Positions 1 through 57,200 of a DNA stretch of 57,200 nt are shown here, piece after piece. Below the pieces are notes generated by a model. That model ran no database searches, was not told where the DNA came from, and saw nothing but the letters and a program-made list of their open reading frames with translations. The translations under genes were made by a program, and so were the position numbers. Numbering within the stretch: position 1 is the stretch's first letter; each line of letters opens with the position of its first letter. The stretch lies in the NCBI GenBank assembly GCA_027451445.1, contig DAIDJG010000418.1, forward strand, positions 1-57,200, read 5' to 3'. The stretch is from Singulisphaera sp. (GTDB taxonomy: Bacteria; Planctomycetota; Planctomycetia; Isosphaerales; Isosphaeraceae).

Positions 1-180
1 CGCGAGTTGCGCCTGTGAGAGGCCCGCGTCAGTCCGTAGCCGATAGATGTCGCGCGCAACCTCGGCGTCGGCTCTCGCGACTTCATACATTGCGACCTTT
101 TCGGGATCGTTGCCAGTGTAGCGATCCCGAATGAAATCCAAGGCGTCCCGATGAGGTTCTGTTTCGAACGTTTTCTTCAT
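1..180 (-). CDS. XRE-family helix-turn-helix protein (partial, cut by window edge)
   Basis: Reading from an ATG at 180 down to base 1 gives 60 uninterrupted codons beginning MKKTFETEPHRDALDF. Residues about 46-60 read IYRLRTDAGLSQAQLA, the start of a Cro/C1-type helix-turn-helix, so the DNA-binding domain continues beyond the window. An acidic N-terminal lead followed by the HTH is typical of HigA-like antitoxins and of small regulators that control their own operon. It lies 93 bp downstream of, and on the same strand as, the PLD-like gene, so it may be the last gene of the helicase operon or have its own promoter in that gap. I see no toxin gene beside it. The HTH call is firm for its first helix; the antitoxin role is inference. 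Confidence 0.72.
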   Translation of the reverse strand, partial: MKKTFETEPHRDALDFIRDRYTGNDPEKVAMYEVARADAEVARDIYRLRTDAGLSQAQLA

Positions 181-273
181 TTTGAGGGCACGCCTGAAAA
201 ACGGAAAATAAGGTCTGCCCCGCCGGATTCTTTAGCATGCCAGCGACAAGGCGAATCGGCTGGTAGCGCTCGA

Positions 274-1911
274 TCAGGAATCTGCTCGTCGGATGAAATC
301 GCGACCTTCTTTCAGAACGGTCGCCCGTCGGATGCACCGCGAGATCGCCCGCTTCAATGAGATCTCAACCCGTCCTCCGGCGCGCAACCTTTGATGTCGT
401 AGTCCGACGTTCTCTACGGCCCAAGCCGCGGCGTTTCGTATAGTCTCTTCTCGCGTCAACTGCCTGTCGCCGAGGGACGCTTCGACGCAACATTCCCAGA
501 GCCAGTCCGGATAATCCTCCGCTTCTTCGAGAATCGCCCGCACGTGTCCCCTTACGGGACGGTCGAAGAGTGCCAGCTTCACACCGCGCTCGACCGCGGA
601 CAGAATCGCTTCGTAGAGTGGGCCGTTCGACCGCAGACGCTGATAGTCAAGCGTTCCCCCGTCTCGCATCCCACGAGCGGCGAAACGAACCGCGTCGTCT
701 TTGGTCAGAGTTCCGTACCCAAGGAGCCAAAGCCAGACCATTCTAGCCCGGTCGTGTTCGTCAGTCAGCTCGAGGAACGAAATCTGGCCATCACGTTCCG
801 GGAGTAATCCGCCATCACCGTTCTCTGCTGGCCGACGGCCGAGAACCCTGAGCCGTTCGAGTTCCTGCACGAACCCAGCCAAGTGTTCGAGGATCGTAGA
901 GGAGTCCAAGTCTGCAAGAAGCGCGAAGCGAGTCGGACCTTCGTCGGTTTCAATGTCGAGACCGCGCTGCCTGAAGGTTTTCCAGAAGTAACGTCGACCT
1001 TCTCGACCATCGATTCCGAAGCCGCCGCGAAAGACGAGGAACTTCCGACGAGATTCTCTGTTGGTCGCAAACGCTGCCGACGTTTGCAGACCGGCCCCCG
1101 GCTTCGACACGCTAATCGCAAGAAAAATCCTCGGCTTCTTGCTCTTATTCGGATCTTGCTTTCCGAACACGATCCAGAAACGCTCCTTACTTTCCAGCGG
1201 AGCGGCCCAAAGATCGTATTCTGGATGCCAAAATGCCTGCACTCGCTTCCGGTCTATTCGGACCGTTCGGGTTAAGCAAGAATGCTTCAACGCACCACAA
1301 AGTCGTTGATGGAATTCTAGAATCGTTTCGGCTTCGTCGACCAGGTGCAGCTTTTCGACTCCAACATCGGTCAGAAGTTCAAAGTTCCGTGGCGAGTCTG
1401 ACATGTCACGGGGGGCGGCCGTGTCGTCAGACGGCGGGAGGGGCGATATGTCACCGGGCTTTGGGACACGGGCGCGGCTGAGACAGGATTCGATAAAGTC
1501 GGTCAGCGACCAAACGAATGCCTCATTGATTGTCCCTTGAAGCCGAACCACTCCCTCGATGCCGGTACCCAACCCGTCATCGGTCAACCGCGCCGAACCG
1601 ATCAGAGCGCGGACCTCATCGCCCTTGTAGAAGACGTAAACACACGCGTGGAAACGTCGACCGTGGCTACTGATGAGCCGAAGCGCTCCACATGCGTGAA
1701 GACGCGACAGGTCGAGCAGGTTCGGCGCGCGATCGCTGACCAGACAGAGACGGACCTTCGCTACGTTTCGTACGATCGCCGACCAAGCCACAGATTGGTT
1801 GCTGGCATCGATTCTGGGCGTGCAGATCGTGATCCGTTCAGCCCAGTTACAGAGCTCCTCGAACGCCGTTCGGAGCGAGTCCGGATGACCCAGAAACGTC
1901 GCTTCCGTCAC
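274..1911 (-). CDS. PLD-like N-terminal domain protein with uncharacterised C-terminal region
   Basis: About 545 residues. I place the start at a GTG (1911) that overlaps the helicase stop as GTGA, giving MTEATFLGHP; an ATG 81 bp upstream would overlap the helicase far more. Residues about 20-150 look like a phospholipase-D-superfamily fold: a strand ERITICTPRID, then H88-A-C90 and the loop IGSARLT at 104-110, at the positions of HxK and GSxN in HKD nucleases. The lysine is replaced by cysteine, so the site is degenerate or divergent. The remaining ~390 residues contain charged, mixed alpha/beta sequence that I do not recognise. Overlap with the helicase implies translational coupling and a shared function. 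PLD-like proteins paired with helicases occur in DISARM, Azaca and Mokosh defence systems, but I cannot assign this one to any of them. Confidence 0.7.
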   Translation of the reverse strand: MTEATFLGHPDSLRTAFEELCNWAERITICTPRIDASNQSVAWSAIVRNVAKVRLCLVSDRAPNLLDLSRLHACGALRLISSHGRRFHACVYVFYKGDEVRALIGSARLTDDGLGTGIEGVVRLQGTINEAFVWSLTDFIESCLSRARVPKPGDISPLPPSDDTAAPRDMSDSPRNFELLTDVGVEKLHLVDEAETILEFHQRLCGALKHSCLTRTVRIDRKRVQAFWHPEYDLWAAPLESKERFWIVFGKQDPNKSKKPRIFLAISVSKPGAGLQTSAAFATNRESRRKFLVFRGGFGIDGREGRRYFWKTFRQRGLDIETDEGPTRFALLADLDSSTILEHLAGFVQELERLRVLGRRPAENGDGGLLPERDGQISFLELTDEHDRARMVWLWLLGYGTLTKDDAVRFAARGMRDGGTLDYQRLRSNGPLYEAILSAVERGVKLALFDRPVRGHVRAILEEAEDYPDWLWECCVEASLGDRQLTREETIRNAAAWAVENVGLRHQRLRAGGRVEISLKRAISRCIRRATVLKEGRDFIRRADS

Positions 1912-4250
1912 AGGATCATCCTTCCGGCGCTTGTTGGATGAGCGTACCTTTGTTGAAACGTGTCGAGATACTGATCTGCCAGCGCGTACCAACCCTCGGG
2001 TCTCGCGGGAGCCACGTGGTTTCTTCCGGCCGCATCGTCAAGAGCGTTTGCGCTGGGTATGAATCGACGCTCTCGCGCCCGGAAGTCCCGATTGTGCCCG
2101 GCGTTGGGCATATCTGCGTGAAGAGCCTCATGGTAGACCAAGAATTCCAGGACGTACAACGGTACGTCGGGGGAGTTGAGCAAGCAGTTCACGCAAAGCT
2201 TCTTGTCAGAGTAACGGAACCAACCCCAATGGGAGCGTAGCGGTTTCGAAGAAAAGAAAAGGTCTCGTACAGTTGGTGCACCACCGGGAAAATGCTTGCG
2301 TTGGCCGACAACCGCATCCCAGACCAAGCCCAACTCATATCCCTGTTCACCACTTGGCCACGGTCGAGGAGGCGCTTTCAATTCGACGGCGGAGGGGATT
2401 GGCTGCTTTGGCTGCTCCACGTTCCGTAAGTTCATCAGCTCCCGGTCTACGTCCTCGAAGAACGCTCGCAGGTCGTTTCGGTAAACGAGCTGACAGACAG
2501 GATTGGTGTTGAAGATCTCCCGGAGCAGCGAGTCCTGCGCTTGTGGTGCGGCCGATCGGTCCCAGATGTCACGCGCGAGTCGAGCGGGATCGAAGGCAGC
2601 CTTCTCTTCGAACGTGTATGAGTCAACTGTGAGGGCGCTTCGCCGCGCGTCCAGCATCGCTTTGACGTCGGACCAGTGCGGCAAGGGATCTTGGCACTCG
2701 TCGAAATAGCGTCGGACAAGTTCTCGTGCATAGGGCTCAGAGATCGTCTCAGGAATCGACGACCCGTCCGTGAAATCCGCGTCCAAGTGTTGGAACCCTT
2801 CGACTTGGTTCTCAAACACCATGACGTAATTTCGCTGAATGTCGTCTTCGAACTCTTCCTCCCAAACGAACCAGGCGTGCGGCAGACATTGATAAATGCC
2901 GGTAAAGTCGCCTCGGACGTTGCTTCGAACCAACTTGTACGATTCGAGGATCAGTTCGGCCGCGATCGGAACCAGCTTCGTCGGAACGTTCGCGCGAACT
3001 ACGGCTTCGTCGACCTCGCCGTCACGAACAACGTACTCGGCCTCCAACGGGTGGAATTGCTTCCACGTGTCGACGAATGTGACCAGGTAGGCGTGTTGGG
3101 TACCGCCGGCCTGCGGGCCTCGTAGAGCGCGTCCAACCATCTGCGCGAGCAGCGATTCCGACTTCGTAGGACGGGCCAGAAATACCGTTTTCGTCTTCGG
3201 AGCGTCATATCCTTCCGTTAACATTTCAACGTTGACGAGGACCTGTGGTTTAGGGAGGTCCCGATATCCGTCCATGATGGCCGTCGAGTCAGATCGTGTG
3301 TAATCGACGTAGTCGGCATCGACCCCTTGATCGCGGAACTCCTTGGCCAAAGTCTGCGCGTGCAACGTGTCGACCGCGAAAACGATCGTCTTGCCGTAAC
3401 GCTCCGAATGTTTCACGTAATGTTCTGCGATGAGATGGTTTCGCCCGCCGTGCTTCGCAATCTTTTCGAGAACTTGTGGCGCCAGCTCACCGAACCGTGA
3501 CAGGTGATCGTAATCGGCCTCGGTGAACTCACGCTCAAACTCGACGTTCGTCTTCACGGTCTCGATGGCCGGCGACGAGAGAACGCCGTTCTGGATCAGC
3601 GCTTTCTTTTGGATCTGGTAGACGATTTCCCGAAAAACCTTCCAGAGACGTCGCTCGTCTCCTGGATCCATCCGGACTGGGGTCGCTGTCAGTCCGAGTA
3701 CCGAACAGCCCACTTGTTGAAGTTGGTCGATCGTCCGTTGGTAGCTGGAAGCGGCAGCATGATGCGCTTCGTCGACAATAACGAAGACGCCGTTTGGCGA
3801 CTGGTGCATGAACAGGTCGAGGAAGCTTGCGGCTCTCTCACGTGCCGCCGACTGGACCGTGGAGAAGACGACGTCACAACGGTCCGAGACGCTGGACCAC
3901 GTGCGATCCATCCCAGAAATCGCAATGAGCCCGAGCCGCTCCTTGGGAGCGGCCAAGTGGGCGTTACGTCGAAAGGCCTCGAACGCCTGGCGAAGCAAAC
4001 CGCGGCGATGCGTCAGCCACAAGACACGTTTTCCGTCCCGAACATGACGTTCCAGCAACCAACGGCTTGCGATGGCGGTCTTGCCGCCGCCGGTCGGCAC
4101 GACGAGAATTCCGGACGTCTTGCCCCGTTCAACGTAATGGCGGTCGAGCGCATCCCACGCGGCAAGTTGATGGTCGTACGGGCGGAAATGATCCGGACCG
4201 GGTTCGACGGCGACAACGCATTCGGGAAACCCGTTCGTGGGGCCTGCCAT
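1908..4250 (-). CDS. SF2 DEAD/DEAH helicase fused to a C-terminal SprT/YgjP-like metalloprotease domain
   Basis: 780 residues from the ATG at 4250, chosen because GGAGG stands 8 bases before it; an in-frame ATG 69 bp upstream lacks a comparable site. The N-terminal half is a superfamily 2 helicase: Walker A PTGGGKT (52-58), Walker B DEAH (160-163), TATP (188-191) and motif VI QMVGRALRG (370-378). A middle region (about 390-640) is uncharacterised. The C-terminus holds HEALH at 707-711, then a third histidine at 719 and a phenylalanine at 723. That HExxH-x(7)-H-x(3)-F pattern is the zinc site of SprT/WLM/YgjP-type metallopeptidases. The protein probably translocates on nucleic acid and cleaves bound proteins, as Spartan-family enzymes do at DNA-protein crosslinks. 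It may instead be a defence effector. It is the first gene of the operon, followed by the PLD-like gene with a GTGA overlap. Confidence 0.85.
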   Translation of the reverse strand: MAGPTNGFPECVVAVEPGPDHFRPYDHQLAAWDALDRHYVERGKTSGILVVPTGGGKTAIASRWLLERHVRDGKRVLWLTHRRGLLRQAFEAFRRNAHLAAPKERLGLIAISGMDRTWSSVSDRCDVVFSTVQSAARERAASFLDLFMHQSPNGVFVIVDEAHHAAASSYQRTIDQLQQVGCSVLGLTATPVRMDPGDERRLWKVFREIVYQIQKKALIQNGVLSSPAIETVKTNVEFEREFTEADYDHLSRFGELAPQVLEKIAKHGGRNHLIAEHYVKHSERYGKTIVFAVDTLHAQTLAKEFRDQGVDADYVDYTRSDSTAIMDGYRDLPKPQVLVNVEMLTEGYDAPKTKTVFLARPTKSESLLAQMVGRALRGPQAGGTQHAYLVTFVDTWKQFHPLEAEYVVRDGEVDEAVVRANVPTKLVPIAAELILESYKLVRSNVRGDFTGIYQCLPHAWFVWEEEFEDDIQRNYVMVFENQVEGFQHLDADFTDGSSIPETISEPYARELVRRYFDECQDPLPHWSDVKAMLDARRSALTVDSYTFEEKAAFDPARLARDIWDRSAAPQAQDSLLREIFNTNPVCQLVYRNDLRAFFEDVDRELMNLRNVEQPKQPIPSAVELKAPPRPWPSGEQGYELGLVWDAVVGQRKHFPGGAPTVRDLFFSSKPLRSHWGWFRYSDKKLCVNCLLNSPDVPLYVLEFLVYHEALHADMPNAGHNRDFRARERRFIPSANALDDAAGRNHVAPARPEGWYALADQYLDTFQQRYAHPTSAGRMIL

Positions 4251-4727
4251 GATGCCGTCCTCCAGCGACGGAATTGAGAATCGTGAGCAAATCGTCCCGC
4301 GCGCCACGCAGGACTTCAAGCAGATACTCGATCCGGCGCTGGATTCGTCGAAAGGACATTCTGATGTCGTTTCGAGCGCGCGTCGGTGTGGTTTCGTTCC
4401 GAAGATGATCGTTGCTTTGATCAGTGGAAGTGTGTGAGGGCGATGAGTTCATAGGGCTGGCGTCGAGCGCGACCTTCCACGAAAATGGTCTCATGGTTTG
4501 TCGAGATGCTCGCGGGAGGTTCGCGTGCAGGATTCATGGAAGATGTCTAATTCTACAGCAGCGGTTGTTTGAAGATCGACGCCGTAAGTCCTTATCACCA
4601 ATTGCGTTACTTCAGTTGCCCGAGGAGAGCTAGCCGATCATTTCAACCTGGCTACATACGAGTAACCAAAAGTGGTACAAGGACTTGCGTCAACGACCAC
4701 TGTCGGATGCTCTGCTGTAGAATTAGA

Positions 4728-4818
4728 GCGCTCTAGCCAAAGACCTCCTTCACCAGCCGCACAAGGCGGCTGGGGTCGGGGGGAAGAAAATGGGGGCAGG
4801 CCGCACGGGCTAGAGCGC
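4728..4818. repeat. MITE-like repeat with 11-bp terminal inverted repeats (copy 1)
   Basis: The element starts with GCGCTCTAGCC (4728-4738) and ends with its exact complement GGCTAGAGCGC (4808-4818). Inside lies a hairpin, CCAGCCGC-acaa-GCGGCTGG, within a core that also occurs at 5079-5219 and three times at 29847-30055. It encodes nothing. Terminal inverted repeats and many copies suggest a non-autonomous mobile element; no cognate transposase is in the window. Confidence 0.7.
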
Positions 4819-4918
4819 CGAACGATTGGATTGCTCACAATCGGCCAACATAGGACTTCGCTCACCAAAGGCTTTGCCGTTGAACTCGCCCCCAATCTAT
4901 CGGACCGGGAGAAGTGTA

Positions 4919-5024
4919 CTCCCTCCCCCCATCGTGGGGGAGGGCTGGGGTGGGGGGGACATCGCGCGGCACATGGCCGTCCGGAACCCCCCACCCCAAC
5001 CCTCCCCCACAAGGGGGGAGGGAG
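4919..5024. repeat. Inverted pair of G/C-rich ~39-bp units
   Basis: The unit at 4919-4958 (pyrimidine run, GTGGGGGAGGG, purine run) recurs in inverted orientation at 4987-5024 with only a few differences. The two flank about 28 bp. Each unit is itself a short hairpin. Such units are common dispersed extragenic repeats in high-G+C genomes; no coding role is supported. Confidence 0.6.
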
Positions 5025-5078
5025 TTCTGATACTCTCGTGTTTTGATAGGTCGCGATTGTGCGCAACCCAATCGTTAC

Positions 5079-5219
5079 GCGCTCTAGCCAAAGACCTCCT
5101 TCACCAGCCGCACAAGGCGGCTGGGGTCGGGGGGAAGAAAACGGGGGGCATACCGCGCGGGCTAGCCAAAGACCTCCTTCACCAGCCGCACAAGGCGGCT
5201 GGGGTCGGGGGAGGAAGAC
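5079..5219. repeat. Tandem copies 2 and 3 of the hairpin repeat
   Basis: Copy 2 begins with the same GCGCTCTAGCC terminus (5079-5089). Copy 3 follows directly from a fused GGGCTAGCC junction near 5160 and lacks a complete right terminus. Both keep the CCAGCCGC/GCGGCTGG hairpin core. The head-to-tail arrangement suggests replication slippage or nested insertion. Confidence 0.65.
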
Positions 5220-5530
5220 ACCGGAGCTTATGCTGGTGGGACTGACCAACGGTGTCCGTTGCCACGCGCAGATTCGACCGTTTGGCGTCCCAACCTCAGC
5301 CCTGGGAAGGGAGATCACGATCGCATGTTGTCCGCGGCGACAAGAAAGAAACGAGCCCAACGGCCGAGATGTAAGGGAGAGAGCAGGGGAGCCGGTGCGC
5401 TCTCGTCGTGGGATGAAACGGTTCCCATTGGTACGATCTGGCTTTTCGTTTGACAAATGAAATCCTTCGGGATAGCGTCCAATCTGTTCCGGGGACGTGT
5501 GTTAGCTCAACCAGCGGGGAGCGCGGCGGG

Positions 5531-6535
<1,005 letters not shown>

Positions 6536-6547
6536 GGAGACGGAATC

Positions 6548-6973
6548 ATGTCGAAGCCATCTCGCGGCACGAGTCTGCTCATTGTCTGTCTCGCCTGCGC
6601 CGGGGCGCTTGCGCCCGCGCCTGCCGCGGAGGAGAAGGCAACGGAAAAGTCCATCCTCGCCGAGCAAATGCAAGTTTGCGAAGAGGCGATCAAGCAGATG
6701 GACGAGACCATGCTTGCTACGTTACTGTCCAAGCCGGACGACGCTCATTTCGACATCTGGATGCGCCGTTGGATCCGATTGATTCAAGATTCGGAGATGA
6801 AGACGCCCGAGAGGATCACGGCGCTCGAAAAGATGGTCGCGTTGGCAAAGAAGCACGAAGAGTTGGCTCGGCGAATGATCAAAGCAGGACAGGCGACGAA
6901 ATCGATGGAGCTAGCCACCAGGTTCCGGCGACTCGAATTTGAGCTCGCGCTGGCCCACGAGACGGCACGATGA
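6548..6973 (+). CDS. Small exported protein of unknown function
   Basis: 141 residues. The N-terminus has basic residues followed by the hydrophobic run LLIVCLACAGALAPAPA, a signal peptide probably cut near residue 27; a cysteine in the run leaves a lipoprotein possible but the lipobox is poor. The mature part is charged and helical. It starts 12 bp after the MoxR gene, with GAGGAGACGG before the ATG, so it is probably co-transcribed. A protein of similar size and style lies at 13278-13697. I do not recognise the family. Confidence 0.7.
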   Translation: MSKPSRGTSLLIVCLACAGALAPAPAAEEKATEKSILAEQMQVCEEAIKQMDETMLATLLSKPDDAHFDIWMRRWIRLIQDSEMKTPERITALEKMVALAKKHEELARRMIKAGQATKSMELATRFRRLEFELALAHETAR

Positions 6974-7482
6974 CACAACGTGCGGACGGCGAAAACGTCC
7001 GGGGACTTCGCCCTGCGGGCTCGACCCCAGCCACCCTTCCGCGTTCGCAATGCGGAAACATATTACTCCCCCCCTTGGGAAGGGGGGGTTGGGGGGGTGG
7101 GGATTCAACGGTCATATTAGCCTGGTCCCGTCCCAATCAAGCGGTAAGCGAAGCAGGGTGGTTGATGGCTGAGCTGCAGATATCGAACGGCCACTGCCCA
7201 CCCCCCCTACCCCCCCTTCCCAAGGGGGGGAGTTATATGTTTCGGTGTTGCGGTGGGGGTGCGCACTCCGTTGATTTAACGCATAAGTCTCTACCCCCCC
7301 TTCCCAAGGGGGGGAGTTATGAGATTCGCCCGCTCGCGAATGGCGCGGCGCGATGTCATTCCGCGCGCCGTCGAGACGTTAACCGTGCTCGAAGCCTATC
7401 CGGAAAAGTCCTCCAAAAAAACCGGTGAGCCGTGCCCACCCTACAAATGCTGTGAACCCGCGCGACTCATCAGGAATCCCGC
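6974..7482 (+). repeat. Gene-free gap with three C7/G7 palindromic repeats
   Basis: No gene is supported. Three copies of a unit built on CCCCCCTTcccAAGGGGGG occur at about 7067-7088 (inverted), 7208-7237 and 7292-7320. The first two also share flanking sequence around TATATGTTTC, so the repeat is longer than its hairpin. The stretch lies between the small exported protein and the DUF58 gene. Confidence 0.6.
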
Positions 7483-8361
7483 ATGCCCCTGTTCGACTCC
7501 GAGTTCCTCAAAAAGCTGGAATACCTCTCCCTCGTCTCGCGTCGAGTCTTTCGAGGCTCGCTCCTGGCCCAGCGGCGGACGATGCAGCTCGGGGGCGGGC
7601 TCGAGTTCGCCGACCACCGCGAGTACACGCCGGGCGACGACTTTCGCTACCTCGACTGGAATGTCTATGCCCGGCACGATGAACTCCTGCTGAAACGGTT
7701 CCAGGAGGAGGAGGACCTGCACGTCTACATCTTCCTCGACGTGTCGCGGAGCATGGCGTTTGGCACGCCCCCCAAGTTCGACTTTGCGCGGCAAGTCGGG
7801 GCGGCGCTGGCCTACATTGCACTGGCGGACCTCGATCGGGTGGCGATCGTCGCGTTCGCGGGGGACATCGTGGCTGACTTTCCGCTCACGCGCGGGAAGG
7901 CTCGGATCCTTTCGCTCTTGAAGTTCCTCGAAAACCTGCCCGCGGAAGGATCGGTGACAGACCTGGCGCGTGTGGCAACGGGGTTTGTGCATCGGTCGCA
8001 ACGGAGGGGTTTGGCCGTCGTGATCAGCGACCTGTATGATCCCGCCGGCTTCCAGCGCGGGATCGACATTCTCCGACATCACCGGTATGAGCCGCATGTC
8101 GTCCAGATTTATGACCGCAAGGAGGCCGAGCCCGACCTGCGCGGGGATGTGGAGTTGTACGACGTCGAGACCGGGACACTCCGCAAGGTGACCGTGACCG
8201 AGCGCAACTTGCGGCAGTATCGCGAGCTGTTTGGGCGGTTCCAGGAGTCGATTCAGCAATACTGCAACACGTACGGCATCGGCTGCACGCGGACCTCGAC
8301 CGAGATCCCGTTCGACGAGCTGATCCTCAAAATGATGCGCGTCGCGGGAGCGGTCCAATGA
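7483..8361 (+). CDS. DUF58 domain protein (vWA-like)
   Basis: 292 residues, with AGGA seven bases before the ATG. The N-terminal block GLEFADHREYTPGDDFRYLD is the DUF58 hallmark. A von Willebrand A fold follows, with the metal-binding motif DVSRSM (D-x-S-x-S) near residue 87 and later acidic/threonine residues such as SVTDL and ISDLYD. Proteins of this kind work with MoxR ATPases in envelope or stress functions; the exact substrate is unknown. Its stop overlaps the next start as ATGA, indicating translational coupling with the BatA-like membrane protein. Confidence 0.92.
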   Translation: MPLFDSEFLKKLEYLSLVSRRVFRGSLLAQRRTMQLGGGLEFADHREYTPGDDFRYLDWNVYARHDELLLKRFQEEEDLHVYIFLDVSRSMAFGTPPKFDFARQVGAALAYIALADLDRVAIVAFAGDIVADFPLTRGKARILSLLKFLENLPAEGSVTDLARVATGFVHRSQRRGLAVVISDLYDPAGFQRGIDILRHHRYEPHVVQIYDRKEAEPDLRGDVELYDVETGTLRKVTVTERNLRQYRELFGRFQESIQQYCNTYGIGCTRTSTEIPFDELILKMMRVAGAVQ

Positions 8362-10202
8362 ACTTTGCCCACGCCTCGGCCCTGGCCTGGGCCGCGCTCG
8401 TGATCCCGATCATCATCTTTTACATCCTGAAGATCCGCCTGCGCCGGGTGCCGGTGTCGACGACGCTGTTCTGGCAGCAGATCTTCGATGAGAAGAAACC
8501 GCGGTCGCTCTGGGAGATGCTGCGGCATCTGCTTTCGCTGCTCGTGCAGATCGCGATTCTGGCGCTGCTGGTGCTGGCGCTGGGCGAGCCGTTCTTCAAG
8601 TGGGAGGTGCTCGAGGCAAAGCGGCTGGTGCTCGTGGTCGATAATTCCGCCAGCATGAACGCCAACGACGTGCTTCCTTCGCGGCTGGCGCAGGCCAAGG
8701 AGGAGGGCAAGCGGATCATCAGCGGACTCCGGTTCCGCGACGAGATGGCGATCATCGCAGCGGGGACCGAGCCCCAGGTCTTCTGCGGACTCACCGGCCA
8801 TCAGCGCACGTTGCTGAAGGCCCTCGACGAAATCCCCGCGACCGACGGGCCGACGCGAGTCAACGAGGCGATCGAACTGGCCCGGCGGCTGCTCGTCACG
8901 CAGAAGAACCGCAAGGTCATCGTCCTGTCCGACGGGGGCTTCGACAACGCCGAGACGCTGGCCAAGGCGGAGGACGTCCAGATGGTCCCCGTCGGCAAGC
9001 GCACGGGGAACGTCGGGATCACTCGCCTCCAGGCGCGTCGGAGTCTGATCGATCCGGTCGGGTACGAGATCCTGGCCGAAGTGGTCAACGCGTCGGACGA
9101 CCCGGTGGAGTGCCGGCTGGAGATCGACCTCAACGGCGAGGTCGTGGATGTCGTGCCGTTGAAGCTCGCGCCCGGCGCAGCACACCACCAGGTCTTCGAG
9201 AAGACATCGACCGCCGGCGGCCGGGTGCTTGCCCGACTGAACCGGGCCGATGCGTTGCCGGCCGACAACCAGGCGTGGGCCATTCTTCCGCGCCGGGAGA
9301 TCCGGCCGGTGACGCTCGTCACGAAGGGAAACCTGTTCCTCGAGAAGGTCTTCGAGGCGAATGCGGGCGTGAAGCTCAGCGTCTCCAGGACGCCGCTGAA
9401 GTCGGCGCCTCCCGCAGGGACTCTGACTGTCTTTCACCGCGACGTGCCGGAGAAGCTTCCCAATGGACCGGTGCTCGTCATCCAGCCTTCGCAATCGACC
9501 GACCTCTGGGAGATCGGCGAGACGCTCCAGAACCCGATCGTGACGCAACAGGATAAAGACTCCCCGTTGATGGCACACGTGCGGCTGGACAATGTGCTGA
9601 TGCCCGAGGCGAAGAAGTTGAAGCCGAAGGGACAACCGAAGATCCTCGCATCGGCCGTGAGTGGCGACCCGCTCTACCTGGCGTTCGATCGGCCCGAGGG
9701 CAAGGTGCTCGTGTTGACCGTCGATCTCGACAAGGGAGATCTCCCGTTGCAGACCGCGTTTCCCATCATGGCGGCGAACGCGCTGGGGTGGTTCGCGGGA
9801 ACGAAGGGCGAATTGCGCGAGTCAACGGCCACGGGATCGGTCGTCGAGTGGGAGCTCCCACCGAATTCGACGGCTTCCTACACGCTTCATTCCCCGAGCG
9901 GCCGTCCCGCCGCGCTACCCGTTCGAAGTGCCCGGGCCACGATCGGACCGCTCGACCAGTGCGGCATCTGGACGATCGACCACGGCACCGCGCAAGTTGA
10001 CGCCAAACCCGAGTTCGAGCTCGCCTGTAACCTCGCCAACCGTCAGGAGAGCGACCTCCGTCCGCCGCAGGACTGGGCACCCAACAGCAACGTGCTCCAA
10101 GCCGGTTTCGGCGGCCGACCGCTCTGGTATCTCCTGATCATCGCAGCGTGGGCACTCGTTGGAATGGAATGGTATCTCTATCAGCGAAGATGGATTAGCT
10201 AA
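8358..10202 (+). CDS. BatA-like membrane protein with vWA domain
   Basis: 614 residues. Two N-terminal membrane segments (about 8-25 and 53-75) enclose a short cytoplasmic loop, the BatA/aerotolerance N-terminal arrangement. A vWA domain follows with the metal-site motif DNSASM near residue 95 and SDGGFDN later. A long extracytoplasmic part has CARDB-like strands (about 210-300), and a C-terminal membrane helix sits near PLWYLLIIAAWALVG. It overlaps the DUF58 stop by 4 bp. It probably forms an inner-membrane complex with DUF58 and MoxR. The function is inferred from family context only. Confidence 0.9.
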   Translation: MNFAHASALAWAALVIPIIIFYILKIRLRRVPVSTTLFWQQIFDEKKPRSLWEMLRHLLSLLVQIAILALLVLALGEPFFKWEVLEAKRLVLVVDNSASMNANDVLPSRLAQAKEEGKRIISGLRFRDEMAIIAAGTEPQVFCGLTGHQRTLLKALDEIPATDGPTRVNEAIELARRLLVTQKNRKVIVLSDGGFDNAETLAKAEDVQMVPVGKRTGNVGITRLQARRSLIDPVGYEILAEVVNASDDPVECRLEIDLNGEVVDVVPLKLAPGAAHHQVFEKTSTAGGRVLARLNRADALPADNQAWAILPRREIRPVTLVTKGNLFLEKVFEANAGVKLSVSRTPLKSAPPAGTLTVFHRDVPEKLPNGPVLVIQPSQSTDLWEIGETLQNPIVTQQDKDSPLMAHVRLDNVLMPEAKKLKPKGQPKILASAVSGDPLYLAFDRPEGKVLVLTVDLDKGDLPLQTAFPIMAANALGWFAGTKGELRESTATGSVVEWELPPNSTASYTLHSPSGRPAALPVRSARATIGPLDQCGIWTIDHGTAQVDAKPEFELACNLANRQESDLRPPQDWAPNSNVLQAGFGGRPLWYLLIIAAWALVGMEWYLYQRRWIS

Positions 10203-10511
10203 AACAAAAGAGTTCTATCCGCAGATGTCGCAGATTTACGCAGATTTCATGGAATTTAAATATATTTTAATAATATTTTTAAGAATTTATCTGCGTAAAT
10301 CTGCGACATCTGCGGATAAACCTCTTCGATTCCTCCGTCACCCGTTAAGAAGAAGGCGTTCAATCCGCAGATGACGCAGATTTACGCAGATGTTAAGAAA
10401 TATCAAATAGTCATAATAATGACATTTAAGGATTTATCTGCGTAAATCTGCGACATCTGCGGATAAACCTCTTCGATCCCTCCATCACCCGTTTCGCGGA
10501 CATCCTGAGCC
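10203..10511. repeat. Tandemly duplicated hairpin module (29-bp arms)
   Basis: The unit at 10217-10346 has a 29-bp arm (10217-10245) whose exact complement is at 10289-10317, followed by a tail beginning AAACCTCTTCGATTCCTCC. The whole unit recurs at 10363-10493, with arms 10363-10391 and 10436-10464 and a nearly identical tail. Loops are A/T-rich and differ. A related hairpin lies at 44742-44847. The arms can fold in RNA between two co-directional vWA genes, so the module may affect mRNA processing or termination. Confidence 0.8.
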
Positions 10512-13088
10512 ATGCCTAACTCCTGGTTCCAGCTCGAATTGACGCACGCGGGATGGCTCGCCGGGCTCCTGCTTTTGCCGGTGCTGGTGCTCTATTTCTA
10601 CCGGGGTCTTGTCGACTTCGTCCGCTGGCAGCGGGTGTTGTCGCTCGTTTGCCGGACGGTCGTTGTGGTGCTGCTCGTGCTCGCGCTGGCGGGTTTGACG
10701 CTGCTCCGGCCCACGCATGACCAGTTCGTCGTGTTCGCGATCGACCGTAGCTTGAGCGTTGGTGACGATTCGCGCAAGGCGGCCGATGCGTACATCGAGA
10801 AGGCGGTCAAGGAGACAGGCCAGAATCGGGCGGCGTTTCTGTCGTTCGGTGAGACGCCGGGCACGGTGCGCGACCAGCGCCAGGACAGTACCGCAAAGGT
10901 CGACGACAATGGGACGAACGTCGCCGCGGCGATCGAGGTCGCCGCAGCGGCTTGCCCGCCGTTCTTTGTGCCGAAGATCGTTCTCCTGAGCGATGGGAAC
11001 CAGACGAGCGGCGATGCTCTCAAAGCTGCGCTCCGAGCGGGGGTTCACATCTCGACCGTTCCGCTGAAAACGCGCGATGACCCCGAGGTCCAGGTCTCGG
11101 CGGTGCGGGTCCCCGCCCAGGTGCAGCAGGGGCAGGCGTTCAACGTCGAAGTTGTGATCGACTCGAACCACGATGATGAAGGCGAGGTGGAGATCTACCA
11201 GCGCGACCACAAGGTCTGGAGCCAGCGCCGAAAGATCAAGAAGGGGGAGAACAAGATCACGCTCCCGCAGACGATCGAACAGGACCGGCTTGTCTCGTTC
11301 ACTGCGAGGACGAAAGGTTTCAAGGATACGCTGCTCGACAACAACAGCGACTTCGGACTCGTCTCTACGGCGGGCAAGCCCCGGGTCTTGATGATCGAGA
11401 GCGAGCAGCGAGACGCGAAAGACCTGATTTATGCACTTGAAGAGCAGGACATCCGCGTTGACGTCCGACCGCCCCAAGGCATGCCCGACTCGCTGGCCGA
11501 CCTTCAGAACTACGAGCTCCTGATCCTCTCGAATGTCCCGGCCACAGCGCTTTCCATGAAGCAAATGGAGATCGCGCGAACGTTCGTGCGTGACCTCGGC
11601 GGCGGCCTGATCATGCTCGGGGGCGACCAGTCGTTCGGGCTCGGGGGCTACTACAAGACGGTGCTCGAGGAGATCCTCCCCGTCCGCAGCGACTTCGAGA
11701 AGGAGAAGGAGAAACCGAGCCTCGCGATGATCCTCGTCATCGACAAGTCCGGCTCGATGGGCGGCGAGAAGATCGAGATGGCCAAGGAGGCCGCCAAGAG
11801 CGCGATCGAGCTGCTGGGTCCGAGCGACAAGGTCGGCGTGATCGCGTTCGAGGGCGAGACGTACTGGATCAGCGAGGTGCACCCGTGCTCCGACAAGGGG
11901 TTTGTGCTCGATCGGGTCAGCACGATCGAGGCCGGCGGCGGCACGGTCATGTACCCCGCGATGGAGGAGGCCTTTGACGCGCTTCAGCACACGGTCGCGA
12001 AACTCAAACATGTGATCATTCTTACAGACGGCATCTCCGCACCCGGCGACTTCGAGGGGATCAGCCAGTCGATGGCCTCGGCGAGGATCACGGTATCGAC
12101 CGTGGGGGTGGGAAGCGATGCGGACCAGCCGCTCCTGGAAGAGATCGCGCGCATCGGCGGCGGTCGCAGCTACCAGGTGGAGGATCCGTTCGCGATCCCG
12201 CAGATCTTTGCCAAGGAGACCGTCGCGGCGAGCAAATCGGCCATCAACGAGCAGCCCTTCCAGCCCCAGACGATCCGGCCGACGCAGGCGCTGGCGGGTC
12301 TCGAGGTGGAAACCGCTCCGCCGCTGCTCGGCTACGTGGTGACGCGTAACAAGCCGACGAGCGAGCCGATCCTCGCGACCGAGTCCGGCGATCCGCTCCT
12401 GACGTGGTGGCGTTACGGCCTGGGGATGAGCGTGGCGTTCACCTCGGACGCCAAGAGCCGTTGGGCCGCCGAGTGGACCGCCTGGCCGAGCTTCGGCAAG
12501 TTCTGGGCTCAGATCGTCCGCCACGCGATGCGCAAGAACGAGTCGAAGGGGATCGTCGTCCAGGTCGACCAGAAGGATCGCCGGGCCGTGGTGTCGCTCG
12601 ACGCGATCGACCCGTCGGGGCGGTTCCTCAACGGTGCGCAGACCGAGCTGAGCATCATCGACGCCCAGCTCGGCAAGAAGTCGATCGAGCTGGCGCAGAC
12701 GGCTCCTGGGCGCTATCAGGCCGAGTTCCCGACCCCGACGGCGGGCTCGTACCACCTGGAATTCTCCCAAAAATACCAGGGGAAATTGCTCTACCAGCAG
12801 TCGCGCGGACTGGCGGTCGGCTACTCGGACGAATTGCGTTTGCGACCGACGAACGTCGAGCTGCTCCAGTCCGTCGCCAAGACCTCGGGGGGGCAATACG
12901 ACCCGGCCCCCGAGGCGATCTTCGCCCCGACCGATCAGATGGCCCTCCGCGCGACACCGCTGTGGCCCTATTTGATCCTCGCCGCGGCGCTCCTCTTCGT
13001 GGCCGACGTGGCCCTGAGGCGCATTGACCTCACGTTGATCCGAATTGGTCGACCTCGCACTTTTGCGCTTTCGCAGGGTCGCTCTTGA
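10512..13088 (+). CDS. Large membrane protein with two vWA domains around a glutamine-amidotransferase-like core
   Basis: 858 residues. Two N-terminal membrane helices (about 13-33 and 40-65) are followed by a first vWA domain with DRSLSV (about residue 79). A Rossmann-like segment then runs from RVLMIESEQRDAKD to GGGLIMLGGDQSFG, resembling the class I amidotransferase-like fold common in these proteins and lacking an obvious catalytic triad. A second vWA domain has the intact metal site DKSGSMGG (about 413). A C-terminal helix lies at WPYLILAAALLFVADV. It is probably the large subunit of the MoxR/DUF58/BatA-like assembly. The only break from its neighbour is the duplicated hairpin module. 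Confidence 0.88.
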   Translation: MPNSWFQLELTHAGWLAGLLLLPVLVLYFYRGLVDFVRWQRVLSLVCRTVVVVLLVLALAGLTLLRPTHDQFVVFAIDRSLSVGDDSRKAADAYIEKAVKETGQNRAAFLSFGETPGTVRDQRQDSTAKVDDNGTNVAAAIEVAAAACPPFFVPKIVLLSDGNQTSGDALKAALRAGVHISTVPLKTRDDPEVQVSAVRVPAQVQQGQAFNVEVVIDSNHDDEGEVEIYQRDHKVWSQRRKIKKGENKITLPQTIEQDRLVSFTARTKGFKDTLLDNNSDFGLVSTAGKPRVLMIESEQRDAKDLIYALEEQDIRVDVRPPQGMPDSLADLQNYELLILSNVPATALSMKQMEIARTFVRDLGGGLIMLGGDQSFGLGGYYKTVLEEILPVRSDFEKEKEKPSLAMILVIDKSGSMGGEKIEMAKEAAKSAIELLGPSDKVGVIAFEGETYWISEVHPCSDKGFVLDRVSTIEAGGGTVMYPAMEEAFDALQHTVAKLKHVIILTDGISAPGDFEGISQSMASARITVSTVGVGSDADQPLLEEIARIGGGRSYQVEDPFAIPQIFAKETVAASKSAINEQPFQPQTIRPTQALAGLEVETAPPLLGYVVTRNKPTSEPILATESGDPLLTWWRYGLGMSVAFTSDAKSRWAAEWTAWPSFGKFWAQIVRHAMRKNESKGIVVQVDQKDRRAVVSLDAIDPSGRFLNGAQTELSIIDAQLGKKSIELAQTAPGRYQAEFPTPTAGSYHLEFSQKYQGKLLYQQSRGLAVGYSDELRLRPTNVELLQSVAKTSGGQYDPAPEAIFAPTDQMALRATPLWPYLILAAALLFVADVALRRIDLTLIRIGRPRTFALSQGRS

Positions 13089-13120
13089 ACGTACAATCAC
13101 TATTCCTCAATAGCCAATGC

Positions 13121-13257
13121 AAAATGGCAGATGCGAGATGCCAAATGGCGAGCGTCGGGAGAGTGGTGAGAGCCCGACTCCCCGGCTAGCGCAATTATCC
13201 GTCAGGCATCAACTGACGTCTTGCATGTGCCATTTGGCATATTGAATCTGCCATTTT
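13121..13257. repeat. Inverted-repeat element with 29-bp imperfect arms
   Basis: The arm at 13121-13149 matches the complement of 13229-13257 at 26 of 29 positions; mismatches fall only in the central five bases. The 137-bp element codes for nothing and sits between the vWA gene and the next small exported protein, ending 20 bp before its start codon. It looks like a MITE or an RNA hairpin. Confidence 0.65.
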
Positions 13258-13277
13258 ATGCGGTGTGCGAGGTGAGC

Positions 13278-13697
13278 ATGGGAACTCGGGGCCGATCGCG
13301 AGCCGTGGCTTTGGGATTACTCCTGGCGGCGTTTTCGATTGCGCCGGCTCCACCTGATCCGGGCGATCCGAGTGACCTGAAGACCCTCGCCGAAGCGAGG
13401 TACAAGGCAAGTCTGAAAGGTTTCGACGAAGCGTGGGTGTATTATCGTCAGGCTCGTACGAATCCGTATTTCGTCTACGCGTGGTCGCTCATGGTAGTCG
13501 ATGCTCGGATGGATTTGAGCAGTGACAAGGCGGATCATATCGTAGCAATCGAAGAGCATCTCGAGCGCATGCGGAAGCTCGAGTCGATCGTGAACAAAGT
13601 GCGGCAGCTCGGATTCGAGCGGTCAATCGATATCGCCTCTTCGGATTACTTTGTCAAAGACGCTCGGTATCGCCTGGAGCGGGCGAAGGCGAAGTGA
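13278..13697 (+). CDS. Small exported protein of unknown function
   Basis: 139 residues from the ATG at 13278, which has GAGG about 8 bases upstream; an in-frame ATG at 13221 lies inside the inverted-repeat element and is unlikely. RSRAVALGLLLAAFSIAPA is a signal peptide. The mature chain is helical, with repeated Leu/Arg/Glu and several tyrosines. It resembles the product of 6548-6973 in size, export signal and charge, though I see no clear alignable motif. Its place among the vWA genes suggests a periplasmic partner; that is inference. Confidence 0.68.
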   Translation: MGTRGRSRAVALGLLLAAFSIAPAPPDPGDPSDLKTLAEARYKASLKGFDEAWVYYRQARTNPYFVYAWSLMVVDARMDLSSDKADHIVAIEEHLERMRKLESIVNKVRQLGFERSIDIASSDYFVKDARYRLERAKAK

Positions 13698-13758
13698 TCC
13701 CTGTGTGATGCCAGCATTGCGAGTTTCATCGTCGTAGTCTCGCCTTGGAGGTTTGGCC

Positions 13759-15249
13759 ATGCAGGGTCGGATCTATCGCGAGTTGAGGCCGGTACGCCGG
13801 CGCCAGCGCGGGCAGATTGTGCTCCGCGCGGTGGTCCTCGGAATGCTCGCCAGCTCGTTGGCGGGAATCGCCCTGGGCGCCTGGAAGTGGACGACGGGGC
13901 ACGCCGTCGCGCCCTTGCTGGGAGTCGGGCTGCTTGCGACCGGGCCGTGTCTTGGCCTGCTCATTGGCGCCTTCTGGCGCGGGGGCTGGCGGGCTGCTGC
14001 GCTCGCGGTGGATCAACGGTATGCGCTCAAGGATCGGACACTCTCCGCGCTCGACTTCCTGGGTCGACAGCAGACAACCCCGCTGCATGAGCTGGAGGTC
14101 AGCGATGCTGAGGCCCGGCTCGTGGGCATGAGGGCAGGGGAGGTGGCCCCGTTCCGCGTTCCTCGGGCGCTACCTTATGCGTGTGTGGCGCTGGTGCTGG
14201 CGATCACACTCCTGACCTGGCCGTTAGGCAGCACGCCAGCGGCCGCCGGGCCGTTGCCTCCCATCCCCGAGATCGTCGCCGAAGCCACCAGGATCGGCGA
14301 GGACCTGGAGGCGCTCGACGAGCTGGCCAGGTCCGATCACGACGAGAAGCTGCAAGAGTTGGTGAAGCAGCTTCGCGAGAAGGTCGAGGAGATGAAGCAG
14401 CCGGGCGTCGATGAGCGCGAAGCGCTGGCCAAGCTCTCCGAGATGCAGGCAGCCATCGCGGCGCAACAGGCCCAGTACAATGTCGGACTCGTCGATGGCC
14501 AGCTTCAAGCATTAGGAGATGCCCTTGTCCCCGCCGAGTCACTCGAGGCTGCGGGTCATGCGCTCCAGGAAGCGAAGTTCGATCAGGCGGCGAAGGAGCT
14601 GGAAAAACTCGAGAACCCGGAGCTCGACCGCAAGGAAGCGAAGACTGTCGAGGAGAAGCTCAAGCAAGTTGCCGATGCGATGGGCGACGTGGGGCTCGGC
14701 CAGATGAGCGAGGCCGCCTCCGAACTGGCCGAAGGACTCAAAGGCGGACACAAGACGAAGATCCAGAAAGGTGCGAAGGCACTCGCCAACGCCGCCAAGA
14801 ATCACGCCCGGCGCAAGCGCATCAAGGAGATCCTCGACGCCGAGATCGACGACCTGAATGACAGCAAGCAGAAGACCAAGGATGCAAAGTTAGCCATGCG
14901 CTTCCGCAAAACGGAGCGGTCCAAGTCGCCTTCGTCCGACTGGGGTGCGAGCATTAGCGGTAACGAAGGCATTCCGACGAACCTCGCCGCCAATCGCGAA
15001 CAGAAAGACATCACCGGCAACCCAGGGGACGGTCCCTCCGAAATGGAGACCACCCACTCCCCCGAAGGCCGTCAGGCCGCGGCCCGACAATATCGCCAGT
15101 CGTACCAGAAGTATCGCAAACTGTCCGAAGCGGTTCTCGACAGCGAGCCGATCCCACTCGGCCACCGCCAAACGATCCGCAAGTACTTCGAGCTGATCCG
15201 GCCCTCGAACGGGGACGGTGAAGGTGAGAAGGACGCGCCGGCAAAATGA
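13759..15249 (+). CDS. Membrane protein with long coiled-coil region
   Basis: 496 residues from the ATG at 13759, preceded by GGAGG at 13747-13751. Hydrophobic segments lie near residues 20-42 and 50-70, and a third (YACVALVLAITLLTWPLG) near 140-158. After this comes a long Glu/Lys/Ala-rich coiled coil (about 165-375) with repeated LEKLENPELD-like heptads, then a charged, Ser/Asn-rich tail. It ends the MoxR/vWA gene train. Similar membrane proteins with helical soluble parts usually close such operons in planctomycetes. No enzymatic motif is visible. Confidence 0.82.
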   Translation: MQGRIYRELRPVRRRQRGQIVLRAVVLGMLASSLAGIALGAWKWTTGHAVAPLLGVGLLATGPCLGLLIGAFWRGGWRAAALAVDQRYALKDRTLSALDFLGRQQTTPLHELEVSDAEARLVGMRAGEVAPFRVPRALPYACVALVLAITLLTWPLGSTPAAAGPLPPIPEIVAEATRIGEDLEALDELARSDHDEKLQELVKQLREKVEEMKQPGVDEREALAKLSEMQAAIAAQQAQYNVGLVDGQLQALGDALVPAESLEAAGHALQEAKFDQAAKELEKLENPELDRKEAKTVEEKLKQVADAMGDVGLGQMSEAASELAEGLKGGHKTKIQKGAKALANAAKNHARRKRIKEILDAEIDDLNDSKQKTKDAKLAMRFRKTERSKSPSSDWGASISGNEGIPTNLAANREQKDITGNPGDGPSEMETTHSPEGRQAAARQYRQSYQKYRKLSEAVLDSEPIPLGHRQTIRKYFELIRPSNGDGEGEKDAPAK

Positions 15250-15310
15250 CGGAAAACTCGATCGAAAATCCCCGGCGCCCAACAGATTGTGCGTGAATGT
15301 GGGAGACCTG

Positions 15311-15414
15311 GGGTGGCCGGGGCAGAGGAGGCCGGAAGGCCGACGTGCCCCGGAAGCGTCTCGCGACCCACCGGGGCATGTGGAGATGCGCTCCCCTTTG
15401 TGCCCCGGCCACCC
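15311..15414. repeat. Nested inverted repeat (14-bp perfect outer arms)
   Basis: GGGTGGCCGGGGCA at 15311-15324 pairs exactly with 15401-15414. An inner pair TGCCCCGG (15346-15353) / CCGGGGCA (15371-15378) nests within. It lies between the convergent coiled-coil protein gene and the CBS gene, where it could act as a bidirectional terminator-like hairpin, although no T-run follows. It may equally be a dispersed repeat. Confidence 0.55.
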
Positions 15415-15527
15415 ATCCCGCTCGTTGGGGCACACGAACTGTTCGGCGCCAGGCGAAAATCTATCCTGCGGGGCCGGCCCTTTGCATGCTCCCGCGGTGC
15501 GGCAGAACCCCACGGCCCCATAATGTG

Positions 15528-15962
15528 TCAATATGACCCGTGAATATACGTCATCAAGTGCTGATTTTCCGAGTGCACCTTGTCGTACATCACCTTGATC
15601 ACGTCGCCCACGGAGACGATCCCCACGAGCTGAGAGTCGTTCAGCACGGGGACTTTCGCGATCCGGCGCTCGGACATCTTGCCCATCACGTCGTCCACGT
15701 CGTCGTCGAGGGTACAGGTCACCGGGTGCGCGGTCATCATCTCGGAGACCCGAACCTGCCCCACGCCTTCACCGCGGTTGTGAACCCCTCGTAAAACGTC
15801 GCGCTCGCTGAGCATCCCCAGAAGCTGGCCGTCGCCATCCACAACCGGCAGCGAGCCAATGTTGTTCTGCACGAGCCGAGCAATGGCCTCCGACACCTTG
15901 GCGTCGGGATTGATCGAGATGACTCGGCCACCTTTCTGCTTCAAGACATCGCGAACCTGCAT
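15528..15962 (-). CDS. Tandem CBS-domain protein
   Basis: 144 residues from the ATG at 15962, preceded by GGGGAGG; longer in-frame starts upstream add unconserved sequence. It consists almost wholly of two CBS domains: residues about 8-62 (GSLPVVDGDGQLLGMLSERD) and about 76-130 (KVPVLNDSQLVGIVSVGDV). CBS pairs form a Bateman module that binds adenosyl ligands such as AMP, ATP or SAM. No catalytic domain is fused, so it is a stand-alone sensor, often found in stress-responsive sets. It faces a divergent membrane protein gene across 312 bp. Confidence 0.93.
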   Translation of the reverse strand: MQVRDVLKQKGGRVISINPDAKVSEAIARLVQNNIGSLPVVDGDGQLLGMLSERDVLRGVHNRGEGVGQVRVSEMMTAHPVTCTLDDDVDDVMGKMSERRIAKVPVLNDSQLVGIVSVGDVIKVMYDKVHSENQHLMTYIHGSY

Positions 15963-16274
15963 GTCGGACCTCCCCGATTCAGGCGTCGCCGAGCGCATTC
16001 GAACGAATTGCATGCACGCACAACGCCACGCAGCGGAAATGACAGGCCTGAGAGGACGGATAGGGTTATCGTGACATCTCCCCCGCACCAACGCAAAGCA
16101 ATTCTGAGATTCTTTGAGAAGAGAGTGCCTCCAAAGTGGAGTTCCGTGATTTGTTGAGGACTGGACCAAACCTGACACGGGGCCGCGAATGCTGTGCCGC
16201 TTGACCAGCCCGACATTCCACCGTTACGATCCGATAACTGTGGAGGCGGATAGCACCCAGGGAGGGGTCAATCC
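15963..16274. other. Divergent intergenic region
   Basis: Probably holds the promoters of the CBS gene (minus) and the PMT-like gene (plus). I see no repeat, RNA gene or convincing sigma-70 pair in it. Confidence 0.4.
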
Positions 16275-17756
16275 TTGATCGAGTCTCGACGCCCAGCGCA
16301 ACGCGGTCCCCGCGAAACGGCAGCACTCGCTGCGCTCCTGGCGGCGACGTTCGCATTGCGAACCCTCTGCGCCGATCAACCAATCGTCGAGAACTACGTG
16401 GGACGGCAGATCCCGACCGCGATGGTGGCCCGTAACCTCGAACGGGGTTCAGGGTTCCTTCATCCGCAACTCCACACCGCGCCGTTCCCAAACCTCTTTC
16501 TCGTCGAACCTCCCCTCTACGCCGAATTCGTCGTCGGTCTGAGGCGGCTGGCCAACGTGCCACTCGACCCGGCCGGTAGGCTGGTGTCTGCTCTTGGCTT
16601 GACCCTCGGGGCCTGGGGCCTTTACGGTCTGATCCGGCGCCGTGAGGGAACACGGACCGCGCTGCTCGCGTTACTGGCGTTCGCGGTCTTTCCCATCACA
16701 ATTCGCTATGGGCGAGCGTTTCAGCCCGATGCGCTCATGCTTGGGTGCCTGGTCGCCGGATTGCGTTGTTGGGACGAACATGCAGCCGGTGGGAACCTCA
16801 CGTGGCTTTTCGCCGGGTGGCTGCTTCTGGCCACCGGGTTGGCGCTCAAGATCGTATCGGCGTATCTGTTGCTACCCCTCGTACTCGTAATCGTGGGCCG
16901 GACCCGGCCACGGATGTGTGCCCTGGCGTTGAGTACCCTGCTGCCTGCCTTCGCCTGGTATGTCTACGTCGCGTTTGCACTCGGAGAAGGCACAGGGTCA
17001 AAGGCCTCGGCAGACAACAGCATGATCTGGCTGCACGCGCTCTTTCCGTCCGCACTATTCAGGACCACAACGCTGGTGCACATCGGTCGCTTCCTGGTGA
17101 TCAGGGCATTCACGCCGCTTGGGTTCGCGTTGGGCCTGTGGGGACTCGTCCAACCGCGTTCGACCGATCGCCTTTGGGGCGTCTGGGGACTGAGCGCGAC
17201 GGTCGCTCTGGCAGTGCTGGCGGCGAAGCTGCATCACGAGTACTACTGGCTTTCCCTCGCCCCCTTGGCCGCCGTCGGGGTGGGACGCGCACTGAATCCC
17301 CTTAAACCCAACATGCAGGCCTTGTTTGTTTGCGGGTTGTTGGCGCTTGCGATCGTACAGTCCGCCTCGACCTGGAGGACGCCCGCTGAGTGGTCGCACA
17401 TCCGCGAAGCGGCGCAGATCGTGCATGAGAGTGTCCCTGCGGACGCCTGGGTCGTGGCACCCGAAGCACTCCTCTACGCAGCCGATCGCCGCGGATGCCG
17501 CCTCGAATTCAGCCGAGCATCTGTCCAGCGTGCCGCAGGCGAGTGGGGGACTGGGGAGTCAGCCACCGACGCGGCGGAGCTGGTTGAGTTCTACAAGAAC
17601 CACGGTGCACGATTCTTCGCCGACTTGGGTGACGCCGCCGCCGCGGGAGACTCCGCTCGGCTGGCCTTGCACAAAGCGATCCGCAGCCGCTACAAAATCC
17701 TGGTAGACCTCCCCGGCGTCGTGTTGCTCGCCGTCTTGAATGACCCCGAGCCTTGA
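16275..17756 (+). CDS. PMT/GT39-like multi-span membrane glycosyltransferase
   Basis: 493 residues with a TTG start at 16275, supported by GGAGG nine bases upstream. The chain has about ten hydrophobic helices. An early periplasmic loop contains RQIPTAMVARNLERG and an acidic/aromatic stretch, in the style of ArnT/PMT-family (GT-C) transferases that use lipid-linked sugars. The C-terminal ~110 residues are soluble (IVHESVPADAWVVAPE), as expected for the periplasmic tail. The substrate cannot be read from sequence. panB follows 33 bp downstream and may be co-transcribed without functional linkage. Confidence 0.75.
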   Translation: MIESRRPAQRGPRETAALAALLAATFALRTLCADQPIVENYVGRQIPTAMVARNLERGSGFLHPQLHTAPFPNLFLVEPPLYAEFVVGLRRLANVPLDPAGRLVSALGLTLGAWGLYGLIRRREGTRTALLALLAFAVFPITIRYGRAFQPDALMLGCLVAGLRCWDEHAAGGNLTWLFAGWLLLATGLALKIVSAYLLLPLVLVIVGRTRPRMCALALSTLLPAFAWYVYVAFALGEGTGSKASADNSMIWLHALFPSALFRTTTLVHIGRFLVIRAFTPLGFALGLWGLVQPRSTDRLWGVWGLSATVALAVLAAKLHHEYYWLSLAPLAAVGVGRALNPLKPNMQALFVCGLLALAIVQSASTWRTPAEWSHIREAAQIVHESVPADAWVVAPEALLYAADRRGCRLEFSRASVQRAAGEWGTGESATDAAELVEFYKNHGARFFADLGDAAAAGDSARLALHKAIRSRYKILVDLPGVVLLAVLNDPEP

Positions 17757-17789
17757 TCCGCGCCTCGATTCCTCCGAAGGACGCCGTGC

Positions 17790-18590
17790 ATGGCTCCCAA
17801 AGACGCACCCGTGACGCCACTCGATTTCGCCCGCTGGAAGCAACAGGGCCGGAAGATCGCGGTGCTCACCGCCTACGACTTCCCAACCGCTCGCCTGCTC
17901 GACTCCGCGGGTGTCGATTGCCTCCTCGTCGGCGACTCCCTCGGCACGGTCGTCCAGGGACACGACACCACGCTCCGCGTCACGCTCGAACAAATGGTCT
18001 ATCACGCTGAGTTGGTCTCGCGGGCGGTCAAGCGAGCCCTGGTCGTGGCCGACTTGCCGTTCGGCAGCTATCAAGCGTCGCCGACGCAGGCCCTGGCTTC
18101 CGCCACTCGCTTTCTCAAGGAGACGCTCTGCCAGGCGGTGAAGCTCGAAGGAGGACGCCGGTCGAGTGCTACGATCCACACCCTGGTCGAAGCTGGTATT
18201 CCGGTGATGGGCCATGTCGGGCTGACGCCGCAGTCGGTCCGCCGCCTCGGAGGCTTCAAAGTCCAGCGCAACGGGGATGAGATCGTTGACGATGCGCGGG
18301 CCGTGGCCGAAGCCGGGGCATTTGCGATCGTCCTCGAATGCGTCCCGAGCGACATCGCCGCGCGCGTCACCGCCGAGCTCCACATTCCCACAATCGGCAT
18401 CGGTGCCGGCCCGCACTGCGACGGCCAGGTGCTGGTTGCACACGATATGCTCGGACTGTTCGAGGACTTCCACCCGAAGTTCGTGCGCCGCTATGCGTCG
18501 ATCGGCGAGCAGATCCGCAAGGCCGCCGTTGAGTACGTCGCCGACGTCACAGCGGGACGGTTTCCCAACGACGCGGAGAGCTTTCATTAA
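17790..18590 (+). CDS. panB: 3-methyl-2-oxobutanoate hydroxymethyltransferase
   Basis: 266 residues, the usual PanB length. It transfers a hydroxymethyl group from 5,10-methylene-tetrahydrofolate to 2-oxoisovalerate, giving ketopantoate, the first committed step of pantothenate and CoA synthesis in the cytoplasm. Family motifs are present: VLTAYDFPTARLLDSAGVD, LLVGDSLG with the metal-binding aspartate, VADLPFGSY, VKLEGG, and GHVGLTPQS. The late motif IGIGAGPHCDGQVLV is complete. No panC or panD lies next to it. Confidence 0.96.
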   Translation: MAPKDAPVTPLDFARWKQQGRKIAVLTAYDFPTARLLDSAGVDCLLVGDSLGTVVQGHDTTLRVTLEQMVYHAELVSRAVKRALVVADLPFGSYQASPTQALASATRFLKETLCQAVKLEGGRRSSATIHTLVEAGIPVMGHVGLTPQSVRRLGGFKVQRNGDEIVDDARAVAEAGAFAIVLECVPSDIAARVTAELHIPTIGIGAGPHCDGQVLVAHDMLGLFEDFHPKFVRRYASIGEQIRKAAVEYVADVTAGRFPNDAESFH

Positions 18591-18803
18591 ACTTGCTCGG
18601 CTCGATTGTGCCGGGAATGGACCAGGAAGTGCATATCTTGATTAACAGGGCCGTGATCATTTGGCTCGCACATCAAATCGCGCTGGGCCGCACCCTTGCT
18701 CGTCCCTCGTGCGAGCGTTAGAAACCCAGTCGACGGCACCTGCAACACCATTGTATCCAGTCAGAGAAACTCGAACTGCATGAGTCCTTGAAAGGAGGAT
18801 GGC

Positions 18804-19166
18804 ATGAGTATGCCCACCGCACAAGAACTCACTCACAAACCCTGTACCTCGTGCGAAGGCGGAATCGCCCCACTCTCGGCGGAAGAGGTTCAGGTTCTCC
18901 TGCCCGGTGTCGAGGGCTGGGAGCTCACACCCGACATTCAGCGGCTGCGACGCTCATGGGTCGTCAAAAACTTTCGGGCGGGCATGGATTTCTTCAACAA
19001 GGTGGCGGCACTCGCCGAACGCGAAGGCCATCATCCCGACCTGCATTTGGAGGGCTATCGCAACGTCTCGATCGAGCTGTGGACACACGCCATCGAGGGA
19101 CTGTCTGAGAACGACTTCATCCTCGCTGCGAAGATCAACGAGATTCCCATCGCACTGAAACGGTAA
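18804..19166 (+). CDS. Pterin-4a-carbinolamine dehydratase
   Basis: 120 residues; GGAGG lies just before the ATG. It dehydrates 4a-hydroxytetrahydrobiopterin in pterin recycling. The family signature is clear: E-x-x-x-HHP (EREGHHPDLHL), then the aromatic YRNVSIELWTHAI and the late aspartate in LSENDF. A short Cys-x-x-Cys pair near the N-terminus (CTSC) is an extra seen in some bacterial members. No aromatic amino-acid hydroxylase is adjacent, so the physiological partner is unknown. It is convergent with the DUF1570 gene 21 bp away. Confidence 0.95.
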   Translation: MSMPTAQELTHKPCTSCEGGIAPLSAEEVQVLLPGVEGWELTPDIQRLRRSWVVKNFRAGMDFFNKVAALAEREGHHPDLHLEGYRNVSIELWTHAIEGLSENDFILAAKINEIPIALKR

Positions 19167-19187
19167 GGCTTCGGACTCACTGTTGAG

Positions 19188-20132
19188 TTACCATCCGAGC
19201 CAGACGCGCACGCGGTCGAAGAAACCTCGTTTCTCGACCGGCGCGTCCTGCGATGGTTCCTGCAAGCGGACCGTCGAGACACTGGCGCTGGCCGCCGGCG
19301 AGACGGCTACCGGTTGGGTTCGCAGCTTTTCAACGTGAGCCAGCATGAGCGCTCCGGCCGGCTTCTCGCCGGCGGCCAACCGCTGCGAAAGCGGTTTGGC
19401 TTGGGTCGGCGAGGCCCGCAAATCGGCAAAAGTTGCAAGCAGAATCGCCTTGTTCGCGCTGGAGCCATTAAGCATGAAGTGGACCCACGCCCATGCCTCC
19501 CGGTAGTCGCGCATGGTGACTTCCCGTACGGTCGTCAGCGATTCAAGTTTCGCCAGGTCGGGCGTCCAGCCGAGCGAGACATCCTCGGGCAAACGGGCCA
19601 GGTGCTCGTCGTTCAAGCCGTGACGGCTACTGGGCACCTCGAAATACTCCGCCAGGCCTTCGTCGAGCCACAGCGGCAAGTCACCCACCGCGACGTGCAG
19701 GAGCGCGTGTGTGGCTTCGTGGCGCAGGTCTTCCTCGAGTCGATCGCTCTGGAACGCATACACCACGCGCCGCGATCCCTGCGCCAGGAAGAACGCGCGA
19801 CGACTGGGGAGCTCGGGATAGTAGAAACGGAGAAAGTGGTTGAAGCTTTCCCGATCATTCAAGACGTAGACTTCAACCGCGGGCTCCTCCGTCTTCACGC
19901 GCATGCCGAGCGTCGTGGCGACGTCCGACTCGAGCGCGCGGAGGCAACGGATGGCGGGCGCATCGGGCGCGGTCGGGGTGCTCGTGAAGACGATGAACGG
20001 GCCTGTGCGGGTCTGGTACCGCGTCGGGATCAGGGCCTGCCCCTGGCTCCCCAACGTTGCACAGCCGGCAACGCTCACCGAGATGAGTATCCAGCACAGG
20101 TGTCGAGGCGCGTCCGTCCATCGGTGCCGCAT
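19188..20132 (-). CDS. DUF1570-type lipoprotein with HExxH metalloprotease motif
   Basis: 314 residues. The N-terminus ends in the lipobox SVAGC (Cys24), so it is probably lipid-anchored. HEATH at 138-142, followed by WLDEGLAEYFE with a downstream glutamate, matches gluzincin-type zinc peptidases and the DUF1570 family common in planctomycetes. The C-terminus is helical with a Ser/Ala-rich tail. It lies 55 bp downstream of the double-kinase gene on the same strand, at the end of a probable envelope operon. Peptidase activity is inferred from the motif. Confidence 0.85.
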   Translation of the reverse strand: MRHRWTDAPRHLCWILISVSVAGCATLGSQGQALIPTRYQTRTGPFIVFTSTPTAPDAPAIRCLRALESDVATTLGMRVKTEEPAVEVYVLNDRESFNHFLRFYYPELPSRRAFFLAQGSRRVVYAFQSDRLEEDLRHEATHALLHVAVGDLPLWLDEGLAEYFEVPSSRHGLNDEHLARLPEDVSLGWTPDLAKLESLTTVREVTMRDYREAWAWVHFMLNGSSANKAILLATFADLRASPTQAKPLSQRLAAGEKPAGALMLAHVEKLRTQPVAVSPAASASVSTVRLQEPSQDAPVEKRGFFDRVRVWLGW

Positions 20133-20187
20133 GTCTATGAAGCCTCAACAATCCAAGGGGGTGGTCGAGCCGGTCACTCAAACGGGC

Positions 20188-21969
20188 TCAAGATAAAGCA
20201 CGGTTGTGACGTAGGTTCCTGGCGCGCTTCTCGCGGCCGCGTGCCTCGACGGCACGCCAGAAACTTTTCCAGTCGTTGTAGGGCGATAGTCCCCACGGCA
20301 GATAAATGCGCAGAAACCGCAACGCGTCGGTCCGCGTTCGCCCGGGCACGTCGGCCAGGCTCAGGCTCAGGCGAGCGAGGTTTTGAACGCGTCGGTGGTC
20401 TGGTAGAGGGTGCCAGAGCCGGACACCCACCAGGTCGATCAGGCTGAGCTGGACGTCGTGGGCGAACGGGTTGCCGAGGATCAAAATATTGGAAGCCTTG
20501 AGGTCGCGGTCCGACAGCGAGCGCTCATGCAGCGTCCTGATCAGGCGGGCCAGCGCCAGGCAAAGGTTTTGAATCTGCACTCGCTGATCTTCAGGGCTCA
20601 AGGTCAGGAACGTGGTCCTCAGGTAGTCGCCGAGCGTCGTTGCCGGCTCTTCCTTGATCGTGACCAGATAGGTCTCGTGCGGCAGGTACCAGAACAGGTC
20701 GCGTGCGAAGGGCCGTGTCCGCGCGATGAAGGCGAGGTTTCGAGGCGTGGGAATGGCCCGGCTCACCAGGTGCTGCGCGGCTTGCCACGACTGCCATGCG
20801 CGCGAGGGACGGAAGAACGTCAGGAACGGGTCGAGGCCCTTCTTTTGATTGAACCGCTTGTAGATGACACGCGTGGGACGTCCATCGACCATCAGCGTGG
20901 TCTCGGTGACGGTCGTCGTCCGCGAATCCTTGAGCACGATCGTCCCTGCCTGGCGAATCGGCGCATCGGGATCCGCCAGCAGTTCGCGGAAGACCGCGCG
21001 GTCAAGGTCGCGGGACGCGACGCCCCACGTGCGGGCGTTACGGTCGCGGCGCCGGACGAAATACTTGTTGGTCTTCTGACAACGCCGGCCCCAGCGCCGC
21101 CAGAGCCGTTCCGCCCACGACCGGGTCGCCTCTTCAATCCCCGACGCGAACTCGTGAGGATCGGGCGCTTGTTCGGCGCGAGCCTGCAGGTACGTCAACA
21201 AGAATCGATACCGATCGGTGCGGCCGCAGCGCAACCAGAAGTAATGATTGAGCAGCGCTAGGTTCAAGAGCGCGCTGGGCCAGCTCAGCACCGGGCAGAC
21301 TCGGAGCGCATCCAGGTCAATCATCGACAGTTCGGGCTGATCGTCGTCCAATAGCCGGACGAGGATGTTGCCAGGATGAAAATCCTTGTGCACGAACCCG
21401 GCATCATGAAGACGAGCCGTCAATACCCCCAGCGCCCGGGCGAGGTTCTGCCGCACGCGGGCCTGCCGTTCCTCGGGCCATTCCTGAAACCGGCGCTCCA
21501 GGAACTCATCGAGCGCAACCGACTCGGGAATCGCATGAGTGATCAGGTAGTTTTCGAGCAGGAAAAACCGCCTCCGCTGCTCGCCCAGCGCGACGGGCGT
21601 GATCGTCGGTACGCCGATGGCAGCGAGAAATCGTGCACGCTTTCCCTCGTTCCGACCCTTACCCCGACGGAACCACTGGCGCACCTTCGACCGAATCCCC
21701 GGAACGAGGAAATGCTTGACGTAGACCGCTCCCCCCTCCAACTCCGCCCGATAGACGACCCGATGCGGCCCCGTCTTCACGACCGTAAGCCGACCCTTCT
21801 CCTGCCATTCCCCAAGGCGCAAACCTTTCGGACCAAGCAAAGCCTCTTGCTGCCAGTCCGATCGCAGCCACCAGCCTACGTCGCCCGTCTGAACCCAACT
21901 CCAACACGGGGGTTCAAACAGGCGTTCCGAGGGTTGAGGTCGACGGTTCTTTCTGAACAGCGAGATCAT
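20188..21969 (-). CDS. Tandem WaaP/Kdo-kinase-like lipopolysaccharide kinase
   Basis: 593 residues with two kinase-like domains. Domain 1 (about 55-290) has the candidate ATP lysine K85 (AVYVKHF), catalytic loop HKDFHPGNIL (194-203) and metal motif IDLD (217-220). Domain 2 (about 330-580) has VIYKRF, catalytic loop DRDLKASNIL (487-496) and metal motif IDLVG (511-515). Both therefore retain the key aspartates. WaaP/KdkA-like kinases phosphorylate heptose or Kdo in the LPS inner core. A glycosyltransferase lies 66 bp upstream on the same strand and an MsbA-like exporter is divergent, which fits an LPS-core role. Confidence 0.85.
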   Translation of the reverse strand: MISLFRKNRRPQPSERLFEPPCWSWVQTGDVGWWLRSDWQQEALLGPKGLRLGEWQEKGRLTVVKTGPHRVVYRAELEGGAVYVKHFLVPGIRSKVRQWFRRGKGRNEGKRARFLAAIGVPTITPVALGEQRRRFFLLENYLITHAIPESVALDEFLERRFQEWPEERQARVRQNLARALGVLTARLHDAGFVHKDFHPGNILVRLLDDDQPELSMIDLDALRVCPVLSWPSALLNLALLNHYFWLRCGRTDRYRFLLTYLQARAEQAPDPHEFASGIEEATRSWAERLWRRWGRRCQKTNKYFVRRRDRNARTWGVASRDLDRAVFRELLADPDAPIRQAGTIVLKDSRTTTVTETTLMVDGRPTRVIYKRFNQKKGLDPFLTFFRPSRAWQSWQAAQHLVSRAIPTPRNLAFIARTRPFARDLFWYLPHETYLVTIKEEPATTLGDYLRTTFLTLSPEDQRVQIQNLCLALARLIRTLHERSLSDRDLKASNILILGNPFAHDVQLSLIDLVGVRLWHPLPDHRRVQNLARLSLSLADVPGRTRTDALRFLRIYLPWGLSPYNDWKSFWRAVEARGREKRARNLRHNRALS

Positions 21970-22035
21970 CCATCCGCCCTGCTACTACGAGTTCTGTCTG
22001 TTCCGTGGATTGGCCGCTCTCAAACTTCCAGCGGC

Positions 22036-23145
22036 TCAGCTCAACGCCGGTGGACGCTGTGTTCCCGAACGAGGCCGGCGCACGTGCCGGCCGCCCGGCC
22101 GGGGACGGTCGAAGGCCCGAGTATGCGGCGTCGGGACCCGCACCTCGGGCTCCGCAAGCGTCGCGACAAAGGTCGGCCCCCAGGCCGAAACCGAGTAATA
22201 CGTCTCAACATTTGCACGTGCTGCCACGCTCATTCGTGCCCGCAGCGCCCGATCGCTAGCCAGCCTCCGAACAGCCTCCACCCACTCGCCCGGCGTGTTG
22301 GGTAAGTATCCCGAGACCCCAGGCTCGATCATCTCGCAGTGGACCCCGACCGGGTTGGCGAGCACCGGTAAGCCCGCAGCCTGGTACTGAAGCACCTTCA
22401 ACCCGCACTTCCCCCGGCTCCAGAGATCGTCCGGCACCCACGTGATCCCCACGTCGCCCGCCGCCAGCTCGGTGGCTTCGGTCCCCCCGCTCCAGGGGAC
22501 GGCCACCACCGGCAAATCATCGAACGTCGGGAACCGGTCGCAAATCACCCGGAGACGCACACCCGGCACCTCCCGACCAATCTGTTCCCAGAGTGCACGC
22601 TGCTGCTCCAGACCCTGAAGCGTGCTCGACGACCCGATCCAGACCAGGTCGAGTCCCGTCCGCCCGTCGTCGAGCGCCCGAGGAACCACCGGATAGCGCG
22701 CGGTCTCGATGCACGTGGGGATCACCCGGACACGATCGGGCCTTGCGCCCCCGCGCAGGGCGCAGTCGGCCAGGAAATCGTTCCCCGCGATCACGGTGTC
22801 GGCCATACGAACCGTGCGATCGAACCTTGTCGTGCGGCGATGGCTGCGCAGGCCGCGCCGGTCGTAGGAATCGCGATAAAGAACCGCGTCGTCGAAATCG
22901 AAGACCAAACGGCGCGAGTGTTTGCGCAGCCAGGCAAGCTGCCAGCCCGGCAAAAGCCGGCGCTGCAAAATGACGATATCGAACTCAGAGGCACGGCCGT
23001 ATTGGAACAGGCGGCCGAACGTGCCTCGCTCCAGCGATTGGAGCGAAAGCGTCCAGCCCTCGGCGTGGAGCGCCGGTTCAAACGCCCGCAGCCGATATCG
23101 GCAGCAGACATGGTCGGGTGAGTCGACCAGGGCGAACGCCTTCAT
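22036..23145 (-). CDS. Glycosyltransferase (GT4-like, GT-B fold)
   Basis: 369 residues from the ATG at 23145, which follows GGAGGACGGG. A much longer open frame continues upstream, but it is antisense to the ABC transporter. The N-terminus (MKAFALVDSPDHVCCRYR) and VFDFDDAVL fit an acceptor-side Rossmann domain. The C-terminal half holds VWIGSSSTL, GDVGITWVPDD and the donor-binding motif KVLQYQAAGLPVLANPVG with GVSGYLP, characteristic of GT4-family enzymes. It probably builds the LPS core or another envelope glycan together with the double kinase. Confidence 0.87.
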   Translation of the reverse strand: MKAFALVDSPDHVCCRYRLRAFEPALHAEGWTLSLQSLERGTFGRLFQYGRASEFDIVILQRRLLPGWQLAWLRKHSRRLVFDFDDAVLYRDSYDRRGLRSHRRTTRFDRTVRMADTVIAGNDFLADCALRGGARPDRVRVIPTCIETARYPVVPRALDDGRTGLDLVWIGSSSTLQGLEQQRALWEQIGREVPGVRLRVICDRFPTFDDLPVVAVPWSGGTEATELAAGDVGITWVPDDLWSRGKCGLKVLQYQAAGLPVLANPVGVHCEMIEPGVSGYLPNTPGEWVEAVRRLASDRALRARMSVAARANVETYYSVSAWGPTFVATLAEPEVRVPTPHTRAFDRPRPGGRHVRRPRSGTQRPPALS

Positions 23146-23400
23146 CCCGTCCTCCTTGACGGTCACCGGTCGCCTGTTACGGCTAAAATTCCGCGCTCGG
23201 GATCTTAGCGGTGGTCGCTTTTTTTTCCTAGGCGGATTCCGACCCCCAAAACCCGCGAATCGGCTCTTGCAGGGTTTTGCCAGGCCCACACGTGAACGGA
23301 CCCACAGATTCGATGAAGTCGGATTGCCAAGGTCCCCATGTCGTGGTACATCCTCCCCAGCCCAAAACCCCGTCGCAGCTTTCGACTGCGATGAGGTGGC

Positions 23401-25689
23401 ATGGAGGCTCTTGGGTCGCCCCGTCTTCAGCGTTGGCAAATCATGAAGAATTTCGCGCGCCTCGTCATGTTTGCCTGGCCGTACCGCGTACGGTTCGGTC
23501 TCTCCCTGGGCTGCGCCCTGCTGGTCGCCGTGCTCTACGGCGCCGATATCGCCGCGGTCTACCCGCTGCTCAAGATCCTCTTTTATGACGATAACTGTCA
23601 AAAGTGGGTCGCCCAGCAGATCGTGCTTCAAGAGACCGACGTGAAGAAAATCGAGGCCCAGCTCGACGAGGTGGACTTCATCTCGCGCGTCCTCGAGCCT
23701 CGTGACCCCGCCTCCCAGGCGCACGTCGCGGCTTTGAGCGCAAAGCGCAAGCAGGACCAGAACGAAATCGGCAAGCTCGAAGAGCGCCTCGACCAGGCCG
23801 CCTTGCTTGGCCCGCACGACAAGGCCGCACAGCGCGACAAGGCCGACCTGGACCTCCTGCGCCGCGATTTGCAGGTCGTCGAGGCCGCACTCGCCGAGCT
23901 CAAACGCTACAAAGACGAACGAACCAAACATCCCGACACCGCGACCCAGGCCCTCCCCATCCGCCGCGCGAGCCTCGAAAAAGACCGCCAAAAAGCGTCG
24001 ACGTGGGTCGCGCGCTATCGCTGGCTCCAACCCAAAGTCGATCGCTACCTGCCGCACAAAGGCTTCCAGACCCTCCTCTTGCTCCTCGGCCTCGTGATGA
24101 CCGGCATCGCCATCAAGGGATGCTTCCTCTTCCTTCAGGAAGTCTTCGTCGCCGACGTGATGCAGCTCTCGCTCTTCGACATTCGCAACCACTTCTACCG
24201 GCGCACGATGGCGCTCGACGTCTCGAGCTTCGGCGATCAAGGCTCCGCCGAGCTGATCTCGCGCTTCACCAACGACATGGACTCCGTCGGCCAGGGCCTG
24301 AACACTCTGTTCAGCAAGGTGATGCGCGAACCCTTGCGCATCGCCAGTTGCTTGAGCATCGCCATCTGGCTCAACTGGCGGCTCACGCTGCTGGCCCTGA
24401 TCCTGGTCCCCGTTTCGGCGTTTACAGCCAAGCGCGCGGGCCAGATCATGAAGCGCGCGGTGCGCCGGTCGCTCGAAAGCATGTCGACGATCTACAAGAT
24501 CCTCCAGGAAACGTTCCAGGGGATCGTCGTGATCAAGGCGTTCACCACCGAGCGCCGGGAGCGCCGGCGGTTCTTCCTCGAAACCAAGAGCCTGTACAAG
24601 AAGAGCGTCCGCGTCGCCACGATCGATGCCCTCTCGGACCCCGTGCTCGAAATGCTCGCCCTGTCGACCGTTTCGATCGCGCTCCTGGCAGGCTCGTATC
24701 TGGTCTTGAACGAGACGATCTTCCTCGACCTCGGCGTGATGAAGCTGCAACTGGCCTCGCAGCCGATGGCGATCGAGGACCTGCTCTACCTCTATGCGAT
24801 GCTCGCCGGCATCTCGGACCCCGTGCGGAAGCTGGCAAACGTCCACTCGCGGATCCAGCGCGCTGCGGCGGCCGCGGACCGTATCTGTGCTCTGATGGAC
24901 CGCGCACCGCAGGTTGCCGACAAGAAAGCGGCCATTCGCCTGCCCAAGCACCGCGCCGCGATCGAATTCGAAAACGTGACGTTCCGCTACCACGACCGCG
25001 AACCCGTCCTCCGAGGCGTCAACCTCACCGTCCATCAGGGCGAAACGATCGCCATCGTCGGTCCGAACGGCTGCGGCAAGTCGACCCTCATGAGCCTCTT
25101 GCCACGGTTCTGGGACGTCGAAGAAGGGGCCATTCGCATCGACGGCTACGACGTGCGCGACGTCCGCCTGCGCACCTTGCGCTCGCAGATCGGCATGGTG
25201 CTCCAGGAAACGATCCTGTTTGAAGACACCATCGCGAACAACATCGCCTACGCCAACCGCCACGCCACGCGCGACCAGATCATCGCCGCCGCCAAGCGCT
25301 CGTACGCCCACCAGTTCATCACGTCGCTGCCCAACGGCTACGACACCCTCATCGGCGAACGCGGCCTGGGCCTCTCCGGCGGCCAACGCCAGCGCATCGC
25401 CCTCGCCCGCGCGATGCTCCGCGATCCCGCGATCCTTATCCTCGACGAGGCCACGAGCGCCGTCGACATTCAGGACGAGGCCCTGATCCGCAAGGCGATC
25501 GAGGAGTTCGTCCGCCACCGCACGACCTTCCTCATCACCCACAGCCTGAGCTCCCTCCAGTTCGCCGACCGCATCGTCCTCATGAACGCCGGCCGCATCG
25601 AGGCCGTCGGCACCGATGGCGAGCTGCGACGGAACTCGCCGCTCTACCGCCGCCTGCACGAGATCCACTTCCAGCGCGAGAGTGCGTGA
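23401..25689 (+). CDS. MsbA-like ABC exporter with extracytoplasmic coiled-coil insertion
   Basis: 762 residues from the ATG at 23401 (GAGG a few bases upstream); an ATG at 23443 giving MKNFARLVMF is an alternative start. It is a half-transporter with fused membrane and ATPase domains. TM1 is about 32-55 and TM2 about 223-245. Between them lies a charged coiled coil of ~155 residues (64-220), far longer than the usual short loop. The nucleotide-binding domain has Walker A GPNGCGKST (about 553), signature LSGGQRQR (about 658) and Walker B ILILDEATSAVD (about 678). It probably flips a lipid or lipid-linked sugar, in keeping with the divergent LPS-type genes. Confidence 0.9.
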   Translation: MEALGSPRLQRWQIMKNFARLVMFAWPYRVRFGLSLGCALLVAVLYGADIAAVYPLLKILFYDDNCQKWVAQQIVLQETDVKKIEAQLDEVDFISRVLEPRDPASQAHVAALSAKRKQDQNEIGKLEERLDQAALLGPHDKAAQRDKADLDLLRRDLQVVEAALAELKRYKDERTKHPDTATQALPIRRASLEKDRQKASTWVARYRWLQPKVDRYLPHKGFQTLLLLLGLVMTGIAIKGCFLFLQEVFVADVMQLSLFDIRNHFYRRTMALDVSSFGDQGSAELISRFTNDMDSVGQGLNTLFSKVMREPLRIASCLSIAIWLNWRLTLLALILVPVSAFTAKRAGQIMKRAVRRSLESMSTIYKILQETFQGIVVIKAFTTERRERRRFFLETKSLYKKSVRVATIDALSDPVLEMLALSTVSIALLAGSYLVLNETIFLDLGVMKLQLASQPMAIEDLLYLYAMLAGISDPVRKLANVHSRIQRAAAAADRICALMDRAPQVADKKAAIRLPKHRAAIEFENVTFRYHDREPVLRGVNLTVHQGETIAIVGPNGCGKSTLMSLLPRFWDVEEGAIRIDGYDVRDVRLRTLRSQIGMVLQETILFEDTIANNIAYANRHATRDQIIAAAKRSYAHQFITSLPNGYDTLIGERGLGLSGGQRQRIALARAMLRDPAILILDEATSAVDIQDEALIRKAIEEFVRHRTTFLITHSLSSLQFADRIVLMNAGRIEAVGTDGELRRNSPLYRRLHEIHFQRESA

Positions 25690-26591
25690 GCCTGCCTGTT
25701 GGGGTCACCGTCCCCGATATGGGCATACTGAAATCGCCATAACTCTTTAGTCGTCTTAAAGTTCCGAATCAATCCCCATTAATTCCCATTCGGTAATTCG
25801 GAACCCCTTGCAGGACTTAGGGTTCCGAATTACCGAATAAGACAGCGCACATGCGCGCTCACGTTCTGCGCTATCGTCCAGGTGAGATGGTCCTGGTCCG
25901 CGGAGGGCTTCGTGGGCTGAGAATTGGTCTGCATTCTTCGTCTCCGGATGATGGAGGTTATCATCGGGGGGCGTGCCTCCAAGGGCCGCTTCATTCTCGG
26001 TCACGCGTCGTTCTTCCAGTCCGAAAGACTCTTGCTGACGAGCGGCTTCCGGTGTGAAAAGGAAAATGGCCCTGGCGCTCTTTGCGGTGGAGCTTCCCGG
26101 TCCGTTGGTGGATGGAGCGCGTGGCCCATCATTGTGTTCGCTTCTTCTCCGGAGGGTCGACTCGGACGCCATCGGCTTTTTCGTAGCCGGTTGGCCCTGC
26201 GCGCAGTCTCTACCCTATATGCTCCTAGTAAGTCGTTAATTCTGTCTTACTTCATAAGCTCTAAACGCGGAATCAGGCTGGAGCTCGGACCAATTTTGGT
26301 GGAAAGTCTTTCGTCGTTTTCGTCGCTCCGACCGCGCGCCGATTCCGCGCGCTTGGGGCCACTCGAAACCATGTCCTCTTGAGGAACCATCACGCGGATG
26401 TTCCGACCCCGCATCGTCTCAAAGGCGACGGCAGACTCGTGAATCCCCCCCACTCTCGATAGGATGTCGTGATCGGGGCACGTCCACGAACGCCCCGCGA
26501 GTTCGTGGGATGTTCAGTTCCCACAAATCGCCTGTGACTGACGCTGTGATCAGTCGTCCGTAATGACCCTCGACGAGAACCGGAGCAACCC
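25690..26591. other. Gene-free stretch with one perfect palindrome
   Basis: About 900 bp without a credible gene; the open frames here have poor codon structure. A 19-bp perfect inverted repeat is at 25788-25838 (listed separately). The region precedes a Uma2 gene and probably carries its promoter. Confidence 0.5.
25788..25838. repeat. Perfect 19-bp inverted repeat
   Basis: ATTCGGTAATTCGGAACCC (25788-25806) and its exact complement (25820-25838) flank a 13-base spacer. It is more A/T-rich than its surroundings. No T-run follows on the plus strand, so it is more likely a dispersed repeat or protein-binding site than a classical terminator, although it lies 100 bp after the ABC exporter. Confidence 0.6.
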
Positions 26592-27197
26592 ATGTCAATC
26601 GCGTCCGCGGCGGGGCACCTGCAAGATGATGAATGGGTTCCGTCGCCTTTGTTCCGTCTAACGCTCGAGCAGTACGAAGCCATGGTGGATTCGGGCGCCT
26701 TCACCGGCGGCGATCGATTCCATCTGATCAATGGGTTTCTGGTGGCGAAGATGACCCAGCACGATCCCCACTGCACCGCTGACGAACTCTGTGCCGCCGC
26801 GCTTCGCGGTCTCGTTCCCTCCAATTGGCATGTTCGCTCCGCCAAGCCAGTGCGACTTCCCGACCAGATCAGCAAGCCCGAGCCCGATCAAAGCATCGCG
26901 CGCGGTACGATCCGGGACTTCAGCAGCCAATCACCCGGTCCGACCGACATCGCGTTGATCGTCGAAATTGCCGATTCCAGCCTCACTGAAGACCGCAAAC
27001 TCGCTCGTATCTACGGTGCGAGTGGCATTCCCGTGTACTGGATCGTCAACCTCGTCGATCGTCATGTTGAAGTGTACACTTCACCCTATGCCGATGGTTA
27101 TCACTCCCGCCAGGATCTCGTTGCCGGCCAGAGTCTATCCGTTGTTCTCGACGGCGTTGAGATCGGTCGTATTGCCGTCGCCGATGTGTTGCCTTAA
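26592..27197 (+). CDS. Uma2-family (DUF820) PD-(D/E)XK nuclease-like protein
   Basis: 201 residues. The fold is recognisable from FRLTLEQYEAMVDSG near the start, HLINGFLVAK, PEPDQSIARG, DIALIVEIADSS with the acidic catalytic position, and RKLARIYGASGIPVYWIVN. These correspond to the D...E-x-K core of the restriction-endonuclease-like superfamily. Uma2 proteins are greatly expanded in planctomycetes and cyanobacteria and their role is unknown. No partner gene lies beside it. Confidence 0.92.
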   Translation: MSIASAAGHLQDDEWVPSPLFRLTLEQYEAMVDSGAFTGGDRFHLINGFLVAKMTQHDPHCTADELCAAALRGLVPSNWHVRSAKPVRLPDQISKPEPDQSIARGTIRDFSSQSPGPTDIALIVEIADSSLTEDRKLARIYGASGIPVYWIVNLVDRHVEVYTSPYADGYHSRQDLVAGQSLSVVLDGVEIGRIAVADVLP

Positions 27198-27583
27198 CGA
27201 GCCAAAATAATTCTGGCAGCCCAAAGCAGGCTGGATCCCCACGGTTGGCTGGGCGAAAAGGCGGCGTCTCACGCCACCGCCCATGAAGTGCCGCACCACG
27301 GGTAGCGCGACATGGTCGCGCCCGGCAAGGGCGCCGGGGGCAGGCTCCTGGCCCATGGGGGCGAGCATTTCTTGTTGGTTCCGGTCAAAACGCGGTTTTT
27401 CCGCACTTTTGATGAAGGGGGACAGTCGCCTGACGCCGAATTGCCCGCAATTCGCGATTGGTTGCGTTCGATGGGCAAAATGGCCACTCCTCGATCATCG
27501 AATTGACGGAAGGACCGCCCCTGCGCATACGCTCGCGTCCTTGGTGAAGGTGGCAGGTAAGTAACTCAAAGCGCGAGACCGAC
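27198..27583. other. Gap with no supported gene
   Basis: A short plus frame at about 27312-27506 translates to a plausible chain (FFRTFDEGGQSPDAELPAIR) but has no recognisable family or start signal. It may be the remnant of a repeat-borne ORF. Nothing else is seen. Confidence 0.35.
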
Positions 27584-27784
27584 CTACGATGCAGGCTCGC
27601 CCTTGAGGAGATCGAATACTGATCTCAGGCTGCCTTGTCGATTGTTGAGGTTGATCTCGTGGCTCAGAAACCACACCCACGCCTTCAAGGGGAGTCGGGG
27701 AACCCCGACCGCGGCTTGTCCCAGTCGGTGTCACGAAGGTAGCTGAGTGAGGGCCATGGAGAATGCAACGGAGGCATCAGGGCC

Positions 27785-29035
27785 TCACGGCAGAATTGGC
27801 TCAGATAGAATCCGGTCGAGATGGAGAGAAAATGACGGTTTCCCCATTCCATCATGCGGTGCCTGTCGCTCACGAACGGGGTGGCATCCTGGGCGCGGAT
27901 GGGGAATTGGGACGGGTTCGATCTCGACACCGTCCCGTTTCAGGTAACCGTATTCCTGGAACGGGGCCCTTCCCGAATAATAGCAGGCAAACCGCCCATC
28001 CCGTTCGATCTTGATGGTCGGGCCGCCGTGCACACCGGGTTCGCGATAGTAATAGGTACCGGCCAGATCGCGGAACGAACCTTCAGGCATCTCGCCTCGA
28101 ACCAGCGCGACCTTGTGAAAACCAGTCCCCGCGGGAAGTACGAACGGGCCGAGGACATCGACAAGCGGGATATGACGCGTGGCATGATCGGCGGCGGAGA
28201 CTTCCAGCCATCGGCCCCACGGCGAGAAGCCGCCCAGAGACTGGAATACGTTGCGCTCGCCCCTGACGATGAAACCGCTCGTCACGCGTCCGCGCCCTTC
28301 GGCGTCCGTGAAAGCGCTCCGTGCGAGTGAGCCGACGTCTTTCGAGAAAAGATCGGTCAAGCGCAGGAAGGCAGAATGGATCGGCTCGCCCGAGACGCTG
28401 TCAATGACCTGGAAGTCGAGACTGATCGTCCGCTCTTCCCCAAACGGGCGCGGCTGGACGCAGATCGCGAGCGCGACCAGCGCAAAGCCGACTGAAACCA
28501 GGCACGCCAGGGTCAGGAATCGCGGTCGCGATCGAGTCGCCGCGCAACGCGCCGCGAGAACGTGCCCAATGCCGGTGAGGACCAGAAGTGGACCGGAAAT
28601 GAGGACAACGAGGTTTGACCAGCCCAATAGGACTCCGACCGGTTCATCAACCGCCCGGAAGATCGCCACCTCTCGGTTTTCGAGGGTTTCCAGGATGGGC
28701 ATGAGCCTGTCTTCAACCCGGTCCGGCATCAACAGGGTGAGAAGCACGCCCAGACTCAAAAGGTGCGAGCTGAAGAATGTAATTCCTGATGGGGACGCTG
28801 GGGAGTCCGTGGCAGGCCCACGAGTACAGGAGCGAAACCATCGTGCCATCGAGCGTGCGCCGCTGATCACTGCGACATTGGCCAGGGGTAAGAGACCGGC
28901 GAGGATATATTCTCGGAACGTTTCGGCATCGACAGTCATTCGCAAGAGCTGCCGGGCGGCCCCGCAGTTCATGGCCACGAGCGCGACGGTCAGGAGCAGC
29001 GTTCTTACCGTGAATCGAACGCGAGGCAGACGCAT
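27785..29035 (-). CDS. Planctomycete membrane protein with RFTVRTLL-type N-terminus; C-terminus apparently frameshifted
   Basis: 416 residues from the ATG at 29035, preceded by GGAGG. The N-terminus MRLPRVRFTVRTLLLTVALV is the membrane-anchor style common in planctomycetes. Three or four helices span the first ~190 residues, followed by an extracytoplasmic part with a carboxypeptidase-regulatory-like strand pattern (SLDFQVIDSVSGEPIHSAF). Beyond about 27890 the open frame loses protein character. The next frame reads WGNRHFLS...FCREALMPP...YLRDTDWDKPRSG and a third continues GVPRLPLKAWVWFLSHE to a stop at 27584. That order matches the tail I know from related planctomycete proteins. Two frameshifts are therefore likely, real or from sequencing. 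Confidence 0.6.
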   Translation of the reverse strand: MRLPRVRFTVRTLLLTVALVAMNCGAARQLLRMTVDAETFREYILAGLLPLANVAVISGARSMARWFRSCTRGPATDSPASPSGITFFSSHLLSLGVLLTLLMPDRVEDRLMPILETLENREVAIFRAVDEPVGVLLGWSNLVVLISGPLLVLTGIGHVLAARCAATRSRPRFLTLACLVSVGFALVALAICVQPRPFGEERTISLDFQVIDSVSGEPIHSAFLRLTDLFSKDVGSLARSAFTDAEGRGRVTSGFIVRGERNVFQSLGGFSPWGRWLEVSAADHATRHIPLVDVLGPFVLPAGTGFHKVALVRGEMPEGSFRDLAGTYYYREPGVHGGPTIKIERDGRFACYYSGRAPFQEYGYLKRDGVEIEPVPIPHPRPGCHPVRERQAPHDGMGKPSFSLHLDRILSEPILP

Positions 29036-29403
29036 CGCTCGCGCCTCCAGCGAACCTCGGCGCCGTCGGGTCAATGCGAACGCACGGCGCGCGCGAGCGC
29101 CGCACTGATTCTTGGGCGACTCAGCGATGAACCGTCAAAGGACCATCATGGGCCGCTTTGGGCCGGGCTCATTGTCTCAGCCCCGCGGAAAAAAAGGGGG
29201 CGGCCGAAGAATGTGGACACTATAGTGGCGAAGTGACGGATCGCATAGGCGTTATTCCGGGACGTCACGATCTTCATTGAGGAACGATCCATTACGACGA
29301 ACGCGTGCCGCGGCACGTAGGATCACTTTGAATTCACAGCGCGACCGCCGGTGGAGACCGCTCGCAAAACGGGACGGACCGCAACACGGAAAGGAGCGAA
29401 CCC
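29036..29403. other. Divergent intergenic region, nothing recognised
   Basis: 368 bp between the minus-strand membrane protein and the plus-strand zinc-ribbon gene. It has a purine-rich run near 29190 but no repeat or RNA gene that I can support. Promoters for both genes are expected here. Confidence 0.35.
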
Positions 29404-29904
29404 ATGTCGCGTCCACTCATCCAACGGACCGCTACGGCGGTCGAGGACTACATCGCCCGCGCAGGCGGCTGCTGCCCTTGCTGCGGCTCGAAGGATATCG
29501 AGCCCGGCCGGGTACAGGCCGCGCGAGGGCGCGCAACCGGCGATTTCGAGTGCTTTGCGTGCCACGCTCGCTGGCGCGAGGTGTATACGCTCAGCACGAT
29601 CGAAGTCCTCACTGGCCAGGGACATCGCAAGAAAACGCCCATGTCCGCCGAGGTTTATCCGGTCGCTGCGCCAACGCTCGACGCGTTGCTGGAAGCGATG
29701 GACATTCCCGCGGGCGGTGCCAATGGGGCCGTAGCCGACTTGCGCGATCTGATGCGGGCCGCCTGGCGTTTGATGACGCCGGCTCAGCGAGTAGCGTTGT
29801 CCCGCGAGCGCGCGCTGGCCAAATTGGCCGCGTCACCCGAGCGCGAAACTAGCCAGAGACCTCCTTCACCAGCCGCACAAGGCGGCTGCGGTCGAGCGAG
29901 GTGA
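29404..29904 (+). CDS. Zinc-ribbon protein of unknown function ending in a dispersed repeat
   Basis: 166 residues; AAGGAG lies 8 bases before the ATG. Residues about 23-27 (CPCCG) and about 50-53 (CFAC) form a probable four-cysteine zinc ribbon. A helical region follows (ALLEAMDIPAGG, DLMRAAWRLMTPAQRVAL). The last ~18 residues (SQRPPSPAAQGGCGRAR) and the stop are encoded by the hairpin repeat that starts near 29849, so the original C-terminus may have been lost by insertion. Function unknown. Confidence 0.65.
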   Translation: MSRPLIQRTATAVEDYIARAGGCCPCCGSKDIEPGRVQAARGRATGDFECFACHARWREVYTLSTIEVLTGQGHRKKTPMSAEVYPVAAPTLDALLEAMDIPAGGANGAVADLRDLMRAAWRLMTPAQRVALSRERALAKLAASPERETSQRPPSPAAQGGCGRAR

Positions 29905-30055
29905 AACGCGGGTGGAGGCGGAATGGGCTAGCCAGAGACCTCCTTCACCAGCCGCACAAGGCGGCTGGGGTCGAGGAAAGGAGGAGGAGAAACGGGCTAA
30001 CCAGAGACCTCCTTCACCAGCGGCACCAGGCGGTTGCGGTCGAGGGCGGCACGGG
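29847..30055. repeat. Three tandem copies of the hairpin repeat
   Basis: Copies begin at about 29851, 29930 and 29999 with AGCCAGAGACC-like starts. Each carries the CCAGCCGC/GCGGCTGG hairpin core, the third with substitutions. They match the units at 4728-5219. Spacing is 79 and 69 bp, and the intervening sequence differs. The first copy forms the 3' end of the zinc-ribbon gene. The regular array could be mistaken for CRISPR but the spacers are too variable in length and purine-rich. Confidence 0.7.
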
Positions 30056-30206
30056 AAAAGGAACGCTCGCATCGGCGCGGAAGCCGAGGGGGAACGCGAA
30101 CCAGCGGAGGCGCCGGATTTGCAAGGGTAAATCGGTTGCGGAGACGCCTTACTCGGTACTCCGCGACCAGAGTGGGCTGTTCGCCGGCGCCGGTTGTCGA
30201 GTTCGC

Positions 30207-31835
30207 ATGAGTAGAATCGCGAAGCTTCTCCAGGTCACGACAGATGACGTGGGCCTCGACGAACCAACCGCCACCCCGCCCGGAGCCGTCAAGAACGGCC
30301 GCGAGTGGGGGATCAAGCCGGCGGTGTCTGAGATTGTCGCGACGCCGACCGGAACGCGCCTGTCTCACGAAATGCCGCGAGATCCTCCCAGGCGGAGTTG
30401 GTGGCAACGGTACCGCACGGGGATCATCCTTACAGTAATCCTCGTGGTGCTCGCGAGCGTTGGCGTCTACTTCCTCGGCCCCTATGTTCGGGAGGCACTC
30501 GCCACCATCTCGACCGACGACGCCTTTGTGGCGGGACACGTCACCAATGTAAGTCCGCGCGTCGAAGGGGTCATCACCGCGGTGCTGGTCGACCAGAATG
30601 ACCGGGTCGAGCCGAACACGCTCTTGCTGAGGCTTGATCGCGAGCCGTTCGCGGTGGCCGCGGCAGAGGCTGAGTCCGCGCGCGAGCAGGCCGAGGCGGA
30701 GCTCGTGCAGGCGCGAACCCGGGTGCGGGCACACATCGCGCAGGCGAGGGCAAGTTACTATCGGCGGCAAAGTAATCAGGAACGGCTGCGCCAGCAAGTC
30801 GCCACTCTGAAGGCACGCGTCGCCACTCTGAAGGCACAGGAGTCGAGCCTGTCGCTGGCGCGGGTCGATCAAGCGCGCATTGAGAATCTGGTCCGCCGAG
30901 GTTCGGCCACTCAGTCGGAGCTTGACGTGCGGAACAACACGCTGAAGGTCGCCGATGAGCGAGTGCAGGAGGCGTGGGCGGACATTCAAGAGACCCGGGC
31001 CGCGCTCGGGCTGGAGCCGAACAAGACTGATCCCCTGGATATTCCGGCCGACCTGGAAGCGCGGCAGTCAACGGTTCAGACTGCCGTCTCTGACATCGCA
31101 GCGTCGTTGGCCGAGATCGGCCTTCAGATCGACTTGAAGAACGCGGCCGAGTCGAAGTCGTTCGCCGACTTCTTTCGTCCCGAGAACGGCAAGACGTCCG
31201 GCGAGGGGCTGGAGAGGGTCATCGAGCAGGCTCCGGCTGTGCAGGTGGCGCGGGCCGCTCTGAAACGGGCCGAACGAGAGCTTGACGAAGCCCGGTTGCG
31301 GCTGAGCTATACCGAGATCCGCTCGGAAGTCGCCGGGTACATCCAGGATCGCTCGGCCCACCCGGGCAACCGCGTCGCGCTCGGGCAGGCCTTGCTGACG
31401 ATTCGGCCGGACTACGTCTGGGTCGACGCGAACTACAAGGAGACGCAGATCCACTATCTCAAGATCGGCCAGCCGGTCGATCTGCAGGTTGACGCGTATC
31501 CACGGCGGACCTTCAAGGGACGTGTGGCGGGCTTCAGCCCGGGGACCGGCCTGTCGGAATCGTTGCTCCCGCCGGAGAACGCCACAGGCAATTATGTGAA
31601 AGTGACCCAGCGACTGCCCGTCCGGATTGAGCTGGCCGAGCCGAATCCCAGCGACACGCCTTTGTTCATCGGACTGTCGGTGGTGCCAAGGGTCCGGTAC
31701 AAGGATGCGCCCACTGGCCCGGGCGCGGGCCGCCGGCTGCACGAACCAGCCATGACTGCGCCACCGGACATCGGCGGCGGACCGGCGGGACGTCAGCCTC
31801 AAAACCGGCCCGAGGCGAAGAGGGCGCGGCGGTGA
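30207..31835 (+). CDS. HlyD/EmrA-type periplasmic adaptor protein
   Basis: About 542 residues from the ATG at 30207. The open frame extends to 29901 through repeats, and a later ATG at 30372 (MPRDPPRRSWW) is also possible, so the start is uncertain. One membrane helix (GIILTVILVVLASVGVYFLG) is followed by the biotinyl-lipoyl-like half DAFVAGHVTNVSPRVEG. A long coiled coil (about 135-240) follows, then the second lipoyl half EIRSEVAGYIQDRSAHPGNRV and a beta-barrel region. Such adaptors link an inner-membrane pump to an outer-membrane channel. It overlaps the EmrB-type gene by GTGA, so the two are translated together as an efflux pair. Confidence 0.9.
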   Translation: MSRIAKLLQVTTDDVGLDEPTATPPGAVKNGREWGIKPAVSEIVATPTGTRLSHEMPRDPPRRSWWQRYRTGIILTVILVVLASVGVYFLGPYVREALATISTDDAFVAGHVTNVSPRVEGVITAVLVDQNDRVEPNTLLLRLDREPFAVAAAEAESAREQAEAELVQARTRVRAHIAQARASYYRRQSNQERLRQQVATLKARVATLKAQESSLSLARVDQARIENLVRRGSATQSELDVRNNTLKVADERVQEAWADIQETRAALGLEPNKTDPLDIPADLEARQSTVQTAVSDIAASLAEIGLQIDLKNAAESKSFADFFRPENGKTSGEGLERVIEQAPAVQVARAALKRAERELDEARLRLSYTEIRSEVAGYIQDRSAHPGNRVALGQALLTIRPDYVWVDANYKETQIHYLKIGQPVDLQVDAYPRRTFKGRVAGFSPGTGLSESLLPPENATGNYVKVTQRLPVRIELAEPNPSDTPLFIGLSVVPRVRYKDAPTGPGAGRRLHEPAMTAPPDIGGGPAGRQPQNRPEAKRARR

Positions 31836-33418
31836 GCGATCCGAAAGCCCCAGCGCCCGTGAACCACTGGATTGTTGCCCTGACGGTGACACTCGCGACG
31901 TTCATGGAGGTGCTCGACACGAGCATCGCCAACGTTGCCCTGCCTCATATCGCGGGCGGTTTGTCGGCCGGGCGCAGCCAGAGCACCTGGGTTTTGACGA
32001 GCTATCTCGTCGCCAATGCGATCGTGCTGCCGCTTTCCGGCTGGCTGATCGGGCTGGTCGGGCGCAAACGTTTCTACATGGCGTGCGTCACCCTGTTCAC
32101 ACTCGCCTCCGCACTCTGCGGCGCGGCTCCGACACTGGAATGGCTAATCATCTTCCGCGTCTTGCAAGGGATCGGCGGCGGTGGGCTTCAGCCATCCGAG
32201 CAGGGGATCCTGGTCGACACCTTTCCCGTCGAGCAACGCGGCATGGCAATGGCCATCTACGGTGTCGCCGTCGTCGTCGCCCCGATCCTCGGACCGACAC
32301 TCGGCGGCTGGATCACCGACAACTATTCGTGGCGCTGGATTTTTTATATCAACGTGCCCATCGGGGTGCTTTCACTTTGCTTGACGAGCCTGATCGTCCA
32401 CGACCCGCCCGACATGGCCGCGGAGATTCGGAGAAACCGGGCCAAGGGTTTTCGCATCGACTACATCGGCCTCGGCCTGGTGACAATCGGGCTCGGATCG
32501 CTCGAGGTGATCTATGCGAAGGGCGAGGAATGGGACTGGCTGGGCGACACGCATTATCGGGCTCAGGCGTTCATCGCAACGAGCGTGCTGGCGCTAAGCC
32601 TGCTGGTGGTCTGGGAGCTGCGTCATCCCGATCCGATCCTCAACCTCGGCCTGTTGGGCGAGCGGAACTTCCTCACCTGCGGCGTCCTGATCTATCTGTG
32701 CTTCGGCGTGCTCTACGGCAGCAATGTCCTGTTGCCGCAGATGCTCCAGGAGCTGTTCGGTTACGACGCCACGCGTGCCGGCCTGATCCTTTCTCCCGCA
32801 GCGTTTTTCACGATGGCCACGATGCCGGTCGTTGGCTTCCTGCTCGGCAAAGGGGTCGACGCCCGCGCCTTGATCCCGACCGGACTGCTGGCCGTGGCGG
32901 GCTCGTGCTACTGGTCGGCGCACCTGAATCTGTCCGCCTCGCCCTTCACCCTTGTCGCGCCGCGCTGCCTTCTGCTGTTCGGCATGGGTTTCCTGTTCGT
33001 TCCGCTGAATAACGCAGCCTATCTTTACCTGTCAAAGTCCCAGATCAACAACGCAACCGGCCTGTTCAACATGCTCCGCAACGAGGGGGGCAGCCTGGGC
33101 ATCGCCATCGCCGCGACCCTGGTCGAGCGCCGCGAGCAATTCCACCACAGCCGGCTCGTCGAGAACATCCGGCCAGCCAACCCGGTCGTCGATCGCACGA
33201 TCGACGCCCTGGTTCAGTTCCGAGTCGCCCACGGCGTCAGTGCGGCCGTCGGCCGTGAACAGGCGATGGGGCTGATCCAGGGAATGGTCCGCAGCCAATC
33301 GCGTGTACTCGCCTACCTCGATACGTTCTGGATCTACTGGGTCATGGGCCTGGCGATTCTGCCGGTTCTCCTGCTGATGAAACGCTCCGTGGCCCGAGGC
33401 GGCGCAACGATGCATTGA
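31832..33418 (+). CDS. DHA2-family (EmrB-like) MFS drug exporter
   Basis: 528 residues with a GTG start at 31832, whose GTGA overlaps the adaptor stop. About 14 membrane helices are expected. DHA2 signatures are present: LATFMEVLDTSIANVALPHI, the motif A-like LIGLVGRKRFY, and GPTLGGWITDNYSWRWIFYI (motif C and following). With the upstream adaptor it should form an EmrAB-type proton-driven multidrug or toxin exporter. No outer-membrane factor gene is nearby. Confidence 0.93.
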   Translation: MSDPKAPAPVNHWIVALTVTLATFMEVLDTSIANVALPHIAGGLSAGRSQSTWVLTSYLVANAIVLPLSGWLIGLVGRKRFYMACVTLFTLASALCGAAPTLEWLIIFRVLQGIGGGGLQPSEQGILVDTFPVEQRGMAMAIYGVAVVVAPILGPTLGGWITDNYSWRWIFYINVPIGVLSLCLTSLIVHDPPDMAAEIRRNRAKGFRIDYIGLGLVTIGLGSLEVIYAKGEEWDWLGDTHYRAQAFIATSVLALSLLVVWELRHPDPILNLGLLGERNFLTCGVLIYLCFGVLYGSNVLLPQMLQELFGYDATRAGLILSPAAFFTMATMPVVGFLLGKGVDARALIPTGLLAVAGSCYWSAHLNLSASPFTLVAPRCLLLFGMGFLFVPLNNAAYLYLSKSQINNATGLFNMLRNEGGSLGIAIAATLVERREQFHHSRLVENIRPANPVVDRTIDALVQFRVAHGVSAAVGREQAMGLIQGMVRSQSRVLAYLDTFWIYWVMGLAILPVLLLMKRSVARGGATMH

Positions 33419-33470
33419 GGCGAACCGGCACCGAGCTCGCGTTCGTCTCCTTCATTGCGTCCTATGTTTG

Positions 33471-33494
33471 ATCATATAACTATGATAAAATATT
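33471..33494. terminator. Weak A/T hairpin between convergent genes
   Basis: ATCATA-taac-TATGAT (33471-33486) followed by an A/T-rich run lies midway between the convergent exporter and Rpn-like genes. The stem is only six A/T-rich pairs, so a terminator role is tentative. Confidence 0.3.
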
Positions 33495-33532
33495 TCTTTT
33501 GGACATCCGTGGCGTGAGTCCTCTGATTACGA

Positions 33533-34447
33533 TCAATCCTCCAGAGCCAACTCTTCGAGCGACTGCGCTCGAAGGAATAACGCGGCCAGGGCTTTTAGCT
33601 CCTCGAGGCTTAGGCTCTCGAGTCGCTCGGCGGCGGTGATACTCAGGGGACCGAACCGATCCTCGATCAGCGTCTTGAGTAAGATGCGTTGGCCTTGTTG
33701 CATGCCCTTCTCGAACGTCGTCATCGCCATCGCTTGGGTCCCCTGATAGCGCTCGGTGCGAAGTAGCGCCTCCAACTGTTGCGTCTGCGCTTCGTCGAGC
33801 GCCGCGTAGGCCTCCAGGCAGTCGAACAGCAGATACCGCCGATAATCATTCTGCCGCGCCTCGGCCAACCGTCGCAACGCCTCGGCATGGACCTCCGCGC
33901 GTCGGGCCGGAGGCACGCGCATCAAAGCCGTCAAGGCCACGCCCAAGAGTTGCTCCCCGGCCACGTACTCCTCACCATCGAGCGCCGGCAGCCCCACGTA
34001 GGCATAGGAGAAGGCGACAAGTCGATGCTCCCAGTACGTCTCCTCGTACAGATCCCAGCCGATCCCTTCCAGGCCTACACGCAAATACAGCGCGATGGGC
34101 AATACCGGCAAGCCATGCCGCCGGCGGAGTTGCTCATAATACGAGAAGATCCGCGGTCGTAGCGGCGCCGCTGTGTCTCGAGATTCGATCTCGATATGAA
34201 TCAAGGTCAGCCAGTGGTCCGCGGACTCGGTCGGCGCCGGCGGCGGTACACCAGGGCGAAGTGCGAGGCGGGCAACCAAATCCAGCGAACGGCGTTCTCC
34301 CCGCGGTGGATCGGTGAAGACTTCCTGCTCCAGCCAATCCACCGATGAAAAGTCGAAGCGCGTGGCCCAGGCGGGGAAAAACGTCTGAAAGAATTCGGCA
34401 AAAAACTCTTTTAACAGTGATTTGAATCGCTGGTCATGATCCGTCAA
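33533..34447 (-). CDS. Rpn/PD-(D/E)XK nuclease-transposase family protein with DUF4351-like tail
   Basis: 304 residues, starting at a TTG (34447) with AGGGG upstream; there is no in-frame ATG nearby. The N-terminus DQRFKSLLKEFFAEFFQTFFP, the block SLDLVARLALRPG and LIHIEIESRD give the PD-(D/E)XK core (D...E-x-E) of the Rpn/YhgA-like family once called putative transposases. The C-terminal IEDRFGPLSITAAERLESLS matches the DUF4351 tail. These proteins can promote recombination, and often lie alone as accessory genes. No transposon ends are visible around it. Confidence 0.85.
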   Translation of the reverse strand: MTDHDQRFKSLLKEFFAEFFQTFFPAWATRFDFSSVDWLEQEVFTDPPRGERRSLDLVARLALRPGVPPPAPTESADHWLTLIHIEIESRDTAAPLRPRIFSYYEQLRRRHGLPVLPIALYLRVGLEGIGWDLYEETYWEHRLVAFSYAYVGLPALDGEEYVAGEQLLGVALTALMRVPPARRAEVHAEALRRLAEARQNDYRRYLLFDCLEAYAALDEAQTQQLEALLRTERYQGTQAMAMTTFEKGMQQGQRILLKTLIEDRFGPLSITAAERLESLSLEELKALAALFLRAQSLEELALED

Positions 34448-34674
34448 GACACACCCCTGCGCGCGGAGTTTTGCATGCGGCGGAATTGCAAGCGGTTCGT
34501 ATTATTGGCCGTAACGTGAACTGCCGCCAGTAATTTCCCGCGGATCAAGCCGTCACTGCAGCTTCCCAACGCGACGGGATTGTCGGGCGCACGCGCTTAC
34601 CGCTATAATCAGCGATTGACGAATCCAACCCTTGTTGGAGACTTTGCGTCTCCCCAGCCAAGGCCGCGCGCACG

Positions 34675-36336
34675 ATGAATTCTTCGAACTGGGTCGCGAG
34701 CCTGCGCGACTACTTCTGGAATGAGCCCCTCATGGGTCTGGCCGTCGCGTCGGCCTTGATCGCTCTGGCGTCGACGCCGATCGCGTTTGCGGTCCTGGGC
34801 CGGCTGAAATGGTTCAAGGCGAGGCGGGGCCGGGTGATGCAGACGCCCGAGTTCTCGTCGATCGTGGTGGGAATGATGCTGGTCATGGGCATCCCCGCGA
34901 TCTTCCTGGCCCTGGTGGTGAAGAGCCGGCACTTCGACGAGGATCGGTACGCGTTTGACCCGAACAAGACGTGGTCGGTCCTCGAGCAAGGGCGTCAATT
35001 CCAGGACGTTGTGGAGGCTGACAAAGCCGTCAAGGAAGAAATGAAGCGGCTCGCGGACGAACGGAAGAAGCTGGTCGATAACGTCAAGAAGCTCGATGAG
35101 GCCATGATCAAGCTCCGGGCCGTCGCGGGTACGTCGCCTTCCGTGGCCCAGGCCGTGCCGGCGGTCTTGCAGAGACTGGCCGACCTGCGTTCGAGCATCG
35201 CCCTGGACGGACCGCAGCAGTTGATGGACTTCACGGCGCCCCCCGTCGAGCTGGCAAGCTTGCCGCCGGCTGCCGCGACAACGCCCGCAGTCGCGGTCCC
35301 CGCAGCCGTCGCCAGCCCGAGCCCGGCTGCCCCAGCCGCGCCGGCGGGTGCGGGGTTGAGCAAGGCCGAAGCCGACGGCGAGATCGCGACCGTCCCAGCT
35401 CCGCAGAAGCCTCTGGCCGGGATGTTGCCGCTGGTGGGATTGCCGGCCGGCTGGACGGTCGGCAAGTCGGGTGACAAGCACCTGGAGACGTTCAACGCCG
35501 ACAACCTGTTCGAGAAGATCGACGGCCGCGCGGAGAGCTTTATCCAGTACGACGTGAAGGGGATGGCCTACGCGTATTACCACCCCACCGGTGATGAGAC
35601 GAATGAGGTGCAGGTCTACATCTTCGAGCTCGCCGACGCCTTGAAGGCGCTGGGCAAATACGGCTCAGAGAAGCCGGACGGGGCCAAGATGCTGGCGATC
35701 GGGTCAGAGGGGTATACGGCGTCGGGAAGCACGCTGTTCTACTCGGGCAAGTACTACACGCAGATCGTCTCGACGGTCGACGACCCCAAGTTCGCCGAGT
35801 TTGCCCAGGAAATGGCCAAGCGGATCGCCGCGTCCCAGCGCCCGGCCCCGGCTTCCGGCACAAATTCGGGCGAGCCGGAGGCAACTCCGGAAGCGATCTT
35901 TGCCATGCTCCCGGCCGAACCCGGGAAATCGGGGCCGAAGTACGTCTCTCAGGACGTCTTCGGCTATAGTTTCCTGTCCGACGTCTTTATGGCCGATTAC
36001 CAGGAAGGGAAGAACGCCTGGCAAGGGTTCATTCGCCCGTATGCCGACGCCGACGCCGCCCGCAAGGTGTTCGACCAGTATGTGGAAGACGCCAAGAAGA
36101 ACGGGTCCGAAATCAACATCGTCGAGGCCGAAGGGGCGGAACGCATGGTGGTCAGCTCCAACGTCGGCCTGATCGATGTGTTCTTCGTCAAGGGCAACGC
36201 ACTCTGCGGCGTCAACGGTGCGTCCGACGCCAAACAGGCTGAGAGCTTCGCGCGGGCCTTCGCCAAGAAACTCCCCCAGCGCGTCCCAGTCATCGAGTTC
36301 AAGAAGAGCAGTGAAGCCAAGGTCGAAGAAAACTGA
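34675..36336 (+). CDS. Membrane protein with coiled coil and DUF6599-like domain
   Basis: 553 residues. Two membrane helices (about 18-42 and 62-82) precede a coiled coil (about 110-145) and an Ala/Pro-rich linker. A repeated pattern follows: GWTVGKSGDKHLETFNADNL with KIDGRAESFIQYD near 260-300, and a second related unit near 425-540 (YVSQDVFGYSFLSDVFMADY). The first unit matches the DUF6599 family. In planctomycetes such genes precede DUF362 and ferredoxin genes, as here, so a role in a membrane redox complex is inferred. Confidence 0.75.
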   Translation: MNSSNWVASLRDYFWNEPLMGLAVASALIALASTPIAFAVLGRLKWFKARRGRVMQTPEFSSIVVGMMLVMGIPAIFLALVVKSRHFDEDRYAFDPNKTWSVLEQGRQFQDVVEADKAVKEEMKRLADERKKLVDNVKKLDEAMIKLRAVAGTSPSVAQAVPAVLQRLADLRSSIALDGPQQLMDFTAPPVELASLPPAAATTPAVAVPAAVASPSPAAPAAPAGAGLSKAEADGEIATVPAPQKPLAGMLPLVGLPAGWTVGKSGDKHLETFNADNLFEKIDGRAESFIQYDVKGMAYAYYHPTGDETNEVQVYIFELADALKALGKYGSEKPDGAKMLAIGSEGYTASGSTLFYSGKYYTQIVSTVDDPKFAEFAQEMAKRIAASQRPAPASGTNSGEPEATPEAIFAMLPAEPGKSGPKYVSQDVFGYSFLSDVFMADYQEGKNAWQGFIRPYADADAARKVFDQYVEDAKKNGSEINIVEAEGAERMVVSSNVGLIDVFFVKGNALCGVNGASDAKQAESFARAFAKKLPQRVPVIEFKKSSEAKVEEN

Positions 36337-36466
36337 ACATCGGATCGGGTGGGCACGGCCCGCCCTCCCTGCGGAAACGCTGAACTCCTTATAAGGTGGC
36401 TCGTCTCGCGGCATTTTCTCCCGGCGCGAGGGTCGAGCTGCAAACGGAACGGGAGCGGACGGAAAC

Positions 36467-37567
36467 ATGAGCGAAAAACTGACCCGCACGCAGTTGAAGA
36501 ACCTGGAGCGGCTCGGGGGCGTCAATCCGGCCGATCAGCCGTTCTCCCGCAGGCAGTTCGTCACACAGGTCGGCGGCACGGGCCTCGTCATCGGCGGCGC
36601 GTTGGCCGGTGGGCTCCTGCTGCGCGACCGCTGGGGCATGGAAGGCGTCAAGCCGCCGCCCCCCGTCAAGCTCAAGGATTACGGGGTCACTCTGCCGGTG
36701 AGCCGGCCGAGCATGGTCGTGGTCCGCTCCAGCCCGCCCAAGGCGGATGACTTCGCGTCGAAGGAAGCCGAATACCAGGCACGCGAGGACCAGGCCCTCC
36801 AGATGGTTGAGGCCGCGCTCAAGGCCATGGGCGGCGTCGACCAGTTCATCCGCAAGGGGGACGTCGTCGTCATCAAACCGAACGTCGCCTTCGACAAGAA
36901 CCCCGACCTCGCCGCAACCACCCAGCCCGATACCCTGGCCGCCGTCGTCAAGCTGTGCAAGGCCGCAGGGGCCCGCAAGGTGATCGTGTGCGATAACCCG
37001 ATCAACAACCCCGAAAGCTGCTTCTACAAAACCAAGGTGGGCGAGGCCGCCGTCCGGGCCGGGGCCGAGTTGATGCTGCCGAAGGACAGCTACTTCGAGC
37101 AGCTCTACGTCGGCGGCGAGACCATCACCAACACCTGGCGCATGTTCTACCGGCCCTTCCGCGAGGCGACGAAGGTCATCGGGATCTCGCCCGTAAAGGA
37201 TCACAACCTCTGCAAGGCCACCGTCACGATGAAGAACTGGTACGGGCTGCTCGGCAACCCCCGCAACCAGTTCCACCAGAACATCCACGGCATCATCTCC
37301 GACTTCGCCCTGATGATGAAGCCGACCCTGGTGATCGCCGACGGCCGCAAGCTCCTGATGCGCAATGGGCCGACGGGCGGCAGTCTCAACGACGTCAAGA
37401 AGTCGGACACGATCGTCGTCGGCACCGACAGCACGGCGGTTGATAGCTGGTGCGTCACGCGGCTCCTGGAAAAGCAGCGGCATGACATCATCTACCTCGA
37501 CAAGGTGATCGCCCGCGGGCTCGGCAAAGACTGGCGGCCGCAGTGGACGGAGGAGATCACGGTATGA
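36467..37567 (+). CDS. DUF362 protein with Tat signal
   Basis: 366 residues. The N-terminus has the twin-arginine signal FSRRQFVTQVGG followed by a hydrophobic segment, so it is probably exported folded or anchored. The DUF362 core begins at VVIKPNVAFDKNPD and includes RKVIVCDNPINN, GISPVKDHNLCKATVTMKN and LVIADGRKLLMRNGP. DUF362 proteins frequently neighbour or are fused with 4Fe-4S ferredoxins, and the polyferredoxin downstream is the likely partner. Its stop overlaps the next start (a Uma2 gene) as ATGA. Confidence 0.9.
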   Translation: MSEKLTRTQLKNLERLGGVNPADQPFSRRQFVTQVGGTGLVIGGALAGGLLLRDRWGMEGVKPPPPVKLKDYGVTLPVSRPSMVVVRSSPPKADDFASKEAEYQAREDQALQMVEAALKAMGGVDQFIRKGDVVVIKPNVAFDKNPDLAATTQPDTLAAVVKLCKAAGARKVIVCDNPINNPESCFYKTKVGEAAVRAGAELMLPKDSYFEQLYVGGETITNTWRMFYRPFREATKVIGISPVKDHNLCKATVTMKNWYGLLGNPRNQFHQNIHGIISDFALMMKPTLVIADGRKLLMRNGPTGGSLNDVKKSDTIVVGTDSTAVDSWCVTRLLEKQRHDIIYLDKVIARGLGKDWRPQWTEEITV

Positions 37568-38199
37568 CGCAGCGCGTTGGCAAACGTCCGAGGACGAGTG
37601 GGAGAAGGGCTCGAGTTGTTCTTGCCCTGACGGTCTCTCCGGACGTTCGGCTGCGCGTTTCGGACGCGGGGTTCTGGCGACTCTGCCGACTCAACCCGGA
37701 GCTACGTTTGGAGCGCACAGCACGGGGAGAATTGATCGTCATGCCGCCAGTGGGGACCGGAAGTGGCGGGCGAAATGCGAGGTTGACGTACCGACTCGGT
37801 CAGTGGGCCGAAGCTGATGGAACAGGGCACTACTTCGACTCCTCGACGGGCTACAAACTGCCCAATGGAGCGACCCGATCTCCTGATGCATCCTGGATCA
37901 GGAAAGACCGCTGGAGTTCGCTCGCTCCTGCGCAAAAAGAAAGGTTCGCGCCGATTTGTCCCGATTTCGTCGTTGAGTTGTGCTCCCCATCGGATGATAA
38001 AGAAACAATTCGCGAAAAGGTGCGCGAATACATGGCACAAGGAGCTCGCCTTGGCTGGCTCATCGACCCGCGCGACCGAACCGCTGAGATTTTCAGGCCG
38101 GGGCGTGACGTCGAAATCGTTGGGATCGATGCAACGCTCACCGGCGAAGACGTTCTGCCCGGATTTGTCCTCGAACTCAAAGAGATCTTGTTCATTTGA
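37564..38199 (+). CDS. Uma2-family (DUF820) nuclease-like protein
   Basis: 211 residues from the ATG at 37564 that overlaps the DUF362 stop by 4 bp; an upstream in-frame ATG at 37543 is inside DUF362. Recognisable elements are RTARGELIVMPPVG, SPDASWI, PICPDFVVELCSPSDD with the acidic active-site residues, then VREYMAQGARLGWLIDP. The overlap gives translational coupling with a redox gene, which is unexpected for a Uma2 protein. Confidence 0.92.
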   Translation: MTQRVGKRPRTSGRRARVVLALTVSPDVRLRVSDAGFWRLCRLNPELRLERTARGELIVMPPVGTGSGGRNARLTYRLGQWAEADGTGHYFDSSTGYKLPNGATRSPDASWIRKDRWSSLAPAQKERFAPICPDFVVELCSPSDDKETIREKVREYMAQGARLGWLIDPRDRTAEIFRPGRDVEIVGIDATLTGEDVLPGFVLELKEILFI

Positions 38200-38212
38200 G
38201 GACGTATCCGCC

Positions 38213-38875
38213 ATGACTCGAACCGCGCACGTGACTCGCCGACGCTACGGTCCGCGCTCAACGGGGATCTTGATGACTCCCGAGGAATTCGACGCGATTC
38301 CGGAGTCGGCCTTTGACCGGCGTTACCGGTACGAGCTCATCCATGGAGTCTTCGTTGTGTCGCCGGTTCCAGGTAAGAGTGAAATCGACCCTAATCAATA
38401 CCTAGGGCACCTCTTGATCATGCATCAAGAGAACCACCCCCAAGGGGCCGCTATCGACGATACGTTCCCGGAGGAAGAGCTTTCCACAAAAACGGAGCGT
38501 CGGCGTTGTGATCGCGCGATCTGGACAGGTTTGGGTCACCCTCCCGTTCCGGAAAAAGATTTCCCTTCGATCGTGATCGAGTTTGTCTCCAGCCGTGCGC
38601 GCGATCGTCGCCGGGATTACGAGGAAAAGCTCGCTGAGTATCTCGCCGCCGGCGCACGCGAATACTGGATCATCGATCGCTTTCAACGTATCATGACCGT
38701 CTACCGTAGCACCCCCGACGGCCACACTACCGTGGTCATCAAAGAAGCAGATACCTACCAAACCGACCTGATCCCGGGCTTTGTCCTGCCGCTTGCTCGG
38801 TTGCTCGTCAAATCCGACAAGTGGCAACCCAAGAAGAAATCACGCCCCAGGCCCCCCGCCGGAGGAGCCGAATAG
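38213..38875 (+). CDS. Uma2-family (DUF820) nuclease-like protein, second of a pair
   Basis: 220 residues, from the ATG at 38213, 13 bp after the first Uma2 gene. It has ILMTPEEFDAIPESAFD, YRYELIHGVFVVSPVPG, PSIVIEFVSSRARD and KLAEYLAAGAREYWIIDR, the DUF820 core. Its N-terminal half differs strongly from the preceding Uma2 protein, so the pair is not a recent duplication. A basic C-terminal tail (KSDKWQPKKKSRP) is extra. It ends 3 bp before the polyferredoxin start. Confidence 0.92.
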   Translation: MTRTAHVTRRRYGPRSTGILMTPEEFDAIPESAFDRRYRYELIHGVFVVSPVPGKSEIDPNQYLGHLLIMHQENHPQGAAIDDTFPEEELSTKTERRRCDRAIWTGLGHPPVPEKDFPSIVIEFVSSRARDRRRDYEEKLAEYLAAGAREYWIIDRFQRIMTVYRSTPDGHTTVVIKEADTYQTDLIPGFVLPLARLLVKSDKWQPKKKSRPRPPAGGAE

Positions 38876-38878
38876 ACC

Positions 38879-40561
38879 ATGGTCAAGATCCGACGCGCTT
38901 ATGAGGCTCTCTTCCTCGGCCTCTTCCTGTTCTTCTTGCTGTACACCGACCTCGTCTACCTTAAAGGGTGGCCAGTGTCGCTGTTCCTCGAGGCCACGCC
39001 GCTGGTGGCCGTGGGCACGGCGCTTACGACGCAGACGATCTACCGCAACCTCGTCTGGGGCCTTCTGATCATCGCGATCACGATGATCCTGGGGCGCGTC
39101 TGGTGTAACTGGATGTGCCCGTTCGGCATCCTGCACCACCTGTTCGGCTGGATCGGCAACACGCGCAACACCAAGCAGCTCATCGAGGTCAACCGCTATC
39201 GCAAGCTCTATGCGATCAAGTACTACATCCTCGCGGCCATGATCGCCATGGCCTGCCTCTGGATGATCCCGACCGTCATCGATACGCCGGGCAAGATTTA
39301 CAAGGCGTATAACGGCAAGGAGTTACGTCAGACCGGCGCGGCCCGCGTGTTCGCCGCGATCGGCTCGGGAATCGGCGAGGCGGCGGAAGAGCACAAGCAG
39401 AACAACAGCTCGCTGCAGATCGGCCTGCTCGATCCCATTGCGCTGACGGTCCGCTCGATGACGACGAGCGTGCTCCCAACGGTCCACAAGGCGACCGAAG
39501 ACATCTACACCGAGCCTCGGGAATACTGGCAGGCGTGGGTCGTGGGGATCATGTTCGTGGGGCTGCTCGTGGCCAACTGGTGGATCCCTCGGTTCTTTTG
39601 CCGGGTGCTCTGTCCGCTGGGGGCGTTGCTGGGCGTCTTTAGCCGGTTCTCGCTTTGGCGGATCGATCGCGACCCGGTGCGCTGCACGGACTGCGACCTC
39701 TGCATCAAGAACTGCGAAGGGGCGTCGGATCCGCACGCCGACCTGCGGAAGAGCGAATGCTTCGTCTGCCTCAACTGCATCGAGGATTGTCCGCACGACG
39801 CCCTCACGTTCCGCTTCCTCCCGCGCAAGGCGAGCGAGGTGACGTACCCGGCGGTGGGGCGCCGGCAGCTTGTGCTGGCGGGGTTGTTCGGGTTCCTGTT
39901 CTTCCCGATGGCGCGGCTTTCCGGTGGTGTGAAGAAGAACTTCAGCCGGTACGTGATCCGGCCGCCGGGATCGGTGGCCGAGGACGAGTTCCTCAGGCGC
40001 TGCATCAAGTGCGACCAGTGCATCCGCGTCTGCCCGACCAACGTCCTGCAACCCAGCCTGTTCGAGGCGGGGGTCGAGGGGCTCTGGACGCCGATCATGA
40101 TCTCGAAGATGGGCTGGTGCGAGCTGAACTGCACGCTCTGCAGCCAGGTCTGCCCGACGGGCGCGATTCGCGAGATCTCAATCGCCGAGAAGCTCGGCGT
40201 CGGCCCGTTCGAGGGCAAGGGTCCGATCAAGACCGGGACCGCCTTCTACAACCAGGGGCGCTGCTTGCCCTGGGCGATGGACACGAGCTGCGTGGTCTGC
40301 GAAGAGGTGTGCCCCGTCAGTCCGAAGGCCATCTTCACGCGCAACGTCGAGGTCACCGACCGCTGGGGTGCCACGCTGGAATTGAAGCGGCCGTACATCG
40401 ATCCCAACCGTTGTATCGGCTGCGGCATCTGCGAACACGAGTGCCCTGTGAAGGACGACCCGGCCGTTTATGTCACGGCCATCGGTGAGACCCGCGACAA
40501 AACCCGGTCGCTCTTGCTGTCGCTCGTCGAGGGCGAGGCGCAGGATTGGGTGTCGGTCTAA
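38879..40561 (+). CDS. NapH/CcoG-like membrane polyferredoxin
   Basis: 560 residues. About four membrane helices carry the NapH-type motifs CNWMCPFG and CRVLCPLG. Soluble iron-sulphur motifs follow: CTDCDLCIKNC, CFVCLNCIEDCP, CIKCDQCIRVCP, CELNCTLCSQVCP, CVVCEEVCP and CIGCGICEHECP, enough for several 4Fe-4S clusters. It should carry electrons between the membrane and a partner protein, probably the DUF362 protein of the same operon. A strong terminator lies 40 bp after the stop. Confidence 0.92.
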   Translation: MVKIRRAYEALFLGLFLFFLLYTDLVYLKGWPVSLFLEATPLVAVGTALTTQTIYRNLVWGLLIIAITMILGRVWCNWMCPFGILHHLFGWIGNTRNTKQLIEVNRYRKLYAIKYYILAAMIAMACLWMIPTVIDTPGKIYKAYNGKELRQTGAARVFAAIGSGIGEAAEEHKQNNSSLQIGLLDPIALTVRSMTTSVLPTVHKATEDIYTEPREYWQAWVVGIMFVGLLVANWWIPRFFCRVLCPLGALLGVFSRFSLWRIDRDPVRCTDCDLCIKNCEGASDPHADLRKSECFVCLNCIEDCPHDALTFRFLPRKASEVTYPAVGRRQLVLAGLFGFLFFPMARLSGGVKKNFSRYVIRPPGSVAEDEFLRRCIKCDQCIRVCPTNVLQPSLFEAGVEGLWTPIMISKMGWCELNCTLCSQVCPTGAIREISIAEKLGVGPFEGKGPIKTGTAFYNQGRCLPWAMDTSCVVCEEVCPVSPKAIFTRNVEVTDRWGATLELKRPYIDPNRCIGCGICEHECPVKDDPAVYVTAIGETRDKTRSLLLSLVEGEAQDWVSV

Positions 40562-40600
40562 CCGACGCCCAAGCTCTTCATCGGGTCCAACTTTATCGGC

Positions 40601-40636
40601 CGACGCCGCTCCTTGGAACGGCGTCGCCTTTCTTTA
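40601..40636 (+). terminator. Rho-independent terminator of the redox operon
   Basis: CGACGCCG (40601-40608) pairs with CGGCGTCG (40619-40626) around a 10-base loop, followed by CCTTTCTTTAT. It ends the polyferredoxin operon. Confidence 0.85.
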
Positions 40637-40749
40637 TGTTTTCGGGGCTCATCTTCGCCCAAAGACTGCGATCGAGAACACTCGCGCTCGCCATGGATCG
40701 ACGCAATTGCGACGTGGTCGAACTCGCTCGGACCGCAGTGAAACGCGCC

Positions 40750-41235
40750 TCACTCCGACGGGCAAGGCTTCCCACCAAAAATGGCGGCCATTCGCTCCTG
40801 CATTTGCTCGGGTGTCGGATCTTCTAGGTGCTCGGCGATCGACCAGTGGTGGCCGAAGGGGTCCACCAGTTTGCCGAAACGATCACCCCAGAACATGTCG
40901 GCCAGGGGCATAGCCACGGTCGCACCCGCCGCCACGGCCTGGTTGAAAACCGCGTCGGCGTCCGTCACATAGAGGTGAATCGTCACCGGCGAGTGGCCCC
41001 CCTGGGGACCGAGCCCGCCCTGTTGCGGGAACTCATCGGCCAGGAATAGGTGCGCATCGCCGATGCGCAAATCCGCGTGCCCCAGCTTCACCTGGCCGTC
41101 CGGACCGGGAAACGGCATCCGGAACACCTCTTCGGCGCCGAACGCCTTCTTGTAGAATTCGATCGCCTCCGCGGCACCTTTGATGATGAGATGCGGGGTA
41201 ATCGTGTGGTGACCTGCAGGAATCGGATGACCCAT
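40750..41235 (-). CDS. VOC/PhnB-like glyoxalase-fold protein
   Basis: 161 residues from the ATG at 41235 (MGHPIPAGHHTITP), with GAGG-like sequence upstream; a longer frame upstream is unconserved. The VOC fold shows as TITPHLIIKGAAEAIEFYKKAF, GHADLRIGDAHLFLADE, HLYVTDADAVFNQAVAAG and WGDRFGKLVDPFGHHWSIAE. This is the PhnB/3-demethylubiquinone-like branch of glyoxalase/bleomycin-resistance proteins. The substrate is unknown. The gene is divergent from treY. Confidence 0.93.
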   Translation of the reverse strand: MGHPIPAGHHTITPHLIIKGAAEAIEFYKKAFGAEEVFRMPFPGPDGQVKLGHADLRIGDAHLFLADEFPQQGGLGPQGGHSPVTIHLYVTDADAVFNQAVAAGATVAMPLADMFWGDRFGKLVDPFGHHWSIAEHLEDPTPEQMQERMAAIFGGKPCPSE

Positions 41236-41643
41236 GGCCCTCTGTCCTCTCGCGCGTAAAGCCGGACATGCTTTTTGATGACGTGTGCGTTGAGCCGCAG
41301 GAAAAGTAAAACCGATGATCCGGTTGCTGTCAACACGCGTACACCTATTTTGAAGAAAGCAAGTAATCGTTACATGTCTTCGAATTGCGAGTCGGCGACC
41401 GAATGCGGTCAAACCACATGCGATCACCATCCCAGTCACTTGGTCGGTTCGATCCAGCTACTCCTAAGTTGATTCGTCGGCTGGCAGAATCAGAGTGCAA
41501 CCGGGCGCAACCGAAAGCTCATTTTTCGCGGGATTGGCGCGGCGTACTCAATATGGCGCATCGGTGCCTCCTTTGGCTCGCCATTTGCTATGCTGGGGGG
41601 TGCCTCGCCACCGAAACGATTTCTGAGGAACCGAGGAGCTACG
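41236..41643. other. Divergent intergenic region
   Basis: 408 bp between the VOC gene (minus) and treY (plus). Apart from the treY ribosome-binding site I see no repeats or RNA. It presumably holds both promoters. Confidence 0.4.
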
Positions 41644-44600
41644 ATGGCGACCGCAACCTTACCGCCGGCGAATGACGCGCGCTCGGAAGGATCGGCCGAG
41701 GAAATGGCTCGTGCGCTCTTCGAGGCCGAACTCCAGGCTGTGAGCGAGACTCCTCTTCGCCGGCCGGGAGCCACGTATCGGCTCCAGGTCCATCATGAGT
41801 TTCGCCTGGATGACGTCACGCGGATCGTGGGTTACCTGGCCGACCTGGGGATCACGGACTGTTATTTGTCGCCGTACCTGGAAGCCCGGCCAGGCAGCTT
41901 GCACGGGTACGACGTGTTTGACCACCGGCGAATCAACCCCGAGATTGGCGACGAGCGCGCCCACGACCGTCTGATCGCCGCGCTCCGGGCCCGCGGCATG
42001 GGGCGAGTCCTCGACGTGGTGCCGAACCACATGGGAGTCGGCGGGTCGAACCGTTACTGGCTCGACCTGCTCGAAACCGGGCCGCAGTCCGAGTCGGCAC
42101 CGATGTTCGAGGTCGATTGGTACCCCGTCAAGGAACAACTGGAAGGACGCGTACTCCTACCCGTCCTCGAGGATTTGTACGGCAAGGTCCTGGAACGCGG
42201 GCTGCTCGTCCTGGAGCGCGAGGGGGGCAGCTTCTGGATGCGCTATCACGACCACCGTTGGCCCCTCGACCCGCGCTCGTACGCGCGCGTCCTCGGCCGC
42301 CGTGAGGACGAATTCTGGGCGCGGTTCGAGTCGGACGATGACGAGGTGATGGAGTTCCGCAGCATCGTCCACGCCGCACGCTCCCTCCCCCCGCGCACCG
42401 CCCTCGACGCCGCGTCCGTCGAGCACGTCAGGCGCGAAAAAGAGGTCATCAAGCGACGTCTCGAACGGCTCTGCACCGAGTGCGATCCGATCCGCGAGTT
42501 CGTCGACGAGAACGTGGCGTCATACCAGGGGACACCGGGCCAGAGTGCCACGTTCGATGGGCTGCACGCATTGCTCGAAGAGCAGGTCTATCGCCTGGCG
42601 TACTGGCGTGTCGCCTCCGAGGAGATCAACTACCGCCGCTTTTTCGACGTCAGCGAGCTGGCCGGCCTGCGTGCCGAGGACCCGAGGGTCTTCGACCGAA
42701 CGCACGAGCTCATCCTGCGCTGGGTGCGCGAAGGGGGCGTGACGGCACTCCGGATCGACCACCCCGACGGCCTCGCAGACCCCCTGGGCTACTTCCGCCG
42801 GTTGCAAGAGCGGCTCTTCCTTCAGGCGTGTCACCGCCGCCTCGACGATGCGGGCCGATCGATCGATTGGAAACGCGTGATCGGCCCCCTGCGGGTCCTC
42901 TATCGGGACACGATCGCTCGTGACCCAGCGTCCCCGTTAGCCCGACGCTTTCCGATCGTCGCCGAGAAGATCTTGAGCCGGGGCGAGTCGCTCCCCGGCG
43001 ACTGGCCCATCGACGGCACTGTTGGATACGAGTACCTGAATATCGTGAACGGACTCTTTGTCGACTCCGCAGCCGCCGACTCGATCAACGCGACCTACCG
43101 TGAATTCACGGGCGATGGTCAGCCGTTCCCCGACGTGTTGTACGAGAGCAAGCTCTGGGTCGAGGACGTGATGCTGGCCAGCGAGCTGACGATGCTCACG
43201 CGGCAGCTCAGCCGGGTCTCGGAGCGCGATCGCTTGAGCCGGGACTTCACGTTCAATGACTTCGGCCGGGCCTCGCGCGAGGTCATGGCCGCCTTTCGCA
43301 TCTACCGCACGTACCTCCAACCGGGCCAGCCGGTGGCCGATCGGGATCGCGACGCGATCGAGCAGGCCGTCGCACGCGCCCGCCAGCGCAATCCTTCGAT
43401 CGACGAGTCGGTCTATAACTACGTGCGCGACGTCCTCCTGATGAACTTTCCCGAGAACATCGCCTCGGCCGACCGCGAGGCGTGGGAACGGTTCGTCATT
43501 CGCTTCCAGCAAACGACCGGACCGGTCCAGGCCAAGGGGCTGGAGGACACTGCGTTCTACCGCCAGTACCCCCTCGCGTCGTTGAACGAGGTTGGGGCGG
43601 ACCCCTCGCGATTCGGTAATGCCCCCTCCGCGTTCCACGCGCTGAACGGCCAGCGGCTGGCCGATTGGCCAGGCACCTTCTCCGCCACCGCGACCCATGA
43701 CACCAAGCGCGGCGAGGACACGCGCATTCGGATCGACGTACTCGCGGAGCTGGCCGACGAGTGGCCCATCCACCTGACCCGCTGGTCGCGCTGGAACGCC
43801 CGGCGCAAGACCGAATACCAGGGCCGGCCCGCGCCCGACTCGTGCGAAGAATACCTTCTCTACCAGACACTCATCGGTGCCTGGCCGTTCGAAGGGCCGG
43901 ACGACGCACCGCCAGCAGGATTCGTCGATCGCATCAACGACTACATGACGAAGGCCATCAGCGAGGCGAAGCGGAACACGAGCTGGACCGACCCGGATCC
44001 GTCCTACAAAGCCCAGGTCCGGCAGTTTGTCGCCCAGATTCTCGAAGGGCCCGAAGCGCAGCCGTTTCTCAACGACTTCCTCCCCTTTCAGCGGCGGATC
44101 GCGCGGGTCGGAATCGTGCACTCGCTGGCCCAGACCTTGCTCAAGCTCGGCTCCCCCGGCGCCGCCGACGTTTACCAGGGCAGTGAACTCTGGGACCTCA
44201 GCCTCGTCGATCCCGACAACCGCCGGCCGGTTGATTACGACCAGCGCATGCAACGGCTCAACGCCATCATGAACACCCTCGCGTCAGGCACGCCGCGCTG
44301 CGAGCTCGCACGCGAGCTCTTTGCCCGACCCGAGGATGGCACGATCAAGCTTTACCTCCTCTGGACGGGCCTGAATCAGCGCAAGAACGACCAGGGCCTC
44401 TACCAGCACGGCACCTATCGCGCTCTGGAATGCACCGGCTCGCACGCGGCAAAGGTCGTCGCTTTTCAGCGCCAGTGCCACGGTCGCTCCGCCTTGATCG
44501 TCGCCCCGCGTCTCGTTTCAAGCCTGATGGGCCAGGACGCGACGACCCCGCCTGTAGGCGCTGTCTGGGACGATACACAGCTCGTCCTTCCCGACGCCGC

Positions 44601-44730
44601 CAAAGCCGCACACTGGCGCAACGTTCTGACAGATGAACGGATCACGCCCACCGAAGGGCCGGAACGCCGGACCCTCGAACTGGCGAACGTATTCGAGACG
44701 TTGCCAATCGCCTGGATGATCGAAGATTAG
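41644..44730 (+). CDS. treY: Maltooligosyl trehalose synthase
   Basis: 1028 residues from the ATG at 41644, with GAGGAG upstream; an earlier in-frame ATG is unlikely. It isomerises the reducing-end glucose of maltodextrins to form maltooligosyl-trehalose (GH13). Regions are complete: I DVVPNHMG, II ALRIDHPDGLADP with the nucleophile aspartate, III IVAEKILSRGE with the acid glutamate, IV ATHDTKRGED. YRLQVHHEFRLDD near the N-terminus and GTVGYEYLN also match the family. The usual partner treZ is not in the window. malQ is convergent, so maltodextrin metabolism is locally grouped. Confidence 0.95.
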   Translation: MATATLPPANDARSEGSAEEMARALFEAELQAVSETPLRRPGATYRLQVHHEFRLDDVTRIVGYLADLGITDCYLSPYLEARPGSLHGYDVFDHRRINPEIGDERAHDRLIAALRARGMGRVLDVVPNHMGVGGSNRYWLDLLETGPQSESAPMFEVDWYPVKEQLEGRVLLPVLEDLYGKVLERGLLVLEREGGSFWMRYHDHRWPLDPRSYARVLGRREDEFWARFESDDDEVMEFRSIVHAARSLPPRTALDAASVEHVRREKEVIKRRLERLCTECDPIREFVDENVASYQGTPGQSATFDGLHALLEEQVYRLAYWRVASEEINYRRFFDVSELAGLRAEDPRVFDRTHELILRWVREGGVTALRIDHPDGLADPLGYFRRLQERLFLQACHRRLDDAGRSIDWKRVIGPLRVLYRDTIARDPASPLARRFPIVAEKILSRGESLPGDWPIDGTVGYEYLNIVNGLFVDSAAADSINATYREFTGDGQPFPDVLYESKLWVEDVMLASELTMLTRQLSRVSERDRLSRDFTFNDFGRASREVMAAFRIYRTYLQPGQPVADRDRDAIEQAVARARQRNPSIDESVYNYVRDVLLMNFPENIASADREAWERFVIRFQQTTGPVQAKGLEDTAFYRQYPLASLNEVGADPSRFGNAPSAFHALNGQRLADWPGTFSATATHDTKRGEDTRIRIDVLAELADEWPIHLTRWSRWNARRKTEYQGRPAPDSCEEYLLYQTLIGAWPFEGPDDAPPAGFVDRINDYMTKAISEAKRNTSWTDPDPSYKAQVRQFVAQILEGPEAQPFLNDFLPFQRRIARVGIVHSLAQTLLKLGSPGAADVYQGSELWDLSLVDPDNRRPVDYDQRMQRLNAIMNTLASGTPRCELARELFARPEDGTIKLYLLWTGLNQRKNDQGLYQHGTYRALECTGSHAAKVVAFQRQCHGRSALIVAPRLVSSLMGQDATTPPVGAVWDDTQLVLPDAAKAAHWRNVLTDERITPTEGPERRTLELANVFETLPIAWMIED

Positions 44731-44741
44731 AAAACGGATTT

Positions 44742-44847
44742 ATCCGCAGATGTCGCAGATGACCGCAGATAAATACTGAATTGGCATTGAAATTCTTCCG
44801 TCATTCTTCTGATTCTTTATCTGCGTTCATCTGCGACATCTGCGGAT
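44742..44847. repeat. Hairpin repeat (29-bp arms) between treY and malQ
   Basis: Arms 44742-44770 and 44819-44847 are complementary at 28 of 29 positions and match the arms at 10217-10464. The hairpin lies between convergent treY and malQ and overlaps the malQ 3' end: it supplies the last codons and stop of malQ. It could serve as a shared terminator-like structure. Confidence 0.8.
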
Positions 44848-46415
44848 AGATCGCTTTCTTCATCTTTTTGCTTCTGGGACCGTCGGTATTCGAGTGGAGG
44901 CGTTCCGTTCCATCGACTGTAGGCCGCCGTCATGTCGGCCAGCCGGTGGGTGATCTCTGGATCGAGCTGGCCGCTCTGGAACCGCCAACCCCAGTTCCCC
45001 TGAGCGCGGCCGGGAACGTTCATCCGTGCGCTGCCGTCGAGGCCCAGGATATCCTGGAGCGGGATGATCATCGTGTCGGCCACGGAGACCATCCCCAGCC
45101 GGATCATGTCCCAGTGGATCTCGTCGCCGTTCGTCCCAACGTAGCGAAGGGTAAACGCGCGTTCGGCCTCGAGGTCTTCCGCCGACTGGATCGTATTCAC
45201 GTCCTCGGAACGGAACCAGCCCACGGTCGTGTCGTTATCGTGCGTACCGGTGTAGCAAACGCAATGGTTCACGAACCGGTGGGGCATGTGGTGCTCGGTT
45301 TCGGACTCCGTGCCGAACGCGAACTGCAAGACGCGCATGCCCGGCAGCTCGAACCGGTCGCGCAGGACCTCGACCTCCGGTGTGATATCACCCAGGTCCT
45401 CGGCGATCAGCGGGAGGCCGGCGAGCCCTTCGCGGAGCGCGTCCAGGAACGCGGTCCCCGGCCCGAGCGCCCAGCGCCCGGTCGCGGCGGTGGGGGAGTC
45501 GGCGGGCACTTCCCAGTAGGCCTGGAAGCCTCGGAAATGATCGAGCCGTACCAGGTCGACCCGGTTCGTCGTCGCCTTCATGCGCGCGATCCACCAGGCA
45601 AACTTCTCCGCCGCGTGGGCTTCCCAACGGTAGAGCGGGTTTCCCCAAAGCTGCCCGTCCGCGCTGAAGTAGTCGGGAGGGACACCGGCCACGAACAGCG
45701 GGCGCTTCTCGTCGTCGAGCTGGAACAAGTCGGGACGCGCCCACACGTCGGCACTGTCCTGAGCGACGAAGATCGGCAAGTCGCCGATAAGCTGGATTGC
45801 CTTCTCCTGACACGCCTGCCGGACGGCTTCCCACTGGCGGTCGAACACGTACTGTACGAACTGATAATAGCGAATTGGCTCCGCGAGCTTCTTCCGCCAA
45901 CGCGCCAGCGCTGAGGGTTCACGTACCACCAGATCGTGTTCCCAGTCGTACCAGGCTTGCCCTTCGTGAGCCTCCTTCAGCGCCATGAAGAGCGCATAGT
46001 CTTCCAGCCAGTGACTGTGATCCTCGAGGAAGGTTTCGAAGCCGAGATGTTCGGGTTTGAACCGCTTAAAGGCACGGCGGAAGAGTCGATCCTTGGCCGC
46101 GATCACACCGTCGAAATCGACATGGCCTTTCGGGAAACTGGGATAGTCCTTCCAGTCGGCCGGGTCGAGCCAGCCATCGTCGACCATGCGCTCCGGACTG
46201 ATCAGGAGCGTGTTCCCGGCATAGGACGAGTACGACTGATAGGGCGAGTTGCCGTAGCCCGTCGGGCCGAGCGGCAGGATTTGCCACCAGCGCTGACCGG
46301 TCTCGGCGAGGAAGTCGACGAAGGCATGCGCCTCGCTTCCAAGATCGCCGATTCCGAACCGCCCGGGCAACGAGGTTGGGTGCAGCAGGATTCCGCTGGC
46401 TCGTGGGAGCCGCAT
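44817..46415 (-). CDS. malQ: 4-alpha-glucanotransferase (amylomaltase)
   Basis: 532 residues; AGGAGAG precedes the ATG. It transfers maltosyl units between maltodextrins (GH77). Motifs: SGILLHPTSLPGRFGIGDLG at the start, VRLDHFRGFQAYWEVP with the nucleophile aspartate, LIAEDLGDITPEV with the acid glutamate, and YTGTHDNDTTVGWF. The normal C-terminus appears to end near PPLEYRR. The final residues DLSADVADERR and the TAA stop are written by the right arm of the hairpin repeat. The catalytic core is complete, so the enzyme should be active. Confidence 0.95.
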   Translation of the reverse strand: MRLPRASGILLHPTSLPGRFGIGDLGSEAHAFVDFLAETGQRWWQILPLGPTGYGNSPYQSYSSYAGNTLLISPERMVDDGWLDPADWKDYPSFPKGHVDFDGVIAAKDRLFRRAFKRFKPEHLGFETFLEDHSHWLEDYALFMALKEAHEGQAWYDWEHDLVVREPSALARWRKKLAEPIRYYQFVQYVFDRQWEAVRQACQEKAIQLIGDLPIFVAQDSADVWARPDLFQLDDEKRPLFVAGVPPDYFSADGQLWGNPLYRWEAHAAEKFAWWIARMKATTNRVDLVRLDHFRGFQAYWEVPADSPTAATGRWALGPGTAFLDALREGLAGLPLIAEDLGDITPEVEVLRDRFELPGMRVLQFAFGTESETEHHMPHRFVNHCVCYTGTHDNDTTVGWFRSEDVNTIQSAEDLEAERAFTLRYVGTNGDEIHWDMIRLGMVSVADTMIIPLQDILGLDGSARMNVPGRAQGNWGWRFQSGQLDPEITHRLADMTAAYSRWNGTPPLEYRRSQKQKDEESDLSADVADERR

Positions 46416-46455
46416 GGCAAGACTCTCCTATCGTCTCGTGATGGTTTTGGGCGTC

Positions 46456-47748
46456 CTACCGATCGATGGCCTCACGGTTCAATCCAAACTTGTAGCGGCG
46501 GACCGGATGTGCGTTGAGCCAGTAGCGCTCGCCCTGCTGGTGGATCGCCGACCAGCCGACGCACGCGACCGCCGCGCGTTCGCCCGTCCACCGATCGGCC
46601 GGGCCCCAGTGAACCAGCCGGACCAGATGCGGCCCGCCATACCGCGCAGCGAGCGCTTCGGCCAGACCGTTGCACACCCGCGCAGCAGGATAGACGGGGA
46701 CTCCACGCACATCGCGGCTCCAGCCTGTCAGATCCAGCCGTCGCCAGGGACTGTCCGCGTCGTTCTGAAGGTGCCGACGTACGGCGGGCGGATAGTCATC
46801 GGCCTCATCTTCGTGCAAGTACACAGCCGTCCGCTCGACATGGCTTGCATAGAGTGCATGAGCGGGCCAGGGATCGAGCCACCCCAAGCGCTCACCCAAC
46901 GGCAACACGAGCGCCGTCCCGAAAAGACATGTGACACCGACCTCCCACCAACGGCCTCGCGTCGCGGATCGATCTTCCCTTCGGTTTGCAAGATTCGGGC
47001 CGAACAGGACGCACAATTCCACCATCATCGCCACGTTCCAGACCAGGACGATCGTGCTATGCCCGAGTCCCCACGGTCCGAGAATGACCAGCAACGCCGA
47101 GTGTAGCAACAAAGCCCCACCCAGTCCCAGCCGGCGCGTCCTGGAGCCAAGAAGCAGCGCCGCAACCACCAGCTCCGCCGCCGGCATCGCCAGGATCGCC
47201 CGCACGCGCCAGGCCTGCGACCACTCGGCCGGATGCAGCCCGAAGGGGCGAACCAGCGCGGCGAGAAAGACCGGCCCCATTTCGTGCAGGAACGACACGT
47301 CGAGCTTCGAGACACCCGAATAGACATAGAGCCCAGCCAGCCACCACCGGGCGTACGCCAGCGCTTGGTACGGCCGCAAACTCACGAGCAGAAGCCCCAA
47401 CGCGACATACTGATAGATCCACGGCTGAAACCGTTGCTGATCGTCCAGGACATACGCGACGAGCAGGACCAGGCTCGCGCCCAGGGCCAAGCGCCCGTAT
47501 TTTTCCAGGAAAGCCGCGAGCGCCATCGTGGCCAGCAGTGCGCCGAAGAGCATCCAGGAGAGCAGGGGGGACATCTGCGGCCACGCCGCGGCTCGAACGA
47601 GAGGAACCCGCGGGAAGACGGCTTCGGGAGCCGTCCAGAGCGGCCACGAGAGAGCCAGCATGACGACCGTTGCGCAGCCCAGGACTGCACGCAGCCGGGT
47701 GACGCATCGGCCCGCGGGATCGTCCTCGGCCGAGGCGTCCGGTCCCAT
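46456..47748 (-). CDS. Multi-span membrane protein (HTTM/DoxX-like)
   Basis: 430 residues with about nine hydrophobic helices in the first 300, then a soluble C-terminal domain rich in Arg/Trp/Tyr (VHWGPADRWTGERAAVACV). The block WWLAGLYVYSGVSKLDVSFLHEMGPVF resembles the HTTM/DoxX superfamily. The start codon lies one base after the stop of the 75-residue gene, with its ribosome site inside that gene, so the two are coupled. The function is unknown; no vitamin-K-carboxylase catalytic residues can be assigned. Confidence 0.72.
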   Translation of the reverse strand: MGPDASAEDDPAGRCVTRLRAVLGCATVVMLALSWPLWTAPEAVFPRVPLVRAAAWPQMSPLLSWMLFGALLATMALAAFLEKYGRLALGASLVLLVAYVLDDQQRFQPWIYQYVALGLLLVSLRPYQALAYARWWLAGLYVYSGVSKLDVSFLHEMGPVFLAALVRPFGLHPAEWSQAWRVRAILAMPAAELVVAALLLGSRTRRLGLGGALLLHSALLVILGPWGLGHSTIVLVWNVAMMVELCVLFGPNLANRREDRSATRGRWWEVGVTCLFGTALVLPLGERLGWLDPWPAHALYASHVERTAVYLHEDEADDYPPAVRRHLQNDADSPWRRLDLTGWSRDVRGVPVYPAARVCNGLAEALAARYGGPHLVRLVHWGPADRWTGERAAVACVGWSAIHQQGERYWLNAHPVRRYKFGLNREAIDR

Positions 47749-47749
47749 G

Positions 47750-47977
47750 TCAGATTTCCTGGGCGAGCGAGTACGTCCCGGCCCCTTCTCGCTTGAGCTT
47801 CCCTTGCGCGACGAGTTCCTCCCAGATCCCTGGGGGATGGCCGTTCGGGGGAGTGATCCCCGAGATCGCCGAGCGCTTACTTCCCTTGCTCAGGCCCGAC
47901 TCATCGTCCAGCCGCGCGAGTTTGAGTCGCTTCTTGAACGCCTTGTACGCCCGTTTCAGTTCTTCCTCGGTGGCCAA
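47750..47977 (-). CDS. Small conserved planctomycete-type protein
   Basis: 75 residues from a TTG at 47977 that follows AAGGAGG; ATG starts farther upstream lack such a site. The chain starts ATEEELKRAYKAFKKRLKL, a basic helix, and ends GIWEELVAQGKLKREG. The middle SGITPPNGHPPGIW resembles small hypothetical proteins I know from planctomycetes. The size and basic N-terminus hint at nucleic-acid binding, but this is not established. Confidence 0.75.
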   Translation of the reverse strand: MATEEELKRAYKAFKKRLKLARLDDESGLSKGSKRSAISGITPPNGHPPGIWEELVAQGKLKREGAGTYSLAQEI

Positions 47978-48061
47978 GGTTTCCTCCTTGCACGTGCGAC
48001 CCGGAGCCCCAGCGCTCCGTTCCGGGAGCGTAGCCCTGATCCCTTCAGAACGCAAGACGGG

Positions 48062-48868
48062 TCACTGACGGCTCTCCAACTCGCGCAGGAAGGCGCCAAT
48101 GGCCTCGCGAAACGCAAGCCCATCCTCAACGTGCGGCAGATGTCCCACGTTCGGCAGGACTACCATACGTGCCCCCGGGATCGCTTCCGCCAAAGCACGA
48201 GCGGCCTCCGGCGGGTTAACCAGATCGAGCGCACCCGTGAGCACCAGGGTCGGGACCCGGATCGCTCCGACTCGTCCCCGCGCATCGTGCGAGGTTGCCG
48301 CTGCCGCTTGCCGCGCGAAAGCGTCCGGTGGTTGCGGCCACGCGTTTCGCTCGGCGAATCGCGCAAGCCCTTCGACCTGTGACGCCGTCTGAAAAAATGG
48401 GGGCGCAACGAGCCACGGTAGCGTCACCCTGGCAAAAGTCCCCGGATCGGTTCGCTCGCGCATCAGTACCCAGGATTCAATGACCGCCTGCCGCCAGGCG
48501 TTGGCGCCCATGTGCGTCGAACAAAGGATGAGGCTGCGCACACGTTCGGGATGCCTCAGCGCGAGTTCTTGCGCCACGAGTCCGCCCAGCGAGTGTCCCA
48601 CGACGTGCGCCGCGGGCAGTTCGAGCGCTTCGAGCAGCCCGGCCGCGTCGTTCGCCAGGTCGGCCGTTGTGTACGGGCCGTCAGACCGATCGCTCTGACC
48701 GACGTCGCGAGCGTCCAGCCCAAGGGTCCGATACCGCGCTCCAAAATGTCGGACCGGCACGCTGAAAGCGCGGTGATCCCCTCCCAGTCCGCTCAGGAAG
48801 AGCAGGGGTTCCCCCGCGCCGAAGGCTTCGTAAAACAAGTGCCGACCATTGGCAAAAACCCGGGGCAT
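48062..48868 (-). CDS. Alpha/beta-hydrolase-fold protein
   Basis: 268 residues from the ATG at 48868 ([16 protein letters not shown]); an upstream in-frame ATG is unlikely. Oxyanion region [14 protein letters not shown], nucleophile elbow VVGHSLGG (Ser), the acid in [15 protein letters not shown] and the catalytic histidine in [12 protein letters not shown] complete the triad. It resembles 3-oxoadipate enol-lactonase-type and related esterases; the substrate cannot be told. The 75-residue gene starts 84 bp downstream. Confidence 0.93.
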
Positions 48869-48962
48869 ACGCGTCTTCCCACCAAACCCTGAGTGCGTTT
48901 CGCGACGTCCGGGGGACTTGACATTGCCCCCCTGCGCGGACACAATCCATTATCTCGCCAAG

Positions 48963-49035
48963 GCCCCCATCGTCTAGCGGCCTAGGATACTAGGTTCTCA
49001 GCCTAGGGACCGGGGTTCGAGTCCCCGTGGGGGTA
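48963..49035 (+). tRNA. tRNA-Glu(CTC)
   Basis: A 73-nt cloverleaf. The acceptor is GCCCCCA / TGGGGGT with a G:T end pair and A discriminator. The anticodon stem CTAGG/CCTAG encloses the loop TTCTCAG, giving anticodon CTC. The T arm is CCGGG-GTTCGAGT-CCCGT. No CCA is encoded. It is intact and probably the attachment site of the island that begins just after it. Confidence 0.95.
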
Positions 49036-49051
49036 TTGCTTGAAGCGTAAG

Positions 49052-49080
49052 GACTTATGGCGAACCCATAAGTCTTTTCG
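49052..49080 (+). terminator. Rho-independent terminator of the tRNA gene
   Basis: GACTTATGG (49052-49060) pairs with CCATAAGTC (49066-49074) around a 5-base loop, followed by TTTT. It lies 17 bp after the tRNA-Glu and isolates it from the integrase. Confidence 0.8.
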
Positions 49081-49096
49081 CATTTTACGGCCCCAA

Positions 49097-49118
49097 ATTC
49101 CACAGCAATTCCACAGCA
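49097..49118. promoter_or_regulatory. Tandem ATTCCACAGCA sites upstream of the integrase
   Basis: Two abutting copies of ATTCCACAGCA (49097-49107, 49108-49118). A third copy lies at 49431-49441 and an inverted TGCTGTGGAA at 49414-49423, both inside the integrase gene. Repeated short sites beside a tyrosine recombinase gene are expected of arm-type or excisionase/repressor binding sites; no binding is shown here. Confidence 0.5.
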
Positions 49119-49186
49119 GTACGGGCTTGACGTGGCCATAGCATGGGTTGACGACACAACCCTGTTCTCCTCGGGGAATCACTGCT

Positions 49187-50428
49187 ATGGCTTGGAAAGT
49201 CGAAGATAAGTCCGGTAATTTGCTGGTCGGGTTCCGTTGGGGCGGTCGGACGTTTACCCGAAGTCTCGACACGACCGATACGGCTCTTGCCGATCTGGGC
49301 GTTGCGAAAGTGGAGGAAACGATCCTCCGTCTGAAGCGGGGTTGGCTTACCCTGCCCCACGGTGCCGATCCCGGCACGTTCATTGCGTCCGGGGGTACAC
49401 TCACGGCCAAACCTGCTGTGGAACGGTTAGATTCCACAGCAAAGCCCCGCGAACCGTTGACGGTCAAGGAATTGCTCCAACTGTACCGCGATACACTCAC
49501 CCCCGGAAGCAAGGAAGCCAATACGATCGTGACTGAGAAGGTGCATGCAAAGCACTTCGAGCGAATCTTAGGCGCTAAGCTGACGTTCGACACGATCAGT
49601 CTGGCGACGGTCCAATCTTATGCCGATCGGCGAGCGAAGGAGAAGGCGGAACGAGACACGATCCGTAAGGAACTCGCGACACTCCGCGTGGTCACGGCTT
49701 GGGCGTTTAAGCGTGGTCACATCGCTCGAGCAGCGTCATGGCTCATTAAGGACATCACGCTTCCCAAGGGCAATGAGAAGGGCGAGTTTCTAACCTGGGA
49801 GCAGTGTGCACGGAAGGTCGAACGCAGCAAGCTGAAGGGCGAAGCGGCGTCCGAGGTATGGGAACGTCTCTGGCTCGACCAGGCCCAAACCCTTGAGTGC
49901 CTGGAATGGGTCCGCACGCATGCGAAGCAACCGTTCACCTATCCCATGTTCGCGTTCGCTGCCTATACCGGCGCTCGCCGCTCCGAGATACTTCGGAGCG
50001 AACGAGACGATTGGGACTTCGAGGCGGAGACAGTCAGCATCCGCGAAAAGAAGGCAGACACCTCGAAGCGCCTTACGCGCCGGGCTGTGCGAATTCACCC
50101 CGCGCTGGCCAAGGTCATGAAAGCATGGTTCGCCGTCCACCCTGGCGGAAACTGGACAGTCGCAAATGCGGACGGCTCCGCTGTGGGGCCGAGAATGGCC
50201 TCAAAGTATTTCCGGTCCGCGGTGGCCAACAGCAAATGGAAGGTGCTCAGGGGATATCACGTCTTCCGCCACAGCTTGGCGTCGAACATGGCGAGCGCAG
50301 GTATCGACCAGCGCGTGATCAATGAGGTTCTCGGCCACTCGACAGAGGACATGGAGCGACGGTATCGACATCTGCTCCCGCAAAAGCAGGCGGACGCGAT
50401 TGGGTCGCTTTTCGCGACCAGCAAGTGA
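49187..50428 (+). CDS. Site-specific tyrosine recombinase (integrase)
   Basis: 413 residues from the ATG at 49187 (MAWKVEDKSG). An N-terminal arm-type DNA-binding segment (GFRWGGRTFTRSLDTTD) is followed by a SAM-like core-binding region (about 90-190) and the catalytic domain. Catalytic residues: R264 in TGARRSE, H358-x-x-R361 in YHVFRH, H384 in GHS and the nucleophile Y393 in RRYRHLLP. It integrates or excises an element by recombination at att sites. It lies 150 bp after an intact tRNA-Glu and faces away from it, the common layout of tRNA-targeted islands. Confidence 0.93.
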   Translation: MAWKVEDKSGNLLVGFRWGGRTFTRSLDTTDTALADLGVAKVEETILRLKRGWLTLPHGADPGTFIASGGTLTAKPAVERLDSTAKPREPLTVKELLQLYRDTLTPGSKEANTIVTEKVHAKHFERILGAKLTFDTISLATVQSYADRRAKEKAERDTIRKELATLRVVTAWAFKRGHIARAASWLIKDITLPKGNEKGEFLTWEQCARKVERSKLKGEAASEVWERLWLDQAQTLECLEWVRTHAKQPFTYPMFAFAAYTGARRSEILRSERDDWDFEAETVSIREKKADTSKRLTRRAVRIHPALAKVMKAWFAVHPGGNWTVANADGSAVGPRMASKYFRSAVANSKWKVLRGYHVFRHSLASNMASAGIDQRVINEVLGHSTEDMERRYRHLLPQKQADAIGSLFATSK

Positions 50429-50500
50429 ACCGCTAGTGACTCGCGCGCAATCTTTCGGGCCGGCCCGTCACTCGACTGGGCCGGCCCCGCCTGCGGGGGG

Positions 50501-50737
50501 TTATCGCTCCGCCCATTGCATCATCTGCCGGGCTCCCATCCATCCAGCAAAATCTGTTTGAATCCGGACCAATACCGCCATCTCGACGTCCGGGCTGTAG
50601 TGGGCCGTCGTGTTGAACACGGCGTCGTCTCCCGCCATGATCCTGTCTAACAGCTCGTTCCCGCGCTCGGTCATGTACTCGGCTGGGCCAGTTATCGAAT
50701 CGCCGTCAATCGTGAATCGTCCAACTGTCCGCGCCAT
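50501..50737 (-). CDS. Small island protein of unknown function
   Basis: 78 residues from the ATG at 50737 with GGGAG six bases upstream. The chain (MARTVGRFTIDGDSITGPAEYM) is mixed alpha/beta and ends in QMMQWAER. I do not recognise a family. It is the last of three co-directional small genes, 28 bp downstream of the next. Codon use is normal for the window. Phage- or plasmid-type accessory genes often look like this. Confidence 0.6.
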   Translation of the reverse strand: MARTVGRFTIDGDSITGPAEYMTERGNELLDRIMAGDDAVFNTTAHYSPDVEMAVLVRIQTDFAGWMGARQMMQWAER

Positions 50738-50765
50738 GGTCATCTCCCTTGGTGGTTGCGATTGC

Positions 50766-50963
50766 TTACCGCTCCAACTTGTCCGCCCGCTCCCGGAGTT
50801 CTTCCGCCGCATCCATGATCTGATCGAATCGTTCCTCTCGACCGTGTTCGATCGCGCCCTCGGCCAGTGCCTCAAGCTGTTCGGCGCGCCATCGCTTCCG
50901 GGCCGCGGCGCGTCGCTTGCCGCCCACGTGTTCGCCAATCTTGAAAACCCTCGGATCGTCCAC
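50766..50963 (-). CDS. Small basic helical island protein
   Basis: 65 residues from a GTG at 50963, chosen because GGGGAGG stands six bases upstream; an ATG at 51098 would overlap the previous gene. The sequence is helical and charged (KRRAAARKRWRAEQLEALAEG, with heptads toward AAEELRERADKLER). It may bind nucleic acid or dimerise through the coiled coil. It is the middle gene of the three-gene operon. Confidence 0.5.
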   Translation of the reverse strand: MDDPRVFKIGEHVGGKRRAAARKRWRAEQLEALAEGAIEHGREERFDQIMDAAEELRERADKLER

Positions 50964-51030
50964 CGAAACCTCCCCACGTTCGGGGACCGACGACCCGGTC
51001 GGAATCGACCGGGTCCGGGGGCCGGGCCGA

Positions 51031-51507
51031 TTACCTGTACATTTCCACTCCGCAACGGCATTGGTCGCGCGACGCTTCCAAACCGGCGTCATACCCACGT
51101 GCTTCCCATTGGCTACGGATGTCGTCTTCGTAAACCCCGATTCGGGCCTCGAACTCCTCGGGGGTCGTGGCGTCCGTCATGCGGATCTGAAGCGCAAGCT
51201 TCTCCATCGCACGCGCGAACATCTCGCCCACCGAGTTACCCCACGCTCGGAAAGCCAACGCTTCCTGATCGGCCAACTCGGCCAGTGTGAAGTTCGGCCA
51301 TGACGGCTCGTCCGACGGAAGGTCGAAATCCACCGGGAAAGCGGGTTCCGGGCCGTCGTAAATGCTCTCTGGCGCGTCATCGGGCGTCGGATGGACGATC
51401 GGGCCGACGGGCGCGGGAACGGCCGTAATGGCGTCTGGGGCGTCGTGGCGGGGCTCTGGGCTGAACGGACCTTGGACGGGGGTGAAATCGCGTGATACGC
51501 TGGCCAT
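51031..51507 (-). CDS. Island protein of unknown function
   Basis: 158 residues; CCGGAGG precedes the ATG. The first ~60 residues are Pro/Asp-rich and probably disordered, and the rest is helical (LAELADQEALAFRAWGNSVG). C-terminal cysteines (DQCRCGVEMYR) end the chain. It is the first gene of the small minus-strand operon. A duplicated CCGGAGGAACC lies directly upstream (51511-51541). No family is recognised. Confidence 0.6.
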   Translation of the reverse strand: MASVSRDFTPVQGPFSPEPRHDAPDAITAVPAPVGPIVHPTPDDAPESIYDGPEPAFPVDFDLPSDEPSWPNFTLAELADQEALAFRAWGNSVGEMFARAMEKLALQIRMTDATTPEEFEARIGVYEDDIRSQWEARGYDAGLEASRDQCRCGVEMYR

Positions 51508-51901
51508 TGGGGTTCCTCCGGCTGAATCGGGGGTTCCTCCGGGCCGGGAAGTGGTAACGACACTTCTCGGCCCATCTTTTTGGTTTGGGACGGTCCCGAA
51601 ACCTACTTCAACTATACCAAAAAAACGAAAGGTACGCCACCGTTTTTCGACGTAACTCGAATTATGTCAGTAGGTTACGAGTTCGAGACGGAACGCCGCA
51701 GACTCCGCGTTCTTCTTGTTATCGTGAAACGAAACTACTTAATTTAATATAATATCTGTATTTTCACATTTTTTGAAAGCTACCCAGCGGTACAAGCCGA
51801 AGCGCGCTTTTTGCTTGACCCAGCCTCAAAAACGAATCACATTTGAGTTCCCTCTGATCGAGACCCTTTTCCGCCGTCCGGCCCGGCGAGGCTGGTGTTC
51901 G
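51508..51901. other. Divergent intergenic region with hairpin, A/T-rich half
   Basis: A hairpin GAAGTG-gtaacga-CACTTC (51548-51566) lies in the leader of the minus-strand operon. A minus-strand TATAGT near 51614-51619 could be a -10 box, without a clear -35. The right half (about 51730-51775) is strongly A/T-rich and precedes the J-domain gene, probably containing its promoter. Confidence 0.4.
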
Positions 51902-54199
51902 ATGAATTACTATGAAATCCTTGGGGTTCCGACAGACGCCGACGCTGCGCTCTTGAAGAAGGCATTCCGAGAGAAGGCAAAGAAGTACCACCCGGATCGA
52001 AACCAAGACGACCCTAAAGCGGCGACGAAATTCTCTAAACTCAAACATATCTACGACATACTTTCCGATCCAACCCGACGCGCCGCCTACAACGCAAAAC
52101 TTGCAGCCTCCGCGCAATCTCGCCGGCCAGAGCCCACTGCGGATGCTAACTCGCATAACCCGCCTCCCCCTCCCAAGGATGAATCCTCACGCCCTGCGGA
52201 CGATCGTGCTTCTAGGTTTCAGAGGGAGCGCCCAGACAAACAAGCCGACGACGCGGGAGAAGCCACCAACGATCGGCACACCGCGCGTCCGAGACCATCT
52301 TCGCCGATGAGTAGGCGTCCGAACCCCCTTGCATTTCTGGTGCGCGATCTTAGACTGACGGCTCTTGGCTTGATTTCATTGGTATGTATTTATCTTATTG
52401 TATCTAATATTGTGAAAATGCGCATGTATTCAACTAACACCGTATCTCGTTCAGTAGGCTCCAAAGCGCCATTTCCCAAACAACCCACATCTCAGTCCCA
52501 ACAGATACCGCCAGCGACCCCCGCTCGCCCGGAAAGCGCGGCTACCAACAAACGGGTGACCGCAGAGGTGCCGCCGCCAGCGCCTGACGAGCGTGATGAC
52601 GGCCGCTGGATTGGTGAGTCGGTTATACTGAAAAGCGTGGATACAATCCTCATGAAGTGCGGCAAGCCAGAGCCAGCAGGATATTACGACCGCCTTCAAT
52701 GGGTCACCGGCGTCGAAGGAGACCACTTGGTATTGGGAACCCGCAGACTCGGCGGACGTGTCCCGAAACGAGACGTTCTCAGAACAAAACTCGCCAACGC
52801 CTACTACAGCCGCCTGATTTTAGCCAACACGAACGACGCCTCGGCTTACATCGCGAGGGGACAGGTCCGCATGAGCGCCGACGCCTATGAAGAGGCCACC
52901 GCGGACCTTACCGAGGCGATTCGTCTCAATCCAAACCAGGTTGATACCTATGTATTGCGAGGTGGATGCTATGATGAATTGAAGCTATTTAAACTGGCAA
53001 TCGCTGACTATACGCGTTCGATTGAGACCGATCCTAAGCACTACAAAGCGCTTGCGAGGAGAGCCGTGACATATTACAACATGAAGGCGTCCGACTTGGC
53101 CCTTAAAGACCTAGATGCTCTCGTTCGCTTCTATCCGACTGATGCTGATGCGCTCACGTCACGTTCTCGTCTTCTTGAAGCTGCCCAGCGATTCGACGAC
53201 GCCATCATTGATTCGTCCCACGCAATCGAGATTGACAGTGACAACGACGAAGCGTACGCCGTGAGAGGGCTCGCGAAGATCGGAAAGAAAGACTTCCAGG
53301 GAGCCGTGGACGACCTAACACAGGCTATCATTTTTAAAAGCATGATTGCGATTGACACCTCTACATATCATAACAATCGTGGAACTGCATACGAAAGATT
53401 GGGGCAAACAGCGCATGCTCTCGCAGATTACGATGAAGCAATTCATCTTGACCCAAAAGACTCGCAGGCTCTCGTCAACAGGGGGCTCTTGCATTCGAAG
53501 CTGCGGAACATCGACCTGGCAATTTCTAACTTCACCGCTGTTATACGTCTTGATCCGAAAAATGCTACGGCTTACTTCAGCAGAGGTCTAGCCTTTCGGT
53601 CAAAGGGAGATTTCGACACTGCGATCGCCGATCTCACAAAGGCTCACGAGTTGGACCCCAACGATGTTGAAACGATCTATGCCAGAGGGGTCTTCTATGT
53701 GAAACAACAAAAACTTGACAATGCGTTAGAAGATTTGACCGAAGCTATCGCACTCGACAAGAATCATTACCTGTCTTACGTGTGGCGTGCAAGAGCCTAC
53801 GCCGCGAAAGGAGCCATCGACGACGGGATCGCAGATTGCACAGAGGCGATCAACATCGACCCCAAGCGGTTTGATGCATACCTTCAGCGTGGCAAGCTTT
53901 ACGGAATGAAAGAGGATGTAGACAGCGCGCTAGACGACTTCAATCGAGCGATGACCCGAAAGCCGGTAGACGAGTCTGGCTACCTGGACCTTGGAATGTG
54001 TCTCGCGCACGCCGGAAGCTACGCAAAAGCAACTATATGTTTTGATACTGCTATCGCAATCAATGATAAATATGCGAATGCATATCTCGAGAGAGGAAAG
54101 ACCTTAGCGGCGATGGGAAAGACATTGCAGGCGCAAGCCGACTTGCGAAAGGCGATCCAACTCGACCCGAGTCTGCAAGCTAAGCCGGCGGACAATTAG
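51902..54199 (+). CDS. Membrane-anchored J-domain protein with large TPR array
   Basis: 765 residues from the ATG at 51902 ([15 protein letters not shown]). J domain at 1-65 with the Hsp70-stimulating HPD at 30-32. A charged Pro-rich linker leads to one membrane helix at about 152-172, then a second linker. Residues about 230-300 (RWIGESVILKSVDT) form a small beta-rich unit. About 305-760 holds roughly a dozen TPR repeats of the A-x-x-D(L/Y)-T-x-A-I-x-L(D/N)P type. Topology predicts a cytoplasmic J domain and an extracytoplasmic TPR array. It should recruit DnaK to the membrane in response to something bound outside; that role is inference. Base composition is lower in G+C than the core genes. 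Confidence 0.9.
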   Translation: MNYYEILGVPTDADAALLKKAFREKAKKYHPDRNQDDPKAATKFSKLKHIYDILSDPTRRAAYNAKLAASAQSRRPEPTADANSHNPPPPPKDESSRPADDRASRFQRERPDKQADDAGEATNDRHTARPRPSSPMSRRPNPLAFLVRDLRLTALGLISLVCIYLIVSNIVKMRMYSTNTVSRSVGSKAPFPKQPTSQSQQIPPATPARPESAATNKRVTAEVPPPAPDERDDGRWIGESVILKSVDTILMKCGKPEPAGYYDRLQWVTGVEGDHLVLGTRRLGGRVPKRDVLRTKLANAYYSRLILANTNDASAYIARGQVRMSADAYEEATADLTEAIRLNPNQVDTYVLRGGCYDELKLFKLAIADYTRSIETDPKHYKALARRAVTYYNMKASDLALKDLDALVRFYPTDADALTSRSRLLEAAQRFDDAIIDSSHAIEIDSDNDEAYAVRGLAKIGKKDFQGAVDDLTQAIIFKSMIAIDTSTYHNNRGTAYERLGQTAHALADYDEAIHLDPKDSQALVNRGLLHSKLRNIDLAISNFTAVIRLDPKNATAYFSRGLAFRSKGDFDTAIADLTKAHELDPNDVETIYARGVFYVKQQKLDNALEDLTEAIALDKNHYLSYVWRARAYAAKGAIDDGIADCTEAINIDPKRFDAYLQRGKLYGMKEDVDSALDDFNRAMTRKPVDESGYLDLGMCLAHAGSYAKATICFDTAIAINDKYANAYLERGKTLAAMGKTLQAQADLRKAIQLDPSLQAKPADN

Positions 54200-54236
54200 A
54201 ACACGACTCGTTTGTATCATAGATTATTAAGGCTGT

Positions 54237-55055
54237 TCAATTGAGCAATATACGTTTCGAGCAATGGGTTTGCTCTGACTCGGTCGCTAACCGCGTCGTG
54301 TTTCTTTGAGCGCGTGCATTTAAGAATAGACAGTCGCGTGTGGATGATTGTCTGGCATCATTGATGACGCGTGTCCGAATCATTTCCAGAGCTTTGACCG
54401 CCGAGAGTAATCGCCGATGGCATCCACTGCGCCTCCGTTCCAGCGCCACCAGTTGCGCCGGGGCGAGATCGTCTAACCCTTGTTCAACGTCCAGGTCCGC
54501 GAGATAGACGTTGAACCGGCAGATCACGACCCGATCAACGAGGATCTCTTCCACCGGTGTCGGAAACGGGCCGGCAAGCTCCTTGCGCCACGATTCAATC
54601 ATCGTGTGCGCGTGAACGAGTTTATCCAGGTCGTTTCCCGCGAATCGCTCGACCAGCGTGTTTTTCAGGGCGAACGCGATATCGTGGCCTAATGGCATGC
54701 CCGTCACACTGGCCCGTTCGTCAGTCGGTTTCAACGTTGAAGCTCCTCTCCTTGGGCGCCACTGTCGCTTGTGGAGGTAAAAGCCCGCGGCCTCCATCGT
54801 ATCGCGGAACGCGGCGTCAACCAGTTGGCTGAAATCGGCCAACTGTGCATCAAGGTCCGCTAGATCGGCCTGGCGGGCCTCCCAGAGAGCAGAGGCGGCT
54901 TCCCGCGCGGCCTGACGGTTGGCACGCTGGGATTCGAGGGTGTGCGCGGCCAGCTCCGCTAAGGGACCGGAGCCCCAATACTCGACCCGGACCCGGCCGG
55001 CGCTGCGCCTGGATCGGTAGAGATACACCCGATCACCACGGTAGACAAGGCCCAT
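54237..55055 (-). CDS. Uncharacterised protein of a widespread planctomycete/accessory family
   Basis: 272 residues. The N-terminus MGLVYRGDRVYLYRSRR and VRVEYWGSGPLAELAA belong to a hypothetical-protein family I know from planctomycete accessory regions, where the beginning reads as a strand-rich Tyr/Arg module. A helical middle (ALWEARQADLADLDAQLADF) and a C-terminal helix with LERRRSGCHRRLLSAVKALE follow. The final ~50 residues look unlike the family and may be a drifted tail. It is on the opposite strand between the two J-domain genes. Function unknown. Confidence 0.62.
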   Translation of the reverse strand: MGLVYRGDRVYLYRSRRSAGRVRVEYWGSGPLAELAAHTLESQRANRQAAREAASALWEARQADLADLDAQLADFSQLVDAAFRDTMEAAGFYLHKRQWRPRRGASTLKPTDERASVTGMPLGHDIAFALKNTLVERFAGNDLDKLVHAHTMIESWRKELAGPFPTPVEEILVDRVVICRFNVYLADLDVEQGLDDLAPAQLVALERRRSGCHRRLLSAVKALEMIRTRVINDARQSSTRDCLFLNARAQRNTTRLATESEQTHCSKRILLN

Positions 55056-55293
55056 GTCTTACGAGTCTCTCAATTGCCCCAATTACGGAGTGCAGCAAAT
55101 TCTATGATTCCGCGGTCAGCCAAGAATCGTGAACGGGCCGGGAGGGCTCAGGCGTCGCATAAACCCTTTTCAATTCTGTGGTTTTTTGTTGACCATGCAA
55201 GCCACTGGACTGATGATAAGCGTCGTCGGGCCGCCGGTGCACTTGATTTTTCGGTTCGAGTCACCTGAACGCCCCGTTCGAAGGATTTGCGAC

Positions 55294-56034
55294 ATGCGAA
55301 CATGCCTCATTTTTTTTGCCCAAATCGAACAACCGTTTGAAGAGAATACGCAAGCTCAACTTATATTCGTATTGATACTCATAGGATTTTCAATTCTATT
55401 TTACTTTTTGCCGTGGCTTATTGCTGCGGGTCGTGGTCACCATAACTCCGGGGCAATCTTCCTCTTCAACCTCTTGCTTGGGTGGACTTTCCTGGGGTGG
55501 GTGTTGGCCCTCGTCTGGGCATTCACCTCGAGTCATTCCTCACAACAGACCGTCATGGTCAATACCGGAGATGGAGGCTCAGGTGGCATCAAACAGTCAA
55601 CTCGCCCCGGTCACGCCCACGCCTCCGTTGGCTGTCTTACGCCCATCTTCGCTATGATTGGCGTCGGAGCGCTGCTGTTTATAGTGCTCTCGCACGTCGC
55701 CGGGAACAAGGGGATCGTCCCCATGCTTCGCGAGAAGGTGAGGGGGGGAGCGGAGCAACCGAAGCCACAAATCGAAGCTCCCGCGGATGTCGAGCCTCCA
55801 AACGAACCGGAGCCTCCGATCGCTCGGAAAGAGCAGAGAGCAATCGTGACGCAACTTCGATCGGCGGACATATCCAAGAAAGCGGCGAGAGCGCTAGACA
55901 TCGCGCTTAACCGTGAGAGATTCGGCACGGTCGATGAGGCGCTCGCCGCGTACCGAGAGGTCGTGGAGAAATACCCGAACACACGCGCGGCAGAGACCGC
56001 TGAATTGCGGATAAAAGCTCTCATATCACGTTGA
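55294..56034 (+). CDS. T4 Imm-like (superinfection immunity) membrane protein
   Basis: 246 residues from the ATG at 55294 (AAGGA nine bases upstream); the open frame extends farther upstream without support. TM1 is LIFVLILIGFSILFYFLPWL, followed by the family hallmark IAAGRGHHNSGAIFLFNLLL and TM2 WTFLGWVLALVWAF. A third helix (TPIFAMIGVGALLFIVLSHV) and a soluble tail with a TPR-like helix pair (DEALAAYREVVEKYPNTRAA) are extra. T4 Imm blocks DNA entry of superinfecting phage; bacterial homologues are common and mostly untested. It lies between two J-domain genes on the same strand. Confidence 0.8.
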   Translation: MRTCLIFFAQIEQPFEENTQAQLIFVLILIGFSILFYFLPWLIAAGRGHHNSGAIFLFNLLLGWTFLGWVLALVWAFTSSHSSQQTVMVNTGDGGSGGIKQSTRPGHAHASVGCLTPIFAMIGVGALLFIVLSHVAGNKGIVPMLREKVRGGAEQPKPQIEAPADVEPPNEPEPPIARKEQRAIVTQLRSADISKKAARALDIALNRERFGTVDEALAAYREVVEKYPNTRAAETAELRIKALISR

Positions 56035-56325
56035 CTCAATCCGATTTGGTCGTTTCAGTCCTTCGCCGCGTTCAGCCGGCGCTCCGCCTCACATCTCGTC
56101 GGTCGATACGACGAGATCGGTAGAGGTAGGGTCGGTTGACGCGATCGATGAGTCCCATGGTTTACGAACCGTGACTTTGCCCCAAGGTTCTCCGATAGCG
56201 CTCCCGACCCTACAAAGCTGTCGACCTCGACCTTTTTGGGTTGACGGCGCTGGGAATGAAATAGACGATTGGACTTCGCACAGATCGGTGATTGTCGCCA
56301 AGTGGCCCACTGAGCCCGCCGCGCT
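56035..56325. other. Intergenic region before the second J-domain gene
   Basis: About 290 bp. A minus frame (56089-56310) has no recognisable family. It probably contains the promoter of the second J-domain gene, which lacks a clear ribosome-binding site. Confidence 0.35.
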
Positions 56326-57120
56326 ATGAATTATTACGAGATCCTTGGCGTCCCAAGAGACGCCGATGCTGAGACTCTAAAGAAAGCCTACCGCGAGAAG
56401 GCCAAGCAGTATCACCCTGACCGCAACCGAAACGATAAGAACGCCGCCAAGAAGTTTACCAAAATTCACCACATATATAAAATCCTATCAGATCCTAATC
56501 GCAGAGCATCGTACGACGCCAAGATTTCGAGTCCGCCACCGCCTCCCCCGCCCTCCAAACGTCGGGATTCGAAACGACCTGACGGTGGGGCAAATACTGA
56601 TGAGAAAGGAAACGGCGGCCCTCATAAAGAATCACCATTTAATAATACTAAAACTACCAAAAATTTTAACATGTCTACATTAATTGATAAAAGTGGATTT
56701 TTTCACTTGTTTTGGGACGTTCGTTTTACAGCCGCGCTGGGTGGTGTCCTGTTTCTCGCAATTTCATTATACGCTTATCTCTCGGCTCCATCATCCCAGA
56801 CGCGAAACGTACCACGCTCCGCTCCGATAACAACCAAGAGGGAGTCACCAGCCAAGGAGTCGGTCCCAACCGTGATTGAACATCCTCTGGCCGGGCCTCT
56901 CGTGCTCCTGGCGGCCGGGGAATTCAACATGGGGTCGACGCGCAAAGACGAGCAAGCACACGCGAACGAGCGTCCCCAACGCAAAGTCCGTATTCCACAT
57001 TCATTGTTTATTGGTCGATATGAGGTTACAGTAGCTCGGTTCCGTAAGTTTGTCTCAGCTGTCAGTAACGGTCTGAGTGGGTACCACTTTTTCGGCGAGT
57101 CGGGCACCAGAGCGAAATGA
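56326..57120 (+). CDS. Membrane-anchored J-domain protein with truncated FGE-sulfatase-like domain
   Basis: 264 residues. J domain at 1-65 with HPD at 30-32, very similar to that of the gene at 51902. A poly-Pro linker leads to a membrane helix at about 133-153. From about 195, [17 protein letters not shown] and [15 protein letters not shown] are the start of a formylglycine-generating-enzyme-like (FGE-sulfatase) domain. A stop at 57118 cuts it after about 70 residues, whereas the domain is usually ~220. The +1 frame continues open to the window end with GAFKGVGWTLHWNEG, which fits such a domain better. A frameshift is likely. If whole, it would display an FGE-like domain outside and a J domain inside. 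Confidence 0.8.
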
Positions 57121-57200
57121 GTGGGTTTCGGCGAGTGGGAGCCAGTCAGGTGCTTTCAAGGGTGTGGGCTGGACCTTACATTGGAACGAAGGATCGACCA

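What the first reader, a model, noticed from the sequence alone, without database searches (positions are those of the whole stretch)
51902..54199. J domain tethered by one helix to an extracytoplasmic TPR array
Seen: HPD-containing J domain, membrane helix at about 152-172, roughly a dozen TPR repeats. Known: J proteins deliver clients to DnaK in the cytoplasm. Inference: a transmembrane sensor that reports outside binding to the chaperone machine, which is unusual.
Basis: partly seen in the sequence, partly recalled or inferred. Interest (0 to 1): 0.58.

Follow-up and report, generated by a model that had tools for sequence, protein, structure and literature searches.

The report
J-domain membrane protein on mobile island
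A bacterial protein that probably holds a chaperone-recruiting J domain inside the cell and a long protein-binding array outside it, carried together with a broken sister gene on a mobile DNA island; the layout looks new, but what it does has not been tested.

Summary
The 765-aa ORF at 51902-54199 has an intact J domain (2-64), one strong hydrophobic helix (153-171) and 13 back-to-back TPRs (313-758). Outside placement of the TPR array is inferred. In favour: 54 of 62 related SH3-TPR proteins examined carry an export-type hydrophobic segment just before the same module, against 0 of 53 DnaJ/CbpA controls. Flanking charges do not help. A second gene (56326-) has a 73%-identical J domain and one helix, but an FGE-type domain instead of SH3-TPR. 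Between the two J domains, changes are mostly silent, so J function is constrained. That second gene is interrupted by an insertion sequence. Both genes lie just behind an intact tRNA-Glu and a tyrosine integrase. A 41-nt copy of the tRNA 3' end on contig C500 marks the probable far end of the island, whose C500 part encodes a primase-like protein and an excisionase-like protein. No J-helix-TPR relative appeared in the genomes screened. Best reading: a membrane DnaK recruiter with a swappable outside binding part, carried as mobile-island cargo. 'Reports outside binding' is plausible but untested.

The parts
51902..54199 (+). J-TM-SH3-like-TPR protein, 765 aa (P0001)
51905..52093 (+). J domain, residues 2-64, HPD at 30-32
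   Evidence: PF00226 E 2.3e-22; aligned to solved E. coli DnaJ J domain
52358..52414 (+). single membrane helix, residues 153-171
   Evidence: mean KD 2.24, sole segment above 1.2
52604..52777 (+). SH3-like domain, about residues 235-292 (name tentative)
   Evidence: shared with other TPR proteins of the family; weak profile matches to SH3 chains, E 0.08-0.9
52838..54175 (+). 13 TPR repeats, residues 313-758
56326..57053 (+). paralogue, 5' part: J domain (56329-56517), helix (56725-56781), start of FGE-sulfatase domain (from 56899)
   Evidence: PF00226 1.2e-24 and PF03781 2.4e-9; helix KD 1.87
57054..57200 (+). 6-bp direct repeat (57054-57059), then one end of an insertion sequence that interrupts the paralogue; contig ends inside it
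   Evidence: inverted-repeat match to the start of contig C500, score 66 against 45 at most in 200 shuffles; same 6 bp on the C500 side; an 18-nt end sequence occurs at 7 places in the genome
48963..49035 (+). tRNA-Glu (CTC), integration site; its last 41 nt are repeated at C500:7100-7140
49148..50428 (+). tyrosine integrase of the island
   Evidence: PF00589 1.3e-21; phrog_1 1.3e-38
55129..56034 (+). membrane protein with Imm_superinfect domain and weak C-terminal TPR; start uncertain
   Evidence: PF14373 1.6e-17; phrog_1039 7.4e-24
54237..55055 (-). island ORF, 272 aa, no match
   Evidence: no Pfam, PHROGs, PADLOC or NCBIfam match

Best explanation
A single-pass membrane J-domain protein. 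The J domain and a disordered Pro/Arg-rich linker lie in the cytoplasm (inferred). One helix crosses the membrane (predicted). An SH3-like domain and 13 TPRs lie outside and bind a partner protein or envelope component (inferred). By fixing the J domain at the site of that partner, or clustering it, the protein brings an Hsp70 (DnaK type) and its ATPase cycle to membrane clients there, so outside binding decides where, perhaps when, Hsp70 acts. The sister gene on the same island keeps the J-linker-helix part and carries an FGE-type domain instead, so the outside part is swappable. Both are cargo of a tRNA-Glu-targeted integrative element. Shown by sequence: domain order, selection on the J domain, paralogue, island. 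Inferred: topology, Hsp70 recruitment, ligand binding, signalling.
For: Domains. J domain keeps HPD and the basic helix before it, aligned to DnaJ of E. coli. Selection: between the two J domains, differences fall 13/8/42 on codon positions 1/2/3; dN 0.17; dS saturated. Hsp70 genes are present in the genome: 10 matching stretches on 5 contigs. Outside location: 54 of 62 SH3-TPR matches examined have a hydrophobic stretch within 80 aa upstream; shuffled 19%; DnaJ/CbpA controls 0 of 53 (rows). One more has a signal-like start and a thioredoxin-like stretch before the SH3-TPR (L209), and one of the 54 is zinc ribbon-helix-SH3-TPR (L189). Swap. Island.
Against: Flanking charges are equal here (+3/+3) and lean the other way in the paralogue (0/+2). 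No structure support: the single-sequence model had mean pLDDT 39. No orthologue was found, so the pairing of J with SH3-TPR cannot be shown to be conserved. The sister gene is broken in this genome. No Hsp70 gene sits on the known part of the island.
Confidence: 0.5

Rival explanations
1. Self-biogenesis: the J domain recruits Hsp70 to keep the long C-terminal part unfolded for export or to help membrane insertion, and plays no part in sensing.
For: The J domain is at the N-terminus, made first, next to the helix that would enter the translocon. Secreted SH3-TPR proteins of similar size exist.
Against: Those relatives are exported behind a plain signal-type segment without any J domain (54 of 62), so a J domain is not needed for export of this module.
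Confidence: 0.17
2. Mobile-element conflict: the J-TM proteins are defence or exclusion cargo of the island, the outside part recognising a phage or another element at the surface and Hsp70 acting as switch.
For: Island with integrase, excisionase-like and primase-like genes. Neighbour with an Imm_superinfect domain, phrog_1039 'immunity to superinfection'. Kaur et al. 2020 (PMC7159879, passages seen) describe conflict systems with HSP70 and GrpE in which an FNIII protein is fused to a DnaJ domain or to TPRs, and FGS-domain effectors.
Against: PADLOC gave only weak matches, mainly TPR and primase-polymerase models. None of the GTPase/GAP1/FNIII/MoxR partners was recognised among the island ORFs tested in Pfam. 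Location in an island is not proof of defence.
Confidence: 0.2
3. The TPR array is cytoplasmic: the helix is buried in a soluble fold, or the protein is inverted, and it is a J-TPR co-chaperone or scaffold.
For: Flanking charges do not favour J-in/TPR-out. J plus TPR co-chaperones such as DNAJC7 and DNAJC3 are known (recalled).
Against: The helix is strongly hydrophobic and bracketed by long low-complexity linkers, and the paralogue keeps a helix at the same place. Homologous SH3-TPR modules follow export signals. An inverted protein would put J outside, away from cytoplasmic Hsp70.
Confidence: 0.1
4. Decaying or inert cargo: a chance fusion maintained briefly on a mobile element.
For: Singleton architecture in the screens. 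Sister gene interrupted by an insertion sequence. Low GC3, as of foreign origin.
Against: This ORF is intact over 765 codons with 13 clean TPRs, and the J domain shows mostly silent change relative to its paralogue.
Confidence: 0.08

Closest known systems
DjlA (E. coli membrane-anchored DnaK co-chaperone)
   Same: One membrane helix, cytoplasmic J domain, works with DnaK at the inner membrane and feeds an envelope-stress pathway when overproduced (PMC11451591, passages seen).
   Different: In DjlA the helix is N-terminal, a TerB-like domain follows and J is C-terminal, with only a short outside tail. Here J is N-terminal and some 590 residues lie beyond the helix.
Class C J-domain proteins, incl. 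tail-anchored DjlB/DjlC
   Same: Only the J domain is shared with DnaJ; other domains and membrane helices are typical of the class (PMC8215388, passages seen).
   Different: No member with J-helix-SH3-TPR or J-helix-FGE is named in the passages seen, or among the J ORFs examined here.
FNIII-DnaJ or FNIII-TPR proteins of GAP1-N2/HSP70 conflict systems (Kaur et al. 2020)
   Same: Fusion of a J domain, or of TPRs, to a candidate recognition part; Hsp70 as partner (PMC7159879, passages seen).
   Different: No GTPase, GAP1, FNIII, HSP70 or GrpE gene recognised on the known part of this island.
SH3-like/TPR proteins of the same bacterial family
   Same: Same C-terminal module.
   Different: They mostly follow a signal-type segment (54 of 62, one of them with a zinc ribbon before the helix, L189); no J domain was seen in the stretches printed for the 62.
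Ser/Thr-kinase receptors of kinase-TM-ectodomain type (recalled)
   Same: Cytoplasmic output domain, one helix, swappable outside domain.
   Different: A J domain stands where the kinase would be; no kinase in P0001.

Membership tests
J-domain protein, class C | J domain with HPD | tested here: met
   PF00226 2.3e-22; HPD at 30-32
J-domain protein, class C | no DnaJ zinc-finger or C-terminal substrate domains | tested here: met
   Pfam lists only DnaJ and TPR-like or helical-repeat families; NCBIfam DnaJ models far below cut-off, e.g. 75 of 377 bits
J-domain protein, class C | stimulates an Hsp70 ATPase | not testable with these tools
   Hsp70 genes exist in the genome
DjlA | N-terminal helix, TerB-like domain, C-terminal J | tested here: not met
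   J is N-terminal and no TerB found; DjlA model not among the 25 best NCBIfam matches of P0001 (43 in all), and 22 bits against a cut-off of 162 in the paralogue
GAP1-N2/HSP70 conflict system | GTPase, GAP1, FNIII and HSP70 genes as neighbours | tested here: not met
   none among the island ORFs scanned; about 15 kb of island seen, the inside of the insertion sequence not seen
DNAJC7/DNAJC3-type TPR-J co-chaperone | TPRs followed by C-terminal J (recalled) | tested here: not met
   order is J, helix, TPR
tRNA-targeted integrative element | integrase next to an intact tRNA | tested here: met
   tRNA-Glu 48963-49035, integrase 49148-50428
tRNA-targeted integrative element | repeat of the tRNA 3' end at the far end; uninterrupted site in relatives | tested here: met
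   41-nt copy at C500:7100-7140; the sequence following it matches what follows tRNA-Glu in G001 (83% over 102 bp) and G010 (86% over 90 bp), whereas the window's match to G001 stops 2 nt after the tRNA
tRNA-targeted integrative element | excises and moves | not testable with these tools
   excisionase-like HTH protein only
bacterial SH3-like domain | SH3 fold | tested here: inconclusive
   weak SH3 profile matches, best 0.08; P0001 model unusable

The most novel reading that the evidence does not exclude
A previously undescribed kind of membrane receptor in which a cytoplasmic J domain replaces the kinase, with interchangeable outside domains (SH3-TPR, FGE), carried by a tRNA-targeted mobile element and used at the surface in conflict with phages or rival elements, Hsp70 being the intracellular switch.
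Probability: 0.18. Interest if true: 0.78.

Novelty: new variant of a known kind. Interest (0 to 1): 0.5.

Why it matters
The membrane J proteins seen in the papers read here keep their functional domains inside (DjlA, DjlB/DjlC). A J domain joined through the membrane to a large outside binding array would let events outside the cell direct Hsp70 inside, a route I know of in no bacterium (recall). The paired J-helix-FGE gene suggests a plug-in design, and the mobile island gives it a way to spread.

Tried and rejected
Orthologue hunt: J+linker+helix queries against 45 family genomes and 392 phylum genomes, and the J domain alone against 297 class genomes (list cut), plus genome contigs (19 loci), viral contigs (18 loci) and plasmids (no record covers 80% of the query). 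Outside the own genome the best J domains are at most 57-58% identical. Architecture was checked on 70 distinct DnaJ/CbpA ORFs (counted; no helix), on 20 long or odd J ORFs (helices beyond J in L224 (three), L228 (three) and L229 (one, C-terminal); weak hydrophobic stretches in L210 and L227; hydrophobic segments before J in L213 and L215; none J-one helix-TPR), on the 19 loci (two helices in L079; one before a C-terminal J in L088) and on the 18 viral loci (three helices in L273). Limits: the phylum and class sets are samples, and the phylum call scored at most 9 candidates per genome, so diverged relatives may be missed.

Structure prediction of P0001 alone gave pLDDT 39 and was not used. 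Search for related islands through the primase: 8 of 45 genomes match, the own included. Of the 7 others 3 were fetched; one (G053, L291) has a tRNA-Pro near the match and an ORF that looks like an integrase to my eye, not scanned. Positive-inside rule: no help. 'Spurious upstream start at 51773' rejected because the J domain begins at residue 2 of the ATG frame. RNA families: only the tRNA in 48500-57200. Promoter-like sites: 12 against 3.6 expected, not interpreted.

Papers: nine searches gave, in the listings seen, no title describing a J-helix-TPR or J-helix-FGE bacterial protein. Passages read: PMC8215388, PMC7159879, PMC11451591. The prokaryotic survey cited there (Barriot et al. 2020) was not read.

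Full report
What is there. The ORF at 51902-54199 (+, 765 aa) encodes a J domain at residues 2-64 (PF00226, E 2.3e-22), a low-complexity Pro/Arg-rich linker, one hydrophobic helix at 153-171 (mean KD 2.24, the only segment above 1.2), a second Pro-rich linker, a small domain at about 235-292 and 13 TPRs at 313-758. The small domain is shared with other TPR proteins; its profile gives weak matches to SH3 chains (best E 0.08), so 'SH3-like' is tentative. Pfam did not name it.

Is the J domain meant to work? It keeps the HPD and aligns over its length with the J domain of E. coli DnaJ. A paralogue at 56326 has a J domain 49 of 67 residues identical; DNA differences fall 13, 8 and 42 on codon positions 1, 2 and 3, dN is 0.17 and dS is saturated. 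The linkers hardly align. So the J domain was kept by selection while the linkers drifted. The genome holds Hsp70 genes (10 matching stretches on 5 contigs) and 8 J-domain matches. Of these 8, seven were read as ORFs and only these two show J plus a helix; the eighth (L006, a 99-aa frame) was not read.

Where is the TPR array? The profile of the SH3-like region matched 95 stretches in 31 of 45 genomes. I examined 62 of these 95 (60 loci); three more are P0001 itself, a copy cut by a contig end and a second domain in an ORF already counted, and 30 were not fetched. In 54 of 62 a hydrophobic 13-mer lies within 80 residues upstream of the module; shuffling the same stretches gives 19%, and 0 of 53 DnaJ/CbpA ORFs pass. 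Of the eight that fail, two have almost no upstream frame, and L209 has a signal-like start with a thioredoxin-like stretch before the module; the other five are L182, L195, L197, L198 and L208. L189 reads zinc ribbon, linker, helix, SH3-like, TPR (the zinc ribbon named by eye), the same plan as P0001 with another N-terminal domain. This favours an outside location. Against it, the charges around the helix are +3/+3 in P0001 and 0/+2 in the paralogue, which does not favour J-in/TPR-out. With one helix, J and TPR must be on opposite sides; J outside would have no Hsp70 (established knowledge of Hsp70 location). A single-sequence AlphaFold run was useless (pLDDT 39).

The sister gene. At 56326 a second gene begins with the same J-linker-helix plan but goes on into an FGE-sulfatase domain (PF03781, profile positions 5-55). 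The frame stops at 57117, near the contig end at 57200. Contig C500 of the same genome begins with the rest of an FGE domain (profile 77-254). The end of the window and the start of C500 form an inverted-repeat match (score 66; at most 45 in 200 shuffles), each flanked by the same 6 bases, and the two flanks joined give one 471-residue frame without a stop. The 18-nt end sequence occurs at 7 places in the genome, 5 of them within about 125 nt of a contig end (one contig's length was not looked up). So an insertion sequence interrupts the sister gene and explains the contig break.

The island. A tRNA-Glu lies at 48963-49035, a tyrosine integrase at 49148-50428. The last 41 nt of the tRNA recur at C500:7100-7140; no intact tRNA was found in the first 20 kb of C500. 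The DNA after that copy resembles what follows tRNA-Glu in G001 (83% over 102 bp, repeat included) and G010 (86% over 90 bp), while the window itself stops matching G001 2 nt after its tRNA. GC at third positions is 0.50-0.66 for four island genes (both J genes, the 272-aa ORF and the Imm_superinfect gene), 0.68 for the integrase and 0.73 for a small ORF frame, against 0.70-0.89 in four flanking genes. The C500 part adds a primase-like protein (AEP-TOTE 3.1e-10), a 612-aa protein without a good match and an excisionase-like HTH protein. With 8.0 kb on C418 and 7.0 kb on C500 the element is about 15 kb without the insertion. The joining of C418 and C500 is inferred from these three signs (FGE halves, insertion ends, tRNA repeat), not read through.

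How it may work. Best supported: a membrane-fixed Hsp70 recruiter whose outside part chooses the site of action. DjlA is the nearest worked-out case: it needs its membrane helix and J domain, and acts with DnaK on Rcs components at the inner membrane (PMC11451591, passages). The difference is the large outside part. A role in conflict is suggested by the island and by the Imm_superinfect neighbour, and Kaur et al. describe HSP70-linked conflict systems with FNIII-DnaJ or FNIII-TPR fusions (PMC7159879, passages), but none of their hallmark partners was recognised here and PADLOC gave no telling match. A self-biogenesis role is possible but less likely, since relatives export the same module without J.

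Novelty. No J-helix-TPR or J-helix-FGE relative was met outside this genome, with the limits stated under Tried and rejected. As a protein it is a class C J-domain protein of unusual layout: a new variant of a known kind.

Noticed in passing
56326-57200 and L252:142-829: J-helix-FGE sister gene split by an insertion sequence with inverted ends and a 6-bp direct repeat; the contig breaks inside it.
   Followed up: yes
55129-56034: Membrane protein with Imm_superinfect domain and a weak C-terminal TPR, between the two J genes; start codon uncertain.
   Followed up: partly
49093-49117 and L252:6942-6966: A 25-nt identical stretch just inside both ends of the island, holding two tandem copies of an 11-nt unit; perhaps integrase arm sites.
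   Followed up: no
L189 (G036:C255): Zinc-ribbon-like N-terminus, helix, SH3-like, TPR: same plan as P0001 with another N-terminal domain (zinc ribbon named by eye).
   Followed up: partly
L209 (G031:C309): Signal-like start and a thioredoxin-like stretch before the SH3-TPR module (named by eye).
   Followed up: no
G000:C272:45455-51558 and G000:C380:9509-12401: Two Hsp70-type genes close together on C272; an Hsp70 next to a J-domain match in a 99-aa frame on C380.
   Followed up: no
L252:2821-5976: AEP-TOTE-like primase and an unmatched 612-aa protein in the far part of the island; primase relatives in 7 of 44 other family genomes.
   Followed up: partly
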